This document shows positions 1 to 64,000 of a stretch of 64,000 nucleotides of DNA, piece by piece. How positions within the stretch are numbered: position 1 is the first letter of the stretch; each line of letters opens with the position of its first letter. The notes beneath the pieces are model-generated. The model saw nothing but the letters and a program-made list of their open reading frames with translations, had not been told where the DNA came from and searched no databases. The translations under genes were made by a program, and so were the position numbers. Origin of the DNA: Pseudomonas azotoformans (GTDB lineage: Bacteria; Pseudomonadota; Gammaproteobacteria; Pseudomonadales; Pseudomonadaceae); contig NZ_LT629702.1 of the NCBI RefSeq assembly GCF_900103345.1, forward strand, positions 1,426,001 through 1,490,000. Direction: 5' to 3'.

Positions 1-405
1 TGGGCCTTTGCTGTCGGTGGTGCGCACCGCGTCGGCAATCGCCGGGAAGCCGCCGACACCCGAGGCGATGATGGTCGCGGTGCGCTCCTGCGCTTCAGGC
101 GTGTTCGGCGCCCAGCCGGCCTGCTTCAAGGCTTCGTCCGCCGCCGCCAGGGCGAACAGGATGAAGCGGTCCATCTTGCGCTGTTCCTTGGCTGCCAGCA
201 GGCGGTCGGGATCAAATCCGGCTTCAGGGTCCTCGAGTACGGTCTGCACCTGGCCACCGATGCTGACGGCCAAATCACCGATCAACGTTTGCGGCAGGCG
301 ACGAATACCCGATTGCCCGGCCAACAGGCGTCGCCAGGTAGATTCCACGTCAGCGCCCAACGGCGTCAGTGCGCCCATACCTGTTACAACGATGCGTTTA
401 CTCAT
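1..405 (-). CDS. fabF: Beta-ketoacyl-ACP synthase II, N-terminal part (runs off the window)
   Basis: This is the first 135 codons of a condensing enzyme that elongates acyl-ACP with malonyl-ACP in cytosolic fatty acid synthesis. The start ATG lies at 405-403 and the reading frame stays open to base 1, so the gene continues outside the window. The protein opens with MSKRIVVTGMGALTPLG, the usual KAS II beginning, and carries the family's FILFALAAADEAL helix and a GVGG turn. The catalytic Cys-His-His residues would lie further on and cannot be checked. A divergent HxlR regulator starts 107 bases away, and no acpP or fabG is next to the start, so this could be a secondary fabF copy rather than the housekeeping one. 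Confidence 0.85.
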   Translation of the reverse strand, partial: MSKRIVVTGMGALTPLGADVESTWRRLLAGQSGIRRLPQTLIGDLAVSIGGQVQTVLEDPEAGFDPDRLLAAKEQRKMDRFILFALAAADEALKQAGWAPNTPEAQERTATIIASGVGGFPAIADAVRTTDSKGP

Positions 406-512
406 GATCAATCGACTCCAGTTGCGGTGAAGGAACAGACCTTATGGACGTCACTATCATCATGAAAGTAACATGGCATCACGCACATTGGCACTGACCC
501 ACAGGAATCCCC

Positions 513-1001
513 ATGCAACGCAAGTCCCTCATCAGCGACGAATGCCCCATCGCCCGCAGCCTTGAGCGGGTAGGGGAGTGGTGGAGCATCCTGATCATGC
601 GCGACGCGTTGCAGGGCTTGCGTCGGTTCGATGAGTTCTCGCGCAGCCTGGGCATCGCGCCGAATATGCTCACGCGTCGCCTGAGTGCCTTGGTGGAGGC
701 GGGGATGCTGGAGCGCCGCGCCTACAGCGAACGACCGCCGCGCTACGAATATGTGCCGACGGCCAAGGGCGAGGATTTCCGCATGGTGTTGATGTCGCTG
801 GTGGCCTGGGGCAATCGGCATTACGCCGAGGAGGGCACCAGTGTCGAGTTGGTAGAGCGTGAAACGGGCAGGCCGGTGCAGCCCATGTTGGCCAGCGCGG
901 ATGGCCAAGTGGTGGGGTTTGACCAGTGCACGTTGCAGCCCGGTCCGGCGGCCAGTACGGGCATGCGCGAACGTCTTGCGTGGCTCGATGCAAAACCTTG
1001 A
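513..1001 (+). CDS. HxlR-family winged-helix transcriptional regulator
   Basis: This is a 162-residue one-domain DNA-binding protein. The N-terminal CPIARSLERVGEWWSILIMR segment is the HxlR hallmark: a Cys at the start, then a helix with W-x-x-L-I-M-R. It is followed by the recognition region NMLTRRLSALVEAGMLERR and a wing ending ERPPRYEYVPT. The last 50 residues (VERETGRPVQPML) form a tail often seen in this subfamily. The gene is divergent from the fabF-type gene, with about 107 bases between the starts, so that gene is the natural first target. Members often sense electrophiles or oxidants through the conserved Cys; that role here is inference. Confidence 0.88.
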   Translation: MQRKSLISDECPIARSLERVGEWWSILIMRDALQGLRRFDEFSRSLGIAPNMLTRRLSALVEAGMLERRAYSERPPRYEYVPTAKGEDFRMVLMSLVAWGNRHYAEEGTSVELVERETGRPVQPMLASADGQVVGFDQCTLQPGPAASTGMRERLAWLDAKP

Positions 1002-1045
1002 TCGCGCAAGTATTTGACGCCAGAAAATAATCCCCTCAAGGCCCG

Positions 1046-1072
1046 TAAAGTCACGTATTCCGCAGCCGATAG
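1046..1072 (+). promoter_or_regulatory. FliA (sigma-28) promoter for the PAS chemoreceptor
   Basis: TAAA at 1046-1049 and GCCGATAG at 1065-1072 are separated by exactly 15 bases. This matches the flagellar sigma-28 consensus TAAA-N15-GCCGATAA except for the last base. The -10 element ends 43 bases before the ATG of the chemoreceptor at 1116. It places this receptor in the motility regulon. Confidence 0.8.
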
Positions 1073-1115
1073 CTCATCAAGACACAGGGTTTTTCCGCAC
1101 GGCTGAGGGCACGTC

Positions 1116-2471
1116 ATGTTCAATAAATCACTCAAAACAGAACTGGCGGCCAGGACGGCCGAAGTCACCGAGTACAAAGGACTGATCAGTGCACTGGAGC
1201 GCTCCATGGCCGTGGTCGAATTCGACCTGAACGGCAAAGTGCTGCGGGCCAATGACAATTTCCTCAAGACCCTGGGCTACAGCGCCAGTCAACTGGCCGG
1301 CAAGTCCCATCGCGACTTTTGCCCGCCAGCGCTGACCAGCAGCCCGGCCTACAGCCAGTTCTGGAGTGATTTGAAAGCCGGCAAGTTTGTCTCCGGCACG
1401 TTCAAGCGCGTGGATGCCAACGGCCGGACCCTTTGGTTGGAAGCCAGCTACAACCCAGTGCTGGACGAGCGCGGCCAGGTGCTGAAAGTGGTCAAGTACG
1501 CGCTGGACGTCACCGCCCAGGTGGAGCAGGACGCGGCCACCCGCAGCAAGTTGACGGCCGTGGACCGTGCGATGGCCGTTATCGAATTCGATCTGAGTGG
1601 CCAGGTGCTGGACGCCAACGCGAATTTCCTCAACGTGATGGGCTACACCCTCGCGGGAATCAAAGGCAAGCACCACCGGTTGTTTTGCGAGCCTGCGCTG
1701 GTCAGCAGCCATGAGTACGCCGATTTCTGGCGTCGCTTGAACAACGGTGAGTTCTTTACCGGGCAATTCAAGCGCCTGGGCAAGCACGGGCATGTGGTGT
1801 GGCTGGAGGCCAGTTACAACCCGGTGTATGACGGCGACGGCAAACTGATCAAGATCGCCAAGTTCGCCAGCGACATCACCGAGCGCGTGGAGAAATTCGA
1901 GGAAGACTCCCGTGGCGCCTCACGGGCCTACCATATTTCTTCCGAGACCGAGCGTTTTGCCGAACATGGCACCCAGGTGATCCAGGAGACCGCCACGGAA
2001 ATGCGCCGCATCGCCGAGAATATCGGCGCCTCTGCGCGGCTGGTGGGGCAACTGGGCGACCGTTCCGAACAGATCACCGCCATCGTCAACACCATTCGCG
2101 GTATTGCCGACCAGACCAACCTGTTGGCGCTCAACGCAGCCATCGAGGCGGCGCGCGCCGGGGACCAGGGGCGTGGCTTCGCGGTGGTGGCCGATGAGGT
2201 GCGGCAACTGGCCGGACGCACCAGCCGCTCCACGGCGGAAATCGCCGAGATGATCGGCATGATCCTCTCGGAAACCCGCGACGCAGTGACCAGCATGAAC
2301 GCGACCCAGGAAGGCGCGCAACGCGGCGTCAACCTGGCCGATCAGGCCGGTTCGGTGATCCTGCAGATTCGCACCAGCACCAGCGATGCGGTACAGGCGG
2401 TGAGCATGTTTGCCTCGAAACTGGATGAGTCGGAAGTCATACCCAAGACCGCCGTCGGCTGGGTAGGCTGA
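1116..2471 (+). CDS. Soluble PAS-PAS methyl-accepting chemotaxis protein (BdlA/Aer-like)
   Basis: The 451-residue chemoreceptor has no membrane segment. Two PAS domains lie at about residues 20-140 and 145-260. They are clear duplicates of each other: both contain [24 protein letters not shown], a FL.T/V.GY segment and a WLEASYNPV strand. They are followed by a signalling domain with the invariant hairpin tip [20 protein letters not shown] at about residues 330-350. This is the BdlA-like layout; the PAS domains probably bind haem or flavin and sense redox or oxygen. The protein ends with a short tail, [11 protein letters not shown], that looks unlike the family's usual ending. A FliA-type promoter precedes the gene and a REP pair follows it. 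Confidence 0.88.
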
Positions 2472-2480
2472 CACGTCCCC

Positions 2481-2582
2481 CTGTAGGAGCGGGCTTGCCC
2501 GCGAAAAACGTCAACGATAACGCATACATCCTGAATGCATGCGGGGTCCTCAAGTTCTTCGCGAGCAAGCTCGCTCCTACAG
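2481..2582. repeat. REP inverted pair (REPIN), family 1
   Basis: A 25-base element starting CTGTAGGAGCGGGCTTGCCC (2481-2505) recurs in inverted orientation at 2558-2582 with two mismatches. The spacer is 52 bases. The sequence is of the type described in Pseudomonas fluorescens genomes. It lies between the convergent chemoreceptor and porin genes and could also end transcription from either side. Confidence 0.85.
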
Positions 2583-2595
2583 GCGGGGCGGTTGT

Positions 2596-3918
2596 TTAGA
2601 GCAGGGTGAACGGATAGTCGACGATCAACCGCAGCTCGTTCAGGTCACCATCGCGCTGGTCGGCATTCGACGCCACGATTGCATCACGCACACGCAACGA
2701 CAGATTCTTCGCCGGACCGCTCTGGATCACGTACTTGGCTTCCAGGTCGGTCTCGTGGTGCGCGCCATCCGCACCGTAGTTGCCGACATAGGCGCTATGG
2801 GCCGGCGTGTGGGTGCCATCGATATCCGAGCCGTTGATATAGCGGCCCATGAAACTCAACCCCGGCACGCCATAACTGGCCATGTTCAGGTCATAGCGGA
2901 TACCCCAGGACTGCTCGCCCGGGCCGTTGAAGTCGTTCCATTGCACCGAGTTGGCCAGGTACACCGAATCGCCACCTTCGCCGGCGCCGTTGTTGCCGGT
3001 GCCGATGTAGTCGAACGGCGTGTCGCCATGCACCTTCTGGAACGACAGGGTCAGGGTGTGCGCCTGCAGGAACGAATACGCCGCCGCCACCGAGTAGGTG
3101 GTGTTGTTGATCGCCCCGGCCTTGGCGCTGCCGGTGTCGAGGGTGCGGTACAGGTTGCCGTCCAGCGCCAGGGACTGGTCATGCGCCAACGGGATCACGT
3201 AGTTGAGGTTGGTGTAGTACTGGCGCCAGATGTCTTCAAGCTCACCGGCATACAGCGTGGCGCTCAGGGACGGGCTGAAGCTGTACTTGCCGCCGACAAA
3301 GCTTGCGCTGTTGGCGGCAATGTTGGCGTAGGTGGCGTAGATATCGTGGTCATGGTTGCTGGTCATGCCACTGTTGGTGCTGGTGAAATGCCCGGCTTCC
3401 AGGTCCAGGCCGGCGATTTCGCTGCTGGTCAGGTCAAACCCGGTGGCCGTCTGTGGCAACAGGCGCGTGCCACCGGTGGCGAAGACCGGGGCCGTGGGTT
3501 GCATGTCGCCGAATTTGAGTTGGGTCTTGGAGACTTTGATCTTCACTGCGGCGCCGACTGAGCCGTAGGCGTCTTCAGGATCGCCATGGCGGTCGGTCGG
3601 CAGGTTGCCGGTGCCGGCGTCCGCGTGGGTGGCGTCGAGTTTCAGCCCGCCGTAGGCATAGGCATCCACGCCGAAGCCGAGGGTGCCCTGGGTGAAACCC
3701 GAGGCGTAGTTGAGCATCGCGCCCTGGGTCCAGTCGATGTTATCGGCCCGGCCGCCTTCACGGTTGCGATTCATGTAGTAGTTGCGCAACAAGCCGGTGA
3801 CGCTGCTGCCCTCGACAAATCCCTTGGCATCCGCCTGGTCGGTGACCGACTCGGCAAAGGCCATCTGGCTGATACCGGCACACACCGCCAGTGCCAATAG
3901 GCTCGACTGTTTAATCAT
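2596..3918 (-). CDS. OprD-family outer-membrane porin
   Basis: The 440-residue protein begins MIKQSSLLALAVCAGISQMA, a typical signal peptide cleaved after AFA, and ends RLIVDYPFTLL, matching the terminal barrel strand of OprD porins. Internal landmarks include GFVEGS near the mature start, LRNYYMNRN, and an FVGGKYSFSPSLSATLYAGEL-type strand. OprD members import small substrates such as amino acids, peptides or aromatic acids through an 18-strand monomeric barrel; the substrate here cannot be told. I use the ATG at 3918 because it begins the signal peptide; the open frame extends 58 codons further upstream without a plausible secretion start. No operon partner is adjacent. Confidence 0.88.
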   Translation of the reverse strand: MIKQSSLLALAVCAGISQMAFAESVTDQADAKGFVEGSSVTGLLRNYYMNRNREGGRADNIDWTQGAMLNYASGFTQGTLGFGVDAYAYGGLKLDATHADAGTGNLPTDRHGDPEDAYGSVGAAVKIKVSKTQLKFGDMQPTAPVFATGGTRLLPQTATGFDLTSSEIAGLDLEAGHFTSTNSGMTSNHDHDIYATYANIAANSASFVGGKYSFSPSLSATLYAGELEDIWRQYYTNLNYVIPLAHDQSLALDGNLYRTLDTGSAKAGAINNTTYSVAAAYSFLQAHTLTLSFQKVHGDTPFDYIGTGNNGAGEGGDSVYLANSVQWNDFNGPGEQSWGIRYDLNMASYGVPGLSFMGRYINGSDIDGTHTPAHSAYVGNYGADGAHHETDLEAKYVIQSGPAKNLSLRVRDAIVASNADQRDGDLNELRLIVDYPFTLL

Positions 3919-4412
3919 GTTGTGACTTCCCCGGAATAATGAACGCGCGCACAGAAACACCGCACTGATTGAATGGCGCATAACGTTGTTTGGGCAGATG
4001 TTTGCAGGTGAGCTGTTACGGTTTTTTATTGTGTTCGGCGTGGTTGCCGAGGTTGATTCCAGGCACAGTCTGCGCGGCCGGCAGCGGGCCAAGGGATGAA
4101 ACTCAATTAATTAAACTTCACGCTGTTTAATTTCTTTCGGGTGTACGTTGAACCTGTCTTAGCCGCTCTGCTTCGACAACATCCTTTGGTTGCCGCCGCA
4201 GATTCTGCGGCGGATTTTTTCACAACATTTCACAAGCTGGGTTTCATCCCTTCGGCATCGGTGCATCAGTGGCTTGCAAGGCGCGCGGCGTCGACCCGAC
4301 AGGTCGGCCTGTCATCTTTCAGTAACCCTCAAGGTCTTTGCTCTCCTGACTGGTCCGACATGATCGCCCCTGACGATCATGCCCCGGCCTCCCGTCTTCA
4401 AGGAGCACACGC
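3919..4412. other. Intergenic region between divergent porin and HrpK/HrpF-like genes
   Basis: This 494-base stretch holds the upstream regions of two divergent genes. An AT-rich patch near 4105-4135 could hold a promoter. A strong + strand terminator lies at 4193-4220, with no recognisable gene in front of it. An AGGAG Shine-Dalgarno at about 4401-4405 serves the ATG at 4413. I found no hrp-box (GGAACC-N15/16-CCAC). Confidence 0.6.
4193..4220 (+). terminator. Intrinsic terminator not attached to a known gene
   Basis: A perfect 9-bp stem, CCGCCGCAG (4193-4201) with CTGCGGCGG (4205-4213), has a 3-base loop and is followed by ATTTTTT. The gene on the left is transcribed away from it, and the next + gene starts 193 bases later. 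It therefore ends either an unannotated small RNA or a leader transcript. Confidence 0.75.
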
Positions 4413-7409
4413 ATGTCAGCACCGGTCAGCAATGCACCCGCGATCAAGACTGTCACGAATAACGATTCCAGCGCCGAATGGGGTAACGCGGTCGATCGGG
4501 CCAAGGCCAAGGACGCCGGTATCGAATGGCAGCGCCCCAAGGATGACCACCGCTCGGCCCAAGACATCATCGACGATAGCCCGCTGCTGAAGAACCTCGG
4601 CAACCAGAGCGGAGTGAAGGACAAGTTGCGCGAACGTGTCGGTGATTTTGAACACGATGCGGACGCGGCTTATCGCGCCAACCAGGTGCTGGGCCACGTC
4701 GAGCGCTTCGATGAAAACGGTTCGCGCCTGGCTGGCAACACGATCGACAATGGTCGCGTGGACGGTTTCACCAAGGGCGGCGATGCCAGGCACGGCACCG
4801 AGGCCGGGCGCCTGCAAGACTTCGGCAAGTATGGCTGGGAGAACCTCAAGGGCGAGCTGCCGCACGCGGACACGGTGGGCCTGGACGATAAGCGCCGTGA
4901 GGCGGCGGACAAGGCTGGCATCGTCTGGGAACTGCCCGAGGGTGACAGGCGCTCGGCCCAGGACATCAATGACAATCCGCTGCTGAAAAACCTTGGCAAC
5001 CAGAGTGGGGTGAAGGATGCATTGAAGGAGCAGGTCGGCGATTTCGACAAGGACCCCAACGCGGCCTTCCGTGCCAGCCAGGTGCTCGACCGGGTGGTGG
5101 GTTTTGACGAGAAAGGTAACGCGCTGACCGGCAAGGACGTGGCCAACAGCAGTGTCGACGGCTTTACCAAGAGCGGCGAAGCGCGCCATGGCACCGAAGC
5201 GGGGCGCTTGCAGGATTTCGGCAAATACGGTTTCGAGGCGCTGGCGAAGCCCCCGGCCAATGACCAGGTCGGTAGCTACAAGGACTTTCTCAAGATCCAC
5301 CCGGAGGCCGACGCAGGTTCCAGGCAGATCGCCCAATACGGTGCAATCCTGGATGCCAGGTTCGATTCGATCCGTGGCAAGACCGGCGGCGATGGCGCTG
5401 TCACCGAACAGAACATCAAGGACTACCTCAAGCAAAACCCGCAACTGAGCAAGGAAGAGAAAGAGGCGCTCAACTTCTTCGCCCAGCCTGGCGCCTTCCG
5501 CAAGCTCGACACCGCTGGCAACAGTATTGGTGATAAGCCCGACGGCAAGGTCAGTCGCGACGACGTGCAGGCCTGGCTGAAGACATCCGCACCCACCGAT
5601 GCCCGGAGTCTTGCCAGCCTGATCACCGACGTGGCCACCGGCAACGTCACGGGCAAGGTCGACACCCGCAAGCTGGACAAGGACATCTTCGAGCATCCGG
5701 AAAAGTACACGGCCGAGCAGAAGGCCGCGGTGCTGCTGGAACTGCAAGAGGCGCAGAAACTGGTGGTCGACGGCGCCAACGCCGGGGTCTGGAACAGCGA
5801 CTATGGCAAGGTTTCCATCGCCAACCGCTCGGGCGCGATCTGGGAGCCGCAAAAGCTGCTGCAAGACATCAACGACCACATGGCCATCTTGCAGGGCGAC
5901 AAGCCAACTGCCGAGTACATCAAGAACGCCGGCGACCAGGCGGTGAAGACACTGTTTGAAGAGAATCCCGGCCTGAAGGACGCCGTCACCAAGACCTATG
6001 AGGACCAAGTCAAGTCCGGCAAGGCCCTGGACGCCGCGTGGGACGCCAACACCAAGGACGGCAAGACCGACCAGCACGCAGCACTGGCGGGTTTTTATGC
6101 CACCGCCACCAGCCTGCAGTCGATTCTGGGTATCGACGATGCCAAGGCGATCCAGGGCGCGGTCGCCAAATCCACGCATAACGAAGACTTCAAGACCTTC
6201 TACAAGGATCAGCTGGCCAGTGGCGACCGCCTGCGTGAGTTGCTCAAGCACAACACGCCCGAGCAGGCCGCCTCGGAGTTCAGCCTGGAAGTAGCGCTTT
6301 ATAACGCCGCGCTCGATCCGGCCTTCACGGCCCAGCATGACCAACAGCTCAACGAGAATTTCTCCAGCATCGCCCAGGAGAACCTGTTCAAGGGCGCCAG
6401 CTTCGACGACATCAAGACGGCTTTCGGCAAGGACGGCGGCGCCGAGCTGGATGAAGACAAGGTCCGCACGTTGATCGACCAGATGCGCCAGGAAAGTCCC
6501 GAGCTGCTGCTGAACCAGGACGGCACCGTGGCCACCACCGACCAGGTCCTGGCGGGTTTCCGTGGCAACTGGGACCTACTCCGCCAGGGCACCAAGGCCC
6601 TGGACAAAATGGGCAAGTTGTCGGACTTCGACCCCAATGGCGGCGCCAAGGGCGCCTACGGCAGCGGTGTGCTGCATGGTGTAAGCGGCCTGTTCCTGGC
6701 GGGTGTCACCATTGCACGCGGGGCGCAGAGCGGTGGAAAGCTGACCACGCGCAACATCGTCGACATCACCACCGGCTCCGTGCAGACCACCACCGTACTG
6801 ATCGAGGGCGGCACCAAGGGCTACCAGGAACACCTCGCCAAGTCGATCAAGAACGGTGAGCAGACCCTCAAGGATATGAAGGACGGCAAGGTCATGCTCG
6901 ACCTGCTCGATGAGGTCAAGGACAACGTCAAGGACGGCAAGCATGCCAAGGTCGTGGCGAAGAACTTCGAGGAAGCCGCCAAAGGTATCGGCGGCCTGGC
7001 CGGCATCGTCGCCGGGGCGTATGGCATTTTTGATGGCGTCAACGCGTTGCGCCGGGGCGACAAGCTGACTGGAGGCTTTGGCATCACCGCAGGCTCGCTG
7101 GGTGTGCTGGCCGGCAGCGCCTCGGCCGCGGAGGGCGGCCTGGGCTTACTCGGGGCGAACTTGCCGCGCTTTCTCCCGGGCCTGGCGGCCACGGCGGGCG
7201 TGCTGGGCTTCCTGGCGGCTGGCGTGGCGGTACTGGCGGCTATCGTGCCTGGGCTGGTCAAGGAAGGGCAGGCGCAGGTCAAGTCGGACAAGTTCGGCGA
7301 GATATTGGGGGATTCAATCGAGCGTTATGGCATCGATGGGGTCAAGGACGGGACCATTGCGGATATTCCCACCAAGGATTGGCCAGGCGGGGAGCAGTGG
7401 ACGTCGTGA
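4413..7409 (+). CDS. HrpK/HrpF/NolX-like type III translocon-type protein
   Basis: This is a 998-residue protein with no signal peptide. Residues about 33-143 and 167-275 are a tandem repeat. Both copies carry RSAQDI, PLLKNLGNQSGVKD, VDGFTK and HGTEAGRLQDFGKYG. An EF-hand-like stretch (GDKPDGKVSRDDVQAWL) lies near residue 370. Hydrophobic segments cluster in the C-terminal quarter, at about 750-770 and 857-955. Two N-terminal repeats plus C-terminal membrane segments is the layout described for Xanthomonas HrpF and Rhizobium NolX, and Pseudomonas HrpK proteins are annotated similarly. Such proteins insert in host membranes for type III secretion. No secretion genes lie in the window, so this is an orphan. 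The start is supported by AGGAG 7 bases upstream. Confidence 0.65.
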   Translation: MSAPVSNAPAIKTVTNNDSSAEWGNAVDRAKAKDAGIEWQRPKDDHRSAQDIIDDSPLLKNLGNQSGVKDKLRERVGDFEHDADAAYRANQVLGHVERFDENGSRLAGNTIDNGRVDGFTKGGDARHGTEAGRLQDFGKYGWENLKGELPHADTVGLDDKRREAADKAGIVWELPEGDRRSAQDINDNPLLKNLGNQSGVKDALKEQVGDFDKDPNAAFRASQVLDRVVGFDEKGNALTGKDVANSSVDGFTKSGEARHGTEAGRLQDFGKYGFEALAKPPANDQVGSYKDFLKIHPEADAGSRQIAQYGAILDARFDSIRGKTGGDGAVTEQNIKDYLKQNPQLSKEEKEALNFFAQPGAFRKLDTAGNSIGDKPDGKVSRDDVQAWLKTSAPTDARSLASLITDVATGNVTGKVDTRKLDKDIFEHPEKYTAEQKAAVLLELQEAQKLVVDGANAGVWNSDYGKVSIANRSGAIWEPQKLLQDINDHMAILQGDKPTAEYIKNAGDQAVKTLFEENPGLKDAVTKTYEDQVKSGKALDAAWDANTKDGKTDQHAALAGFYATATSLQSILGIDDAKAIQGAVAKSTHNEDFKTFYKDQLASGDRLRELLKHNTPEQAASEFSLEVALYNAALDPAFTAQHDQQLNENFSSIAQENLFKGASFDDIKTAFGKDGGAELDEDKVRTLIDQMRQESPELLLNQDGTVATTDQVLAGFRGNWDLLRQGTKALDKMGKLSDFDPNGGAKGAYGSGVLHGVSGLFLAGVTIARGAQSGGKLTTRNIVDITTGSVQTTTVLIEGGTKGYQEHLAKSIKNGEQTLKDMKDGKVMLDLLDEVKDNVKDGKHAKVVAKNFEEAAKGIGGLAGIVAGAYGIFDGVNALRRGDKLTGGFGITAGSLGVLAGSASAAEGGLGLLGANLPRFLPGLAATAGVLGFLAAGVAVLAAIVPGLVKEGQAQVKSDKFGEILGDSIERYGIDGVKDGTIADIPTKDWPGGEQWTS

Positions 7410-7419
7410 AAACAGGAGG

Positions 7420-7437
7420 AGGGGGGGAAGCCCCCCT
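7420..7437. terminator. GC hairpin between convergent genes
   Basis: AGGGGGG (7420-7426) pairs with CCCCCCT (7431-7437) around a GAAG loop. It lies 11 bases after the stop of the HrpK/HrpF-like gene and faces the end of the oxaloacetate decarboxylase gene. There is no T-run, so it is at best a weak or bidirectional stop. Confidence 0.45.
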
Positions 7438-7453
7438 CGCTCCGACGTTGTCT

Positions 7454-8323
7454 TCACTCTTTAACATCCATGAACTCTTCCGCCCACGCCACGTAGCTTT
7501 CCGGCAGCGTGTAGGTATGCGTCAGCTCGGTGGCGCTGAGGTTATCAGTGCTGTGGGTCAACTGGCGTTGGGCACGCAGGCTGTCATACGTCGCCTTGAT
7601 CGCGGCGAAGTAAGCCCCGTGACCGGCAACCACTATGCGCACGCCAAGGCTGGCCAGACGCTGGGCATCATTCAGTTTGGGGTTGCCGTAGGTCACCAGC
7701 ATCAGTGGCACCGTCAGGTTTTCCGCGATCTTCTCCAGGTGCTCGAAATCGGCCACACCGACCATGCAAATCCCGTCGGCGCCGGCCTTCTGGTAGGCCT
7801 GGGTGCGTTCGATAACGGCTTCGGTCGGCAACACGCCGGCATTGGTCCGGGCAATGATCGACAACTCCGGATCGACACGTGCTTCCAGCGCCGCGCGGAC
7901 CTTGCCGATGCCTTCTTCAATGGAGATCAGGTCGGTGGACTTGCGCCCGAACTGCGCCGGCAGCAACGTGTCTTCAATGGTCAACGCGGCCACACCGGCA
8001 CGCTCAAGCTCTTCGACGGTGCGCATCACGTTCAGGGCGTTACCGTAGCCGTGGTCGGCGTCGGCGATGAACGGCAACTGGGCAACGCGGCCGATGCGGG
8101 TGGCTTGCTCAACGAACTCACTCAGGGTGATCAACGCAAAATCGGGTGCGGCCAATACCTGCAACGAGGCGACGGAGCCACCGAGGATGCCGACTTCAAA
8201 ACCCAGGTCAGCGGCGATACGCGCCGACATCGGGTCAAAGACGGAAGCGGTTTCAACGCAGGTTGGGGTGGCGAGCAATTCACGGAAGTTGCGGCGCAGG
8301 GCTGAGTGAGAAATCTTTGGCAT
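7454..8323 (-). CDS. Oxaloacetate decarboxylase, isocitrate lyase/PEP mutase superfamily (PA4872 type)
   Basis: The 289-residue protein has the alpha/beta-barrel superfamily signatures in order: GGSVAS near residue 50, the metal-binding DADHGYGN at about 90, [16 protein letters not shown] and GADGICMVG. Its length and overall sequence match PA4872 of P. aeruginosa, which was shown to decarboxylate oxaloacetate to pyruvate with Mg2+. The Cys-containing catalytic loop of true isocitrate lyases is absent, which supports the decarboxylase rather than a lyase. The enzyme is cytosolic and not biotin-dependent. It stands alone on the minus strand, so the sequence shows no operon or pathway context. 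Confidence 0.87.
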
Positions 8324-8476
8324 GGGCTTTCCTGGTTCTGGTCATCGTCTTGTGACGATCAATGTCTATTCGTGGTGGGGCCAGATTAACATGCGGGCGA
8401 GGGGGAGATGATGACGTTTCAGCATTAGGGCAGGGGCTGGTGCATGGAGCGTGGGTTTACGGTTTGGGGGTGGACA

Positions 8477-8495
8477 GGCGCCCGGGGCGGGCGCC
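8477..8495. terminator. GC-rich hairpin after the helicase gene
   Basis: GGCGCCCG (8477-8484) and CGGGCGCC (8488-8495) form an 8-bp stem with a 3-base loop, 10 bases beyond the stop codon of the minus-strand helicase gene. No T-run follows on the minus strand. It is likely to stabilise or terminate that transcript. Confidence 0.4.
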
Positions 8496-8505
8496 GTCCT
8501 TTCAT

Positions 8506-11500
8506 TCATACCTGTTCTTGATAGCCTTTACGCAGTTTCTCCGCGATCAGTTTCTCTGCTTCACGCAACGCGCGTTCGGGGTTTTCCAAGGATTTGATCA
8601 GGGTCTGGCCCTTGGTGCCGATGCGGCCGAAACTCACCACCACCTCGGCCTCGGTGACACCAATACGCCAGAACTTATTGGAGTTGCCTTCGCCATAGGT
8701 GAACTCGCGCATCGACGGCGCCGCTTCAAGGGTTACCGCTGGCTCGGCGTCGATCTCGACGGTTTCCACGACCTGTTCCAGCGCTGGCAGTGCAGGCGCT
8801 TCTTCACCCCGAAGCAGCGCTTCGATGCGCTTGAGCACTTCCTCCGGATCGCGCAGCCAGTCATGGCTGAGCACATCGATGATCTTCCAGCCGAAGCTGC
8901 GCAATACCGTCGGGCGGAAGATATAACGCTCACGCACGTCAGTCGCCGCTGCCGTGTCGCTGTCGAGCAGCACCCCCAGACTGAAGTATTCACCGCTGGC
9001 GTCGCTGATCGCCAGGTCACAGCGGAACTGTGAACGCCCGACATACTCCTGCACCGAATGCCCGCGTTGGCGCAACGCGACGGCGAGGGCGCTGCGCAGC
9101 TTGTCCTTGGGCAGGCCGACGGCAAAGGACTGCTTGGCGCCCGGGTTGAGGTTGGCCAGGATGCCCTGGGAGCGCGGTGCATCGCCGCTGGCACTGGCCT
9201 GGGCAAATTGCAGGAACGCGCGCAATGCAGCGGCGCCGTCGTTGTGGGTGTTGGTGATGGCCTCGGACTCAATGCTGGAGACAATCGCCATGCGCTTGCG
9301 CGCACGACTGAAGATCACGTTAAGGCGTTTTTCCCCGCCGCGCTGGTTGATCGGGCCGAAGTTCATCAGCATCTTGCCGTTCGGTCCCGGCGCGTAGCAG
9401 ATGCTCAGGATGATCACATCGCGCTCATCACCCTGCACGTTTTCCAGGTTCTTGACGAACAGGCCATTGAACTGCCCGGCATCTTCACGCACGTACTCAC
9501 GCTCAAGGCGTGTGGCAAAGGCCGAATCATTGCTGGCCAGGTCTTCCAGGGCCTGCTCGATGGCGCCTTGCTGGGCCTCGGAAAAGGCCACGATGCCCAG
9601 GCTCAGGCCGGTCTCGCGTTGCAGCAGTTCACGCACCAGGTTGGCGATGTAGCGGGCTTCGGCCAGGTTGCTGCGGCTGAGGTAGACGCCATCGCTCATC
9701 TTCAAGAAGCTGATCGGGCTGTCGAGCAGCGTGTCGGCGCCCTGGATCACGGCCTGGGCGTCGCTGGAGTCGAGGGCTGCGTGGGCCGGGGCAGGGCGCT
9801 CGATGCGCCGGTCGGGAATGGTGATCAGCCGCCCTTCGTAGAACGCTGCGTTGGAGAAACTGATCAGCGCCTCGTGGCGACTGCGGTAGTGCCAGGCCAG
9901 CAGGGTCGCCGGCAAGTTGCGTGCGGCCTGGCTCAGCAGGCTGTCGGCATCGAGGTTGATTGCGATCTGTTCCCCGTCCTCCATGGCGATCAGGTCGTTA
10001 TCGTCCGGGTCACCGGCACTGGAGAAGAAGTTGGTCGGTGGCAACTGCATCTCGTCGCCCACCACAATCACCTGCTGCGCACGGCTCAGGGCGGGCACGG
10101 CTTCTTCGCTGGGGATCTGGCTGGCCTCGTCGAAAATCACCACGTCAAACAGGTCCGGGGTCAAGGGCAGGGTGTCGGACACCGACAACGGGCTCATCAG
10201 CCAGATGGGCTTGAGGTCGTTGATCACCCGGCCACTGTCGCCACTGGCCATTTCGCGAATGGAGCGATAGCGCATGGTCTTGCCCAACTCATGTTCCAGT
10301 TCGCGACGGCCCTTGGCATAGGCTTTCTTGAACTCGCGGGCCTGGGCATCCAGCTGGGTCACTGACATCGCCGATTGCTTCACGTGCTCCAGAAAACGCT
10401 GGTGCAGGGTGGCGCTGAGCACGTGAGCATTGCTCTTGAGCAGGTTGCTTTCGGCCTGGCTGACCTGGCGCGCGGCCAGGCTCAAGGCCGGGCCATCGAA
10501 GCGGGCCATCTGCGGGTTGGCGCGGTACAGGCGGGTCAGGTTTTCCTGGGCAATCAACCCGTCCAGCACGGGTTGTGGCAAAGCATACTGTTGCACGACC
10601 GCCAGGCAGCCGGGGTCGGCCTGGTGCAGCTCGTTGAGCAGGGGCAGGGTGTCGGGCAGTTCGTCGAGCTCTTCACGCAGGTCGCGCAGGTACTCGGCCA
10701 GCTCGGCCAGGCTTGGCGCGGCGTCGAACACACACTGTTGGGCAACCAGCTCGGCCAGGCGCGCGATGGGTTGGCGCAGGCTGGCTTCCTGGCGCACACC
10801 GGGCAAGCTGCTCGGGTTGCCCCGCAGGCCTTCGACCCACTTGCGCAACAACGGTGATGCGCTCAGTTGCTGCAGCAGGGCGTGCAGATTGTGCACGAAC
10901 AGGTCGATATCCTGGATGCCGTAGCGACCTTGCAGGCGTTGCTGCTCGGCGTGCAGCTCGGCGGTGGCGCGGTGTTCACCGGCCAGGTTGTCGAGCACAC
11001 TGCGCAGGCTGGGGCGAATCGCGTGCTGACTGAAGTCGTAGCGGCGTTGAAGTTCGCCCCGCAGGCGCCACCAGCCGGGTTGCAACCAGCGCAGCAGCGA
11101 GCCTTCCTGGCGCTGTACCTGCTCCAGGGCAGCCTGGGTGTCCTGGGGCTCAAGTTTCTCGCGCCAGTGGCGGGTGGTTTCACGCGCGTTGTGTTGCTGC
11201 ACGGCCAGGGCCTGCAAGGCGGCCTGTTCAGCGTGCAGCGCTTGGGAACCCGTTGAGCCAGGTTCCAGCAGGTCGAGGTGAGCCGCCAGGTTGGCGTCGG
11301 TCAGTTGCTCGGCGGCTTGAGTCAGCACGCACGCATCCGTCAGGCGCGTGTCACCGGACAGCAGGCTGGAGGATGACTCCAGGAACGACTCGACGCTGTC
11401 CATCAGCCCACTGGCTTGCTCCAGAAACGCCTTGAGCTGGCCGTAGGCATGCTCGTGGGTGACCAGGCTTGAGGCCAGGTGGCTGAAGGGGTGACGCGCA

Positions 11501-13944
11501 AAACTGTCGACGCCGAACCGTTCCTTGATGGTCTGATACAACCGGCCGGTCAGCTCCTGTTGTGCCTGCCAGTGCCGCCATTCGGGCAAGCGCTCCAGCG
11601 CTTCGGGCGGCAGCTGTGCAGCAACGGGTGGCAGCTCGATCAAATGACAGACCAACTCACGCACCGAGCAGGCCAAGGACTCCGGCACCCCGGCCATCGC
11701 CTGTTCAAAGCGCTCTATCAGGCCCAGTTGCTGGCTCAGGGTCGCCAGTGTAGCGTCACGCCGCGCTTGCAACTGCACCGATTGGGCGTCGCCGGCGATC
11801 CAGCGCTCATAACACTCGCGCAGGTTGCCCACGAAGGCTTTCTTGTCCGTCTGGGAGTCGTGAATCAGGCAGCACAATTCGCCCAGTTCACTCTGTTGCA
11901 GGCGATGGAACACTACGTCCAGCGCCGCACGCTTTTCACACACAAACAACACGCGCAGCCCGCGCGCGGCGTAGTCGGCGATCAGGTTGGTGATGGTCTG
12001 GGACTTACCGGTGCCCGGCGGCCCCTGAATGATGAAGTGACGCCCGGTTCGGGCCAGGCTGACAGCGGCGTTCTGCGTCGCGTCACCGGCCACCACGTTC
12101 CACTGGTCGGGCAGCGGGATCGGGTCTGGCGTCTGGACTTCGACGTCTCGCGGCTCAATCGAGAACATCCGGTCAAACGCTTCGTTTTGCGCGGGCTCAT
12201 CGATCAGCTGTGCGTAGTCACGCACCAGCGACATCTTGCGATAGTTGAAGTTGGCCAGGGTCACCTGGGTCAGGTCGATGTCCCAGGCGTAGCGGTGCCC
12301 CTGATTCTCGGGCATGGCGAAGGTGCTGTTCTCGGTGCTGCTGGCGACCATCTGCGGATGCTGGTTGCGCAGCACAGGTTTGGCGCCGACGGCCAGGCGC
12401 AACGGTAACTCACTGGGCAGCACCTTTTGCTGGAACAATTGCAGGCCCAGCGGGCGGTAGTCTTCGCGGTCGTAGCTGAAATCCGGCCTGACCAAGGGCA
12501 TCGCCGAACGCTGACGGGCGCGACGGCGCTGGAAATGGTGCAGATGCTGCACGGCCTTCTGGTGGATCAGTTCGATTTGCGGTTTGCTTTGCAGGCGCAA
12601 CTCGACGCCGGGCTCGGTCAGTTTGATCTGGCGCGCAATATCGGCGTGGATTTCCTCCAGGGACGTCTTTTGCAGGTCGACGGTTTCCGGCAACTGGATA
12701 TCGTAGAGCTGGCGCAATTGATGCCGCAGTACCGGGTTGAACTCAGCCTCGGTTTCATCGCACTGCAACATGAACTGGTCGCGCACGCCCTTTTTGCGGC
12801 TCAGTTCCACCGGCAGCCAGAGCAGGGGAGTGACGATGCGCTCCTCCGGCGTGTCCTTGAGGTTGTGCCAGCGCATGAAGGCCACGACCAGGCGCAGGTT
12901 GCTGAAGCCGAACTCGGCACGGTCGCGGCGGGTTTCCTGGATGATGCGTTCCAACGACGCCTGCAACCAGGTCTGGTCTTCAAACCGCAACCATTGCTGC
13001 AGGCCAACCGGTTTGCCGCTCAACACCTGCTCGGAGAAGCCACCGAAGGTAGGCTGCCAGGTGCACAAGGCTTCGGGGCGGATACTTTCAACACGCATCA
13101 CCAAGGGCACGCTGGCCACGGTCAAGTTGACGTTGGCTTGCGTCGGCCGGAAGTACAGCAGGCGATTGCGTCGCGAAAGGTCAAACAAGCGATTACGCAG
13201 ATGCTCCAGCACCACGGTGCGCCGTGAAGCCGGGCCTTCGGCCTGGGCCAATACACGCTCGACATCCAGGCTGGCCGGCTGTTCGCGCCAGGATTCCAGG
13301 CGCCGCACCAGTGAGCCGACATCCGTGGCGCGCTCATGGCGGTTCAGCTCGGTCATCTCAACGATCAGATTGGCCAGCACCGGGTTGAGCCGGCCGTTGA
13401 GCTGGAACAGGTTACGGCGATGCCGGGCAAAGGCCTTGAGGTCGTTGATGTCGGCAAAATCCAACCCGCACGCCAGGCAAGCCAGGAACTGGCCGAGCTG
13501 GAAAATATCGGTGATCTCGTCGTGGTGCCCGAGGCGATGCTCCCAACTGTGCAGGTCGGTGAGGAACACCGGGTGGTCAATGGCCTGATGCGGGTCTTCC
13601 TGGACTTGCAGGTCGGTCACGGCCACGCCACTTTCCGAATCCCGGGTCAGGCGGACCTTGCCGACAATATTCAGTGCCGACTCCGGATTAGGCTGCACCT
13701 GCTTGATCGCTTCCAGCGCCAGCCGTGGCGGGACGCCCTCTGGATTGCGCAGTTGCAGCGTGCGTTCCGGCCCCTGCAGCACATCGAGATAACTGAGCTG
13801 GGCGACACGCCCCAGTTCATGCAATTGCGCAACCTGGCGCAGTAAGGGCAGCGCCAGGAACAGCACATCGTCGATGGGGACGGCGACGCCATCGTGGGTC
13901 TGCAGCAATTGCGTGAAATTGATGGGTTGGGTTATCGGGTCCAT
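8506..13944 (-). CDS. Giant DUF4011 / SF1 helicase / nuclease-like / WGR protein
   Basis: This 1812-residue cytosolic protein is modular. Residues about 1-225 look like a degenerate protein kinase (ITDIFQLGQFLACLACG, then NRHERATDVGSLVRRL). About 245-600 is DUF4011, with HLRNRLFDLSRRNRLLYF. The helicase core has Walker A GPPGTGKS at 641-648, Walker B IFDEASQIP, GDEMQLPP and QGDERDVIILS with a late RARKRM arginine motif. Near 1600-1705 a PD-(D/E)XK-like segment holds CDLAI and RSFGWKIIDV; the acidic/lysine pair looks altered (LGVLLDSD). The end is a WGR domain (WRIGVTEAEVVVSFGRIGTKG). Its start overlaps the end of the upstream M48 gene by 13 bases. DUF4011-helicase-nuclease proteins are reported in phage defence, but the role here is inference. 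Confidence 0.85.
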   Translation of the reverse strand: MDPITQPINFTQLLQTHDGVAVPIDDVLFLALPLLRQVAQLHELGRVAQLSYLDVLQGPERTLQLRNPEGVPPRLALEAIKQVQPNPESALNIVGKVRLTRDSESGVAVTDLQVQEDPHQAIDHPVFLTDLHSWEHRLGHHDEITDIFQLGQFLACLACGLDFADINDLKAFARHRRNLFQLNGRLNPVLANLIVEMTELNRHERATDVGSLVRRLESWREQPASLDVERVLAQAEGPASRRTVVLEHLRNRLFDLSRRNRLLYFRPTQANVNLTVASVPLVMRVESIRPEALCTWQPTFGGFSEQVLSGKPVGLQQWLRFEDQTWLQASLERIIQETRRDRAEFGFSNLRLVVAFMRWHNLKDTPEERIVTPLLWLPVELSRKKGVRDQFMLQCDETEAEFNPVLRHQLRQLYDIQLPETVDLQKTSLEEIHADIARQIKLTEPGVELRLQSKPQIELIHQKAVQHLHHFQRRRARQRSAMPLVRPDFSYDREDYRPLGLQLFQQKVLPSELPLRLAVGAKPVLRNQHPQMVASSTENSTFAMPENQGHRYAWDIDLTQVTLANFNYRKMSLVRDYAQLIDEPAQNEAFDRMFSIEPRDVEVQTPDPIPLPDQWNVVAGDATQNAAVSLARTGRHFIIQGPPGTGKSQTITNLIADYAARGLRVLFVCEKRAALDVVFHRLQQSELGELCCLIHDSQTDKKAFVGNLRECYERWIAGDAQSVQLQARRDATLATLSQQLGLIERFEQAMAGVPESLACSVRELVCHLIELPPVAAQLPPEALERLPEWRHWQAQQELTGRLYQTIKERFGVDSFARHPFSHLASSLVTHEHAYGQLKAFLEQASGLMDSVESFLESSSSLLSGDTRLTDACVLTQAAEQLTDANLAAHLDLLEPGSTGSQALHAEQAALQALAVQQHNARETTRHWREKLEPQDTQAALEQVQRQEGSLLRWLQPGWWRLRGELQRRYDFSQHAIRPSLRSVLDNLAGEHRATAELHAEQQRLQGRYGIQDIDLFVHNLHALLQQLSASPLLRKWVEGLRGNPSSLPGVRQEASLRQPIARLAELVAQQCVFDAAPSLAELAEYLRDLREELDELPDTLPLLNELHQADPGCLAVVQQYALPQPVLDGLIAQENLTRLYRANPQMARFDGPALSLAARQVSQAESNLLKSNAHVLSATLHQRFLEHVKQSAMSVTQLDAQAREFKKAYAKGRRELEHELGKTMRYRSIREMASGDSGRVINDLKPIWLMSPLSVSDTLPLTPDLFDVVIFDEASQIPSEEAVPALSRAQQVIVVGDEMQLPPTNFFSSAGDPDDNDLIAMEDGEQIAINLDADSLLSQAARNLPATLLAWHYRSRHEALISFSNAAFYEGRLITIPDRRIERPAPAHAALDSSDAQAVIQGADTLLDSPISFLKMSDGVYLSRSNLAEARYIANLVRELLQRETGLSLGIVAFSEAQQGAIEQALEDLASNDSAFATRLEREYVREDAGQFNGLFVKNLENVQGDERDVIILSICYAPGPNGKMLMNFGPINQRGGEKRLNVIFSRARKRMAIVSSIESEAITNTHNDGAAALRAFLQFAQASASGDAPRSQGILANLNPGAKQSFAVGLPKDKLRSALAVALRQRGHSVQEYVGRSQFRCDLAISDASGEYFSLGVLLDSDTAAATDVRERYIFRPTVLRSFGWKIIDVLSHDWLRDPEEVLKRIEALLRGEEAPALPALEQVVETVEIDAEPAVTLEAAPSMREFTYGEGNSNKFWRIGVTEAEVVVSFGRIGTKGQTLIKSLENPERALREAEKLIAEKLRKGYQEQV

Positions 13945-15134
13945 GTGTCGACCTCCGCTTTGAGCGCGCGAACGATCGGGTCGAGCTCACGTTTGGGTAA
14001 TTTGATATCGCGCTTGAGCACATTGATAAAGTCGTCGGCACTGCCGAGTTTCTTGGCGGTGCGCGCCGCGTGCAGCAAGGCCTCATCCCGCAGGTCGCGG
14101 TCCACCAGGCTCAGGTCGAGCATGATGAAGTGCAGGTATTCGTGGATGCTGGCGTCGACACGCTCGGCATTCAGCGTGCCCAGGTCCAGCGTGGTTTCGT
14201 TGTCTTTCCAGTCCGGAAAGAATCCACGTACCTGATTGAGCACCACCTCCGATTGCAGCACGGAGGTGCCGATGAAGCTGGCGATAAAGCTGCGGGTGAG
14301 GGCGGTCAGCTCGACTTGGCCGGTCACATCCAAGCGATAGAGCGACAACGGCCCGCGCAACCGGCCATGCAGCCAATTGTCGGTATCCGGCACCTGCCGC
14401 CACCAGTTGTCCACCGCCTGGGAGCGCAGAAACGTCTCCGGGTGCGAAACGCCTTGGGACAACGGCGCGTCCTTGCCATCCAGCTCCTGGGCCTGCTTCA
14501 GATAACTGGCGGCATCCACGCTGACGATCCCGGTGTGAATCTTGACCAGCGAGGTAATCGACGCTTCCGGCCCGCCGGCCACCAGGGCTGCGCCTCGGTC
14601 GGCATAGATTTCGGTGTGCAGGCTATATAAGCGTGCGGTCTGTTCCAGACTCGGAGGCGTATTCATATCGGCCATGGCGTGATTGAGAACCCGCTCGGCG
14701 GTGAGATAGTCGCCACCGTGCTCAGACCATAAGCGGTAATGGGCCAGCTCATGCCCGAGCAGCGCCAGTAACTCCTGAGCGTCGAGCCGTTCAAGAATCG
14801 GTCCGTAGAACACCACGTGCACTTCACCGGCCAGGTAATACAGGCTGGCATTCATCGCGGCGTCGCCGGCTTGGTAAAGGGTCGCGGGCGCCTGGATCTG
14901 CAAGCATTGCAGCGCCGTCTCACAGGCCTGATAGGCCTGCGGGTGGGTCTCGGGGCTCAGGCGATAGGTGTCTCTGAGCAACTGCGCGCGCACATCCTGG
15001 GCATGTTCCTGCTGAACGCCCAGAGACGAGGCCCATTCCCACACGACAGGCTCATGGGTTTTCAGGTAATCGACCACACGCTGGTGGTAAGGCAAGGGGG
15101 TCAGGCCGCTGATATCCAGCGCGGGGGTACTCAT
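13932..15134 (-). CDS. Cytosolic M48-type zinc metallopeptidase
   Basis: The 400-residue protein has HELAH at residues 128-132, the zinc-binding HExxH helix, followed by TEIYADRGAA at 174-183 with the glutamate expected as third ligand, and SHPETFLRSQ near 240, which resembles the M48 substrate-cleft motif. Unlike HtpX or Ste24 it shows no membrane segments and no signal peptide, so it should act in the cytoplasm. Its stop codon lies 13 bases inside the following helicase gene, which implies translational coupling and a joint function. Nothing in the sequence tells its substrate; cleavage of the giant partner or of a toxin are open options. Confidence 0.8.
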   Translation of the reverse strand: MSTPALDISGLTPLPYHQRVVDYLKTHEPVVWEWASSLGVQQEHAQDVRAQLLRDTYRLSPETHPQAYQACETALQCLQIQAPATLYQAGDAAMNASLYYLAGEVHVVFYGPILERLDAQELLALLGHELAHYRLWSEHGGDYLTAERVLNHAMADMNTPPSLEQTARLYSLHTEIYADRGAALVAGGPEASITSLVKIHTGIVSVDAASYLKQAQELDGKDAPLSQGVSHPETFLRSQAVDNWWRQVPDTDNWLHGRLRGPLSLYRLDVTGQVELTALTRSFIASFIGTSVLQSEVVLNQVRGFFPDWKDNETTLDLGTLNAERVDASIHEYLHFIMLDLSLVDRDLRDEALLHAARTAKKLGSADDFINVLKRDIKLPKRELDPIVRALKAEVDTWTR

Positions 15135-15338
15135 CGTTCAAACGTCCTTGAGAGGATACGGCTCCATAGACTGCGACTGTGCAGCAGAGACTTGGGCTGG
15201 CATCCCGGTATCAGTGATCGGCAATAAACGCGGAGCATACCTAGGGGGTAGGAAAATTACTTGTGAAAGTGCTTGGATGCGTGGCCAGCTGCAAATGCAG
15301 TTAGAGTGGTGATCATTATCTTGACCGCTGTGTGAAAA

Positions 15339-15950
15339 ATGAATGCTCCGCTTTTTGTTTCTCTGGATGGCCCCAAAGGCACCGGCAAAACCACGCTACT
15401 GGAGGCCGTCACGGCTGCACTGAGGGCGGACAACAAGAAAGTCATCCGGCTTTGCGAGCGAAAAAGCGATCCCTACAGAGGGGAAACCATGACCCTGGTG
15501 AATGAACTTGCCAGAAATCCCTCACGGGATCTGGAATGGGCTGTGTGCGAGCGCTTTGCCGAGAGTCGCAGTTGGATCTCCGGGAACGTGCTGACTCAGC
15601 AGCCGTTGGGCAGCATTATCCTGATTGATCGCTGGTATCCGTCTGAGGCTGCGTTTCGACATACGATTCCGTTTGCAGAGATTCTGCAGTTGAACCTGGA
15701 GCGAAGTGTACGAGTGCCGGATCTGCATGTCGGTGTTATCACCGCGCCGGATATTTCATGGGCGAGAGCAACGGCACGATCACGAGGATTGGGCGGCACT
15801 GTGATCCAGAAGTATGCAGAGCATGTTGCATGCACAGAGATGTTCGAGCGGGCGGTTGTGGGTCAGGGCTGGGTGTTGTGTCGTAATGAAGGTGCGATTG
15901 AAGAGGCAGTGAAGCAGGTGGTTGTTGAGATTCGTAAAGTGGCCGGGTGA
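15339..15950 (+). CDS. P-loop thymidylate-kinase-like protein
   Basis: This 203-residue protein starts MNAPLFVSLDGPKGTGKTTL, a clear Walker A of the nucleoside monophosphate kinase type. It continues with a dTMP-kinase-like LIDRWYPSEAAFRH segment (equivalent to the DR-Y/F-S motif) and an RATARSRGLGG lid-like region. Housekeeping tmk proteins have DRY and a different lid, so this is a diverged relative that could act on a nucleotide, a modified base or another small substrate. It is divergent from the M48-helicase operon with about 200 bases between the starts, and is visibly less GC-rich than its surroundings, which suggests recent acquisition. Confidence 0.6.
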   Translation: MNAPLFVSLDGPKGTGKTTLLEAVTAALRADNKKVIRLCERKSDPYRGETMTLVNELARNPSRDLEWAVCERFAESRSWISGNVLTQQPLGSIILIDRWYPSEAAFRHTIPFAEILQLNLERSVRVPDLHVGVITAPDISWARATARSRGLGGTVIQKYAEHVACTEMFERAVVGQGWVLCRNEGAIEEAVKQVVVEIRKVAG

Positions 15951-15958
15951 CACGTGTA

Positions 15959-16013
15959 GCGTAATACATAATTTAACATAATATACATTATGCGTAATAT
16001 GCTATTGCGTAAT
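15959..16013. repeat. AT-rich patch with three GCGTAAT direct repeats
   Basis: GCGTAAT occurs at 15959, 15992 and 16007 in a very AT-rich tract that also holds CATAAT/ATTATG inverted halves. It starts 9 bases after the P-loop kinase gene. It may be the edge of an inserted segment or a weak terminator. Confidence 0.45.
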
Positions 16014-16060
16014 CAGGGGCAGTGCCCGTCAGATTTCAACAGGCAAAACCCCTGTCAGGT

Positions 16061-16810
16061 TCAAACCTGAGCAAAGCCTCCATCGACAAACATTTCACTG
16101 CCCGTCATGAAGCTGCTCTCATCCGATGCCAGGAACAACGCGGCGGCTGCCACTTCTTCAGGCTGACCGATACGGCCCAATGGCACCTGCGCCGTCATGT
16201 CGTCGATGATCGCATCCTTCTGGCCAGTACCTGACAATGCCGAGTCCAGACCCGGTGTCGAGATCGGTCCTGGTGAAAGTACGTTCACGCGAATGCCGGT
16301 GCCTTTGAGATCCAGCGCCCAGCTTCTGGCGAAATTACGCAGCGCCGCTTTTGTAGCGCTGTACACGCTGAACGCCGGTGTACCCATCACGCCGGTGGTT
16401 GACCCCGTCAGGATCACGGAACTGCCGGCCTGCATCAGTGGCAAGGCTTTTTGCACGGTGAACAGCGTGCCTTTGACGTTGATGCCGAACGTGCGGTCGA
16501 ACGATTCTTCGGTGATCGACCCGATCGGTTGGAAATCCCCCAGGCCTGCATTGGCAAACAGTATGTCAATACGGCCCTTGGCGGCTTTGACCTGTGTGAA
16601 CACACGGTCCAGGTCGTCCAGCTTGGCAATGTCGGCCTGGATGGCGATGGCGTCAGGCCCGATCAGCTTGAGCGCCTTGTCCAGTTCTGACTGGCGACGA
16701 CCTACAATCACCACCTGTGCGCCTTCAGCTGCAAAGCGAATCGCGGTGGCCAGGCCGATGCCGCTGTTGCCGCCGGTAACGACTGCAACTTTTCCGTTGA
16801 GCTTGCTCAT
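16061..16810 (-). CDS. SDR-family NAD(P)-dependent oxidoreductase
   Basis: This is a 249-residue classical short-chain dehydrogenase. The cofactor motif TGGNSGIG sits at residues 12-19, NAG at about 88-90, the catalytic Ser in LTGSTTG and the Tyr-Lys pair in YSATK near 155. A PG-PISTPG turn and the C-terminal VDGGFAQV are typical. The acidic residue that would fix NAD is not evident after the second strand (VGRRQSE), so NADP use is likelier. The gene is divergent from an HxlR regulator 101 bases away. Such pairs usually respond to quinones or aldehydes, so the enzyme probably reduces a reactive carbonyl; the substrate is unknown. Confidence 0.88.
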   Translation of the reverse strand: MSKLNGKVAVVTGGNSGIGLATAIRFAAEGAQVVIVGRRQSELDKALKLIGPDAIAIQADIAKLDDLDRVFTQVKAAKGRIDILFANAGLGDFQPIGSITEESFDRTFGINVKGTLFTVQKALPLMQAGSSVILTGSTTGVMGTPAFSVYSATKAALRNFARSWALDLKGTGIRVNVLSPGPISTPGLDSALSGTGQKDAIIDDMTAQVPLGRIGQPEEVAAAALFLASDESSFMTGSEMFVDGGFAQV

Positions 16811-16869
16811 GATGACTCCAAAAAAGAATGTTGAGGCGCAACTCTAGATCTGCTCTATTCTTTTGAATA

Positions 16870-16891
16870 GTATGCACCTTTTAGTAAGTAC
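16870..16891. promoter_or_regulatory. Candidate HxlR operator
   Basis: The 22 bases run from GTATGCAC through TTTT to AGTAAGTAC and form an imperfect inverted repeat with a GTACTTAC-like half. They sit between the divergent SDR and HxlR starts, 21 bases before the regulator's ATG. HxlR proteins commonly bind such GTA-rich palindromes; the assignment is inference. Confidence 0.4.
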
Positions 16892-16911
16892 CCTTTGGAG
16901 GCACCTCAATC

Positions 16912-17271
16912 ATGGCCAATAACTCATTCAATTGCGGGCTCGAGGCGGCCCTGGCGGTGATTGGCGGCAAATGGAAGCCGCTGGTGCTGTTCAACCTGGC
17001 GCAGAATGTTCATCGATATGGAGAATTAAGGCGCGCGATTGGTGGTGTGACCGATAAGGTGCTGATCCAGCAACTCAAGGAGTTGGAGCGCGATGAGATC
17101 ATTTTTCGCGTGGATTTCCAGGAAATACCGCCCAAAGTCGAGTATTCCCTGACGCCGTTCGGGGAGTCCCTGGCGTCGGCGTTGGGTGGGTTGTGCCAAT
17201 GGGGTACGCAGCATATGCAAACGGTAGAGCGCATCGCCGCACGGCGGACGTCTGCCCTCTCCCAGTCCTGA
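16912..17271 (+). CDS. HxlR-family winged-helix regulator of the divergent SDR gene
   Basis: This is a 119-residue regulator with the full HxlR core: CGLEAALAVIGGKWKPLVLF with the N-terminal Cys at residue 8, then YGELRRAIGGVTDKVLIQQLKELERDEII as the helix-turn-helix and KVEYSLTPFGESL as the wing. Compact size and the single early Cys match the redox- or electrophile-sensing branch of the family. A GGAGG ribosome site lies 10 bases upstream of the ATG. Divergent arrangement with the SDR gene implies that it controls that gene and itself from the shared 101-base gap. Confidence 0.9.
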   Translation: MANNSFNCGLEAALAVIGGKWKPLVLFNLAQNVHRYGELRRAIGGVTDKVLIQQLKELERDEIIFRVDFQEIPPKVEYSLTPFGESLASALGGLCQWGTQHMQTVERIAARRTSALSQS

Positions 17272-17290
17272 GCCCCCTGCCCTGATGCCC

Positions 17291-17320
17291 AACTCAACTA
17301 AATGACTATTTAGTTGAGTT
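17291..17320. repeat. Perfect 13-bp AT-rich palindrome
   Basis: AACTCAACTAAAT (17291-17303) and ATTTAGTTGAGTT (17308-17320) are exact inverted copies around GACT. It lies between the convergent HxlR and chemoreceptor genes. The lack of T-runs outside the stem is unusual for a terminator, yet the place fits one. Confidence 0.7.
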
Positions 17321-17331
17321 AAATCAATAGG

Positions 17332-18945
17332 TTACAATTGAAATCGATCAACCGACTGTGACAGCTTGCCCGCCAGGCTGGACAGTTCGTCCGTGGTTGA
17401 CGCTGTCTGGCCAATGACCCGGCTGTTGTTTTCCGACATGCCGGCAATCATCTCCACCTGGTGAGCAATTTCGTTGCTGGCCAGGCTCTGTTCACCGATA
17501 GTGCGCGAGATATCGTTGACCATCTCCGTGGTGTTCAATGTGGCTTGCAGAATCTCGCGAATCGCCCGCTCCACCTCGGCGGTTACCGCCATGCCCTTGT
17601 CCACCTGAGCCACCCCCTCCTCCATGCTGGTCACCGCTTCGCGGGTGCTTTGCTGGATACGCTCGACCATGCTGGCGATTTCCAGGGTTGAGGCACTGGT
17701 GCGACCGGCCAGGCTGCGCACTTCATCGGCGACCACCGCGAACCCCCGCCCCTGTTCGCCGGCGCGGGCGGCTTCGATCGCGGCATTCAGGGCCAGCAGG
17801 TTGGTCTGGTCGGCGATCCCCTTGATCACCTGGATAATGCTGAAAATTGCCTCGGACTCCTTATCCAGCGTGCGGATCACCTGGGCCGATTGCTGCGCGG
17901 AGCGGGCAATGCCGCCTATGTCGTTGACCACCTGATGAATCACCCGGCCACCGTCCTTGGCCAAGGTTTCGGCCTGGTTGGCCATGTCCAACGCTCGCCC
18001 GGCATGCCGAGTGATTTCCTCGATACTCGCGGTCATTTCACTCGCAGCCGCGGCCATGGTGCTGGCCGCCGCACTCTGTTGCTGGCTGCTACCGGCCACT
18101 TCATGGCAGCCGTGGCTCAGTTGCTCGCTCATGGCATTGACCTCTTGGGCGTTGCTGCGCACCACTTCGATCATGCCGCGCAGATCCCGTTGCATGGTGG
18201 CGAGGCTGCGAATCAATGTGCTGGCTTCATCTTTGCGCCGGGGTTCGACAATCGCTTCGCTCAAGTTGCCCCGCGCAATGCTGGCGGCAATACGGCTGGC
18301 AGCGTGCAACGGCCCCATGATGCTGAGCATGACCCAGCGGCCCTGAGCCAACAGCAGTAAAAGACTGGCGATCAACACCACGCCGAGGGTTAAATTGGCG
18401 TTGCTGATGGTCTGTTGTGTACCGAGGCTGGTCTGCTGGGTGTTGGTCTCGATCAGCTCGCTCAGCGCGGCCATTTGATCTTCAAGCTGGGTGAAGGCGG
18501 CGTTGAACGTGCCCAGTTCATTGCGTGCGGCGTCGGGATTGTCCAGCGCCAGGGCGACGATGCGCTCGCCGGCGGCAATATAGTTGTCCAGGCTCGGTTT
18601 GATTTTTTCCAGGTTCGCCTTGAGCGTGTCTTCCAACGGCAGCTTGAGGTTGTCTGCCAGCACCTGGCGAAAGTGCTCAGCGTGCTCCTTCAGGGAGCTG
18701 TTCACCTGCGCTGTGCTGCTGGTGCTTTTGCCCAGGCCCACCAGCATGGCTGACAGTACATCGGCACGCAGGGCGTCGTGCATCATGTCGGCTTCCATGT
18801 GGTTGCGCAGCACCGTCATGCTCAGCTCGCTGTCCTGCACGGCAGTGCCCATCCGGGTATTTCCCAGGTAGCCGGCAAGGCTCATGATCAAGGCGGTCAG
18901 CAATCCGGTCGCAATCAACAACATCAAGCGCAGTTTGATCGTCAT
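17332..18945 (-). CDS. Membrane methyl-accepting chemotaxis protein with periplasmic sensor
   Basis: This 537-residue receptor has the standard layout. A first membrane segment lies at residues about 8-28 (LMLLIATGLLTALIMSLAG). A periplasmic helical domain of about 155 residues, of the four-helix-bundle type, follows. A second membrane segment is near 188-208, then HAMP (PLHAASRIAASIARGNLSE) and a cytoplasmic signalling domain with [20 protein letters not shown] at about residues 370-390. The ligand cannot be inferred. No C-terminal CheR-docking pentapeptide is present; the end is QSVDRFQL. A FliA -10 box lies about 60 bases upstream. Confidence 0.9.
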   Translation of the reverse strand: MTIKLRLMLLIATGLLTALIMSLAGYLGNTRMGTAVQDSELSMTVLRNHMEADMMHDALRADVLSAMLVGLGKSTSSTAQVNSSLKEHAEHFRQVLADNLKLPLEDTLKANLEKIKPSLDNYIAAGERIVALALDNPDAARNELGTFNAAFTQLEDQMAALSELIETNTQQTSLGTQQTISNANLTLGVVLIASLLLLLAQGRWVMLSIMGPLHAASRIAASIARGNLSEAIVEPRRKDEASTLIRSLATMQRDLRGMIEVVRSNAQEVNAMSEQLSHGCHEVAGSSQQQSAAASTMAAAASEMTASIEEITRHAGRALDMANQAETLAKDGGRVIHQVVNDIGGIARSAQQSAQVIRTLDKESEAIFSIIQVIKGIADQTNLLALNAAIEAARAGEQGRGFAVVADEVRSLAGRTSASTLEIASMVERIQQSTREAVTSMEEGVAQVDKGMAVTAEVERAIREILQATLNTTEMVNDISRTIGEQSLASNEIAHQVEMIAGMSENNSRVIGQTASTTDELSSLAGKLSQSVDRFQL

Positions 18946-19007
18946 TCAGGTATCCCCATAGCCTGGACCGCCGGTTGGGAACCCAACCGCTTGAGCGTCT
19001 GGTACCG

Positions 19008-19015
19008 TTATCGGC
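19008..19015 (-). promoter_or_regulatory. FliA (sigma-28) -10 element for the chemoreceptor
   Basis: On the minus strand the bases read GCCGATAA, a perfect sigma-28 -10 box, 62 bases upstream of the chemoreceptor ATG at 18945. The position 15 bases further upstream reads TCAC rather than TAAA, so the -35 is poor. Confidence 0.55.
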
Positions 19016-19165
19016 AGCCGTTGGCTATTAGTGAAGCCCAAGTCAGCGAAAATGAAGTTTTCTTCTGCGGCCAGGACGAAAATGTAACGACTGTGTAAGC
19101 GTCATCTTGTATAGCCGCAAGCGGCTCACTAAGCTGGCCGATCCCTTGAAGGCACCGGAAACTCC

Positions 19166-20374
19166 ATGTCTCGAAGCATTGCCCACCTCGCCCTCCTCCT
19201 GGGCTTGATCACCGCCGTCGGCCCGTTCGCCATCGACATCTACCTGCCCGCGCTGCCAACCCTGGGCGTCAGTCTGCAGGCCTCGCCGGCCCTGGTACAG
19301 ATGAGCCTCACGGTGTTCTTCGTCATCGTCGGCCTGTGCCAGTTGTTCTACGGGCCGATCAGTGATGTCTTCGGGCGCAAGCCGCCGATCTATGCCGGCC
19401 TGGTGATTTTTATCGTGGCCAGTGTGGGGTGTGCCTTGGCGCCGACCATCGAGACACTGATCGCGTTTCGTGCCCTGCAGGCGTTCGGCGCCTGCGCGGG
19501 CATGGTGATTCCCCGTGCCATCGTGCGGGACCTGTACACCGGGCATGAGGCCGCCAGGCTGATGGCGTTGCTGATGCTAGTGATGAGCGTCTCGCCGATC
19601 CTCGCGCCATTGGCCGGTAGCCTGGTGATTGCGCTGTGGAGCTGGCGTGAAGTGTTTGCCGTGCTGGCGGTGCTGGCGGCGGCGTGCCTGGTGATGACCA
19701 TTGTGCAACTGCCGGAAACCCACCCGGCCGAACGCCGGCTGGGCAAGACCCTGGGCAACGCCTTCAGCAGCTATGGCGCATTGCTGCGTGACCCGGTATT
19801 CATCGGCCTGTCAGTGGTCTGCGGTTTTGGCCTGGCGACCTTCTTCGTGTTTATCGGCAGCGCGCCGTTCGTGTACATCGAGCATTACGGCCTCACACCC
19901 ACGCAGTTCAGCCTCGGCTTTGCGTTGAATGCCGCGTCGTTTTTTACCATGAGCCAACTCACTGCACGCCTCAGTGCGCGCTTTGGCCTGGCGCCGCTGA
20001 TTCGTTGGTCGGTAACAGCCGTGGCAGCCGTGATGGCCGTCCTGGCAGCAACAACGCTATGGCTCGACAGCCTCGCCCTGACCATGACCCTGCTGTTTAT
20101 CGGCTTCGGCTTTCTCGGCCTGCTGCTGCCGGCCGCCGGGGTGCTGTCCCTGGAGGATCATGGCGCGGTAGCCGGGTCTGCATCGGCCCTGCTCGGGGCG
20201 ATCCAGATGATTATCGGTGCCGTGTCCATGACCTTGATCGGCGTGTTCGCCGATCACACCCCGGCGCCGATGCTGATCGGCATTGCGATGTGCGCCATTG
20301 CGGCGTTGCTCACCACGCTGTGGACGCTGCGCCGCCTGCCGGCTCACTTGGCGAGTGCCCCGCCCTCCTCCTGA
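19166..20374 (+). CDS. Bcr/CflA-family multidrug efflux transporter (MFS)
   Basis: This is a 402-residue inner-membrane exporter with about 12 hydrophobic segments. The start LALLLGLITAVGPFAIDIYLPALP is the Bcr/CflA hallmark with the membrane-embedded Asp. Motif A is present as GPISDVFGRKPP at about residues 60-71, and RALQAFGACAGMVIPRAIVRD matches the motif C region of drug/H+ antiporters. Homologues export bicyclomycin, chloramphenicol or cysteine-like compounds; the natural substrate here is not clear. The gene is divergent from the chemoreceptor and convergent with a small membrane protein gene. Confidence 0.88.
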   Translation: MSRSIAHLALLLGLITAVGPFAIDIYLPALPTLGVSLQASPALVQMSLTVFFVIVGLCQLFYGPISDVFGRKPPIYAGLVIFIVASVGCALAPTIETLIAFRALQAFGACAGMVIPRAIVRDLYTGHEAARLMALLMLVMSVSPILAPLAGSLVIALWSWREVFAVLAVLAAACLVMTIVQLPETHPAERRLGKTLGNAFSSYGALLRDPVFIGLSVVCGFGLATFFVFIGSAPFVYIEHYGLTPTQFSLGFALNAASFFTMSQLTARLSARFGLAPLIRWSVTAVAAVMAVLAATTLWLDSLALTMTLLFIGFGFLGLLLPAAGVLSLEDHGAVAGSASALLGAIQMIIGAVSMTLIGVFADHTPAPMLIGIAMCAIAALLTTLWTLRRLPAHLASAPPSS

Positions 20375-20395
20375 TTCGCGGCCTGACTGTCAGGA

Positions 20396-21007
20396 TCATG
20401 CAATGGGCGGCTCGGCCTTCTCATCCGAGGACGCAGGATAAGAGCGGACGGTGACGTGTTCGAGCCTCCAGCCCTTGAGGCCGAGGGTCCGCGTCACGCG
20501 GATGTCCCGCGCTCGAACGGGGCTATACCGAGGGGGGTCTTTTTTGAGCAAGCCGTCAGTCAGGATATTGACGCCTAAAGCGCCGCCAAGGAGCCCTAGA
20601 AGCACGCCAATGACCTCAACGGTATTGCCCAGGATCTCGAACACGGGCTCGTCGTTGGCGGCAAGGTCATAACTCGGTTTTGCGGGTTCACATGTCAGGT
20701 CTTGGGTAGCGAGTCGCGCACAGCGTTTCTGCTGTGTCTGGTCTTTCAACCTATCCAATTCGGCCTGGCTCTGAGCTGTTTCTGCCTTGTGGTCGACCTT
20801 GTAGCGGCTGAGCTGATTCGCGCAATACGCTGACGCCGAGACGGAAAGCAGCACCAGCGACAAGCCAAGGAGCACGTTTTGCCGCGCCGCCGTCAACGGC
20901 CAGATGACTTTGCCGCTTCGCACCAAGACGCAGGCGCCTAGCGTCAAGAGTGCCCAAAGGGTCAGCACTCCGCTTGTTGACCACCAAAATGTAGTGAACG
21001 TTGTCAT
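20396..21007 (-). CDS. Small membrane protein of unknown function
   Basis: This is a 203-residue protein that I do not recognise. Hydrophobic segments lie at about residues 8-30, 43-64 and 127-150. Between the second and third there is a charged stretch of about 60 residues with coiled-coil character (AETAQSQAELDRLKDQTQQK) and two cysteines (KRCARLATQDLTCEP) that would be periplasmic and could pair. The C-terminal 50 residues are basic and likely cytoplasmic. The gene lies directly downstream of the tyrosine recombinase, 41 bases apart on the same strand, so the two may be co-transcribed and may have arrived together. Confidence 0.6.
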   Translation of the reverse strand: MTTFTTFWWSTSGVLTLWALLTLGACVLVRSGKVIWPLTAARQNVLLGLSLVLLSVSASAYCANQLSRYKVDHKAETAQSQAELDRLKDQTQQKRCARLATQDLTCEPAKPSYDLAANDEPVFEILGNTVEVIGVLLGLLGGALGVNILTDGLLKKDPPRYSPVRARDIRVTRTLGLKGWRLEHVTVRSYPASSDEKAEPPIA

Positions 21008-21048
21008 TGCTTCGTCTTCCTTGGTTGATTGAAATCAGTGTCCATTCA

Positions 21049-21963
21049 TTACAGATCAAACCGATCCACCGCCCTCCGCCGCTCATTGTCGTCACGCACG
21101 TCATAACTGGCGGTGGTCTGGATGTTGGTGTGGTGCGCCAGCTTCTGCGCGATCGACAGGTCATGCTCCTCGATCACCCGGGTGATGAACGACCGACGGA
21201 AGTCATGGGGCATGATCTTCACCCCCACCTGTTCGCCGCGCTGGCGGGCGATGTAGTAGATCGCATGTTTGGTGATGCGCTCGCGAGTGATGTGGCTGCC
21301 ACGGCGGATACGGTTGAACAGGAAGCTGTCGTCCTGCTCGCCCTCCTTGAGCTGCTCGCGCCGAAACGCCAGCCACGCCTGCAATTTGGCGAACGCCCAG
21401 TCCGGCGCGTACTTGATCAACTCCTTGTTGCCCTTGCCGATCACCCGAAGGCTGCGCTCGTCAAAGTTGATTTGCGCCAGGTCGAGGTTGACCGATTCCG
21501 ACTTGCGCATGCCGGAGCCGTAGAGTATGCCGATCACCGCGGCATCCCGCAGGCCCTGGGGGCGTGGGTCGGCGGCGCAGACGTCCATCATTTCCCGAAT
21601 CAGGCTGCGCCGCAGGTTGCGGCCCTGGCCCAGGCGCGTGCCGGGTGCGGCCTTGACGGTGCGCATGCGCAACAGGTGCTCCTGGCTGATCAGGTTGAGG
21701 CGCCAGGCTTCATTCATCACCCCGCGCACCGCATTCACGTACAACGAGGAAGTATTCGGCGCATAACCGTCCTCGCGCAGTGCGGCGACCAGGGCGATGA
21801 CGTGTTCGGGTTGCAGCAAGTGCCAGTCGATGTCTTCGAGGTTGATATCTTCGAAGCCCAGGCGGTCGGCCGCATCTTGCAGCACGTAGCGCATGGTCAA
21901 TTGGCTGGAGGGGGCCAGGCGGGTGAGGTATAGGGTCAGTGGGTTGCGGATAGACTCAGTCAA
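21049..21963 (-). CDS. Tyrosine recombinase / phage-type integrase
   Basis: This is a 304-residue site-specific recombinase. The N-terminal half is a SAM-like core-binding domain. The catalytic half shows the Arg in LYGSGMRKSE (about residue 155), a Lys in VIGKGNKE, HDFRR (H-x-x-R) at about 250, then LAHHTNIQTTASYDV with the second His and the nucleophilic Tyr near 287. All catalytic residues therefore seem intact. No phage, transposon or integron genes accompany it; it stands between a secreted-protein gene and a small membrane protein gene. An inverted repeat (21983-22022) lies just upstream of its start and could be a recombination or control site. Confidence 0.85.
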   Translation of the reverse strand: MTESIRNPLTLYLTRLAPSSQLTMRYVLQDAADRLGFEDINLEDIDWHLLQPEHVIALVAALREDGYAPNTSSLYVNAVRGVMNEAWRLNLISQEHLLRMRTVKAAPGTRLGQGRNLRRSLIREMMDVCAADPRPQGLRDAAVIGILYGSGMRKSESVNLDLAQINFDERSLRVIGKGNKELIKYAPDWAFAKLQAWLAFRREQLKEGEQDDSFLFNRIRRGSHITRERITKHAIYYIARQRGEQVGVKIMPHDFRRSFITRVIEEHDLSIAQKLAHHTNIQTTASYDVRDDNERRRAVDRFDL

Positions 21964-21982
21964 GGTAGATCAGCCTTTGGAT

Positions 21983-22022
21983 TAAATACCTCGAACAAGC
22001 CTTTGTTTAATCGAGGTATTTA
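21983..22022. repeat. 12-bp inverted repeat upstream of the recombinase gene
   Basis: TAAATACCTCGA (21983-21994) and TCGAGGTATTTA (22011-22022) are exact inverted copies. The 16-base spacer contains a nested ACAA/TTGT. It begins 20 bases before the recombinase start. Arms with a short core resemble a tyrosine-recombinase crossover site, but a terminator of the upstream gene is also possible. Confidence 0.6.
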
Positions 22023-22071
22023 GTGAATTGGCGAGGGCCGAGTCTAACCCAGGACCAGCCCCGGCACAAAA

Positions 22072-22884
22072 TCACGGGGCCGTACCGTCGTCCTCGGTGG
22101 GCTCCTGAGGCTGGACCTGGGTCTGGCTCCACTCGCTGTCCTGCTTCTGCATCAATGCGAACCAGTGCTGACGCATGAACGTCAGGTACGCCTCCGGCGC
22201 CTTGGCAAAGTCCTTCTCATCGCCATAACACCCCGGCAACGGCAACTCGGTGCCCTGCTCCTTGTACTGGCTGACCAGCGCCTGCTGCGCGGCCACGCTG
22301 CAGTCCTTGGGCAGCGGCATGCCGCGCAGGGCGCCGGCCTCTTCGTCCCACCAGGCCGCACCGACGCGGTCGACGCCGCGCAGACGGTACTTCTGCGACT
22401 TGCCGACATGCATGATCAACTTGAATTCGTTGGGGCTGACATCGCTGGTGCAGGTGCGCGAATAGCCCACGGTGGCCTGGGTGATGCCGTCGCCAGAGAG
22501 ATCAGTGACCTTGGTCGCAGCACGGTCAAAGCGCAGGGATGCGTCGAACTCGCAATGCTGCACATCGTCGTAGAGCATCCACACGCGCTTGGGGCGGTTG
22601 CCGTCGATCAGGTACTGGGCCGCATACACGAACGCCGACTGGGTGCCGTCATCATCGCGCTCGCTGACTTGCTCGGCGAGCACCAGCAGGTTCTTGCCTT
22701 GTTTGTCGTCCCAGGTATAAGCGGCGATCTGCTTGCCGCGCACTTCGACACCGTCCGGCACCTGGTCGATGCTGGTGAGCGCCACCCCTTCATCGGCGCG
22801 TACGGTAGTGACACACGCCACGCTCATCAACAACCCCATCAACACCGGCCGCAACTGGCCGCGTAAAAGCTGCACGCTATTCAT
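22072..22884 (-). CDS. Secreted protein of unknown function
   Basis: The 270-residue protein begins with a basic start and the hydrophobic segment LMGLLMSVACVTTV, cleaved after VRA, so it should reach the periplasm. The mature part contains WDDKQGKNLLVL, a TQSAFVYAAQYLI strand, DVQHCEFDASL, TDLSGDGITQATVGYSRTCTS and a C-terminal FMRQHWFALM. Three or four cysteines may form disulfides. I recall similar proteins carrying the automatic label M949_RS01915 surface-polysaccharide family, but this is memory and not shown here. It is divergent from the arn operon with 457 bases between, which may or may not be functional. Confidence 0.65.
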   Translation of the reverse strand: MNSVQLLRGQLRPVLMGLLMSVACVTTVRADEGVALTSIDQVPDGVEVRGKQIAAYTWDDKQGKNLLVLAEQVSERDDDGTQSAFVYAAQYLIDGNRPKRVWMLYDDVQHCEFDASLRFDRAATKVTDLSGDGITQATVGYSRTCTSDVSPNEFKLIMHVGKSQKYRLRGVDRVGAAWWDEEAGALRGMPLPKDCSVAAQQALVSQYKEQGTELPLPGCYGDEKDFAKAPEAYLTFMRQHWFALMQKQDSEWSQTQVQPQEPTEDDGTAP

Positions 22885-23059
22885 CCGATCACCCTGGCAA
22901 GAGACGGGTTACTTTACCGGCACTTGCAGGGCATTGCAGAGAATATTCTTCACTGAAAACAGGATTGAATAACATTGCGTCGCGATCCCCCCGGCGCCTT
23001 GCCCTGCGCCGCGTCCGCTTAGCTGAACCCTAGCTGTCTACCTGTCAAATAAACGAGTT

Positions 23060-23076
23060 TTTCATCTGCGTTTCAT
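23060..23076 (+). promoter_or_regulatory. Candidate PmrA/PhoP-type response-regulator box
   Basis: TTTCAT at 23060-23065 is repeated at 23071-23076, an 11-base period. OmpR-family regulators bind such hexamer tandems on one helix face, and arn operons are classically under PmrA/PhoP control. The hexamer itself does not equal the enteric or P. aeruginosa consensus that I know, so the regulator is inference. Confidence 0.4.
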
Positions 23077-23226
23077 ATTCGTACTACATTTTTACGCTTA
23101 ATCTTGGCCCTGTTGACTTGAGGGCCATCCGCGCTTCTCCAACTAACCTATTGATTCCGCTTTACCTTTACGCAATATCGTCTTTACTGCAGTTCACCAG
23201 GAAGAACACACGGCCAGCGCTCAGGA

Positions 23227-23337
23227 ATGTCGAATGAACACCACGCACACCACTGCCTTTTAATCAGTTGCCTGTACTTTCGCCCACTGATTGCTGCTGT
23301 TTCAGCGCTCCAAGTTGCTCTAACCCCGAGGTCATGA
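23227..23337 (+). CDS. Possible 36-residue leader ORF before arnC
   Basis: The frame starts ATG TCG AAT and encodes [10 protein letters not shown] followed by a hydrophobic stretch, then ends TCATGA just inside the ribosome site of arnC. A second frame inside it (23234-23263) encodes only MNTTHTTAF but has a better-placed AGGA 7 bases upstream. Either could couple arnC translation to a signal, or both may be chance. Confidence 0.2.
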
Positions 23338-23341
23338 ATCT

Positions 23342-24367
23342 TTGAAACCCTACCCTATTCATTGCGTGTCGATCGTTATCCCGGTCTACAACGAACAAGA
23401 GAGCCTGCCTGAATTGCTGCGCCGTACCACCGCAGCCTGCAAGCAACTGGCCTACGAATACGAAATCATCCTGGTGGATGACGGTAGCCGCGACAATTCG
23501 GCCCAACTGCTGGAAGACGCCGCCTCGGAAGCCGGCAGCAACGTGGTCGCGGTGATCCTCAATCGCAATTACGGCCAGCACGCGGCGATCATGGCCGGTT
23601 TCGAGCAATGCCGCGGCGAAGTGGTGATCACCCTCGACGCCGACCTGCAAAACCCGCCGGAAGAGATCCCGCGCCTGGTGGAACAAGCCGCCCTCGGTTA
23701 CGACGTGGTTGCCACCGTGCGCAACAATCGCCAGGACTCGGCCTTCCGTCGCTGGCCGTCGCGCCTGATCAACCTGGCCGTGCAGCGCTCTACCGGCGTG
23801 GCCATGACTGACTACGGCTGCATGCTGCGCGCCTATCGCCGCACCATCGTCGACGCGATGCTCGCCTGCCGTGAGCGCAGCACTTTTATCCCGATCCTGG
23901 CCAACGGTTTTGCCCGGCACACCACGGAAATCCTGGTGCACCACGCCGAGCGCGAACACGGTGAATCCAAATACAGCGCCATGCGCCTGATCAGCCTGAT
24001 GTTCGATCTGCTGACGTGCATGACCACCACCCCGCTGCGCCTGCTATCGATTGTCGGCTTCAGCCTGGCGGCGCTGGGCATGTTGTTCGCCTTTGCATTG
24101 ATCATCCTGCGCCTGGCCTTTGGTGCCGAATGGGCCGGCGAAGGCATGTTCGTGCTGTTCGCAGTGCTGTTCGTGTTCACTGGCGGCCAGTTCATCGGCA
24201 TGGGCCTCTTGGGTGAATACCTGGGCCGCATGTACAGCGATGTGCGCGCCCGTCCACGCTTCTTTATCGAAAAAGTGCTGCGCAACCAACCGGCAGCACC
24301 GGCTCCCGTGGTCGTCGTTGACGGCCTGGTGTCCTCCCATACCTCTACTTCTGCTGATCAGGTCTAA
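23342..24367 (+). CDS. arnC: Undecaprenyl-phosphate 4-deoxy-4-formamido-L-arabinose transferase
   Basis: The 341-residue GT2 enzyme transfers formamido-arabinose from UDP to undecaprenyl phosphate on the cytoplasmic face, the step before deformylation by ArnD. Motifs are [44 protein letters not shown] with the catalytic DxD-like site, and [10 protein letters not shown]. Two membrane segments follow at about residues 235-260 and 270-295. Translation starts at TTG (23342), supported by GAGG 10 bases upstream and by the conserved beginning MKPYPI. The next gene, arnA, begins 2 bases after the stop. In most species arnB precedes arnC; here it does not. Confidence 0.93.
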
Positions 24368-24369
24368 TC

Positions 24370-26361
24370 ATGAGTTCAAAAGCTGTTGTATTCGCGTACC
24401 ACGACATTGGTTGTGCAGGGATTGAAGCGCTGCTCAACACCGGTTACGAAATTGCTGCCGTGTTCACCCATGCCGACGACCCTAAGGAAAACAATTTCTA
24501 CGGTTCCGTCGCGCAACTGTGCGCGCGCAACGGCATCCCGGTACACGCTCCGGAAGACGCCAACCACCCGCTGTGGATCGAGCGCATCGCCAAGCTGAAC
24601 CCGGACTACATCTTCTCGTTCTACTACCGCAACCTGCTCAGCGAGCCCCTGCTGGCCACCGCCAGCAAAGGCGCGTTCAACCTGCACGGCTCCTTGTTGC
24701 CTAAGTACCGTGGCCGTGCACCGGCCAACTGGGTGCTGGTCAACGGCGAGACCGAAACCGGCGTGACCCTGCACCGCATGGTCAAGCGTGCCGATGCCGG
24801 CGCGATCCTGGCCCAGCAGAAAGTCATCATCGAACGCAACGACACCGGCCTGACCCTGCACGCCAAACTGCGCGACGCCGCCAGCACCCTGCTGCGCGAT
24901 GCACTGCCGCAACTGGCCCAAGGCAAATTGGCGGAAACCGCCCAGGACGAAAGCCAGGCCACTTACTTCGGCCGCCGCACTGCCGCCGATGGCAAGCTGG
25001 AGTGGAAAAAGCCGGCTGAAGAACTGTTCAACCTGGTGCGGGCCGTCACCCAACCGTACCCAGGCGCCTTCTGCGCCGTGGGCGAGCACAAACTGATCGT
25101 GTGGCAGGCCGAAGTGGTCAAGGGCAACGAAGGCCTGGCCCCTGGCCGCGTAATCAGCGTCAACCCGCTGCGCATCGCCTGCGGTGAAGACTCCCTGGTG
25201 GTCAAGTTCGGCCAGCGTAACGCTGACGGCCTGTTCCTGGCCGGCCCCGCCCTGGCGGACGCACTGGGCCTGGTCGACGGTTCCGTACTGCGCGGTGCCG
25301 AGTCCGGTCGCAAGCCGCGTCGTACCCGCGTGCTGATCCTGGGTGTGAACGGTTTTATCGGTAACCACCTGTCCGAGCGCCTGCTGCGTGACGACCGTTA
25401 CGAAGTCTACGGCCTGGACATCGGCTCCGACGCCATCGAGCGCCTGCGCAGCCACCCGAACTTCCATTACGTGGAAGGTGATATCAGCATCCACACCGAG
25501 TGGATCGAGTACCACATCAAGAAGTGCGACGTGGTCTTGCCGCTGGTGGCCATCGCCACGCCAATCGAATACACCCGCAACCCGCTGCGCGTGTTCGAAC
25601 TGGACTTCGAAGAAAACCTCAAGCTGGTGCGCTACTGCGTCAAGTACAACAAGCGCGTGATCTTCCCGTCGACCTCCGAAGTCTATGGCATGTGCCAGGA
25701 CCAGTACTTCGACGAAGACACCTCCAACCTGGTGGTAGGCCCGGTCAACAAACAGCGCTGGATCTACTCGGTCTCCAAGCAATTGCTGGACCGTGTGATC
25801 TGGGCTTACGGCGACAAAGGCCTGAAATTCACCCTGTTCCGTCCGTTCAACTGGATGGGTCCACGCCTGGATCGCCTGGACTCGGCGCGTATCGGCAGCT
25901 CGCGCGCAATCACCCAGCTGATCCTGAACCTGGTGGAAGGTACGCCGATCCGCCTGTTCGACGGCGGCGAGCAGAAGCGCTGCTTCACCGACATTGCCGA
26001 CGGCATCGAAGCCCTGGCACGCATCATTGACAACGAAAATGGCGTGTGCGACGGCCAGATCGTCAACATCGGCAACCCGGAAAACGAAGCCAGCATCCGT
26101 CAGTTGGGCGAAGAACTGCTGCGTCAGTTCGAAGCGCACCCCCTGCGTGGCAACTTCCCACCGTTCGCCGGTTTCCGCGACGTAGAAAGCAAGGCGTTCT
26201 ACGGCACCGGTTACCAGGACGTGGCGCACCGCAAGCCAAGCATCGAAAACGCCAAGCGCCTGCTGAACTGGGAGCCGACCGTGGAGATGAGCGAAACCAT
26301 CGGCAACACCCTGGATTTCTTCCTGCGTGAAGCCATGCTCGAAATCGCGGACAAAAAGTAA
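24370..26361 (+). CDS. arnA: Bifunctional UDP-L-Ara4N formyltransferase / UDP-glucuronate decarboxylase
   Basis: The 663-residue cytosolic enzyme has two fused domains. The N-terminal formyltransferase carries [16 protein letters not shown] with the catalytic Asn104 and His106, using formyl-tetrahydrofolate. The C-terminal SDR-like decarboxylase begins at about residue 317 with [16 protein letters not shown], has [10 protein letters not shown], and the Tyr-Lys pair in [10 protein letters not shown], converting UDP-glucuronate to the 4-keto pentose. Length is as expected (about 660). The two reactions lie on either side of the ArnB aminotransferase step. The stop overlaps the arnD start by one base (TAATG). 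Confidence 0.96.
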
Positions 26362-27245
26362 TGCAGGCAGGCCTACGCATCGACGTCGATACCTACCGTG
26401 GCACCCGTGAAGGTGTGCCACAGTTGCTCGAATCCCTGGATGAAGCCGGGGTGAAAGCGACGTTCTTCTTCAGTGTCGGGCCGGACAACATGGGGCGCCA
26501 CTTGTGGCGTCTCATCCGGCCCCAGTTCCTGTGGAAGATGTTGCGTTCCAATGCGGTCGGCCTGTATGGCCTGGACATCTTGCTGGCCGGCACTGCCTGG
26601 CCAGGCAAGCCAATCGGCCGTGACCTGGGGCACTTGATGCGCCAGGCCAAGGCCGCCGGGCACGAAGTGGGCCTGCACGCCTGGGATCACCACGGCTGGC
26701 AGGCCAACACCGGGCGCTGGAGCGAGGCTCAGTTGATCGAACAGATTCGCCGTGGCGTCGACACGCTCAGTGACATTCTCGGTGAGCGCATCGACTGTTC
26801 CGCCGCCGCCGGTTGGCGCGCGGATGAGCGTGTGGTGCAAGCCAAGCAAGCTTTCAACTTTCGCTACAACAGCGATTGCCGGGGCACCAGCCTGTTTCGT
26901 CCAACCCTGGCCGATGGCAGTGCGGGCACCCCACAAATTCCGGTAGACCTGCCGACCTTCGACGAAGTCGTCGGGCCGGTAGTGGCTGCCAAAGACTTCA
27001 ATGGGTTCATCCTCGACCGTTTTGCCGAGTCGAAACTCAACGTTTATACGATCCACGCCGAAGTAGAAGGGATTCTGATGGCCAACGATTTTCGCCAGTT
27101 GCTTGCCCAGGCCGGGCAGCGCGGCATCAACTTCAAACCACTGGGCGACCTGTTGCCTGCGGACATGACCACCCTGCCCCAGCAACAGCTGGTACGTGGC
27201 GCCTTGCCCGGCCGCGAGGGTTGGCTCGGAGTGCAGCAGGCATGA
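26361..27245 (+). CDS. arnD: 4-deoxy-4-formamido-L-arabinose-phosphoundecaprenol deformylase
   Basis: The 294-residue polysaccharide-deacetylase (NodB) family member removes the formyl group from lipid-linked formamido-arabinose, which commits the sugar to lipid A transfer. It begins [20 protein letters not shown] with the metal and catalytic Asp motif, then [23 protein letters not shown] with the HxxxH-like zinc ligands, and [11 protein letters not shown]. It starts on the last base of the arnA stop codon and its own TGA overlaps the ATG of arnT (ATGA). Confidence 0.94.
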
Positions 27246-28897
27246 TCCGCCGTTGGGCCTTGCCCCTGCTGCTGTTGGCGTTTGCTGCGTTCTACCTGCT
27301 GCCGCTGGCCACCCATGGCCTGTGGATTCCGGATGAAACCCGCTACGCGCAGATCAGCCAGGAAATGCTGCTGACCGGCAAGTGGGCTTCGCCGCACTTC
27401 ATGGGCATCCGCTACTTCGAAAAACCGGCGGCGGGCTACTGGATGATCGCGCTGGGCCAGGCGATCTTCGGGCAGAACCTGTTCGGCGTGCGGTTTGCCT
27501 CGGCCCTGAGCACTGGCTTGAGCATTCTGCTGGTGTACGGGGTGTCGCGCCGGCTGTGGAACGACCCGCGCAAAACCCTGGTCAGCACCGTGCTGTACAT
27601 GAGTTTTGTCAGCGTGGCCTTGCTCGGTGGCTACGCCAACCTGGATCCGCAGTTCACCTTCTGGGTCAACCTGACCGGTGCTGCCCTGTGGTTCTGCTTC
27701 GACAGCACCACCCGTAACGGACGCCTGGGGTCCTGGGCGTTGCTCGGCTTCGCCTGCGGCATGGGCTTCATGACCAAAGGCTTTCTTGCGTGGTTGCTAC
27801 CGGTGTTGATCGCCCTGCCCTATGCGATCTGGCAGAAGCGTGTGCGTGAGCTGCTGGGCTACGGCGTGGTTGCCGTGGTGGTGGCGATTGTCGTCAGCTT
27901 ACCATGGGCGCTGGCGGTGCACCTGCAAGAGCCGGACTACTGGAATTTCTTCTTCTGGCACGAGCATATCCAGCGCTTCGCCGGTGACGATGCCCAGCAC
28001 GCCGAGCCGTTCTGGTATTACCTGCCGCTGTTGGTTGCGTTCTGCCTGCCGTGGGTGGCGTTGTTGCCGTCTACCCTCAAACAGGCGTGGCGGGACAAAC
28101 GCAGCGCAAAAATCGGTTTTGTAGTGCTGTGGCTGCTGATGCCCCTGGCCTTCTTCAGCCTGGCCAAGGGCAAGCTGCCGTCCTACATCATGCCGTGCCT
28201 GCTGCCCCTCGCCTTGTTGATGGGCAATACCCTGGCGGACAAACTGGCCCAGGGACGCAGCCGTGCGCTGCGCATCAACGGCTGGCTGAACCTGATCATC
28301 GGTGTAGTGGCATTGCTCGCGCTGACCTGGCTGCAAATGAAGAAGCCGGTGTACGAGCACGGCCAGGAAACCCTCAGCCTGGTGTTGGTGTTCACCTTTC
28401 TGTTTGCCTGGATCCTGGTCAATCTGTTGCAGGCGGCCCGGCCTTTGCACCTGTGGGCCGCACCGGTACTCGGCAGTTGGCTGATGGTGGCCTTGTTGCC
28501 AGCTGCCCTGCCGCATTCAGTGGTGTACAACAAGACGCCTGACCAATTCATCATTGATCACCTGCAAGAGCTGCAACCGGCCACGGCCCTGCTGAGCAAT
28601 GACCTGGGCGCAGCGTCGGCGCTGTCATGGCGCCTGGCGCGCCCGGACGTGACGCTCTACAACACCGTCGGCGAAGTCAAATACGGCCTGGCCTACGCGG
28701 ACGCCACGCACCACAAGGTGCATACCACCCAAGTCCAGCAATGGATGAGCGATGCGCGCAAAAAAGGCCCGGTCGGCGTGGTCATGCGGGTCAAGGGTGA
28801 CGACGAAATCGCAGAAGTCGACTTGCTGCCCAAGGACGGCAAGCGCTACGAACAAGGCAATATCGTGATCCTGATCTTCCCGCAGGCTGCGCAATGA
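27242..28897 (+). CDS. arnT: Lipid A 4-amino-4-deoxy-L-arabinose transferase
   Basis: The 551-residue GT-C (GT83) inner-membrane enzyme moves amino-arabinose from undecaprenyl phosphate to lipid A phosphates on the periplasmic side, giving polymyxin resistance. The first membrane helix is followed by [17 protein letters not shown] with the conserved acidic pair, then [11 protein letters not shown], and about 12 hydrophobic segments. The C-terminal third is a periplasmic domain. I take ATG 27242, which overlaps the arnD stop and begins the first transmembrane helix; the frame runs open further upstream but without membrane-protein character. Confidence 0.95.
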
Positions 28898-29241
28898 TCA
28901 CCTTGCTGCTGTTACTGGCCGCCTGCCTGCTCACCTGCATGGGCCAGGTCTCCCAGAAGTTCGCCGTGGAAAGCTGGCGCGACCTGCCGGATGGCTGGGC
29001 GCTGAAACTGCGCTCACCCTGGTTGTGGTCGGCGCTGGTGTGCCTGGGCCTCGGCCTGCTGGTGTGGCTGCTGGTGTTGCAACGCCTGGAAGTCGGCATT
29101 GCCTACCCGATGCTCAGCCTCAACTTCGTGTTGGTCACGCTGGTCGCGCGTTTTGTATTCAAGGAACCCATCGACACTCGCCATTGGCTGGGTGTGGCGC
29201 TGGTGATCGGTGGCGTCGTGCTGCTGGGGCGCCAGGTATGA
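28894..29241 (+). CDS. arnE: Undecaprenyl-phosphate-Ara4N flippase subunit ArnE
   Basis: This is a 115-residue small-multidrug-resistance-type membrane protein with four hydrophobic segments. Together with ArnF it is thought to flip the undecaprenyl-linked amino-arabinose to the periplasm for ArnT. Landmarks are [17 protein letters not shown] in the first helix, [19 protein letters not shown], and [20 protein letters not shown] at the end. It is joined by ATGA overlaps to both arnT and arnF. Confidence 0.92.
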
Positions 29242-29651
29242 GCCGGGTTCAGGGGTTTGCCCTGGCCCTGGGCAGCGTCGGCCTGGTCAGTGCCGCCCAA
29301 CTGGGCATGCGCTGGAGCATGACGCGCCTGCCGCTGCCCAGCGAATGGCTGGACGCCTTCAGCCAGAACAGCATCGACCTGGGGGCCCTCGGCGTCGTGA
29401 GCCTGGCGATCCTGGCCTACGCGTTGTCGATGCTCTGCTGGCTCGGTGCGCTCAAGCACTTGCCGCTGGGTCGTGCCTATTCGCTGCTGAGCATCAGCTA
29501 CGCCTTGGTATACCTGCTGGCCGCCAGCCTGCCGGTGTTCAACGAACATTTTTCCGTTTCAAAAACCCTGGGGGTGGCGCTGGTCATCCTCGGTGTTCTG
29601 GTTATCAACTCTCGTCGTGCTAGCGCCACAAGTCCCAGGAATGCCCCATGA
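29238..29651 (+). CDS. arnF: Undecaprenyl-phosphate-Ara4N flippase subunit ArnF
   Basis: This is the 137-residue partner of ArnE, also with four membrane segments. It shows [19 protein letters not shown], then [20 protein letters not shown] and a last helix [19 protein letters not shown] 29238 is chosen because it overlaps the arnE stop in ATGA, although the frame continues 71 codons upstream. Its own stop overlaps the ugd start in the same way, so the whole set is translationally chained. Confidence 0.92.
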
Positions 29652-31039
29652 AAATCAGTGTATTTGGTAGCGGTTACGTCGGTCTGGTGCAGGCCACCGT
29701 GTTGGCTGAAGTCGGCCACGATGTCATTTGCATGGACGTTGACAAGAAAAAGGTCGAGTCACTGCAAAAAGGCCATGTGACCATCTTCGAGCCGGGGTTG
29801 GCTGCGATGGTCAAGGAAAACCTGGAGAGTGGGCGGCTGCACTTCACCCATGATGAAAAGTTGGCGGTGGAACACGGCGAAGTCCTGTTCATTGCCGTGG
29901 GCACCCCTTCGGACGAAGACGGCTCGGCCGACCTGAAATACGTGCTGTCGGTAGGCGACGCCGTCGCCCGCCACCGCAAAGAGCCGGTGATCCTGGTGGA
30001 AAAATCCACCGTGCCGGTCGGCACCGGCGACACCCTGCGCGCCCACATCGAAAAAGCCCTGCACCTGGCCGGCCGGCACCTGGAGTTCGATATCGTCTCC
30101 AACCCGGAATTCCTCAAGGAAGGCTCGGCCGTTGCCGACTGCCGCCGCCCGGACCGCATCATCATCGGTTGTGAACGCGAAGAGGTGCGCGACGTGATGC
30201 GCGACCTGTACGCACCGTTCAACCGCAACCATGACCGCATCATTTTCATGGACCTGCGCAGCGCCGAGCTGACCAAGTACGCCGCCAACTGCATGCTGGC
30301 GACCAAGATCAGCTTTATCAACCAGATCGCCGAGCTGGCCGAGCACCTGGGGGCCGACATCGAAGCCGTGCGCCTGGGCATTGGCGCCGACTCGCGCATC
30401 GGCTATCACTTCATCTACCCCGGCTGCGGCTACGGCGGCTCGTGTTTCCCCAAGGACATGCGCGCCCTGATCCACAGCGCCAAGCAAGCCAACTGCTCCA
30501 GCGACCTGCTGGAAGCGGTGGAAGCCATCAACCAGCGCCAGAAGAGCAAGCTGTTCGAACGGATCAATGCGTTCTTCAAGGGCGAGCTGCGCGGCAAGAC
30601 CTTCGCCCTGTGGGGCCTGGCGTTCAAACCCAACACCGACGACATGCGCGATGCCCCTAGCCGCGTGCTGATGGAAGCCCTCTGGGCCGCCGGCGCCAAC
30701 GTGCGTGCATTCGACCCGGAAGCCATGCAGGAAACCCAACGCATCTACGGCGATGACCCACGGCTGATGCTCATGGGCACCCCGGAATCGACCCTGGGCG
30801 GTGCGGATGCGCTGATCGTCTGCACCGAATGGCAGCAGTTCAAGGCGCCGGACTTCGACCTGATCCACCAGCGCCTGAAAACCCCGGTGATCTTCGACGG
30901 CCGCAACCTCTACGACGGCGAGCGCCTGGCGCGCAAAGGCTTCCAGTACTACCCGATCGGCCGTGGCGATTCCTGCCAACTGCCGATTCCCCAGCAGCAA
31001 TGGGTAGCCCAGGGTGCAGGCCAGGTCGTGGAAGCCTGA
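29648..31039 (+). CDS. ugd: UDP-glucose 6-dehydrogenase
   Basis: The 463-residue cytosolic enzyme oxidises UDP-glucose to UDP-glucuronate, the first substrate of the amino-arabinose pathway (the PmrE role). It opens with the Rossmann motif [17 protein letters not shown], has [11 protein letters not shown] and [11 protein letters not shown], and the catalytic cysteine in [12 protein letters not shown] near residue 263. The C-terminal UDP-binding domain contains [18 protein letters not shown]. The gene starts inside the arnF stop, as in other Pseudomonas arn operons that carry their own dehydrogenase. Confidence 0.95.
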
Positions 31040-31042
31040 GAC

Positions 31043-32665
31043 GTGAACAGAGTTCAACCGTCCCCGCTGAATGCAACGATCCGCCGCCAATCCCTCGGTT
31101 TGGGATTGCTGGCGTTGTTGCTGTTTATCGCCGGCAACTGGCACCAGGCAATCATTGGCTTCGACTCGCGCTTCGTGGTGTTCGCCCAGGAGATGCTACG
31201 CCATGGGCCCAGCTTCTTTCCCACCACGTACGGGCAGCCCTATGCGGATTACCTGGCGACCTCGACGCTGATGACCTGGCTGCTGTCATTGCCGTTGGGC
31301 CAGGTCACCAGCCTCACGGCCTGGCTGCCCACGGCAATTGCCTCGGCGTTTATCGTCATCCTGGTTTATCGGCTCACGGCCCCCTACTCCCAGCGCTGGG
31401 GGCTGCTGAGTATCGCGATCCTGTTGCTGAGCAGCACCTTTATCAGCGAAACCCGTGCGGTGTCCCTTGACCAGATGCTGGCCGCCATCGCCCTGGCGGT
31501 GTTCTACCTGGGTTATGCCCATGATCATTTCGGGGCGGCTAAACGCCTGCATTGGCTGTACCTGCTGCTGATCCTGGGCTTTGCCGTGCGCGGGCCGATT
31601 GGCCTGGTGATTCCTACGGGCGTGCTCTGCAGCTACTACCTGATCAACCGACAATGGCGCCAGCTGTTCAGTTTCGGCTTGCTCGCCCTGGCGCTGCTGG
31701 TGGCATGTGTGGGCCTGCTGTTGCTGATGGCCAAGTTGAGCGGCGGCGAAAGCTTCATGCAGGACGTGATCCGCATGCAGTTCCTCGGTCGCATGGATGG
31801 CAGCGAAGGTTCGAGCGGCACGTTGTACTACTTCACCAGTTCACTGGGCAACTACGCCTTGGCATATCCGATGGCGCTGCTGGTGCTGCTGGCCATGCTG
31901 CTCAGCGGGCGCCGTGCGCCGGGACCGGCATTGCAGTTGGTGTGGTATTGCGCCGCCGCAGGCTTGCTGGTGATGGTCGGCCTGTCGATTCCCCAGGCGA
32001 AAAAAGCACGTTACGTGCTGCCGATGCTGCCCATGGCGGCGATCATTGCGGCGTACCCGTTCCAGGTTGCGCATGGTCGACTCTTCGCCGGGCTGCGTGG
32101 GCTGCTGCTGGGGATCTGGACGTTGTTGCCGACGCTGTTGATCGCTGGCCTGCTGTTTGCGCGCCCGCGCTACCCCGAGCAATTGAGCCATCTCGGGTGG
32201 GTGTTCGGCGTGCTGGGAGGCCTGCAGGTCGTGGCCTTGTCGACCCTGTTCAAGACCCGCCTGCGCCCGGTCGGCCCGGCCTTTGCAGCGGTGTTGGCGG
32301 TATGGGCTACCTATATCCTGGTGGTCGAGCCGCTGGAGCGCAGTGTCTATGACACCCGCACCTTTACCTTGCAGGTTCACGAGCAAGTCATGCAACAGCG
32401 CGCACCGGTGGTGCTGCACGGCTTGGGCAAAGACGCCAAGGCTATCAAGTACATGGTCAACCTCGACTGCGACCAGGTGCCGTTGTTCACTCAGCAAGCC
32501 GCCGACCTCAAGCCACTCCAGGGACCCGCCTGGCTGGTGATGAGCCAAGCGGACTACGAAGGCTTGCAAGACCCGCGCTTTCGTTCCATCACGCCGACCC
32601 TGAGCGGCGAATTCGACCGTAACCCTTACGTGCTGCTGCACCTGGCCAAACCTGTGCAACCTTGA
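31043..32665 (+). CDS. GT-C family membrane glycosyltransferase (ArnT-like, GT39/83)
   Basis: This 540-residue membrane protein has about ten hydrophobic segments and a soluble C-terminal domain of about 110 residues. It resembles ArnT and protein mannosyltransferases: FDSRFVVFAQEMLRHGPSFFP parallels the ArnT acidic loop, and SETRAVSLDQMLAAIA and PQAKKARYVLPMLP are typical of the family. It probably moves a sugar from a polyprenyl carrier to an outer-envelope acceptor. It starts at GTG, 3 bases after the ugd stop, so it is the last gene of the arn transcription unit. It may modify another position of LPS; the sugar is unknown. Confidence 0.8.
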   Translation: MNRVQPSPLNATIRRQSLGLGLLALLLFIAGNWHQAIIGFDSRFVVFAQEMLRHGPSFFPTTYGQPYADYLATSTLMTWLLSLPLGQVTSLTAWLPTAIASAFIVILVYRLTAPYSQRWGLLSIAILLLSSTFISETRAVSLDQMLAAIALAVFYLGYAHDHFGAAKRLHWLYLLLILGFAVRGPIGLVIPTGVLCSYYLINRQWRQLFSFGLLALALLVACVGLLLLMAKLSGGESFMQDVIRMQFLGRMDGSEGSSGTLYYFTSSLGNYALAYPMALLVLLAMLLSGRRAPGPALQLVWYCAAAGLLVMVGLSIPQAKKARYVLPMLPMAAIIAAYPFQVAHGRLFAGLRGLLLGIWTLLPTLLIAGLLFARPRYPEQLSHLGWVFGVLGGLQVVALSTLFKTRLRPVGPAFAAVLAVWATYILVVEPLERSVYDTRTFTLQVHEQVMQQRAPVVLHGLGKDAKAIKYMVNLDCDQVPLFTQQAADLKPLQGPAWLVMSQADYEGLQDPRFRSITPTLSGEFDRNPYVLLHLAKPVQP

Positions 32666-32833
32666 ACCTGCGCCGGCACTGCTGGCGCGGAAAATTCCCA
32701 CGCAGCTTTACGTAATGACTGGTGCCGTTTCTCTTTCCCGCGTCCAAAACCCGACGGTAAACTCGCTTGCCTGGTGCGGTATTCATGTACCGCCACCGGT
32801 CATGGGTGACCACAAGGACGAGAGGACAACGCC

Positions 32834-33067
32834 GTGCCAGATGATGCTTCGCTTGATAACCCAGCCTTGCCCAGCACCGAAGCGCATGTCGGCTATATTC
32901 CCCTGCCACCGCTGGACCGGCTGATGGGTCTGCGCGACGCACTGGTAGCGTTGAAAGGCCCGCTGGCCAGTGAACCCGGTTTGCAGGAAAACCTGCGCAA
33001 GCGTTTATTCGATGAAGAGTTCAGTAATCGAGTGCTGGGTAAAGTCTGCTGCTCGATAGCCGTCTGA
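32834..33067 (+). CDS. Small hypothetical protein
   Basis: This is a 77-residue acidic protein of unknown role. It starts at GTG with GAGGA 7 bases upstream, and its codon choice is that of a real Pseudomonas gene. The readable core LPPLDRLMGLRDALVALKGPL, then LQENLRKRLFDEEFSNRVLG, suggests two helices. No signal peptide, membrane helix or known motif is visible. It sits alone between the glycosyltransferase and HPP genes. Confidence 0.5.
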   Translation: MPDDASLDNPALPSTEAHVGYIPLPPLDRLMGLRDALVALKGPLASEPGLQENLRKRLFDEEFSNRVLGKVCCSIAV

Positions 33068-33242
33068 CCGTATTCCAATTCATTATTTTTGCATTCAACC
33101 TTCATTAATATGCATTGGCGCCTCCGTTCAACGCGCGGCACACTGCGTGGGTTCCTTCCCCCAAATGTTGGAACTTTCAAAGGGCTTTTCCGGGCAACCA
33201 GACAAGCCTTTTTTTTGCCCGCTGTTTATGGACTGCCTTCCA

Positions 33243-33953
33243 ATGCTCACTCGCTGGTTCCCCGCTGCTATCAACACCCGCCCCACCGAATGGAGCCGTG
33301 CCGCGATCGGTATGGCGCTTGGCACCCTGTTCAGCGTCTGGTTGTGCTCCCAGGTGTTTGGCATGGATGTCGCGCTGCATCTGCTTGGCCCGCTGGGTGC
33401 GTCAGCCGTCTTGTTGTTCGCCGTGTCATCGGGTGCCTTGGCGCAACCCTGGTCGATTATCGGCAGCTACCTGTGCGCTGGCGTGATTGCCTTGCTGGTG
33501 ACGCGTGTCCTCGGTCCGTCCTTGGGCGGCGCCTGCCTGGCGGCTGGCATGACCGTGGTGCTGATGTGCTGGTTGCGCTGCCTGCACCCGCCCGCCGGCG
33601 GCCTGGCCATGACGCTGGTCCTGGCAGACCCGGCGTCAGCGGCGCTGGGTTGGTATGAGCTGGGCGCGGTATTGCTCGGCGCAGGTGCGCTGCTGGCCTG
33701 CGCACTGGCGTATAACAACGCCACGCGCACACGTTATCCCAAAGGCGCGGCGCCAGCTCCGGCACCTCTCCCGTTCAACCCCAGAGCCGGCCGAGACCCT
33801 GCCATTACCGCCGCTGATTTGAAATTGGCACTGGCGGACATGGAGCAGTTCTACGATGTGGAACCCAGCGAACTGGAAGAGTTGATCCATGCGGCGGAAA
33901 CCCACGCCAGGCGCCGCAGCATCGGTGAAACACTGGCCAGCCGGGTGCCTTGA
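33243..33953 (+). CDS. HPP-family integral membrane protein
   Basis: This 236-residue protein has four or five hydrophobic segments at about residues 15-125 and a charged cytosolic tail. The family motif is visible as RCLHPPAGGLAMTLV near residue 115, where HPP gives the name; GPLGASAVLLFA precedes it. Some HPP proteins transport nitrite in chloroplasts and cyanobacteria; the bacterial function is otherwise unknown. I chose ATG 33243, at MLTRWFPAAI, because the open frame before it is not membrane-like and no ribosome site is evident further up; a start at 33228 is equally possible. Confidence 0.8.
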   Translation: MLTRWFPAAINTRPTEWSRAAIGMALGTLFSVWLCSQVFGMDVALHLLGPLGASAVLLFAVSSGALAQPWSIIGSYLCAGVIALLVTRVLGPSLGGACLAAGMTVVLMCWLRCLHPPAGGLAMTLVLADPASAALGWYELGAVLLGAGALLACALAYNNATRTRYPKGAAPAPAPLPFNPRAGRDPAITAADLKLALADMEQFYDVEPSELEELIHAAETHARRRSIGETLASRVP

Positions 33954-34094
33954 GCCCGGCGCGTGCTTACTGCATAAATGCAAAAACGACCTGCAGGATT
34001 GAAGGTTGTACTGGGCAAATTTGCACTGGTACGATCGCGAGAAGGTTCATCCGTGAACATCTTGATAAAGAACAATAAAAGCAGGGAGTTATCG

Positions 34095-35198
34095 ATGACT
34101 GCTCAGGTTTCATCCGAAGCAAGCCATACCGAAATACTTCAGGACGAAGTCCTCGCCGAGGTCCGCAACCACATCGGCCACCTCACCCTCAATCGCCCCG
34201 CTGGCTTGAATGCCATCACCCTGAACATGGTGCGCAGCCTCACGTCCCAGTTGCAGGCATGGGCCGATGACCCGCAGGTGTATGCCGTGGTCCTGCGCGG
34301 CGCCGGTGAAAAAGCCTTCTGTGCCGGTGGCGATATCCGCTCGCTGTACGACAGTTTCAAGAACGGCGACACCCTGCATCAGGACTTTTTCGTCGAGGAA
34401 TACGCACTCGATCTGGCCATCCACCACTACCGCAAGCCAGTCGTGGCACTGATGGACGGGTTTGTCCTCGGCGGCGGCATGGGCCTGGTGCAAGGCGCTG
34501 ACCTGCGTGTGGTCACCGAGCGCAGTCGCCTGGCGATGCCGGAAGTGGCCATCGGTTACTTCCCTGATGTGGGCGGCAGCTACTTCCTGCCGCGCATCCC
34601 CGGCGAACTGGGAATCTACCTGGGCGTGACCGGGGTACAGATCCGCGCGGCCGACGCGCTGTATTGCGGGTTGGCCGATTGGTACCTTGAGAGCCACAAG
34701 CTCGCCGACCTGGACCAGAAACTCGACCGCCTGCAATGGCACGACTCGCCGCTCAAGGACCTGCAAGGCGTGCTCGCCAAACTGGCCGTGCAGCAACTGC
34801 CCGATGCGCCGCTGGCCGCTCTGCGCCCCGCCATCGACCACTTTTTTGCGCTGCCGGATGTACCGAGCATCGTCGAGCAACTGCAGCAAGTCACCGTTGC
34901 CGACAGCCATGAATGGGCGCTGACCACCGCCAACCTGATGCTGACCCGCTCGCCCCTGGCCATGGCGGTCACATTGGAGATGTTGCGCCGCGGCCGCCGC
35001 CTGCCCCTGGAAGACTGTTTTGCCCTGGAGCTGCACCTTGATCGCCAATGGTTCGAGCGCGGCGACCTGATCGAAGGCGTGCGTGCCCTGATCATCGACA
35101 AAGACAAAAGCCCACGCTGGAACCCGCCCACCCTGCACGGGTTGGCCCTGAGCCACGTCGAGAGCTTCTTTCATCACTTCGAGAAGGTTGCGAAATAA
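34095..35198 (+). CDS. 3-hydroxyisobutyryl-CoA hydrolase-type enoyl-CoA hydratase/isomerase
   Basis: This is a 367-residue crotonase-superfamily enzyme. It has LNRPAGLNAITLNMVRSL, the oxyanion-hole segment AFCAGGDIRSLYD and the second site DGFVLGGGMGLVQGADLRVV with MPEVAIGYFPDVGGSYFL. The Glu and Asp in these motifs and the long C-terminal part of about 110 residues match 3-hydroxyisobutyryl-CoA hydrolase rather than ordinary hydratases of about 260 residues. That enzyme acts in valine breakdown. AGGGAG before ATG 34095 supports this start over the longer open frame. The acyl-CoA dehydrogenase gene follows after 3 bases, in line with a valine operon. Confidence 0.82.
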   Translation: MTAQVSSEASHTEILQDEVLAEVRNHIGHLTLNRPAGLNAITLNMVRSLTSQLQAWADDPQVYAVVLRGAGEKAFCAGGDIRSLYDSFKNGDTLHQDFFVEEYALDLAIHHYRKPVVALMDGFVLGGGMGLVQGADLRVVTERSRLAMPEVAIGYFPDVGGSYFLPRIPGELGIYLGVTGVQIRAADALYCGLADWYLESHKLADLDQKLDRLQWHDSPLKDLQGVLAKLAVQQLPDAPLAALRPAIDHFFALPDVPSIVEQLQQVTVADSHEWALTTANLMLTRSPLAMAVTLEMLRRGRRLPLEDCFALELHLDRQWFERGDLIEGVRALIIDKDKSPRWNPPTLHGLALSHVESFFHHFEKVAK

Positions 35199-35201
35199 TC
35201 C

Positions 35202-36353
35202 ATGCAAGATATTGAATACACAGAAGAACAAGTGATGATCCGCGACATGGCGCGTGACTTCGCCCGGGGTGAAATCGCCCCGCATGCCCAAGCCTGGGAG
35301 AAAGCCGGGTGGATCGACGACGGCCTGGTCGCCAAGATGGGCGAACTGGGCCTGCTGGGCATGGTGGTGCCGGAAGAATGGGGCGGCACATACGTCGATT
35401 ACGTCGCCTATGCCCTCGCCGTCGAGGAAATTTCCGCAGGTGACGGCGCCACTGGCGCACTGATGAGTATCCATAATTCAGTGGGTTGCGGGCCGATTCT
35501 CAACTACGGCACAGATGAGCAAAAACAGACCTGGCTGGCCGACCTCGCCAGCGGCCAGGCGATTGGCTGCTTCTGCCTGACCGAACCCCAGGCCGGCTCC
35601 GAAGCGCACAACCTGCGTACCCGTGCCGAACTGCGCGACGGCCAGTGGGTGATCAACGGGGCCAAGCAGTTCGTCAGCAATGGCAAGCGCGCCAAACTGG
35701 CAATCGTATTTGCCGTGACTGACCCCGACCTGGGCAAGAAAGGCCTCTCGGCGTTCCTGGTGCCCACCGCAACCCCGGGATTCGTGGTGGATCGCACCGA
35801 GCACAAGATGGGCATCCGTGCGTCCGATACCTGCGCCGTGACCCTCAACCAGTGCTGCGTGCCTGAGGCCAACCTGCTGGGCGAGCGTGGCAAAGGCCTC
35901 GCCATTGCGCTGTCCAACCTGGAGGGTGGCCGCATCGGTATTGCCGCCCAGGCGTTGGGCATCGCCCGTGCGGCGTTTGAAGCAGCGCTGGCCTATGCCC
36001 GTGATCGGGTGCAGTTCAACAAGGCAATCATTGAGCACCAGAGCGTGGCCAATTTGCTGGCCGACATGCAAACCCAACTCAACGCCGCACGCTTGCTGAT
36101 CCTGCACGCCGCACGCCTGCGCAGTGCCGGCAAACCCTGCTTGTCGGAAGCGTCCCAGGCCAAGCTGTTTGCCTCGGAAATGGCCGAGAAGGTTTGCTCA
36201 TCGGCGATGCAGATTCACGGAGGGTACGGATACCTGGAGGATTACCCGGTGGAGCGTTACTACCGGGATGCGCGGATCACGCAGATTTACGAAGGGACCA
36301 GCGAGATTCAGCGGATGGTGATTGCCAGGGAGCTGAAGAACTATCAGATCTAG
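35202..36353 (+). CDS. Acyl-CoA dehydrogenase (isobutyryl-CoA type, probable)
   Basis: The 383-residue FAD enzyme has the standard domains. [18 protein letters not shown] is the flavin and substrate loop, and [17 protein letters not shown] and [18 protein letters not shown] are family landmarks. [18 protein letters not shown] holds the catalytic glutamate near residue 368. It is co-transcribed with the hydroxyisobutyryl-CoA hydrolase-type gene, 3 bases apart. The pair suggests oxidation of isobutyryl-CoA to methacrylyl-CoA in valine catabolism; general short-chain activity cannot be excluded. Confidence 0.88.
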
Positions 36354-36354
36354 C

Positions 36355-36447
36355 AATGTGGGAGGGGGCTTGCCCCCGATAGCAGTGGGTCAGTAACAGG
36401 TAAGCTGACTGATCCACCGTCATCGGGGGCAAGCCCCCTCCCACATT
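36355..36447. repeat. REP inverted pair (REPIN), family 2
   Basis: A 26-base element beginning AATGTGGGAGGGGGCTTGCC (36355-36380) is repeated exactly in inverted orientation at 36422-36447, with a 41-base spacer. It lies between the two convergent acyl-CoA modules and can fold as a long hairpin, so it may stop transcription from both sides. It differs from the pair at 2481. Confidence 0.9.
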
Positions 36448-36464
36448 TAGTACTGAGTGTCGGT

Positions 36465-37238
36465 TTATTTGTCTTTGAACTCCGGCGCCCGCTTGGCCAC
36501 AAACGCCGCCATGCCTTCCTTCTGATCCTGCGTGGCAAACGCCGCATGGAACACCCGGCGCTCAAAGCGCACGCCTTCCGACAGGCTCACTTCAAACGCA
36601 CGGTTCACGCTTTCCTTGACCATCATGCTGATCGGCACCGACTTGCCCGCAATCAGGGTGGCGACTTTCAGCGCTTCTTCCAGCAACTCATCGGCCGGCA
36701 CGATGCGTGCGACGATTCCGCAACGCTCCGCTTCCACTGCATCGATGAAGCGCCCGGTCAGGCACATTTCCATCGCCTTGGCTTTGCCCACCGCACGGGT
36801 CAGGCGTTGGGTGCCGCCCATGCCCGGCAGTACGCCGAGGTTGATTTCCGGCTGGCCGAACTTGGCGCCGTCACCGGCGAGGATGAAGTCGCACATCAGC
36901 GCCAGCTCGCAGCCGCCGCCCAGGGCAAAGCCGTTGACGGCGGCGATGATCGGCTTGCGGCGGTTGGCCACGCGGTCGCTATCGCTGAACAGGTCGTCGA
37001 GGTAGATCTGCGGGTAGGTCAGCTCGGCCATTTCCTTGATGTCGGCACCGGCGGCGAAGGCTTTTTTCGAGCCGGTCAATACGATGCAGCCGATTTCCGG
37101 GTTGGCCTCCAGGCCGTCCAGTGCCTGGTTCAGCTCGCTGACCAGTTGCGCATTCAGGGCGTTCAGGGCTTGCGGACGGTTGAGGGTAATCAGCCCGACG
37201 CGGCCCTGGACTTCGAGCAAAATGGTTTCGTAACTCAT
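36465..37238 (-). CDS. Enoyl-CoA hydratase (FadB1x-like)
   Basis: This is a 257-residue crotonase-family enzyme of standard length. It has [33 protein letters not shown] and [37 protein letters not shown] carries the two catalytic glutamates at about residues 114 and 134-144, and the C-terminal end is KRAPEFKDK. It hydrates 2-enoyl-CoA. It is the last gene of a four-gene minus-strand set (SDR dehydrogenase, thiolase, acyl-CoA dehydrogenase, hydratase) whose order resembles PP_2214-PP_2217 of P. putida, a set tied to isoleucine breakdown. Confidence 0.9.
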
Positions 37239-37249
37239 GTATCGGCTCC

Positions 37250-38377
37250 TTAGAGATTGCGTGAGATGACCATGCGCTGGATATCGCTGGTGCCTTCGTA
37301 AATCTGGCAGACCCGCACGTCGCGGTAGATCCGCTCCAGTGGGAAGTCGCTCAGGTAACCGTAACCGCCCAGGGTTTGCAAGGCGGCCGAACAGACTTTC
37401 TCGGCCATTTCCGAAGCAAACAGCTTGGCCATCGAGGCTTCCACCAGTGCCGGCTTGCCGCTGTCGCGCAAGGCGGCGGCGTAATGCACCATCTGCCGGG
37501 CAACCGCGATTTGCGTGGCCATGTCCGCCAGGCGGAAAGCGACGGCCTGGTGCTCGATGAGTGGCTTGCCGAAGCTTTCGCGCTCGCGGGCGTAGTCGCG
37601 GGCTGCTTCAAAGGCGGCGCGGGCCATGCCCACCGATTGCGAGGCAATGCCTACGCGGCCACCTTCGAGGTTGGCCAGGGCAATCCTGTAGCCTTCGCCC
37701 TCCTCGCCCAGGCGGTTGGCGACAGGAACCTTCACGTCCTCAAACAGGATCTGGCAGGTATCGGAGGCATGCTGGCCGAGCTTGTCTTCAACGCGCGCCA
37801 CGCTGTAGCCCGGCGAGTCGGTCGGCACGATAAACGCGCTGATCCCGCGCTTGCCCGCCGCCGGGTCGGTCACGGCAAACACAATCACCACACCGGCGTT
37901 CTGCCCGGAGGTGATGAACTGTTTGCAGCCATTCAGCACGTAATGGTCGCCTTCAAGGCGTGCGCGGGTTTTCAGGCTACTGGCATCAGAGCCGGCCTGC
38001 GGCTCGGTCAATGCGAACGCGCCGAGCATGGTGCCACTGGCCAGGGGCTTGAGGAATTGCTCTTTCTGCTGGTCGTTACCAAACTTGAGGATCGGCACGC
38101 AGCCCACCGAGTTGTGCACGCTCATAATGGTCGAGCAGGCGCCGTCACCGGCGGCGATTTCTTCCAGCGCCATGGCGTAGGCCAGGTAGCCGGTGTCGCA
38201 ACCACCCCACTGTTCCGGCACCAGCATGCCGAAAAAGCCCAGCTCGGCCATCTCACCAATCGCTTCCTTGGGGAAGCGGTGCTCGCGATCCCACTCGGCA
38301 GCAAAGGGTTTCAGGCGCTCCTGGGCAAATTGCCGGGCAGCGTCGCTGATTTGCAGTTGTTCGTCATTGGGCAGCAT
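37250..38377 (-). CDS. Short/branched-chain acyl-CoA dehydrogenase
   Basis: The 375-residue FAD-dependent enzyme has [36 protein letters not shown] and [37 protein letters not shown] at the end holds the catalytic Glu near residue 362. It is the first oxidation step of the module, probably on 2-methylbutyryl-CoA or short straight chains. It lies 11 bases upstream of the hydratase gene and 9 bases after the thiolase gene, on the same strand. It is clearly a paralogue of the + strand acyl-CoA dehydrogenase at 35202. Confidence 0.9.
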
Positions 38378-38386
38378 GGTGGTTCC

Positions 38387-39571
38387 TTAATACAGGCATT
38401 CGACGGCCATGGCCGTGGCTTCACCACCGCCGATGCAGATGGCGGCAACGCCACGCTTGAGGCCCTTCTGGCGCAGGGCCGAGAGCAAGGTCACCAGGAT
38501 CCGCGCACCGGAGGCACCGATCGGATGGCCCAGGGCGCAGGCACCGCCATGCACATTGACCTTGGCGTGGGGGATCTCCAGCTTGCTCATGGTCACCAGG
38601 CTGACCACGGCGAAGGCTTCGTTGATCTCGAACAGGTCGACCTCATCCAGATTCCAGCCGGTCTTGCTCATCAGCTTGCGAATCGCCCCCACCGGCGCTA
38701 CCGGGAACAGCCCCGGCTCATCGGCGAACGCCGCATGCCCGTGGATCACCGCCAAGGGCTTGAGGCCACGCTTTTGCGCCTCGGACTGGCGCATCAGCAA
38801 CAAGGCCGCCGCACCGTCGGAAATCGAACTGGCGTTGGCCGCTGTTACGGTGCCGCCTTCGCGGAAGGCCGGTTTCAGGCTGGTGATCTTGTCCAGCTTG
38901 GCCTTGGGTGGCTGTTCGTCATGCAGGATGGTTTTCTGCTCTTTGCCCACGGAGACCTGCACCGGGACGATTTCTGCGGCAAAGCTGCCATGGGTAATGG
39001 CTTCTTGCGCCCGGGTCAGCGAAGCGATGGCGAACGCATCCTGGGCCTCACGGGTAAACCCGTTGTGCAGGGCGCAGTCTTCGGCAAAGGTGCCCATCAG
39101 GCGGCCCTTGTCGTAGGCGTCTTCCAGGCCGTCGAGGAACATGTGATCAAGCACCTTGCCGTGGCCCATTCGGTAGCCGCTGCGCGCACGGTCGAGCAAA
39201 TACGGCGCGTTGGACATGCTTTCCATGCCACCGGCAATCACCACGTCGACGCTGCCGGCCAGCAGTGAATCATGGGCCAGGATCGCCGCCTCCATGCCCG
39301 AGCCGCACATCTTGTTGAGGGTGGTGCAGCGCGTGCCCTTGTCGAGCCCGGCACCCAGCGCGGCCTGACGTGCCGGCGCCTGGCCGAGGCCTGCAGGCAG
39401 TACGCAGCCGAACAAAACTTCATCCACGGCATCGGGGGCAATACCGGCACGCTCGACGGCTGCGCGAATCGCCGCGGCGCCCAGTTGTGGCGCGGTCAGG
39501 CCCTTGAGGTCGCCCTGGAACCCGCCCATGGGCGTACGTACGGCGCTGACGATAACGATAGGATCGGTCAT
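38387..39571 (-). CDS. Acetyl-CoA C-acetyltransferase (thiolase, FadAx-like)
   Basis: This is a 394-residue thiolase with all three catalytic motifs: LNKMCGSGMEAAILA with the nucleophilic Cys near residue 88, GGACALGHPIGASGARIL with the active His near 350, and AICIGGGEATAMAVE with the second Cys near 380. It cleaves 3-ketoacyl-CoA, in isoleucine breakdown 2-methylacetoacetyl-CoA, to acetyl-CoA and propionyl-CoA. It sits 12 bases after the SDR dehydrogenase gene. Confidence 0.92.
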   Translation of the reverse strand: MTDPIVIVSAVRTPMGGFQGDLKGLTAPQLGAAAIRAAVERAGIAPDAVDEVLFGCVLPAGLGQAPARQAALGAGLDKGTRCTTLNKMCGSGMEAAILAHDSLLAGSVDVVIAGGMESMSNAPYLLDRARSGYRMGHGKVLDHMFLDGLEDAYDKGRLMGTFAEDCALHNGFTREAQDAFAIASLTRAQEAITHGSFAAEIVPVQVSVGKEQKTILHDEQPPKAKLDKITSLKPAFREGGTVTAANASSISDGAAALLLMRQSEAQKRGLKPLAVIHGHAAFADEPGLFPVAPVGAIRKLMSKTGWNLDEVDLFEINEAFAVVSLVTMSKLEIPHAKVNVHGGACALGHPIGASGARILVTLLSALRQKGLKRGVAAICIGGGEATAMAVECLY

Positions 39572-39583
39572 GGCAAATCCTCC

Positions 39584-40351
39584 TTACTTGGCCGCCATGC
39601 GCAAGGCACCGTCAAGACGGATCACCTCGCCATTGAGCATGCTGTTTTCAATGATATGCCGCACCAGCGCGGCGTATTCGGCGGGTTTGCCCAGCCGTGG
39701 CGGGAACGGCACACCGGCGGCCAGGGAGTCGCGAACTTCAGGGGTCATGCCGGCCATCATCGGGGTTTCGAAGATGCCGGGGGCGATGGTCATTACACGA
39801 ATGCCAAAGCGCGCCAGCTCGCGTGCCGCAGGCAGCGTCAGGCTGGCAATGGCGCCCTTGGACGCGGCGTACGCCGCCTGGCCGATCTGCCCGTCAAATG
39901 CGGCCACCGACGCGGTATTGATGATCACGCCGCGCTCGCCGTCGGCGTTCGCCTCGGTCTCGGCGATGGCGGCGGCGGCCAGGCGCAGCAGGTTGAAGCT
40001 GCCGATCAGGTTGACGTTGATCACCTGGGCAAAGCTCGCCAACCCATGGGGGCCGTTCTTGCCGAGGATTTTCTCGCCACGCACTACACCGGCGCAGTTC
40101 ACCAGCCCATGCAAGCCGCCAAATGCCGCAAGCGTCGCCTGCACCGCCGCTTCGGCAGCCGCTTCCTGGCTGATATCCGCGACGCAGCTGCGGGCGTTGT
40201 CGCCAAGCTGTTGGGCCTTGGCCGCCACCGCATCGGCATTCAGGTCCACCAGCATGACCTTGGCACCGGCGCCAATCAGCATCTCGGCAGTCGCCGCGCC
40301 GAGGCCTGATGCGCCGCCGCTGACCAGGAAGCTCTTGTTTTCAATCTGCAT
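39584..40351 (-). CDS. 3-hydroxyacyl-CoA dehydrogenase type II (HSD10-like SDR)
   Basis: This is a 255-residue SDR with [15 protein letters not shown] at residues 10-24, DLNADA after the second strand (Asp favours NAD), [10 protein letters not shown], and [22 protein letters not shown] with the Ser, Tyr and Lys. [10 protein letters not shown] and the [12 protein letters not shown] ending match the HSD10/HADH2 type that oxidises 2-methyl-3-hydroxybutyryl-CoA. ATG 40351 is used because it starts at the conserved [13 protein letters not shown]; the open frame before it reads as non-coding. It is the first gene of the four-gene set. Confidence 0.9.
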
Positions 40352-40549
40352 TGTTGTTTCCTTGAACGGTGCGAATTGTCGGAATAGTCGCCCCGCAGCC
40401 GCCACGCGGCAATGGTCAAAGCCTTCAACCTGCCTGACTGTTTTGGCCAGTCATCGACCCCACCGATCAGCCGGTCGGCCCAAGCGATTGGACGCTGGCG
40501 ACGCTTGCTTCTAACCTGATGGTCTGCGCCACCAAAGAAGTCCCCCTGC

Positions 40550-41443
40550 ATGATAGTCCGCCCCAAACCCAACCTCTTCGGCATCCTGTTTTCACTCAAG
40601 GGTTCGATTGCCAAGCGTATCGCCCTGCGCAGCCTGCTGGTCACGCTGCTCGCCTCGGTGATCGTGCTGGTGGAAACCCTGCACCCGGCGTACTTCTCCA
40701 AGGTCAACGCCACGCCGTTCACCTTGCTCGGGCTGTCGTTGTCGATCTTCATGAGTTTTCGCAACAACGCCTGCTATGACCGCTGGTGGGAAGGCCGCAA
40801 GCAATTGGGCCAGATGGTCATCGAAGTGCGCTCGCTGATCCGCGAAACCCAGGTACTCAGTGATCTGGCCGAGCGTACGGGCCTGCTGCGCAGCCTGTGC
40901 GGATTTGCCCACGGCCTGGTCGCACGCTTGCGCCATGAGGATGAAGCTCGGGCCATCAAGCCGTGGAGCACGTTCCAGGCCCATCACCCGAATCTCCCGG
41001 ACAGCCTGCTGCAACAGCTGGGCGCGCGGTTTTCGGTGCTGGCCGAGCAAGGTGTGATCAGCGAGTGGCGCTACACCCAATGGGAAACCCGACTGGTGAG
41101 CCTCAGCCAGGTGCAGGCGTCCTGCGAGCGCATCAAGAGCACGCCGCTGCCCTTCCCCTACACCCTGCTGCTGCATCGCACCATTTACCTGTTCTGCATT
41201 TTGCTGCCGTTTGCCATGGCCGAGCCGCTGGGCTGGTTGACGCCAGTGTTCACCGCCATTGTCAGCTACACGTTCTTCGGCCTTGATGAAATCGGCGATG
41301 ACCTGGAGGACCCGTTCGGTTTTGACGAGAACGACCTGCCCTGCAATGCCCTCCTGCGCACCCTGGAACGCGAAGTATTGGCGGCGCTCGGCGAAACCGA
41401 GTTGCCGCCGCCTCTGGAACCGCTGGACTACGTGCTCACCTGA
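40550..41443 (+). CDS. Bestrophin-family (RFP-TM, UPF0187) membrane channel protein
   Basis: This is a 297-residue protein with membrane segments at about residues 27-45, 57-73, 208-227 and 230-247. Bestrophin hallmarks are present: FTLLGLSLSIFMSFRNNACYDRWWEGRKQLG after the second segment, and FGLDEIGDDLEDPFGFDENDLP near 250-270, equivalent to the acidic calcium-clasp region. Bacterial homologues form pentameric ion channels, and a Klebsiella member is cation-selective. Role here is unknown. It stands alone, divergent from the beta-oxidation set. Confidence 0.88.
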   Translation: MIVRPKPNLFGILFSLKGSIAKRIALRSLLVTLLASVIVLVETLHPAYFSKVNATPFTLLGLSLSIFMSFRNNACYDRWWEGRKQLGQMVIEVRSLIRETQVLSDLAERTGLLRSLCGFAHGLVARLRHEDEARAIKPWSTFQAHHPNLPDSLLQQLGARFSVLAEQGVISEWRYTQWETRLVSLSQVQASCERIKSTPLPFPYTLLLHRTIYLFCILLPFAMAEPLGWLTPVFTAIVSYTFFGLDEIGDDLEDPFGFDENDLPCNALLRTLEREVLAALGETELPPPLEPLDYVLT

Positions 41444-41513
41444 CGCGGGTTTGACACCCGCCGTGGTCTGACCGAAGCTGACGGCTTTGCTGCCCTCGCT
41501 TTCGGACGCCTGC

Positions 41514-42572
41514 ATGTCAAAGTCACGCCGTTATTCCATCGTCGGCCTGTGCGCCCTGCTGTTGATTGTACTGATCACCTGGTATTTCTCCCGCGCCACC
41601 CCGGTAGCCGTACCGGCGGCCATCGCCCACGGGTATTCAAAAGCCTTGAAACAGGCGCGCAACGGTGAGCCCGGAGCGGCACGCGTGCTGTACCAGCAAC
41701 TGGGTCGACCGGATTTATCACCCGAGCGTCGCGCTGCGTTGCATGCCGAACTGCCCAACTACCCCAGCCCCCAGGCCCTGAAGCTGGCAGACAAGGATCT
41801 GGCCAGCGAATCACCGCGGGTACGCGAGGCCGCCATCCACAGCATTGTCGGCCTGGTGCCAACCGGCCAACGCACGCTGCTGCTCGGCCCAGTGCTGGAT
41901 GACCCCGAGCAGGACGTGCGGTTTGCCGCCGCCAACGCCTTGCTTGGCCTGTCGCCCGACACCCTGGGCCTGTACTTCGGGCCGTTGCAGCAGGTGCTGG
42001 ATGAGTTCGTGAAAAAGCTCAAGGCCCAGCCCGAAACGGCCGAAGGCTGGATTCAACTGGCGCGCCTGTATATCCACAGCGCCCTGTTACCGGAGGCGCA
42101 AAACGCCCTCGAACAGGCCATGCGCCTGCAACCGGATAACCTGCAAGCGGTGGTCGCGCAGATCGAGTTGCTGGACAAACAAGGCAAGACCGAGGAGTCG
42201 CGCCAACTGTTGGCGCGCCAATTGGCCGCGCATCCGGAGTCAGCCTACCTGCAACATGCGCTGGGCATGTGGCTGCTGCATCATGGCGAACGTCCGTACG
42301 CCCTGCTCGGCCTGTCCAAGGCGGTAGAACTGGAGCCGGATAATCAGGATTACCGCTACGACCTCGCTACCACGCTGCATGCGCAAGAGGAACTGGAGGC
42401 TGCGCAACGCCAGTTGGAAGAAATCATCCAACGCCACCCGGCCAATCGCAAAGCCAGGGTATTGCTGGTCAATTATTGGAAAGAAAGCGGCCAGTTGCAG
42501 AACGTTCAGGTCCTGCTCGCGCAACTCGAACAACAGAATCCGGACGACCCTGCATTGCAGCAGGGCCTGTAG
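41514..42572 (+). CDS. Membrane-anchored TPR protein
   Basis: This 352-residue protein has an N-terminal membrane anchor at residues about 8-24 (SIVGLCALLLIVLITWYF). A HEAT-like segment follows (LASESPRVREAAIHSIVGL, DPEQDVRFAAANALLGL) at about 95-150. Then come four or five TPR-like units from residue 170 (EGWIQLARLYIHSALLPEAQ, NLQAVVAQIELLDKQG, DYRYDLATTLHAQEEL). It is probably a periplasmic scaffold; the partner is unknown. I chose ATG 41514, directly before the basic N-terminus and anchor; the frame is open for nine more codons. Confidence 0.72.
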   Translation: MSKSRRYSIVGLCALLLIVLITWYFSRATPVAVPAAIAHGYSKALKQARNGEPGAARVLYQQLGRPDLSPERRAALHAELPNYPSPQALKLADKDLASESPRVREAAIHSIVGLVPTGQRTLLLGPVLDDPEQDVRFAAANALLGLSPDTLGLYFGPLQQVLDEFVKKLKAQPETAEGWIQLARLYIHSALLPEAQNALEQAMRLQPDNLQAVVAQIELLDKQGKTEESRQLLARQLAAHPESAYLQHALGMWLLHHGERPYALLGLSKAVELEPDNQDYRYDLATTLHAQEELEAAQRQLEEIIQRHPANRKARVLLVNYWKESGQLQNVQVLLAQLEQQNPDDPALQQGL

Positions 42573-42677
42573 GCCGACTTAGAATTGTTGAACCGCCGCA
42601 AAGCGCTACGGTCAAGAGAATATGGCGCGTCCACATGGGCGCGCATCCTCTACTCGTATGTGACCTGAGGGAACTTC

Positions 42678-44180
42678 TTGTCTACATCCAAAGCGCAATT
42701 ATCCGAAAAAGCGGTCATCGGCATTGAAGGTCTTGATGACATTCTTGCCGGAGGGCTCTCGCGCAGCCACCTGTTCCTGCTGGAAGGTGAGCCCGGCACC
42801 GGTAAAACCACGGTCGCCCTGCATTTCCTGCAGGCTGGCGCCCGCAACGGCGAGCGATCGCTGTACATCACCCTGTCGGAAACCGAACGCGAATTACGGC
42901 AAGGCGCCAAGTCCCACGGCTGGGACCTGGATGAGAACATTCATATCTTCGAACTGACGCCACCGGAGAGTCTGCTCAACGCTGACCACCAGCAGAGCCT
43001 GCTGTACTCCTCCGACCTCGAACTGGGCGAAGCCACACGACAAATCTTCGAAGTGGTGGAACGGGTCAAGCCCACCCGGGTAGTGATCGACAGCCTCTCG
43101 GAAATCCGCCTGCTTGCGCAAAGCTCCCTGCGTTATCGCCGGCAGATCCTGGCGATCAAACACTATTTTGTGCGCTACGACGCTACTGTCCTGCTGCTGG
43201 ACGACTTGACCACCGAGTCCCTCGACAAGACCGTGCACAGTGTGGCCCATGGTGTTATCCGCCTCGAAGAGCTGACCCCCAACTACGGCGCCGAACGCCG
43301 GCGTGTACGGGTGGTGAAGTACCGCGGCCAGAAATACCGTGGCGGCTTCCACGACTTCACCATCATGCAGGACGGCGTCCATGTGTTCCCGCGCCTGGTG
43401 GCGGCTGAGCATCGCGGCGGCTATCAACGCGATACTTTGAGCAGTGGCATCAAGGAATTGGACGCCCTCATGGGCGGCGGCGTCGAGACCGGCTCCAGCA
43501 GTCTGATCCTCGGCCCGGCCGGTACCGGCAAATCGTTGATCTCGATGATTTTCGCCGCCGCCGCCGTGGCACGGGGTGAGAAAGCCGCGCTGTTTATCTT
43601 CGATGAAGAGCTGGGTCTGTTGTTCGAACGCATGAAGAACATGGGTATCGACCTGGCGGCCCTGCAGGAAACCGGTAACTTGCTGATCGAACAGGTTGAT
43701 GCTGCCGAGCTGTCGCCGGGCGAGTTTTCACATCGGGTGCGACGCTGCGTGGATGAGCGCGGGATCAAGACCGTGGTCATCGACAGTATCAACGGCTACC
43801 AGGCGGCCATGCCCGAAGAAAACGCGTTGATCCTGCACATGCACGAGTTACTGCTGTACCTCAACCGCCGGGGCGCGGCGACGTTCATGACCGTCGCGCA
43901 ACACGGACTGGTCGGCGATATGCAGACCCCCGTCGACATCACTTACCTGGCGGATACTGTCATTCTGCTGCGTTACTTCGAGGCATTGGGCAAGGTGCGC
44001 CGGGCGATTTCAATCATCAAGAAACGCACCGGCTCCCATGAGGCCACTATTCGCGAATACCGGATCGGCAGCCAGGGCATGACCGTCGGCGAACCGCTGG
44101 ATAACTTCCAGGGCGTACTGCGCGGCATCCCGACCTACATGGGCGCCGGCTCGCCCCTACTCAAGGATGAGGACGCGTGA
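42678..44180 (+). CDS. KaiC-like double RecA-type ATPase
   Basis: This is a 500-residue two-domain ATPase. Domain CI has GEPGTGKTTVALHFL at about residues 37-51 and domain CII has GPAGTGKSLISMIF near 280. The catalytic glutamate areas are ITLSETERELR in CI and FIFDEELGLLFERM in CII. At the position of the cyanobacterial KaiC phosphosites Ser431-Thr432 I read Thr-Tyr (VDITYLADTVIL). The start is TTG 42678 with GAGGG 6 bases upstream. The stop overlaps the start of a hybrid histidine kinase gene (GTGA). No kaiB is nearby, so this is a signalling KaiC of the proteobacterial type, perhaps linked to stress or light responses. Confidence 0.88.
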   Translation: MSTSKAQLSEKAVIGIEGLDDILAGGLSRSHLFLLEGEPGTGKTTVALHFLQAGARNGERSLYITLSETERELRQGAKSHGWDLDENIHIFELTPPESLLNADHQQSLLYSSDLELGEATRQIFEVVERVKPTRVVIDSLSEIRLLAQSSLRYRRQILAIKHYFVRYDATVLLLDDLTTESLDKTVHSVAHGVIRLEELTPNYGAERRRVRVVKYRGQKYRGGFHDFTIMQDGVHVFPRLVAAEHRGGYQRDTLSSGIKELDALMGGGVETGSSSLILGPAGTGKSLISMIFAAAAVARGEKAALFIFDEELGLLFERMKNMGIDLAALQETGNLLIEQVDAAELSPGEFSHRVRRCVDERGIKTVVIDSINGYQAAMPEENALILHMHELLLYLNRRGAATFMTVAQHGLVGDMQTPVDITYLADTVILLRYFEALGKVRRAISIIKKRTGSHEATIREYRIGSQGMTVGEPLDNFQGVLRGIPTYMGAGSPLLKDEDA

Positions 44181-45847
44181 CGGGCCTCTCTCCAGTGTCC
44201 GAGCGGGCAATTGTATTGGCGCCGATGGGCCGTGACGGCTCGTTGGCGCTGATGATGCTTAACGAAGCAGGCTACAGCGGCATCGTCGCCAGCAACCTGG
44301 GGGCCTTGTGCGAGGCGCTGGAAGACGGTGCCGGGCTGCTGATCATTGCCGCGGAGGCTCTGCGCGGGGTGGACCTGGAACCATTGCTGGAGTACCTGCA
44401 TCAACAGCCGGCATGGTCGGATCTACCCATCGTACTGATGACCCACCATGGCGGCAGCGAGCAGAATGGCTCATCCCACCTGAGCGGCATGCTCGGCAAC
44501 GTGACCTTCCTGGAGCGGCCGTTCCATCCGGTGACCCTGATCAGCCTGGTCAGCGCCGCCCTGCGCGGCCGCCGCCGGCAATACGAAGCCCGCGACCGCC
44601 TGATCGATCTCAGCGAAAGTGAACTGCGCCTGCAACGCACGCTGGAAACTCTTGAACAGCAAGTCGAGGAACGTACCGCCCAACTGCGCAGCAACGAAGA
44701 GGCACTGCGCCAATCACAGAAAATGGAAGCGGTCGGCCAGTTGACCGGCGGTATCGCCCATGACTTCAACAATATGCTCACCGGCATCATCGGCAGCCTG
44801 GAGCTGCTGCGCAGGCGTGTGTCCCGAGGCAAGTTGGACGATCTCGACAGCCTGATTGACCTGGGCGTGACTTCGGCCAACCGGGCCGCCGGCCTCACCC
44901 ACCGCCTGCTGGCTTTTTCCCGCCGCCAATCCCTCGATTCCAAACCCGTGGAGATCAACCGACTGGTGACCTCGATGGGCGAACTGTTGCAACGCAGCAT
45001 CAACGAAAGCATCCACCTGGACATGCGCCTGGCGGACGCCCTATGGACGGCCGAGGCCGATCCCAACCAGTTGGAAAGCGCCCTGCTCAATCTGGTCATC
45101 AATGCCCGCGACGCCATGCCCGGTGGTGGCAGCCTGTCCGTGGAGACCACCAACCGTCACCTCGACAGCGTGTTCACCGCCGCCTACGGCACCTTGAAAC
45201 CGGGTGACTATGTTGAGTTGAGCGTCAGCGACACCGGCTGTGGCATCCCGGAAAACGTGATGGGCCGCGTGTTCGACCCGTTTTTCACCACCAAGCCCAT
45301 CGGCCAGGGTACGGGCCTTGGGCTTTCGATGATCTATGGCTTTGCCCGCCAGTCCCATGGGCATGTGACCATCCACAGTGAAGTGGGAAAAGGCACCACG
45401 GTGAGCCTGTTCCTGCCACGGTTTGTCGGTGAGGTTGTCGCCGATGCCGTGGTGGATCCGGCGTTGCTGCCGTTCGCCAATGCCGGTGAAACCGTGCTGA
45501 TCGTCGAAGACGACCCCGCCGTGCGGGTGCTGGTCAGCGCGGTGCTCAAGGAGTTGGGCTATGGGTTTGTGGAAGCTGTCGACGCCAATACCGCCGTGCC
45601 TATTATCGAGTCGGAACAGCGCATCGACCTGATGATCAGCGACGTTGGCCTGCCCGGTATGAATGGTCGTCAATTGGCGGAAATCGGCAGACAGATCCGC
45701 CCCGAACTGAAGGTGCTTTTTATCACGGGGTATGCCGAACATGCGGCGGTGCGGGGCGGGTTCCTGGACCCGGGTATGCAACTGATTACCAAGCCGTTCA
45801 CTTTCGATCTGTTGACGGCAAAAGTACGGGAAATGATCAGGGATTAG
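44177..45847 (+). CDS. Hybrid histidine kinase paired with the KaiC-like ATPase
   Basis: The 556-residue soluble kinase has an N-terminal receiver-like domain of about 125 residues that lacks the usual phosphorylatable Asp pattern. A coiled coil follows (LRLQRTLETLEQQVEERTAQ). The H-box GGIAHDFNNMLTG has His195. The ATPase domain contains NLVINARDAMP, DTGCGIP and GTGLGLSM. The C-terminal receiver (VLIVEDDPAVRVLV) has Asp489 in SDVGLPGMNG and a KPF motif. It starts at GTG inside the stop of the KaiC-like gene, so the two are translationally coupled and very likely act together. Confidence 0.88.
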   Translation: MTGLSPVSERAIVLAPMGRDGSLALMMLNEAGYSGIVASNLGALCEALEDGAGLLIIAAEALRGVDLEPLLEYLHQQPAWSDLPIVLMTHHGGSEQNGSSHLSGMLGNVTFLERPFHPVTLISLVSAALRGRRRQYEARDRLIDLSESELRLQRTLETLEQQVEERTAQLRSNEEALRQSQKMEAVGQLTGGIAHDFNNMLTGIIGSLELLRRRVSRGKLDDLDSLIDLGVTSANRAAGLTHRLLAFSRRQSLDSKPVEINRLVTSMGELLQRSINESIHLDMRLADALWTAEADPNQLESALLNLVINARDAMPGGGSLSVETTNRHLDSVFTAAYGTLKPGDYVELSVSDTGCGIPENVMGRVFDPFFTTKPIGQGTGLGLSMIYGFARQSHGHVTIHSEVGKGTTVSLFLPRFVGEVVADAVVDPALLPFANAGETVLIVEDDPAVRVLVSAVLKELGYGFVEAVDANTAVPIIESEQRIDLMISDVGLPGMNGRQLAEIGRQIRPELKVLFITGYAEHAAVRGGFLDPGMQLITKPFTFDLLTAKVREMIRD

Positions 45848-45866
45848 GGCTGCAAGGAAGCAGCCC
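45847..45866. terminator. Hairpin between convergent signalling genes
   Basis: GGGCTGC (45847-45853) pairs with GCAGCCC (45860-45866) around AAGGAA. It overlaps the last base of the hybrid kinase stop and faces the end of the receiver gene at 45876. It is probably a weak bidirectional terminator. Confidence 0.5.
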
Positions 45867-45875
45867 TTCAGCGTT

Positions 45876-46253
45876 TCACGCCAGCAACCGCTGGATATGC
45901 TCTTGCAGCGTATCCAGATCAAACGGCTTGGCCAGGATCGGCGCGTTGCGCGTAATCGGGCTGTTGCAGTCGAGGATTTCCTGCGGGTATCCGCTGATAA
46001 AGATCACCTTCAGCTCCGGCCGCAACAGCAGCGCTGGCTCGGCGATCTGCACACCAGAGATCCCTCCCGGCAAGCGGTAATCGGTGACCATCAGGTCCAG
46101 GTGAGGCTTGGTGGCCAGGATTTCGAAGGCCTGCTCCCCATCAATCGCCTTTAACACCCGATAGCCCAGGCCGGCCAGGTATTCACCCAGCACAAACATA
46201 ATGGATTCGTCGTCCTCGACGATCAGAACGACATCTTGTGCATCTTCACTCAT
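45876..46253 (-). CDS. Single-domain response regulator
   Basis: This is a 125-residue CheY-type receiver: VVLIVEDDESIMFVLGEYL with the acidic pair, LDLMVTDYRLPGGISG with the phospho-acceptor Asp near residue 58, FISGYPQ and the Lys in LAKPFDLDTL. No output domain is present, so it signals by protein contact or as a phosphate sink. ATG 46253 is preferred, because the frame before it adds only ten unlikely residues. It is the last gene of a five-gene minus-strand cluster with kinases and CheB/CheR homologues. Confidence 0.85.
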   Translation of the reverse strand: MSEDAQDVVLIVEDDESIMFVLGEYLAGLGYRVLKAIDGEQAFEILATKPHLDLMVTDYRLPGGISGVQIAEPALLLRPELKVIFISGYPQEILDCNSPITRNAPILAKPFDLDTLQEHIQRLLA

Positions 46254-46331
46254 GGGAAGCCTTTGTCCGGTCAATAGCTGCAATTACGACCATGGGGTCA
46301 CGCAGAGGTTGCGTCGAGGTGACGATTGAAT

Positions 46332-47525
46332 TCATGCCGTCGCCTGCAGGGGCAGGCACACCCTGAACAAGGCGCCCTCGCCTATCCGGCTCTCGACTTC
46401 GATGGTGCCGCCATGGGCCGCCACGATCTGTTCGGAAATAAACAGCCCCAGGCCCAGGCCCGCTGCGACCTGGCTGGCGGACACCCGCTCGAATTGCTGG
46501 AAAATACGCTTCTGGTTGTCTTCGCTGATCCCGATTCCGTGATCGCGCACCTCTACGCGGGCTTCGTCATGCTCGCTGTACACGCGCACTTCCACCGGGC
46601 TCTTGGCCCCGTAGCGCAGGGCATTGGTCAATAGGTTAGTGACCACTTGCTCGATACGGAACTCATCCCAGTGCCCCTCTACCGGGCCGTCGGCAACCAG
46701 CGTCATGGATGAATCCGCCGCCGCTACCTGGGGCGCGAAGTTCTGCACCAGGCTGCTGACAAGCTGCGTCAGGTCAAACCGCGCCGGGCGGATCGACAGT
46801 TTGCCGGTGCGGATGCGCGACACGTCGAGCATGTCTTCGATCAGGCGGATCAGGCTCTGGATCTGGCGCTCGTCACGGTCGACCATGGCGTGCATCTTGT
46901 CCAGGGTGAACGCGGCGGCGTTGTCCCGGGCCAGGTGCATCTTGCGCAACTGGGTTTCGAGGATCAGCCCATTGAGCGGCGTACGCACTTCGTGGGCGAC
47001 GATCGACATGAAATCGTCACGCATGCGCACCGCCTGCTCCAGCTCGGCCTGGGTGGCCTGCAGACGCGTCAGCAGCAGTTCCTGCTCGCGACGGCTGCGC
47101 TCCAGGGCTTCGACCTGCAGCTTCATGGCCTTGCTCTGGCGGTACAGGTCGACGAACACATTGACCTTGCTCTTCACCGCATGGATATCCAGCGGTTTGT
47201 GCAGGAAGTCCACGGCGCCGCTTTCGTAGCCTTTGAAAGCATAATTGAGTTCGCGGCCGGCGGCGCTGACAAACACAATCGGGATGTTCCTGGTTTTCTC
47301 GGTACCGCGCATCAATTCGGCCAGCTCGAACCCGTTCATGCCGGGCATCTGCACGTCGAGGATCGCCATGGCGAATTCGTGCTCCAGCAACAGGGACAAG
47401 GCCTCATCGGCGCTCAATGCCTTGAACACCTGGCGGTCCTCGCGCTTGATCAGCGCTTCAAGGGCCAGCAGGTTTTCCGGCAGATCGTCGACGATCAGCA
47501 GTTTGGCCTGGACAGTACTTAACAT
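46332..47525 (-). CDS. Receiver-histidine kinase hybrid
   Basis: The 397-residue cytosolic protein starts with a receiver (LLIVDDLPENLLALEAL, Asp57 in LDVQMPGMNG). It continues through a coiled coil (residues about 125-168) into the kinase core: MSIVAHEVRTPLNGL with His178, VVTNLLTNALRYG, VRDHGIGI and GLGLGLFISEQIV. A receiver in front of a kinase means its activity is set by another kinase's phosphate, presumably from the large hybrid kinase encoded first in the cluster. Its ATG lies 7 bases inside the end of the CheB-type gene. Confidence 0.88.
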   Translation of the reverse strand: MLSTVQAKLLIVDDLPENLLALEALIKREDRQVFKALSADEALSLLLEHEFAMAILDVQMPGMNGFELAELMRGTEKTRNIPIVFVSAAGRELNYAFKGYESGAVDFLHKPLDIHAVKSKVNVFVDLYRQSKAMKLQVEALERSRREQELLLTRLQATQAELEQAVRMRDDFMSIVAHEVRTPLNGLILETQLRKMHLARDNAAAFTLDKMHAMVDRDERQIQSLIRLIEDMLDVSRIRTGKLSIRPARFDLTQLVSSLVQNFAPQVAAADSSMTLVADGPVEGHWDEFRIEQVVTNLLTNALRYGAKSPVEVRVYSEHDEARVEVRDHGIGISEDNQKRIFQQFERVSASQVAAGLGLGLFISEQIVAAHGGTIEVESRIGEGALFRVCLPLQATA

Positions 47526-48124
47526 GGGGAATATTCCAGCGAAGCCAGCAGTGAGCCAATACGGCTCAACGTCAGAATGTGATCGGGTGTGTGCAGTGCC
47601 AGGGCCGCACGGGGCATGACGGCGACACGTGCTTCAGTGGGTTCTTGCACCACAGTGGTTCCGCCCTGCTGCTTGACGTGGGCCAGGCCACGGGCGCCGT
47701 CCTGGTTGGCGCCGGTCAAGAGGATGGCGAGCAGGCCCGTGCCGTAGGCATCGGCGGCGGATTGAAACAGGAAGTCGATTGCCGGGCGCGAATGGTGCAC
47801 GCGGTCCTCCTGACTCAGGGACAGGCTGCGATCATGCTCCACCGACAGGTGATAACCAGGCCCGGCGAAGTACAGCGTGCCGGGCTTGAGCACTTCCTTA
47901 TCGCGCGCCTCCACCACCGGCATGGCAACGCGGCGATCAAACACCTCGGCCAACTGGCTGCGGCGCTCGTCGGGCAGGTGCAGCACGGTGATGATCGGCA
48001 GGCCGAAGTCTGCAGGCAATTGGGCAAATACCGTCAGCAACGCCTCTACGCCACCGGCGGAGGCGCCGATGACAATAGCCTCTATGCCCCGGACCTGTGC
48101 CGGGCTGGCAGCCTCTTGATTCAT
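47519..48124 (-). CDS. cheB: CheB-type protein-glutamate methylesterase domain, without receiver
   Basis: This 201-residue protein is only the CheB effector domain. The catalytic Ser22 lies in VIGASAGGVEAL, His49 in VLHLPDERRS and Asp142 in LLTGANQDGARGL, the full esterase triad. The regulatory receiver of chemotaxis CheB is missing, so it is not switched by phosphorylation in the classical way. The start ATG 48124 overlaps the CheR stop in ATGA. Paired with CheR and a sensor kinase lacking the rest of the chemotaxis set, it probably adjusts methylation of a non-flagellar sensor. Confidence 0.88.
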   Translation of the reverse strand: MNQEAASPAQVRGIEAIVIGASAGGVEALLTVFAQLPADFGLPIITVLHLPDERRSQLAEVFDRRVAMPVVEARDKEVLKPGTLYFAGPGYHLSVEHDRSLSLSQEDRVHHSRPAIDFLFQSAADAYGTGLLAILLTGANQDGARGLAHVKQQGGTTVVQEPTEARVAVMPRAALALHTPDHILTLSRIGSLLASLEYSPC

Positions 48125-48951
48125 AGCTTTCGGTAGATCCGTTCCTGTTTGACCAGCGGTTCGAATTGCTTGCCATACGCGGAGAAGTCCAGGGTCTCCT
48201 TGCTGCCCAGCACCAGGAAACCGCGATGACACAGCGACTCATGGAACAATCCAAATGCTCGATCTTGCAACTTTTTATTGAAATAAATCAGTACGTTACG
48301 GCACGAAATTAATTGAGTTTCTGAGAATACACTATCGGTTGCCAGGCTGTGATCGGCGAAGGTCACATTCTCACGCAGCGTTTTATCGAAGATTGCGTAA
48401 TCGTAAGCTGCGGTGTAGTAGTCGGCAAATGAACGTTGGCCACCGGCCTGCTGATAGTTGGCGGTATAGGCGCGCACGTTCTCCAGGGAAAAGATGCCCT
48501 GCTTGGCCTTGTCCAACGACGTCGGGTTGATGTCGGTGGCGTAGATGATCGTACGCTCCAGCAACCCTTCTTCGCGCAGCAGGATGGCCATGGAGTACAC
48601 CTCCTCGCCGGTGCTGCAGCCGGCGATCCAGATCTTGATCGACGGGTAGGTCTTGAGCAGCGGCACCACTTCCTGGCGGATCGCGAGGAAGTGCGACGGG
48701 TCGCGAAACATCTCGCTCACCGGGATCGTCAGGAACTGCAGCAACTGCATGAATGCCGCCGGGTCATGGAGCACGCGTTCCTGCAAGGCGGAAATGGTCG
48801 CGCAATCAAACTGACGCAAGGCATGAGCCACACGGCGCTTGACCGACGCCCCGGAGTAATCCCGGAAGTCGTAGCTGTACTTGAGGTAAATCGCCTCGAT
48901 CAACAGGCGCAGCTCAATATCGCTGCTTTTTTCCAAGAAACTTCGCTCCAC
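48121..48951 (-). CDS. cheR: CheR-type glutamate O-methyltransferase
   Basis: The 276-residue enzyme has the N-terminal helical CheR domain (SGASVKRRVAHALRQFD), then the SAM-binding site IWIAGCSTGEEVYSMAILL near residue 115, ATDINPTSLDKAKQG, and SCRNVLIYFNKKLQD, all conserved in CheR. It would methylate receptor or sensor glutamates with S-adenosylmethionine. Translation starts at GTG 48951, directly after the TAA of the upstream hybrid kinase, so coupling is likely. The gene overlaps the CheB-type gene by four bases. Confidence 0.9.
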   Translation of the reverse strand: MERSFLEKSSDIELRLLIEAIYLKYSYDFRDYSGASVKRRVAHALRQFDCATISALQERVLHDPAAFMQLLQFLTIPVSEMFRDPSHFLAIRQEVVPLLKTYPSIKIWIAGCSTGEEVYSMAILLREEGLLERTIIYATDINPTSLDKAKQGIFSLENVRAYTANYQQAGGQRSFADYYTAAYDYAIFDKTLRENVTFADHSLATDSVFSETQLISCRNVLIYFNKKLQDRAFGLFHESLCHRGFLVLGSKETLDFSAYGKQFEPLVKQERIYRKL

Positions 48952-51900
48952 TTAAATGCGTTCCATCTTCGGTAGCCACACACGAATCAGTGAGAACAGG
49001 CGATCCAGGTCGATCGGCTTGGCCAGGTAATCGTTGGAGCCGGCCGCGAGGCAGCGCTCCTGATCGTCTTTCATGGCCTTGGCCGTCACCGCGATGATCG
49101 GCAGCTTTTTCCAGCGCGGGTCCTGGCGGATCAAGGCAGTGGCCTCGTAACCGTCCATTTCCGGCATCATCACGTCCATCAGCACCAGGTCGACATCCTC
49201 GACCTCATTGAGTTTGTCGATGGCTTCACGGCCGTTACGTCCGATCACCACCACAGCGCCTTTGTGCTCCAGGGCGCTGGTCAGGGCGAAGATGTTGCGC
49301 ACATCGTCGTCCACCAGCAGGATCTTGCGCCCCTCGAAGACCTTGTCGCGGCTGCGAGCGGTCTTGAGCATCTTCTGGCGATCATGGGACAGCTGGGATT
49401 CGACTTTGTGCAGAAAGAGTGTGACCTCATCCAGCAGGCGCTCCGGCGAGCGGGCGCCCTTGATGATGATCGAGCGCGAATACTTGCGCAGTTCGGCTTC
49501 TTCATCGCGGGTCAGGTTGCGCCCGGTGTAGACGATCACCGGCGGGAACGAGCAGATGTCCTCGGTGGCCATGCGCTTGAGCAGCTCGTTGCCGAGCATG
49601 TCCGGCAGCTTGAGGTCGATGATCATGCAGTCGTAGACGTTGGTGCGCAGCAGGTCCAGGGCGGCCTGGGCATAGCCAACGTCGGTTATCTCAATGTCAT
49701 CGTCGCCGATCAGGCGGGCAATGCTATCGCGTTGCAGGTCATCGTCCTCCACCAGCAACACACGCTTGACCTTCTGGGTCAGCTTGGCTTCCAGGCGCGC
49801 GAACACGTCTTTTAACTCTTCACGGGTGGTGGGTTTGACCGCATAGCCGATGGCGCCCATGTGCATGGCGGCTTCGACGCGGTCTTCCACGGAAATCACA
49901 TGCACCGGGATGTGCCGGGTATTGGCGTGTTCCTTGAGGCGTTGCAGCACAGTCAACCCGGAATGGTCCGGCAGGCGCATATCCAGCAGGATGGCGTCGG
50001 GTACATATTCCTCGGCCAGGCTGTAGCCCTCGTCCGCGCCATGGGCCACCAGGCAGTGGTAGCCCAGCTCATGGGCCAGGTCGAACAGGATGCGGGCGAA
50101 GTTCGGTTCGTCTTCCACCACCAGGATGCAGCGCGTGGTGAACGGAGCCTTGTCACGGTCATCGGCGAAGCGCGGGATCAGGCTGGCATCGGCCACCGGC
50201 AGCGGCGACACCTTGGCCGGAGCCGGTGCCGGCGCCACCACCACTTGGCGCGGCTGCTCGATCGGTGCCACGTCTTCCCCCGGCTCTGCATAATGTTCCG
50301 GCAGTACCAGCGTAAAGGTGCTGCCTTTGCCTGGGGCACTGGTCACGCTGATATAGCCACCCAGCAGGGCCGCCAGGTCACGGGAAATCGACAGGCCCAA
50401 GCCGGTGCCGCCGTAGCGGCGATTGGTGGTGCCGTCGGCCTGGCGGAACGCTTCGAAGATGCTTTCCTGCTGGTCCGGCGCAATGCCGATGCCGGAGTCG
50501 CGCACGGTAAAGGCAATCCCCTCCTCCGATGCACGCGACACCGACAGGCTGACCTCGCCCTGTTCGGTGAACTTGACCGCGTTGGACAGCAGGTTCTTGA
50601 GGATCTGCTCCAGGCGCTGGCGGTCGGTATACAGCATAGTCGGCGTGCCTTCCTGCACCTCTACCTGGAAGCCGAGCTTGCGATCAGCCGCCAGCGGCTC
50701 GAACATGCCGCGCAGGCCGTCGACAAGCCGTGCCACGCTGGAGTTTTCCGGGCGCATCTCCAGCTTGCCGGCCTCCACCTTGGAAATATCCAGGATGTCG
50801 TTGATCAGGTTGAGCAGGTCATTGCCGGCGGAATAGATCGATTCGGCAAACTTGACCTGTTCGGCGCTGAGGTTTTCCTGGGGGTTCTCGGCCAGCAACT
50901 TGGCCAGGATCAACGAGCTATTCAGCGGCGTGCGCAGCTCGTGGGACATGTTGGCGAGGAATTCGGACTTGTACTTGCTGGAGCGCTGCAATTCTTCGGC
51001 GCGGTCCTCCAGTTCGAGCTGGGCCTGGTTGAGCTCGATGTTCTTGCGGTCCATGGCGTCGCGTTGTTCGGCCAGGGTCTCGGTCTGCTCGGCCAGTTGC
51101 TCGTTGGTCTGCTCCAGTTCGGCCTGCTGGGTTTCCAGGTGGGCCTGGGACTCCTTGAGGATGCGCGACTGCTCTTCCAGCTCTTCGTTGGCGGTCTTGA
51201 GTTCTTCCTGCTGCACTTGCAGCTCTTCGTTGAGCTGCTGGGTCTCGGCCAGCACTTCCTGCAGGCGCTGACGGTAACGTGCGGCTTCGATGGAGGTGCC
51301 GATATTGCCGGCGATCAACTCCAGCAGCTCTTCGTCACGCTCTTCCAGCGGGCGCAGGAAGCCCAGTTCGACCACGCCATTGACCCGATCATCATCACTG
51401 GTGGGCATGACCAGTACGCTGCGCGTCGGCCCTTCACCCAGGCCGGAGCTGACCTTGAAGTAATCCACCGGCACATCATCCAGGCGAATCAGGCGATCCA
51501 GCTGGGCCGCCTGGCCGACGATACCTTCGTCACTGTAGATCGCTTGTTCCCGCTGTTCCTGTTCGCGGGAGAAACCATAAGTGGCCACGCGCTTGAGGCC
51601 GCCGTGTTCTTCACGCACATACAGCGCGGCAACAGCCGAGCCCATGTACTGGGCAAAGAACTGCAGGATATTGCGCCCGAGCATATTCAGGGTCAGTTGG
51701 CCGAGTACCTGTTCGGCCAGTTCGGTCTGGCCGTTTCGCAACCAGGCTTGTTGCTCAAGGCGTCGCGCAATCTTCTGCTGGGACGCGAGGTTTGCACTGT
51801 AACTATCTGATAATGAAACAAGATTTTTACGACCGATGTAGGCCAGGAAGCCACTCAAGCCCAGTACAAAGGCCAAGTACAGGGTGACGCTGATCACCGT

Positions 51901-52449
51901 GGTGCGGGTGACGTCTTCATTGCGGGTAATGCGAAACTGCTGCTCCATCGCCACCGCGTCGTCGTATTCCTTGCGGATTTCATCGGTCAGGCGCTTGCCG
52001 CGGCCAGCCTTGACTGCGCTGCGGTAGTCACCACTGGTGCGCTGCATATCAATCATCGATTGGGCGTAGTTGTTCCACTCGGCCTGCAGGGCTTCCAGGC
52101 GCTTGAGGCGATCCACCTGCTGCGGGTTGTCCGCCACCAGCTCCTGCAGGTTACGCAGGTCGGCGATGATGCGCGGCTTGGCCACTTCGTACGGGTCGAG
52201 GAAATGCTCGTCGCCGGTAATCAGGAAACCGCGCATGCCGGTTTCCAGGTCCACGGTCAGCTTGGACGATTCATTGAGGTTATTGATAACCCGGTCGGTG
52301 TGTTCAACCCATTGGATCACCGACAACAGATAAGTGATCAGGCACACGAAAAACACCGCGCTGAGCACGCCCACACCCAGGGGCAATGCAACGTTTCGGC
52401 TCAGCAGATTACGAAAGCTCTTTTCATCGACGGACGAAGCGGGAGTCAT
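48952..52449 (-). CDS. CHASE3-GAF hybrid sensor kinase with three receivers
   Basis: This is a 1165-residue membrane kinase. Transmembrane segments at about residues 25-47 and 190-210 flank a periplasmic CHASE3 domain (VDLETGMRGFLITGDEHFL). A cytosolic GAF-like domain (about 240-390), a long Glu/Gln-rich coiled coil (400-490), HisKA with His503 in NMSHELRTPLNSSL, an ATPase domain (GGTGLGLSISRDLA) and three receivers at about 775-890, 900-1015 and 1040-1160 follow (LLDMRLPDHSG, IIDLKLPDMLG, LMDVMMPEMDG). ATG 52449 is preferred over 52455, since AAGG lies 7 bases before it. It heads the operon with CheR, CheB, receiver-kinase and receiver. Confidence 0.9.
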   Translation of the reverse strand: MTPASSVDEKSFRNLLSRNVALPLGVGVLSAVFFVCLITYLLSVIQWVEHTDRVINNLNESSKLTVDLETGMRGFLITGDEHFLDPYEVAKPRIIADLRNLQELVADNPQQVDRLKRLEALQAEWNNYAQSMIDMQRTSGDYRSAVKAGRGKRLTDEIRKEYDDAVAMEQQFRITRNEDVTRTTVISVTLYLAFVLGLSGFLAYIGRKNLVSLSDSYSANLASQQKIARRLEQQAWLRNGQTELAEQVLGQLTLNMLGRNILQFFAQYMGSAVAALYVREEHGGLKRVATYGFSREQEQREQAIYSDEGIVGQAAQLDRLIRLDDVPVDYFKVSSGLGEGPTRSVLVMPTSDDDRVNGVVELGFLRPLEERDEELLELIAGNIGTSIEAARYRQRLQEVLAETQQLNEELQVQQEELKTANEELEEQSRILKESQAHLETQQAELEQTNEQLAEQTETLAEQRDAMDRKNIELNQAQLELEDRAEELQRSSKYKSEFLANMSHELRTPLNSSLILAKLLAENPQENLSAEQVKFAESIYSAGNDLLNLINDILDISKVEAGKLEMRPENSSVARLVDGLRGMFEPLAADRKLGFQVEVQEGTPTMLYTDRQRLEQILKNLLSNAVKFTEQGEVSLSVSRASEEGIAFTVRDSGIGIAPDQQESIFEAFRQADGTTNRRYGGTGLGLSISRDLAALLGGYISVTSAPGKGSTFTLVLPEHYAEPGEDVAPIEQPRQVVVAPAPAPAKVSPLPVADASLIPRFADDRDKAPFTTRCILVVEDEPNFARILFDLAHELGYHCLVAHGADEGYSLAEEYVPDAILLDMRLPDHSGLTVLQRLKEHANTRHIPVHVISVEDRVEAAMHMGAIGYAVKPTTREELKDVFARLEAKLTQKVKRVLLVEDDDLQRDSIARLIGDDDIEITDVGYAQAALDLLRTNVYDCMIIDLKLPDMLGNELLKRMATEDICSFPPVIVYTGRNLTRDEEAELRKYSRSIIIKGARSPERLLDEVTLFLHKVESQLSHDRQKMLKTARSRDKVFEGRKILLVDDDVRNIFALTSALEHKGAVVVIGRNGREAIDKLNEVEDVDLVLMDVMMPEMDGYEATALIRQDPRWKKLPIIAVTAKAMKDDQERCLAAGSNDYLAKPIDLDRLFSLIRVWLPKMERI

Positions 52450-52728
52450 GGGCATGCCTTGGCCAAGTGTGTAAAAAACCGGAAGTTTGCCCCAAAGTCG
52501 TACAGGAACGCCATTTTTCTACCGCATAACGATGAAAAGGATGACCGCCACCATGGAAAAGAGCCGCTCAGCCAATCCCTTGCATCAGGCGGGCGTCGTA
52601 CATTTTCACACATCCTCGCGTCAGGCACCGGAACGTCGAAGAGCATCTGTTCCACGTAGTGAGGCGTCTTGAGAACAGGGAGGCTCTACCACGAAGGCGC
52701 TCCTTCCTTTCAATACAGGTGCCCACAG

Positions 52729-55700
52729 ATGACAATTTCCGCTCAGCCCCAACCACGCGTAACCCCGAGGCCTCCCGTCCTAGTGGCTGATAAGCCACCC
52801 ACGCCCATCACTGACGCCAATGCAAACCATGAAAAGCCTGATCTCAAGAGCGCCCTGGCCGACAAACACAACCTGATCACCCTGGGTGTTGCACTGAATA
52901 AACTGGCCAAACAACTTGGCGCGGACACATCGGCTCCTGCGGTACTGGCAGCGCTGAAGACAACATCGATGGTGATTCATCCCGATACGCGCTACGCCCA
53001 GGACGCCGGCGGCCGCGTCGCCCTTGAAACATTCATCAATAACCTCGGCTTGCCACCGCCCGACAGTCACTTTGCACTCACCGGCCTCGCGGCCGCCGTC
53101 ACCGACCGCGGCCAGGTGCATCCTTTGGGCAATATGACCGGCGCGCTGTCCTGGCTCGTCCCGCCGAGCGCAGATGACAAACGACGCATTCGCCTCATCA
53201 CCATGAGCCATGGCGATCCCCAGGGACAGTATCCACTCGTGATGCAGACCAATGGCCTGTTACTGGAGTTCTTGCGCAGCCGCACAGCGCTTCCCGCCGG
53301 GGCGCTGAAGGACCCGGCCACGGCACGGGACGCGCTGCTCAGTTCACCCGAAGGACAATTGCTCGGCGAAACGCTGCAGAAAACCATGCGGGGTGTCGCC
53401 ACCGACAGCAGCACGATGGACTACCTGCTCGCCGCCGTGGCCTTGCAACTGGACCCTGAGTCCATCACGGAAACACGCCGCAACATGATCGCAGGCTTCG
53501 ATATGATGAGTGACAAGCACTGGGGCAAGCCGGTGTCCACAGTCCTCAAGTCGTTCGAACAGTATCTGGTCACCGGAAAAAGGACCAGCGCGGCCATGGC
53601 GGGTGTCGCTTCGAGTGTACTGCTGCCTGGCCGCGTACCCGCCTTTGGGATCAAGGATATTCCGGCCTCCGTTACCTACGGCAGCCCAGCGTGGGTGGAG
53701 GTGTCGATAATCGCCGCCATCATTGAAGGACTCACCCCTGGCAAGGTCGCGAACATGACCTTTGCCGAAGTCATGCTGGCAGCTCCCAGCGTCATCGCGG
53801 CGGATCCGGCCTTGACCCAACGTGCGCAACGTGAAGCCCTGGTGGATTGGGGGGTGATCAATGGGGTACTGCCCAAGAAAGATGATCATCTCTACAGCGC
53901 TGACGAACTTGATGCCCTGCTCCTTGAGTTCAACACACGCAAAGCGCTGACCAGTACCGCGAGCCAAGCACTGGACGCAGACATTCCATCGCGCAAAGAG
54001 ATGGCCCTGATCGAACTGAAAAAACGCTTCCCCGGGCAAGAAGCCCTGTTCGAGCAAAAACTGATTCATATCAGCCGCAAGGAAACCGCGGCGGGTGGAG
54101 ACGTTGGTTATCGAACGGTCGAGGTCGGGCCTCACTCGATGCTGGACATCGCCATGATGAAGTTGCCGCGAGCCGATCTGGTACTTACCTCGAAAGACAC
54201 ACGTGTTCCATTGGCCGCCTTGCAGGCCAACCCCCATTTTGGAGTAGCCGACGCTTTTGAATCACAATTCACCCATGCCATTCAAGAAAAAAAGGCTGCG
54301 ATCAGCACCTACATCAAGCACTTGATCAGCCAGGCGCCCCTGGAGGTCCGCGAAGACCTCGAGTACGGCAAGATAAGCTTCTTCCAGGAACATTCACGCA
54401 CCTTGGGGCCGGGGTTTACCGGGTCAACACCGCAACCGAAGAATGAAGAACTGCTGGTCCGGGTCGAGCGTAACCGCATGACCAAGGCGTACGCGATCAG
54501 CTTTAACAGAGGCACGATAGACGCTGTCCATTTATCGCGGGCAAGCCCTGAGAGCCACCGCGAGGCGAATGTTGTGCACGACACAAAAGCCTTTACCCCC
54601 AACGGGGACGATGCCACACGCCGTGCAGAGCAAAAGCACCCGACTCAACGCCCGCCAAACAGCTTCAGCTCAGAACGCACCGGCCTGATCGCCAACGCAT
54701 TCGTGCAACATGTCGATCTGGATGACGATGCAATCAAGCAACAGGCTCGCGGCGTTACCACTGCCGACCGCAATCGCAGGCGCGGTGAAGCCGTCACCGA
54801 GTTTATCCTGGACCTGATCCCCTTTCGCTCGGCGATCAATAATTTTCGTAGAGGCGATATCGGGGCAGGCTTGTTCGACCTGGCCATCGACCTGTTCGGC
54901 ATCGTGACGGCCGGCGCGGGAGTCGGCGGCAAGGTGGTCAAGATCGCGGGCTCTGGCGTTTCCGCTGCCACCAAGGTGGCACGCTCAGCCAAAGTCATCG
55001 GCATGGCAACCATCAGTGCGCTCAACCCCCTGGACGGCGTGGGCGACTTGGCAGTGGGCGCCTGGAAAGGTGCAAACGCAGTGAGCACCGGACTCAAACG
55101 CTTGAGCGGCATAAAAGCGCGCTCCGACCTGGTCGCGGCAAGCCGTCACTTCGACGCCGCCTCGGTAGGCACATTCACACGTAAAGACGACATTCTTGAA
55201 GGCCAGGCGGTCCTCATCAAGGACCAATGGTATGCCTACAACCCTACGACCCGACAACCCCTACGGGTCACCGCTGGAGAACTTTGTACCCTCCGCGCAC
55301 ATGGAGGCAGACAATATGGGCAAATGGGCGACAGCGACAGGTTCGACTAAAACGATTGATGATGACACTTTCAAGAGATGGACATCATCGGTTGCACGGC
55401 ATAGAACCGGCCCGGGAGCGTCCGCCTTCGAAGCGGGATACAACGCTGGAAATCTGCGAGGTATCAAGGGGATCTCCAAGTCCTCAACCATTGCGGATCT
55501 GATAATACGGGGCTCGGACAAAAGCTTGACCGCAGAACAGGTCGGTAGTCTGGTCAGGCGATACGATGACCTTGCATACGAACTGGGGCGTGTCGGCAGC
55601 GCCCGCTTTATCGACAATCTGGAACCGCGTTTCGGGACTGTGACGCCGTTGCCACAAGTTGTTTATTTCTCGCTGACAAAGCAACTGTCTGACGGACAAT

Positions 55701-56266
55701 GCGCAGCACTTTCACGCGTCATGGCCACCGCCGTGGAGCACGGAAAGGAACTTGAGTTGATGCGTAACATGTACCGTGCAGCGGCCTTTCCCAAAGACCC
55801 CGCTTCAATCAGGTTCATGGAAAAACTGAAAACCCTGCAGAAACAAGTGGGCGGCCAAACGTCCTTCCATGCCGGCAAGACCTACCGTCAAGTGACGTAT
55901 CAAAACATGGTCAAGGAACTCGGCGACGCCACCGTTTCCAAGTCAATCATGATCGACTCTCCGGGCCACGCTATGGCTGCCGGGGTTAAAGTCAACGGTG
56001 GCGAAAAAGTCTTCTATTTTTATGACCCGAACTTTGGCTTTGCGACCTTCTCCAGCGCAAACGCCATGGAGGCAGGCCTGACAAAAGTATTCAACGACAA
56101 GAAACTGGTGCCATCCTATAAAACCCACGGAACCGATCCAAACAGTCTGGAGTTCAGAGTGTTTGATCACGATGACGCCTGGCAGCAAAGAAACAGTGTT
56201 TTCCGTGCCGACATCGAAGCGCTCTATAACACGCCTATTGCAACCGGACCTTTACCGCCTTTGTGA
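52729..56266 (+). pseudogene. Large C58-like cysteine-protease protein, split by a frameshift
   Basis: Two open frames, 52729-55350 (873 residues) and one re-entering at 55262 and ending at 56266, together match the intact neighbour at 56451 along its length. The frame breaks at CCCC 55258-55261, where one C too many turns QPYGSPLENF-type sequence into a foreign tail. Restored length is about 1178 residues. Residues about 740-830 are hydrophobic (LIPFRSAINNF, LFDLAIDLFGIVTAG). The C-terminal domain keeps a putative triad: Cys991 in LSDGQCAALS, His1080 in SPGHAMAAG, Asp1099 in FYDPNFGFATF. Loss by mutation, a sequencing slip or recoding are all possible. ATG 52729 has AGGT 8 bases upstream. 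Confidence 0.75.
55258..55261 (+). other. Frameshift site (CCCC run)
   Basis: Upstream the frame reads WYAYNPTTRQP; downstream the continuing homology, YGSPLENFVPS, is in the next frame. Removing one C from this run joins the two and restores alignment with PYGAPLENFTPS of the paralogue. Confidence 0.8.
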
Positions 56267-56450
56267 CCCTTGGAACAATCTGAAGAATGGCTGCACGTCA
56301 AATCAGGACATTGATATAGCTTCTTACATAGAGAGGGCTGAGGCACGGGAACGCAGGTCGCAGGACATGGCACCCAATGAGGCGCCTTGAAAAAGGAGCC
56401 TTGCGCAGGCAAATGCGCGGATAACGTCCAACTTCAAAGGGTATCCAGCC

Positions 56451-59400
56451 ATGACCAGTCTCTACGCGGTGTCCACGTCAGCCCTCAACCCACCCACCCA
56501 TGCGGTCAGTCAACCCCATCGACTGTCCCAACCCACCTCGTCCGAAAGCGTCGCAGAACAACAGCCCAACCCGGGGCCACAACCGACTTCTCTCACATCA
56601 GCCGACCTCTCCAGCAAAACCCTGATTGGCAATGCGCGCAACCTGCATACCCTGTCGCAAGCGCTGCACAAAATTGCCAGGACACTGGGACACAATGCGT
56701 CTCCCCCGGCGGTTTTGAACGCACTCAAGACCACAGCAATGGACATCCACCCGCATTCATCCTTTCCAACGCAGCCTGACACCCTTGTCACACTGGAGAG
56801 CTTCATCCGCGGCATCGGCCTGGGTCTACCTACCAACCATTTTTCCTTGACCGCGTTAGCGGATGCCGTCAGTGAGAGAGCGGTGGCGAACCCGTTTGGG
56901 AACTTCGGGGGGGCGCTGTCCTGGCCTGTACCTTTGAATACTGACGATCAGCGAACGCTGCAGGCAGCGGCTCTCCAATACATCAAGGATCACTCGAACA
57001 CACCCGAGACGGCCGGTAGCCTGGGTATCCTTGAGTTCCTCAACGGCAACAACCCCCTATCGAGTGAAGCCAAGGCAGACCCCATCAAAGCGTTGGAGTC
57101 GATCCTGAACGGTCCCCGAGGGCTGGCGTTTGGTCGGGCGATGCAAGTGCATATGAAGGGTATCGACACAGACACCAGCCCCCATGACTACGCCCTGGCG
57201 GCGATCAACCTGGTGCTGAATCCCCAAACCATTCCCGACTCCCAGCGAAACCAGGTAGCCGGGTTCGATCTGGCGCAATCGGATCATTGGGGCTTGCATC
57301 CGTCGGCAGTGGTCGATGCGCTGGTCAAACGCTTGATTAAACGTGACCTGGCTGGCCCGGAGACGGCCAAGGTTGCCGCAATGGTATTACTCGCGCAGGC
57401 AGCGCCTGCATTCCAGGTAAAAGGCATTCCCGACAACGTCACTTATGGCAGCCCGGCCTGGACCCGACTGGAGATCGCGGTGGCGATCCAGGAAGCCGAG
57501 TCACCCGGGTCGGCGGCGACCATGGGCTTCGACGAAATCATGATCAAGGCCGAAAAGGCCACCCAGTTGGATCCAGCGGTAACCGAGCTCGCTCAGAAAA
57601 CCGCACTGGTCGATTGGGGGGTGGTCAACGGCCTGACCGAGAGAAAGGATGACAAACAGTACACGGACCAAGAACTGGATGAGTTGAGAGCCCAATACAA
57701 CCAGGAATTTACGGAACAGATCGACGCGCAAGCCTTATCCAACACTGAAATACCCAGCCGTAAGGACATCGCCCTCGCCAAACTGAAAGAGCGCTTTGGT
57801 GAAGGTATTCCGTTTGAGCGCCCCCTGTTGAAACTGCAGACCTCCGGCCATCAATCCACCGCGATGCCGCTCTATGATCCGAACTTGCGGCCAGAAGGGT
57901 ATTTTTCGATGCTGGACATCGCGATGATGGAAAACCGTCATTACACCTGGAAGACCGATGACCCTCGTATTCCCCTTGCCGAGATCAATAAAAATCCTGT
58001 TCTCGGCGTGAATGCGGCATTCAAGCAACAATTCGACGAGGCCATTGTCTCGCGAAAGCAAGGTTTGAGTGCGACCGTCAGGCACCTCATATCCAAACTC
58101 CCCTTGGAGCAACGCAAAGACCTCGAATATGGAAAGCTGCGCTTCTTTCATGAGTCGGAGTACAGACTCAATCTCACGGACAAAACACTGCTCCACAAAT
58201 ACTCCACCTTTTCGATAAAAACCGAGCGCGACGACGTGTCGTCTGTTTATGAAGTGGACATCCAGCAAGGCACTATTACCAAGTTGAACAGCGGCAATAA
58301 TTACGGTGAAAGAAACTACGGCCCAGGCTCACGGCACATTCAACGAACCGAGTTTCGGCCGTCCCGCTATCGCCAAGAGAGCCAAAAGGAAAACACTGGC
58401 GACACCTCAGTCACGCCTAAAAGCTTCAGCAGCGACCGCAGCCAATACATTGCCGATGCGTTCGTTGAGCACTTGGATATCGACAACGCCGATGTTGTGA
58501 AAGCCGCCAAAGGCTCTACGCAGCTGGATAAACAGTTCGAAGCACAGGATCGCGCGGCCAACTTCTTTCTGGACCTGGTCCCGCTTAGATCGGCCATTGT
58601 CAATTTCATAAGCGGCAACTATGTGGCGGGCGCTCTCGATCTGACGATGGATGTCCTGGGGTTCCTGACCGCTGGCGCAGCAACTGCGGCCAAGCTGGTC
58701 AAGGTGGGGGCGATCGCCGGCTCTGCTGCCACAAAGCTGGCCAAGGGCGCGCGCGTGATTGGAGCGGCGACCCTCAGTGCATTCAACCCGCTGGGGGGCG
58801 CAGACGACCTGGTATTTGGCGGCGCAAGGCTACTGGGCAAAAGCCCTCGGGCACTGGAGAAAGGCATACAAGTGCTGCGGGGCGCATCAGACAGTTACGG
58901 GCTGCTGAAAAACCTCAGCCATCAGTACGACATAGCCGCAATAGGCAGCTATAAGGTCGGCGATACAAAGATCCAGACGGCTGCAGTGTTCAACGATGGA
59001 CAATGGTACCGCTACGACCCGATCAAGGCTCAACCCTACGGAGCCCCGCTGGAGAACTTCACGCCCTCTGTCGCGGCCTCCGCGGGGGAAATCAAAGGGT
59101 TGACTGAGTCGGGGAGCATCGAGTGGTTCACCGGTTGGTGGAGTTCCCCCCGTCCCGGCACCCAACCCAACCCCAATTTCGCAAAGGAATTCGAAGACTT
59201 GCGGTTGAGCGCATTGAAAACGGATGCCGAAGGATTCAACCGTGGTTATAACAGCCAGACACCGCCATCGATTACGGGGTACTCAACATCCCTGAGCGTT
59301 GAACAGCTCAAGATACTTTCACTGCAAGCCGGTCCAAGTGCGCAACAGTTGGGAAGCCTGATTCGCCGCATCGAAGACCTGGAAGAACTGCCGAATACGT

Positions 59401-60281
59401 TCTACACCAAAATGGAAAACCTCAAGGCGCTGGATGCGGACAGTTTCAAGCAGGGTTACAAGTACGGAACGCCCGACTCGATAAAGGGGTACGAGGAAGG
59501 GTTGAGAGTCCCTGAACTCCAGGAGCTGGCTTTGCAACGCGGGTTGACGACGCAACAAATGGGTTGTTTGTACCGACAGGTTGAAAAGCGCGCGATCACG
59601 CTCAACTTGTCCCTGGCCAAAAAATTCGGCGATAACATCAAGGCCGCAGGCGGAACGTTCGTTCCGATGCCACAAGGTTTGTACCTCAGCCAAGTCAGTC
59701 CTATCTCGGGTGGGCAGTGTGCGGTGTTTGCTAACTCGATGGCCTATGCCATTCAGGAGGGCAAGCAAACCACGCTGTTGGAGAATCTTTTCACAGTAAT
59801 GGCTCATCCCGAGCATCCCGCCACCCAGACCTTTCAAAAGACTATGCAAAGTTTCCAGGCCAAGCTCAGGCATGACTTTCATGTAGGCCAATACAAACAG
59901 CAGCGGACGGCGGCGCAAATCATCGAGCAACTGGCGAATGCCAACACGTCGACCAGCCTGATGATAGGTAATACAACACATGGGATTACCGCAGGCGTTG
60001 TCGTCAAAGGCGGCGACAAAGAATGGTTCTACTTCGACCCCAACTTCGGGTTGGCAACATTCAAGTCCGAGGCGTCTATGCGCGCCGGTGTGGAAAGTGC
60101 AATGAGCACCGGTTCAACGAGCGCATTATTCCGTCCGAATCCGGGGACCTTGACCTATTCTGTCTCGGACTTCAGTGAGTTGAACCTGATGAACACCGTC
60201 GGCAGCATCAACGGCGTGCATGACCTGGTGGCCATCCCGCTATCAATCCCCTCCCCCAGATTGGCCTCAAGTGTCGCCTGA
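56451..60281 (+). CDS. Large C58-like cysteine-protease toxin/effector candidate
   Basis: This 1276-residue protein is an intact paralogue of the preceding frameshifted gene. It has no signal peptide; the first 50 residues are Ser/Thr/Pro-rich. Residues about 60-700 are an undescribed conserved region (VLNALKTTAMDIHP, VTYGSPAWTRLEIAVAI). About 715-800 is hydrophobic (VPLRSAIVNFISGNYVAGA). Two copies of a unit of about 65 residues follow (FNRGYNSQTPPSITGY, FKQGYKYGTPDSIKGY). The C-terminal domain has Cys1090 in SGGQCAVFA, His1177 in NTTHGITAG and Asp1196 in YFDPNFGLATF, the order and DPN-G signature of C58 (YopT/AvrPphB, PaTox) proteases. An exported or injected toxin is the best guess; the route is unknown. 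Confidence 0.72.
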   Translation: MTSLYAVSTSALNPPTHAVSQPHRLSQPTSSESVAEQQPNPGPQPTSLTSADLSSKTLIGNARNLHTLSQALHKIARTLGHNASPPAVLNALKTTAMDIHPHSSFPTQPDTLVTLESFIRGIGLGLPTNHFSLTALADAVSERAVANPFGNFGGALSWPVPLNTDDQRTLQAAALQYIKDHSNTPETAGSLGILEFLNGNNPLSSEAKADPIKALESILNGPRGLAFGRAMQVHMKGIDTDTSPHDYALAAINLVLNPQTIPDSQRNQVAGFDLAQSDHWGLHPSAVVDALVKRLIKRDLAGPETAKVAAMVLLAQAAPAFQVKGIPDNVTYGSPAWTRLEIAVAIQEAESPGSAATMGFDEIMIKAEKATQLDPAVTELAQKTALVDWGVVNGLTERKDDKQYTDQELDELRAQYNQEFTEQIDAQALSNTEIPSRKDIALAKLKERFGEGIPFERPLLKLQTSGHQSTAMPLYDPNLRPEGYFSMLDIAMMENRHYTWKTDDPRIPLAEINKNPVLGVNAAFKQQFDEAIVSRKQGLSATVRHLISKLPLEQRKDLEYGKLRFFHESEYRLNLTDKTLLHKYSTFSIKTERDDVSSVYEVDIQQGTITKLNSGNNYGERNYGPGSRHIQRTEFRPSRYRQESQKENTGDTSVTPKSFSSDRSQYIADAFVEHLDIDNADVVKAAKGSTQLDKQFEAQDRAANFFLDLVPLRSAIVNFISGNYVAGALDLTMDVLGFLTAGAATAAKLVKVGAIAGSAATKLAKGARVIGAATLSAFNPLGGADDLVFGGARLLGKSPRALEKGIQVLRGASDSYGLLKNLSHQYDIAAIGSYKVGDTKIQTAAVFNDGQWYRYDPIKAQPYGAPLENFTPSVAASAGEIKGLTESGSIEWFTGWWSSPRPGTQPNPNFAKEFEDLRLSALKTDAEGFNRGYNSQTPPSITGYSTSLSVEQLKILSLQAGPSAQQLGSLIRRIEDLEELPNTFYTKMENLKALDADSFKQGYKYGTPDSIKGYEEGLRVPELQELALQRGLTTQQMGCLYRQVEKRAITLNLSLAKKFGDNIKAAGGTFVPMPQGLYLSQVSPISGGQCAVFANSMAYAIQEGKQTTLLENLFTVMAHPEHPATQTFQKTMQSFQAKLRHDFHVGQYKQQRTAAQIIEQLANANTSTSLMIGNTTHGITAGVVVKGGDKEWFYFDPNFGLATFKSEASMRAGVESAMSTGSTSALFRPNPGTLTYSVSDFSELNLMNTVGSINGVHDLVAIPLSIPSPRLASSVA

Positions 60282-60500
60282 CGTTTGGCGGGGAGTACCG
60301 GCATCATCCGATTCCTGGAGATGCCGCAGTCCCTTGCGAGCCCGGTAGAACCCCGACCACAGACTCATACGGGACATTCCTTCCCAACACCGGCACAATA
60401 CCGACCTCGGTGAGGGAACTTGCCGAGATCGCCGCGACTCATTAGAGGATGGCCTTTCCACCGCTCACGGCCAATCCTTTCAACTCTTGGGAATTTTTTT

Positions 60501-60866
60501 ATGTCCGCCACCGCCTCCACCATCCTTGTCGTCGAAGACGATGCCATCGTGCGCATGCTCATCGTCGACGTCCTGGAGGAGTTGGAATTCAACGTGCTGG
60601 AGGCCGGCGATGCTGAAGAAGCGCTGGCACTGGTGCAAAACACTGACCAGGTGATCGACCTGATGATGACCGACGTCGGCTTGCCGGACATGGACGGCAA
60701 GCAACTGGCTGCCAAAGTGCGCGAACTGCGTGCTGACCTGCCGATTCTGTTCGCCAGCGGTTATGCGGAAAACATTGACGTGCCGGCCGGCATGCAAGTG
60801 ATCGCCAAGCCGTTCTCGATCGATCAATTACGCGACAAAGTCAAATCGATGCTACCTGCCGCCTGA
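60501..60866 (+). CDS. Single-domain response regulator
   Basis: This is a 121-residue receiver: ILVVEDDAIVRMLIVDVL with Asp13 and Asp14, LMMTDVGLPDMDGK with the phospho-acceptor Asp58, LFASGYAENIDV and the Lys in VIAKPFSIDQL. It closely resembles the C-terminal receiver of the KaiC-associated hybrid kinase, so it may receive phosphate from a kinase of that class. ATG 60501 starts the domain; the frame upstream is unlike protein. It is a single-gene unit followed by a hairpin terminator. Confidence 0.88.
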   Translation: MSATASTILVVEDDAIVRMLIVDVLEELEFNVLEAGDAEEALALVQNTDQVIDLMMTDVGLPDMDGKQLAAKVRELRADLPILFASGYAENIDVPAGMQVIAKPFSIDQLRDKVKSMLPAA

Positions 60867-60881
60867 CCCCTCTTTTGCCCG

Positions 60882-60907
60882 TCGCCGCCCATTCAGGGCG
60901 GCGATTT
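60882..60907 (+). terminator. Terminator after the response regulator gene
   Basis: TCGCCGCCC (60882-60890) and GGGCGGCGA (60896-60904) form a perfect 9-bp stem with loop ATTCA, then TTT. It starts 16 bases after the stop codon. Confidence 0.7.
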
Positions 60908-61057
60908 CCGGCGTATTACACACAAGTGAAACACCCCATGCCGTCAAACTAATTCATTTGGATAGCTAGCGCGTCTGGATTTAGCTGCTAGCTTCAACCG
61001 ACATGCCCTACCGGTATTAATCACAAGGGATAGTCACCCAGGTATGGGGGAGCGCAC

Positions 61058-61840
61058 ATGTTCGGGTCACCGTACGCGTCGGCATTGATGCTGGCTGTTA
61101 TTGCACTACCGGCCCTGGCGGATAACGCCGACACGGCCAACAAGAGCAACAACCCCCTCAACCTGGCACCGGGTGCGAACCTGCAGGACTACTACAGCCC
61201 ACGCGTTTACGACAGCAACGCCCACACCAACGACCTGTTGCTGCGCGGCACCCTGCCCATTGCACCCTCCGACTTTATCGGTGTGCCGCAATTGCTGCGT
61301 GCCACCCTGCCCCTCAGCACACGCCCCGATCCGCACAGCGGCTACAGCACGGGGATGGGCGACCTGAATCTGTTCGATATCTTCCTGCTCAAGACCGAGG
61401 GCGTGCAGCTGGGCATCGGCCCGCAAATCACCGCGCCCACCGCCGAGCAGGACGAACTGGGTACTGGTAAGTGGCAGGCTGGCCTGGCGGCCATTGCGAT
61501 TGACGCCTCGCCAAGGGGGTTGCTCGGTGCCCTTGTGCAATACCAAAGTTCGTTTGCCGGCGATCGCGACCGCGCACATGTAGAAAGTGCAACTTTTCAG
61601 CCGTTTATCATTCATAACCTGCCGAAGGGCTGGTACCTGCGCTCCACCGGCACCTGGACCTTCGATTTGAAGAACGACACCCACTACATTCCCATCGGTT
61701 TGGGGGCGGGCAAGGCCTGGAAATCCGGGAGTAACATCGTCAACGCCTTCGTCGAGCCACAATGGACAGTGGCGCGCAAGGGTGACGGCCTGCCCCAGTT
61801 CACCTTGTTTGCAGGGATTAACGTGACGTTCGGCAAATAA
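61058..61840 (+). CDS. Predicted outer-membrane beta-barrel protein
   Basis: This is a 260-residue protein with signal peptide MFGSPYASALMLAVIALPAL cleaved after ALA. The mature part is rich in alternating strands: NDLLLRGTLPIAP, QLLRATLPLSTRPD, VQLGIGPQITAPTA, LLGALVQYQSSFAG, PQFTLFAGINVTFGK. It ends with an aromatic-containing strand and final Lys, as small barrels do. Proteins like this are often labelled neuromedin U or transporter without evidence. GGGGGAG precedes the ATG. The DUF1254 gene follows 64 bases later and a second barrel gene comes after it, so the three may form one envelope unit. Confidence 0.65.
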   Translation: MFGSPYASALMLAVIALPALADNADTANKSNNPLNLAPGANLQDYYSPRVYDSNAHTNDLLLRGTLPIAPSDFIGVPQLLRATLPLSTRPDPHSGYSTGMGDLNLFDIFLLKTEGVQLGIGPQITAPTAEQDELGTGKWQAGLAAIAIDASPRGLLGALVQYQSSFAGDRDRAHVESATFQPFIIHNLPKGWYLRSTGTWTFDLKNDTHYIPIGLGAGKAWKSGSNIVNAFVEPQWTVARKGDGLPQFTLFAGINVTFGK

Positions 61841-61903
61841 ACCGGTTAACTCGGCGGTTTCATCCCACGCCCTTAAAACAGAACTCTGGAAGGACGCAAC
61901 AAC

Positions 61904-63304
61904 ATGATTGGAAAACCGACGCGCCTGCTGTTGGCGAGCCTCTCGATACTCATGAGTACCGGCGCCTGGGCCGACTTCACGGCAACCCCGGCCGAAGCCC
62001 GGGCCATTGCCAAGGAAGCCTACCTGTATGGGTTTCCGGTGGTGGACATGTACAAGACGCTCTATACCCAGGCCGTTGACAAGGGCGGTGCCAACTTCAA
62101 GGCGCCGTTCAACCAGATCGGCAATACCGCGCAGGTGTTCACTCCCAAGGACACGGCCTTCGTCACGCCCAACTCCGATACGCCCTACTCGTTCGTCTGG
62201 ATGGACCTGCGCCGCGAACCGCTGGTGCTGACCCTGCCCAGTATCGAAGACGACCGCTACTACTCGGTGCAGTTGATCGACCTTTATACGCAGAACTTCG
62301 CTTACCTGGGCACCCGCAGCACCGGTAACAACGGCGGCCACTACATGATCGCCGGCCCCGACTGGAAGGGTCAGCAGCCGGTGAATGTCGACCGCGTGAT
62401 CTACAGCGAAAGCAATATTGCCTACGCCCTGTACCGCACGCAGTTGTTTGATGAAAAGGACCTGGGCAAGGTCAAGCAGATCCAGGCCGGCTACAAAGTG
62501 CAGCCGCTGAGCAGCTACGTAAAACAACCTGCGCCGGCCAAGGCGGCCAAGGTCGAATGGCCAAAGACCACGGCGACCATGACCGAAGGCCCGCAACTGT
62601 TTCGCTACCTGAACTTCATGCTGGCCTTCGCCGCGCCGCAGGACAGCGAAAAAGACCTGCTGGCCCGGTTTGCCAAGATCGGTATCGCCCCGGGCGCGCC
62701 GTTCAAGGTCAAGGAGCTGAGCGCCGAACAACGCAAGGCCCTGGATGAAGGCATTGCCGACGCCCACGCCGAATTTGCCGCGTTCAAGAAAGACAAAGTC
62801 GACACTCACCAGATCACCAGCGGTGATCTGTTCGGCAGCCGCGACCACCTGAACAACAATTACCTGTACCGCTATGCCGGCGCCAACATGGGCATTTTCG
62901 GCAATTCCACCGATGAAGCCGCCTACATGAGCTACTTCGTCGACAGCGAAGGCAAGCCCGCCAACGGCGCGCGCCACAGCTACACCGTGCACTTTGCCAA
63001 GGACCAACTGCCGCCGGCTGATGCGTTCTGGTCGCTGACCATGTACGACGCCAAGACCAAGCTGTTGGTGCCCAACCACAAGAAACGCTACCTGATCAAT
63101 TCGCGGATGCTACCCAACCTCAAGCGTGACGCCGATGGCGGCCTGACATTGGCCCTGCAGCACCACGAACCGCCGAAGGCCGAGCAAAGCAACTGGTTGC
63201 CGGCGCCACCGGGTCCGTTCTACGCCGTACTGCGCATTTACCTGCCCAAGCCTGAGGTGGGTAACGGTCAATGGAAGCTGCCACCGTTGACACCGCTCAA
63301 GTAA
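61904..63304 (+). CDS. DUF1254/DUF1214 domain secreted protein
   Basis: This 466-residue exported protein has the signal peptide LLLASLSILMSTGAWA. The DUF1254 part (residues about 30-180) shows EAYLYGFPVVDMYKTLY, FVTPNSDTPYSFVWMDLR and DDRYYSVQLIDLYTQNFAYLG. DUF1214 (about 340-450) shows YTVHFAKDQLPPADAFWSLTMYD and the C-terminal ending VLRIYLPKPE. The family is widespread but its biochemical role is unknown. It is flanked on both sides by predicted outer-membrane barrel genes on the same strand, so it may handle a substrate taken up by them. Confidence 0.9.
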   Translation: MIGKPTRLLLASLSILMSTGAWADFTATPAEARAIAKEAYLYGFPVVDMYKTLYTQAVDKGGANFKAPFNQIGNTAQVFTPKDTAFVTPNSDTPYSFVWMDLRREPLVLTLPSIEDDRYYSVQLIDLYTQNFAYLGTRSTGNNGGHYMIAGPDWKGQQPVNVDRVIYSESNIAYALYRTQLFDEKDLGKVKQIQAGYKVQPLSSYVKQPAPAKAAKVEWPKTTATMTEGPQLFRYLNFMLAFAAPQDSEKDLLARFAKIGIAPGAPFKVKELSAEQRKALDEGIADAHAEFAAFKKDKVDTHQITSGDLFGSRDHLNNNYLYRYAGANMGIFGNSTDEAAYMSYFVDSEGKPANGARHSYTVHFAKDQLPPADAFWSLTMYDAKTKLLVPNHKKRYLINSRMLPNLKRDADGGLTLALQHHEPPKAEQSNWLPAPPGPFYAVLRIYLPKPEVGNGQWKLPPLTPLK

Positions 63305-63308
63305 CACC

Positions 63309-63344
63309 ACGTGCCCGGTCGCAACAGGGTTAGACCGGGCACGT
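63309..63344. terminator. 12-bp perfect hairpin after the DUF1254 gene
   Basis: ACGTGCCCGGTC (63309-63320) and GACCGGGCACGT (63333-63344) are exact inverted copies with a 12-base loop, 5 bases after the stop codon. No T-run follows, so it may slow or stabilise the transcript rather than end it. Confidence 0.5.
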
Positions 63345-63384
63345 AAACCCCTGCTATCAGGCCGATACAAGGATGGATGACGCC

Positions 63385-64000
63385 ATGATTTCACGTGCAC
63401 GATTGCATGGTTTTTGCGCCATGCCGCTGTTCCTCGGTGCATTCGCCAGCTGCGGCGTATCCGCCGCCACGCTGCCGAACCTGGGCAGCAGCGCCGCCGC
63501 CCCCAAGGCTGACCCAGAGACCTGCCATCGCCTGCAACAGGATTTCGACATTGACCTCAAGCAAGTGGTCAAGGCCGGCTGCGACCCATCGACAGAACAA
63601 ATCGCCAAGCTGATGGATAACCCGGTGGGCAACCTGGTGCTGTTGTTCAACCAGTTCGACTACAGCGCCCTCAAAGGCCCGCACAGCAACGGCACGCGCT
63701 ACCTGGGCAAATACAGTTTCATGCCGACCTTCCCGGTTTCCATCGGCGAGGATTGGAACCTGATCAACCGCCTGCCGGTGAGCTATGTGAGTGCGCCGGT
63801 CAATGCCAAGGCCGGCAACCTGGCCGGCCTGAGCCCTTACGGCGTGCTGACCGACCATGACTTCCCGTCGGTGGTCAACGACCCGTTTGATCGCACCTCA
63901 GGCTTTGGTGACCTTGCCTACGTCGGCGTGTTTTCGCCCAAGCAGCCGATCCGCTTTGCCAACGGCGGCAAACTGGTCTGGGGCTTTGGCCCGACCGCGA
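63385..64000 (+). CDS. Predicted outer-membrane barrel/transporter protein, N-terminal part
   Basis: At least 205 residues are present; the frame runs open through base 64000. A signal peptide (GFCAMPLFLGAFASCGVSAA) is followed by CHRLQQDFDIDLKQVVKAGC, with two cysteines that may pair, and then barrel-like strands: NLVLLFNQFDYSALKG, YLGKYSFMPTFPVSIG, NLINRLPVSYVSAP, FGDLAYVGVFSP, KLVWGFGPTA. The pattern (NQFDY, FQ/MPTFP, GFGDL, WGFGP) resembles the neuromedin U-labelled barrel family. ATG 63385 has AAGGA 11 bases upstream; an in-frame ATG at 63373 overlaps that site and is less likely. It follows the DUF1254 gene on the same strand. Confidence 0.7.
   Translation, partial: MISRARLHGFCAMPLFLGAFASCGVSAATLPNLGSSAAAPKADPETCHRLQQDFDIDLKQVVKAGCDPSTEQIAKLMDNPVGNLVLLFNQFDYSALKGPHSNGTRYLGKYSFMPTFPVSIGEDWNLINRLPVSYVSAPVNAKAGNLAGLSPYGVLTDHDFPSVVNDPFDRTSGFGDLAYVGVFSPKQPIRFANGGKLVWGFGPTA

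Follow-up and report, generated by a model that had tools for sequence, protein, structure and literature searches.

A conserved two-gene unit of a soluble M48 peptidase and a DUF4011 helicase giant

Lit is a peptidase of the e14 prophage. This cytosolic HExxH enzyme is described as a killer that is triggered by T4 and cleaves EF-Tu (PMC9712102). Lit carries the same HExxH...HPx4R pattern as M48 peptidases such as BepA, in which the HPx4R motif is described as a self-inhibiting plug of the active site (PMC7950410). Other described systems join a DNA-sensing protein to a killing enzyme. In Hachiman, a sensor helicase controls an effector (PMC12278908). Hachiman/Avs and Canu include nuclease-protease pairs, in which a killing nuclease is activated by a protease that is coupled to an immune helicase or ATPase sensing DNA; the authors who describe these pairs expect further enzyme classes (PMC12799240). 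Hhe (NF042953, PDLC02194) has DUF4011, an SF1 helicase and a C-terminal nuclease-like region within a single giant protein.

The locus described here has the helicase and nuclease parts of such a giant, encoded next to a peptidase gene. It lies in a window (the whole stretch of DNA that was analysed) of 64,000 nt from Pseudomonas azotoformans (GCF_900103345.1, contig NZ_LT629702.1, positions 1,426,001-1,490,000 of the forward strand). Its features, in window positions, are:

13932..15134, minus strand: first gene, soluble M48-family metallopeptidase, 400 aa (ORF and Pfam)
14739..14753, minus strand: HELAH, the HExxH zinc-binding motif, peptidase residues 128-132
14424..14444, minus strand: HPETFLR, the HPx4R motif, peptidase residues 231-237
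13938..14153, minus strand: helical C-terminus of the peptidase, possibly TerB-like, residues 328-399 (helices in the predicted model)
8506..13944, minus strand: second gene, giant protein, 1812 aa (ORF and Pfam)
13270..13944, minus strand: predicted pseudokinase, C-lobe only, giant residues 1-225 (fold searches)
12715..13191, minus strand: DUF4011 domain, giant residues 252-410 (Pfam)
9274..12084, minus strand: SF1 helicase core with a long variable insert, giant residues 621-1557 (Pfam and motifs)
8818..9087, minus strand: MTES_1575 (PD-(D/E)XK-like) domain, probably catalytically dead, giant residues 1620-1709 (Pfam; Leu1659 at the putative catalytic Glu)
8512..8706, minus strand: WGR domain, accessory, giant residues 1747-1811 (Pfam)
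8431..15305, no strand: swapped stretch (flank matches of two close relatives end at 8430 and restart at 15306)

The gene pair, its distribution and its fused relatives

The two ORFs share positions 13932-13944, which bears out the 13-base overlap of an HExxH peptidase gene with the gene for a 1812-residue protein that the original prediction had claimed. The domains it had named are also present at scores above the Pfam gathering scores. The small gene matches Peptidase_M48 at residues 92-244 (34.4 bits; cut-off 20.3), and the giant contains DUF4011, AAA_11 (from residue 621), AAA_12 (1335-1557), MTES_1575 and WGR; the kinase-like C-lobe at residues 1 to about 225 had been missed. No RNA family was found at window positions 7000-17000, and positions 15000-15500 showed neither a promoter nor a terminator pattern.

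Peptidase orthologues occur in 7 of 199 Pseudomonas genomes, and a full-length orthologue of the giant occurs in the same 7, one of which (G079) has both genes broken into pieces; the next giant-like protein in Pseudomonas is only 31% identical. In a second genus (around G919), both genes are found side by side in the same 17 of 81 genomes, one copy being split by contig ends. Together, the two genera thus provide 24 genomes with both genes and none with one alone. Across 84,980 species genomes, 155 relatives of the peptidase were detected, and among the best 80, which were retained, the giant follows the peptidase in all 80 loci. These belong to alpha-, beta- and gammaproteobacteria and to one verrucomicrobial MAG, and the giant is broken in L086, cut by a contig end in L091 and split over two frames in G199 (L146). 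Such recurrence argues that the arrangement is not due to chance. Pairwise distances of the peptidases and of the giants are correlated (r = 0.97 for 77 loci, 0.95 for 51 dereplicated loci), with shared ancestry contributing to these values. The predicted two-gene operon is therefore confirmed as a real, conserved and obligate unit. It is nevertheless patchy, being present in 3 of 398 genomes of a phylum sample and in 3 of 150 of a family sample around G919.

None of seven regions checked around distant M48 peptidases contains such a giant, so M48 peptidases in general do not pair with one. Likewise, no M48 partner was found in the 19 regions checked around related helicases outside the pair (47 relatives in all). 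Giants that mostly lack the M48 neighbour and lie in a housekeeping context had been named beforehand as counter-evidence. The M48 gene is present in all 24 carriers, which speaks for the unit; the sampled neighbours are mostly ordinary genes, which does not.

In two gammaproteobacterial genomes, a single open frame (1953 and 1896 aa) encodes M48, a TerB-like part (below the Pfam gathering score in both), DUF4011, helicase and MTES_1575. A search with the first 560 residues of such a fusion found 183 proteins, and the 120 listed are mostly about 1850-2300 aa with DUF4011, helicase and MTES_1575. Thus, natural single-chain fusions link the M48 peptidase physically to the helicase. Two of them (P0182 and P0197) also contain an exonuclease domain, PF00929. 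In a tree of the helicase core, the giants of the pair group with M48-free relatives and the fusions with kinase-fused proteins (100/97, and 99/95 in a second tree), and this separation means that the M48 label needs two changes. The M48 forms were united in 0 of 200 bootstrap trees. Two independent M48 swaps are favoured by this comparison of sequences, and are put no more firmly than that because a single origin of the M48 link was not rejected by an AU test (p 0.148).

Active sites of the peptidase and of the giant

The peptidase has the M48 fold, although Foldseek alone did not find that fold at E <= 0.001. It has no membrane-like stretch (the best 19-residue Kyte-Doolittle mean is 1.15). 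Its motifs were counted in a separate listing of homologues, none of which had been picked by the HExxH, E..ADR or HPx4R motifs alone; the search patterns of the 80-locus scan included the HExxH or ADR motif, so that counts on those loci would be circular. Among the 120 peptidase homologues listed, HExxH and the HPx4R plug motif are each present in 120 and the Glu that is the third zinc ligand (E..ADR) in 119; among the 120 fusions listed, HExxH is present in 113 and HPx4R in 112. With HExxH, zinc Glu and plug all kept, the protease looks alive. The C-terminal part of the peptidase is possibly TerB-like: in an orthologue (L191), this region (residues 349-403) is matched by a profile for the family of M48-TerB fusions, and Pfam reports no TerB in the window peptidase.

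Motifs I, II, III, V and VI of an SF1 helicase are almost invariant across the aligned giants. The WGR domain, judged by match coverage, is missing in 14 of the 80 loci and thus is not essential to the design. The N-terminus, which carries no annotation, matches the C-lobe of protein kinases in fold searches (for example 1mru, from residue 91). An N-lobe is lacking, and no HRD or DFG was seen by eye in the alignment, features that an active protein kinase would have; the region is thus modelled as a pseudokinase with a C-lobe-like fold. This assignment relies on the fold searches, since profile comparison with kinase-fused proteins gives a weak match (probability 27%, E 0.00067) and a profile of the N-terminus itself, compared with 137 other proteins of the DUF4011 or fused kind, gave no relative (best E 0.44). 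In the kinase-fused proteins L173-L176 (Pseudomonas G003, G060, G070 and G072; 2030-2122 aa), a protein kinase, DUF4011, helicase and MTES_1575 form one chain (checked with Pfam for L173 and L174), and the catalytic loop has HRD with GFG in place of DFG. Two M48-free DUF4011 helicases (L178 and L181) have an N-terminus that appears transglutaminase-like by eye.

The MTES_1575 domain of helicase relatives outside the pair reads D...(V/I)ECDG, and its Asp and Glu are both present in 47 of 47 sequences by alignment; a motif pattern gave 42 of 47, because its strictness excluded four kinase-fused proteins and it missed L168. The pattern of PD-(D/E)XK enzymes suggests that this Glu is catalytic. 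It is found in 0 of 79 pair giants, where the position holds Leu (74), Val (2), Phe (2) or Gln (1), and in 3 of the 120 fusions listed. L086 (giant broken), L091 (contig end) and L101 (reading frame ended early) were left out of this alignment. Asp1643 is retained in 78 of 79 pair giants, and the position of the PD-Asp is Pro in 92 of the 120 fusions, an alignment that includes partial proteins and may be misaligned at their ends. The pair giants thus do not have both acidic residues of an active PD-(D/E)XK nuclease, and their nuclease looks dead. The PD-(D/E)XK-like part that had been predicted is therefore present as a fold and lacks its putative catalytic residue. Similarly, of the combination originally proposed, a protease, a DNA motor and a nuclease, the link of protease to motor is strengthened by the natural fusions and the nuclease drops out; given that all 79 pair giants have lost the Glu, protease plus motor is the better description.

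Surroundings of the pair

Two close relatives without the pair have a 2.1-kb unrelated gene pair at its site. Since their flanks match the window outside 8430 and 15306 with other genes between, the site swaps its content. The genes found there encode a KaiC-like ATPase and a response regulator, named by eye (L203 7771-9596 and L204 7697-9522). The flanking genes of the window are near the pair in only some other Pseudomonas loci. Elsewhere in the window, a 998-aa ORF (4413-7409, plus strand) matches Pfam T3SS_HrpK1 (E 1.1e-30) and is type III secretion translocator-like. A dTMP-kinase-like gene (15339-15950) that lies close to the pair in several Pseudomonas loci was considered as a third partner and rejected as a passenger, since 100 of the 199 Pseudomonas genomes contain a match to it.

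Neighbours were sampled as three genes a side, 80-1500 aa, with a home-made gene caller, and are mostly ordinary genes rather than defence genes. PADLOC on 267 dereplicated neighbours, run without a control set, gave few matches (8 and 24 families, one member each), with many redundant methyltransferase models. In Variovorax, the pair occupies a fixed place in 11 loci, flanked by core genes that include dnaE and one for a penicillin-binding protein, and there it is more like a resident gene. No match to the pair was found on the plasmid records, phage records and viral contigs searched. Overall, these comparisons point to a pair that is mobile, with no sign of a defence island among the neighbours sampled. 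In nine alphaproteobacterial loci (L069, L071, L072, L079, L083, L092, L096, L103 and L110), a gene of ~577 aa is convergent to the giant; the copies in L069 and L110 match no Pfam family.

Possible functions and relation to known systems

The reading we prefer, at a probability of roughly 45%, is that the giant is a DNA-surveillance helicase scaffold that licenses or unplugs the protease. The giant would bind and move on abnormal DNA, for example that of an invader, and would hold the M48 peptidase, which would be inactive as long as its HPx4R plug is in place. An ATP-driven rearrangement on the DNA would then unplug the peptidase, and the freed enzyme would cleave a host or invader protein, so that growth or replication stops. 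The C-terminal nuclease, the ancestral-type effector, would have lost catalysis and would at most bind DNA. The movable pair may thus be an immunity-like device in which the cutting of protein has replaced the cutting of DNA as the weapon. Comparison of sequences shows the pairing, the fusions, the lost nuclease Glu, a motor and a protease with their motifs in place, the fold resembling a kinase and a distribution that is patchy with exchange at the site; sensing of DNA, a complex of the two proteins, the unplugging, the target and an antiphage role are inferred. Seven of the 120 fusions listed fit a protease effector poorly. These proteins (P0163, P0167, P0171, P0177, P0181, P0187 and P0222) lack HExxH, six of them being alike and of a GREIGH type, and because their nuclease site is dead too, they have no evident effector. 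A wider and more tentative proposal extends the same idea to the class of DUF4011 helicases: a plugged M48 protease may have taken over from a nuclease as the killing part, perhaps twice independently, the dead nuclease fold being kept as a DNA grip and the dead kinase fold as a regulator of a DNA-gated protease.

The main rival, which we consider unlikely, is the clearance of proteins from DNA. By the SPRTN/Wss1 principle, the layout to be expected is a helicase with an HExxH peptidase, just as is found here. The helicase would track along DNA while the peptidase digests bound proteins, either in crosslink repair or against phage protein shields, and the dead nuclease and WGR would only hold DNA. 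This would explain the dead nuclease equally well, and it agrees with the housekeeping surroundings, in which a survey without a control set saw no defence-island signal, and with the SprT-like matches of a single homologue, P0026, which are weak (E 1.1e-4) and do not reach the gathering score. Those surroundings, and the fixed place in Variovorax, would also suit a resident stress or quality-control protease complex that has no role in conflict and is spread by ordinary gene exchange; BepA and HtpX, both M48 peptidases, are described as quality-control enzymes (PMC7950410). Such a complex is a little less probable still, because a DUF4011 helicase with a nuclease fold, related to the antiphage proteins Hhe and ProA, fits a nucleic-acid conflict better, and because close relatives hold other genes in place of the pair.

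In the form first suggested, the peptidase would cut the giant or another target to switch on the nuclease of the giant, as in HamMAB, Avs and Canu. Although protease-activated nucleases are known (PMC12799240), this now seems very improbable, given that the putative catalytic Glu is missing throughout the pair giants and the PD-Asp from most fusions, that protease and helicase share one chain in the fusions, and that the folds of nuclease and protease in the known pairs are not those found here. If, instead, the helicase unplugs the protease, a single obligate module of bacteria would couple the sensing of nucleic acids straight to proteolysis. The family offers a natural experiment, protease present with nuclease dead against protease absent with nuclease intact, and the single-chain fusion is a version open to expression and assay.

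The giant was compared with several named systems. It scores 479.7 bits against Hhe, for which the NCBIfam equivalog cut-off is 2000, and differs from Hhe in its lost nuclease Glu, its predicted pseudokinase N-terminus and its obligate M48 partner; the original view that M48 coupling and WGR lie outside the Hhe description thus holds. Over the helicase and nuclease part, the best-scoring named models are ProA (NF058533) and PDC-S37. For ProA, with a cut-off of 1500, the giant reaches 693.2 bits and five fusions tested 514-559 bits. For PDC-S37, a PADLOC candidate without a stated cut-off, it reaches 687.5 bits, the best stretch covering model positions 215-1343 of 1550; this model fits M48-free relatives better (1243 bits for L178, 1813 for L189). 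A literature search, which took in a minority of subscription papers, found no paper on ProA or PDC-S37, no DUF4011-M48 pair and no description of a DNA-gated protease as a kind of bacterial immunity. Present annotation would misread the two-gene M48-DUF4011 systems as nucleases.

Shango (a TerB-like protein, an ATPase and a DEAD/DEAH helicase) shares with the pair a helicase and a TerB-like part, with TerB in the fused relatives; it has three genes, with no peptidase in the available part of its description (PMC10250203), and the window protein is without a Pfam TerB. BepA and ZMPSTE24/Ste24 share the M48 fold and motifs with the peptidase, but they are membrane or periplasmic proteins, whereas the window peptidase is a soluble protein whose gene is tied to that of a helicase. 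Lit is likewise a cytosolic HExxH...HPx4R peptidase; unlike the pair, it is a phage-triggered effector made of a single protein, with the Gol peptide as trigger and no helicase partner. Hachiman/Avs and Canu resemble the pair in coupling a protease to an immune helicase or ATPase that senses DNA, but there the nuclease kills and a trypsin-like or caspase protease activates it (PMC12799240). In the pair, the protease belongs to M48 and the nuclease looks dead, and Pfam finds no MBL-type pro-nuclease, trypsin-like or caspase protease in either protein of the pair. A DNA-gated M48 protease, if that is what the pair encodes, would be the reverse of the known systems in which a protease activates a nuclease.
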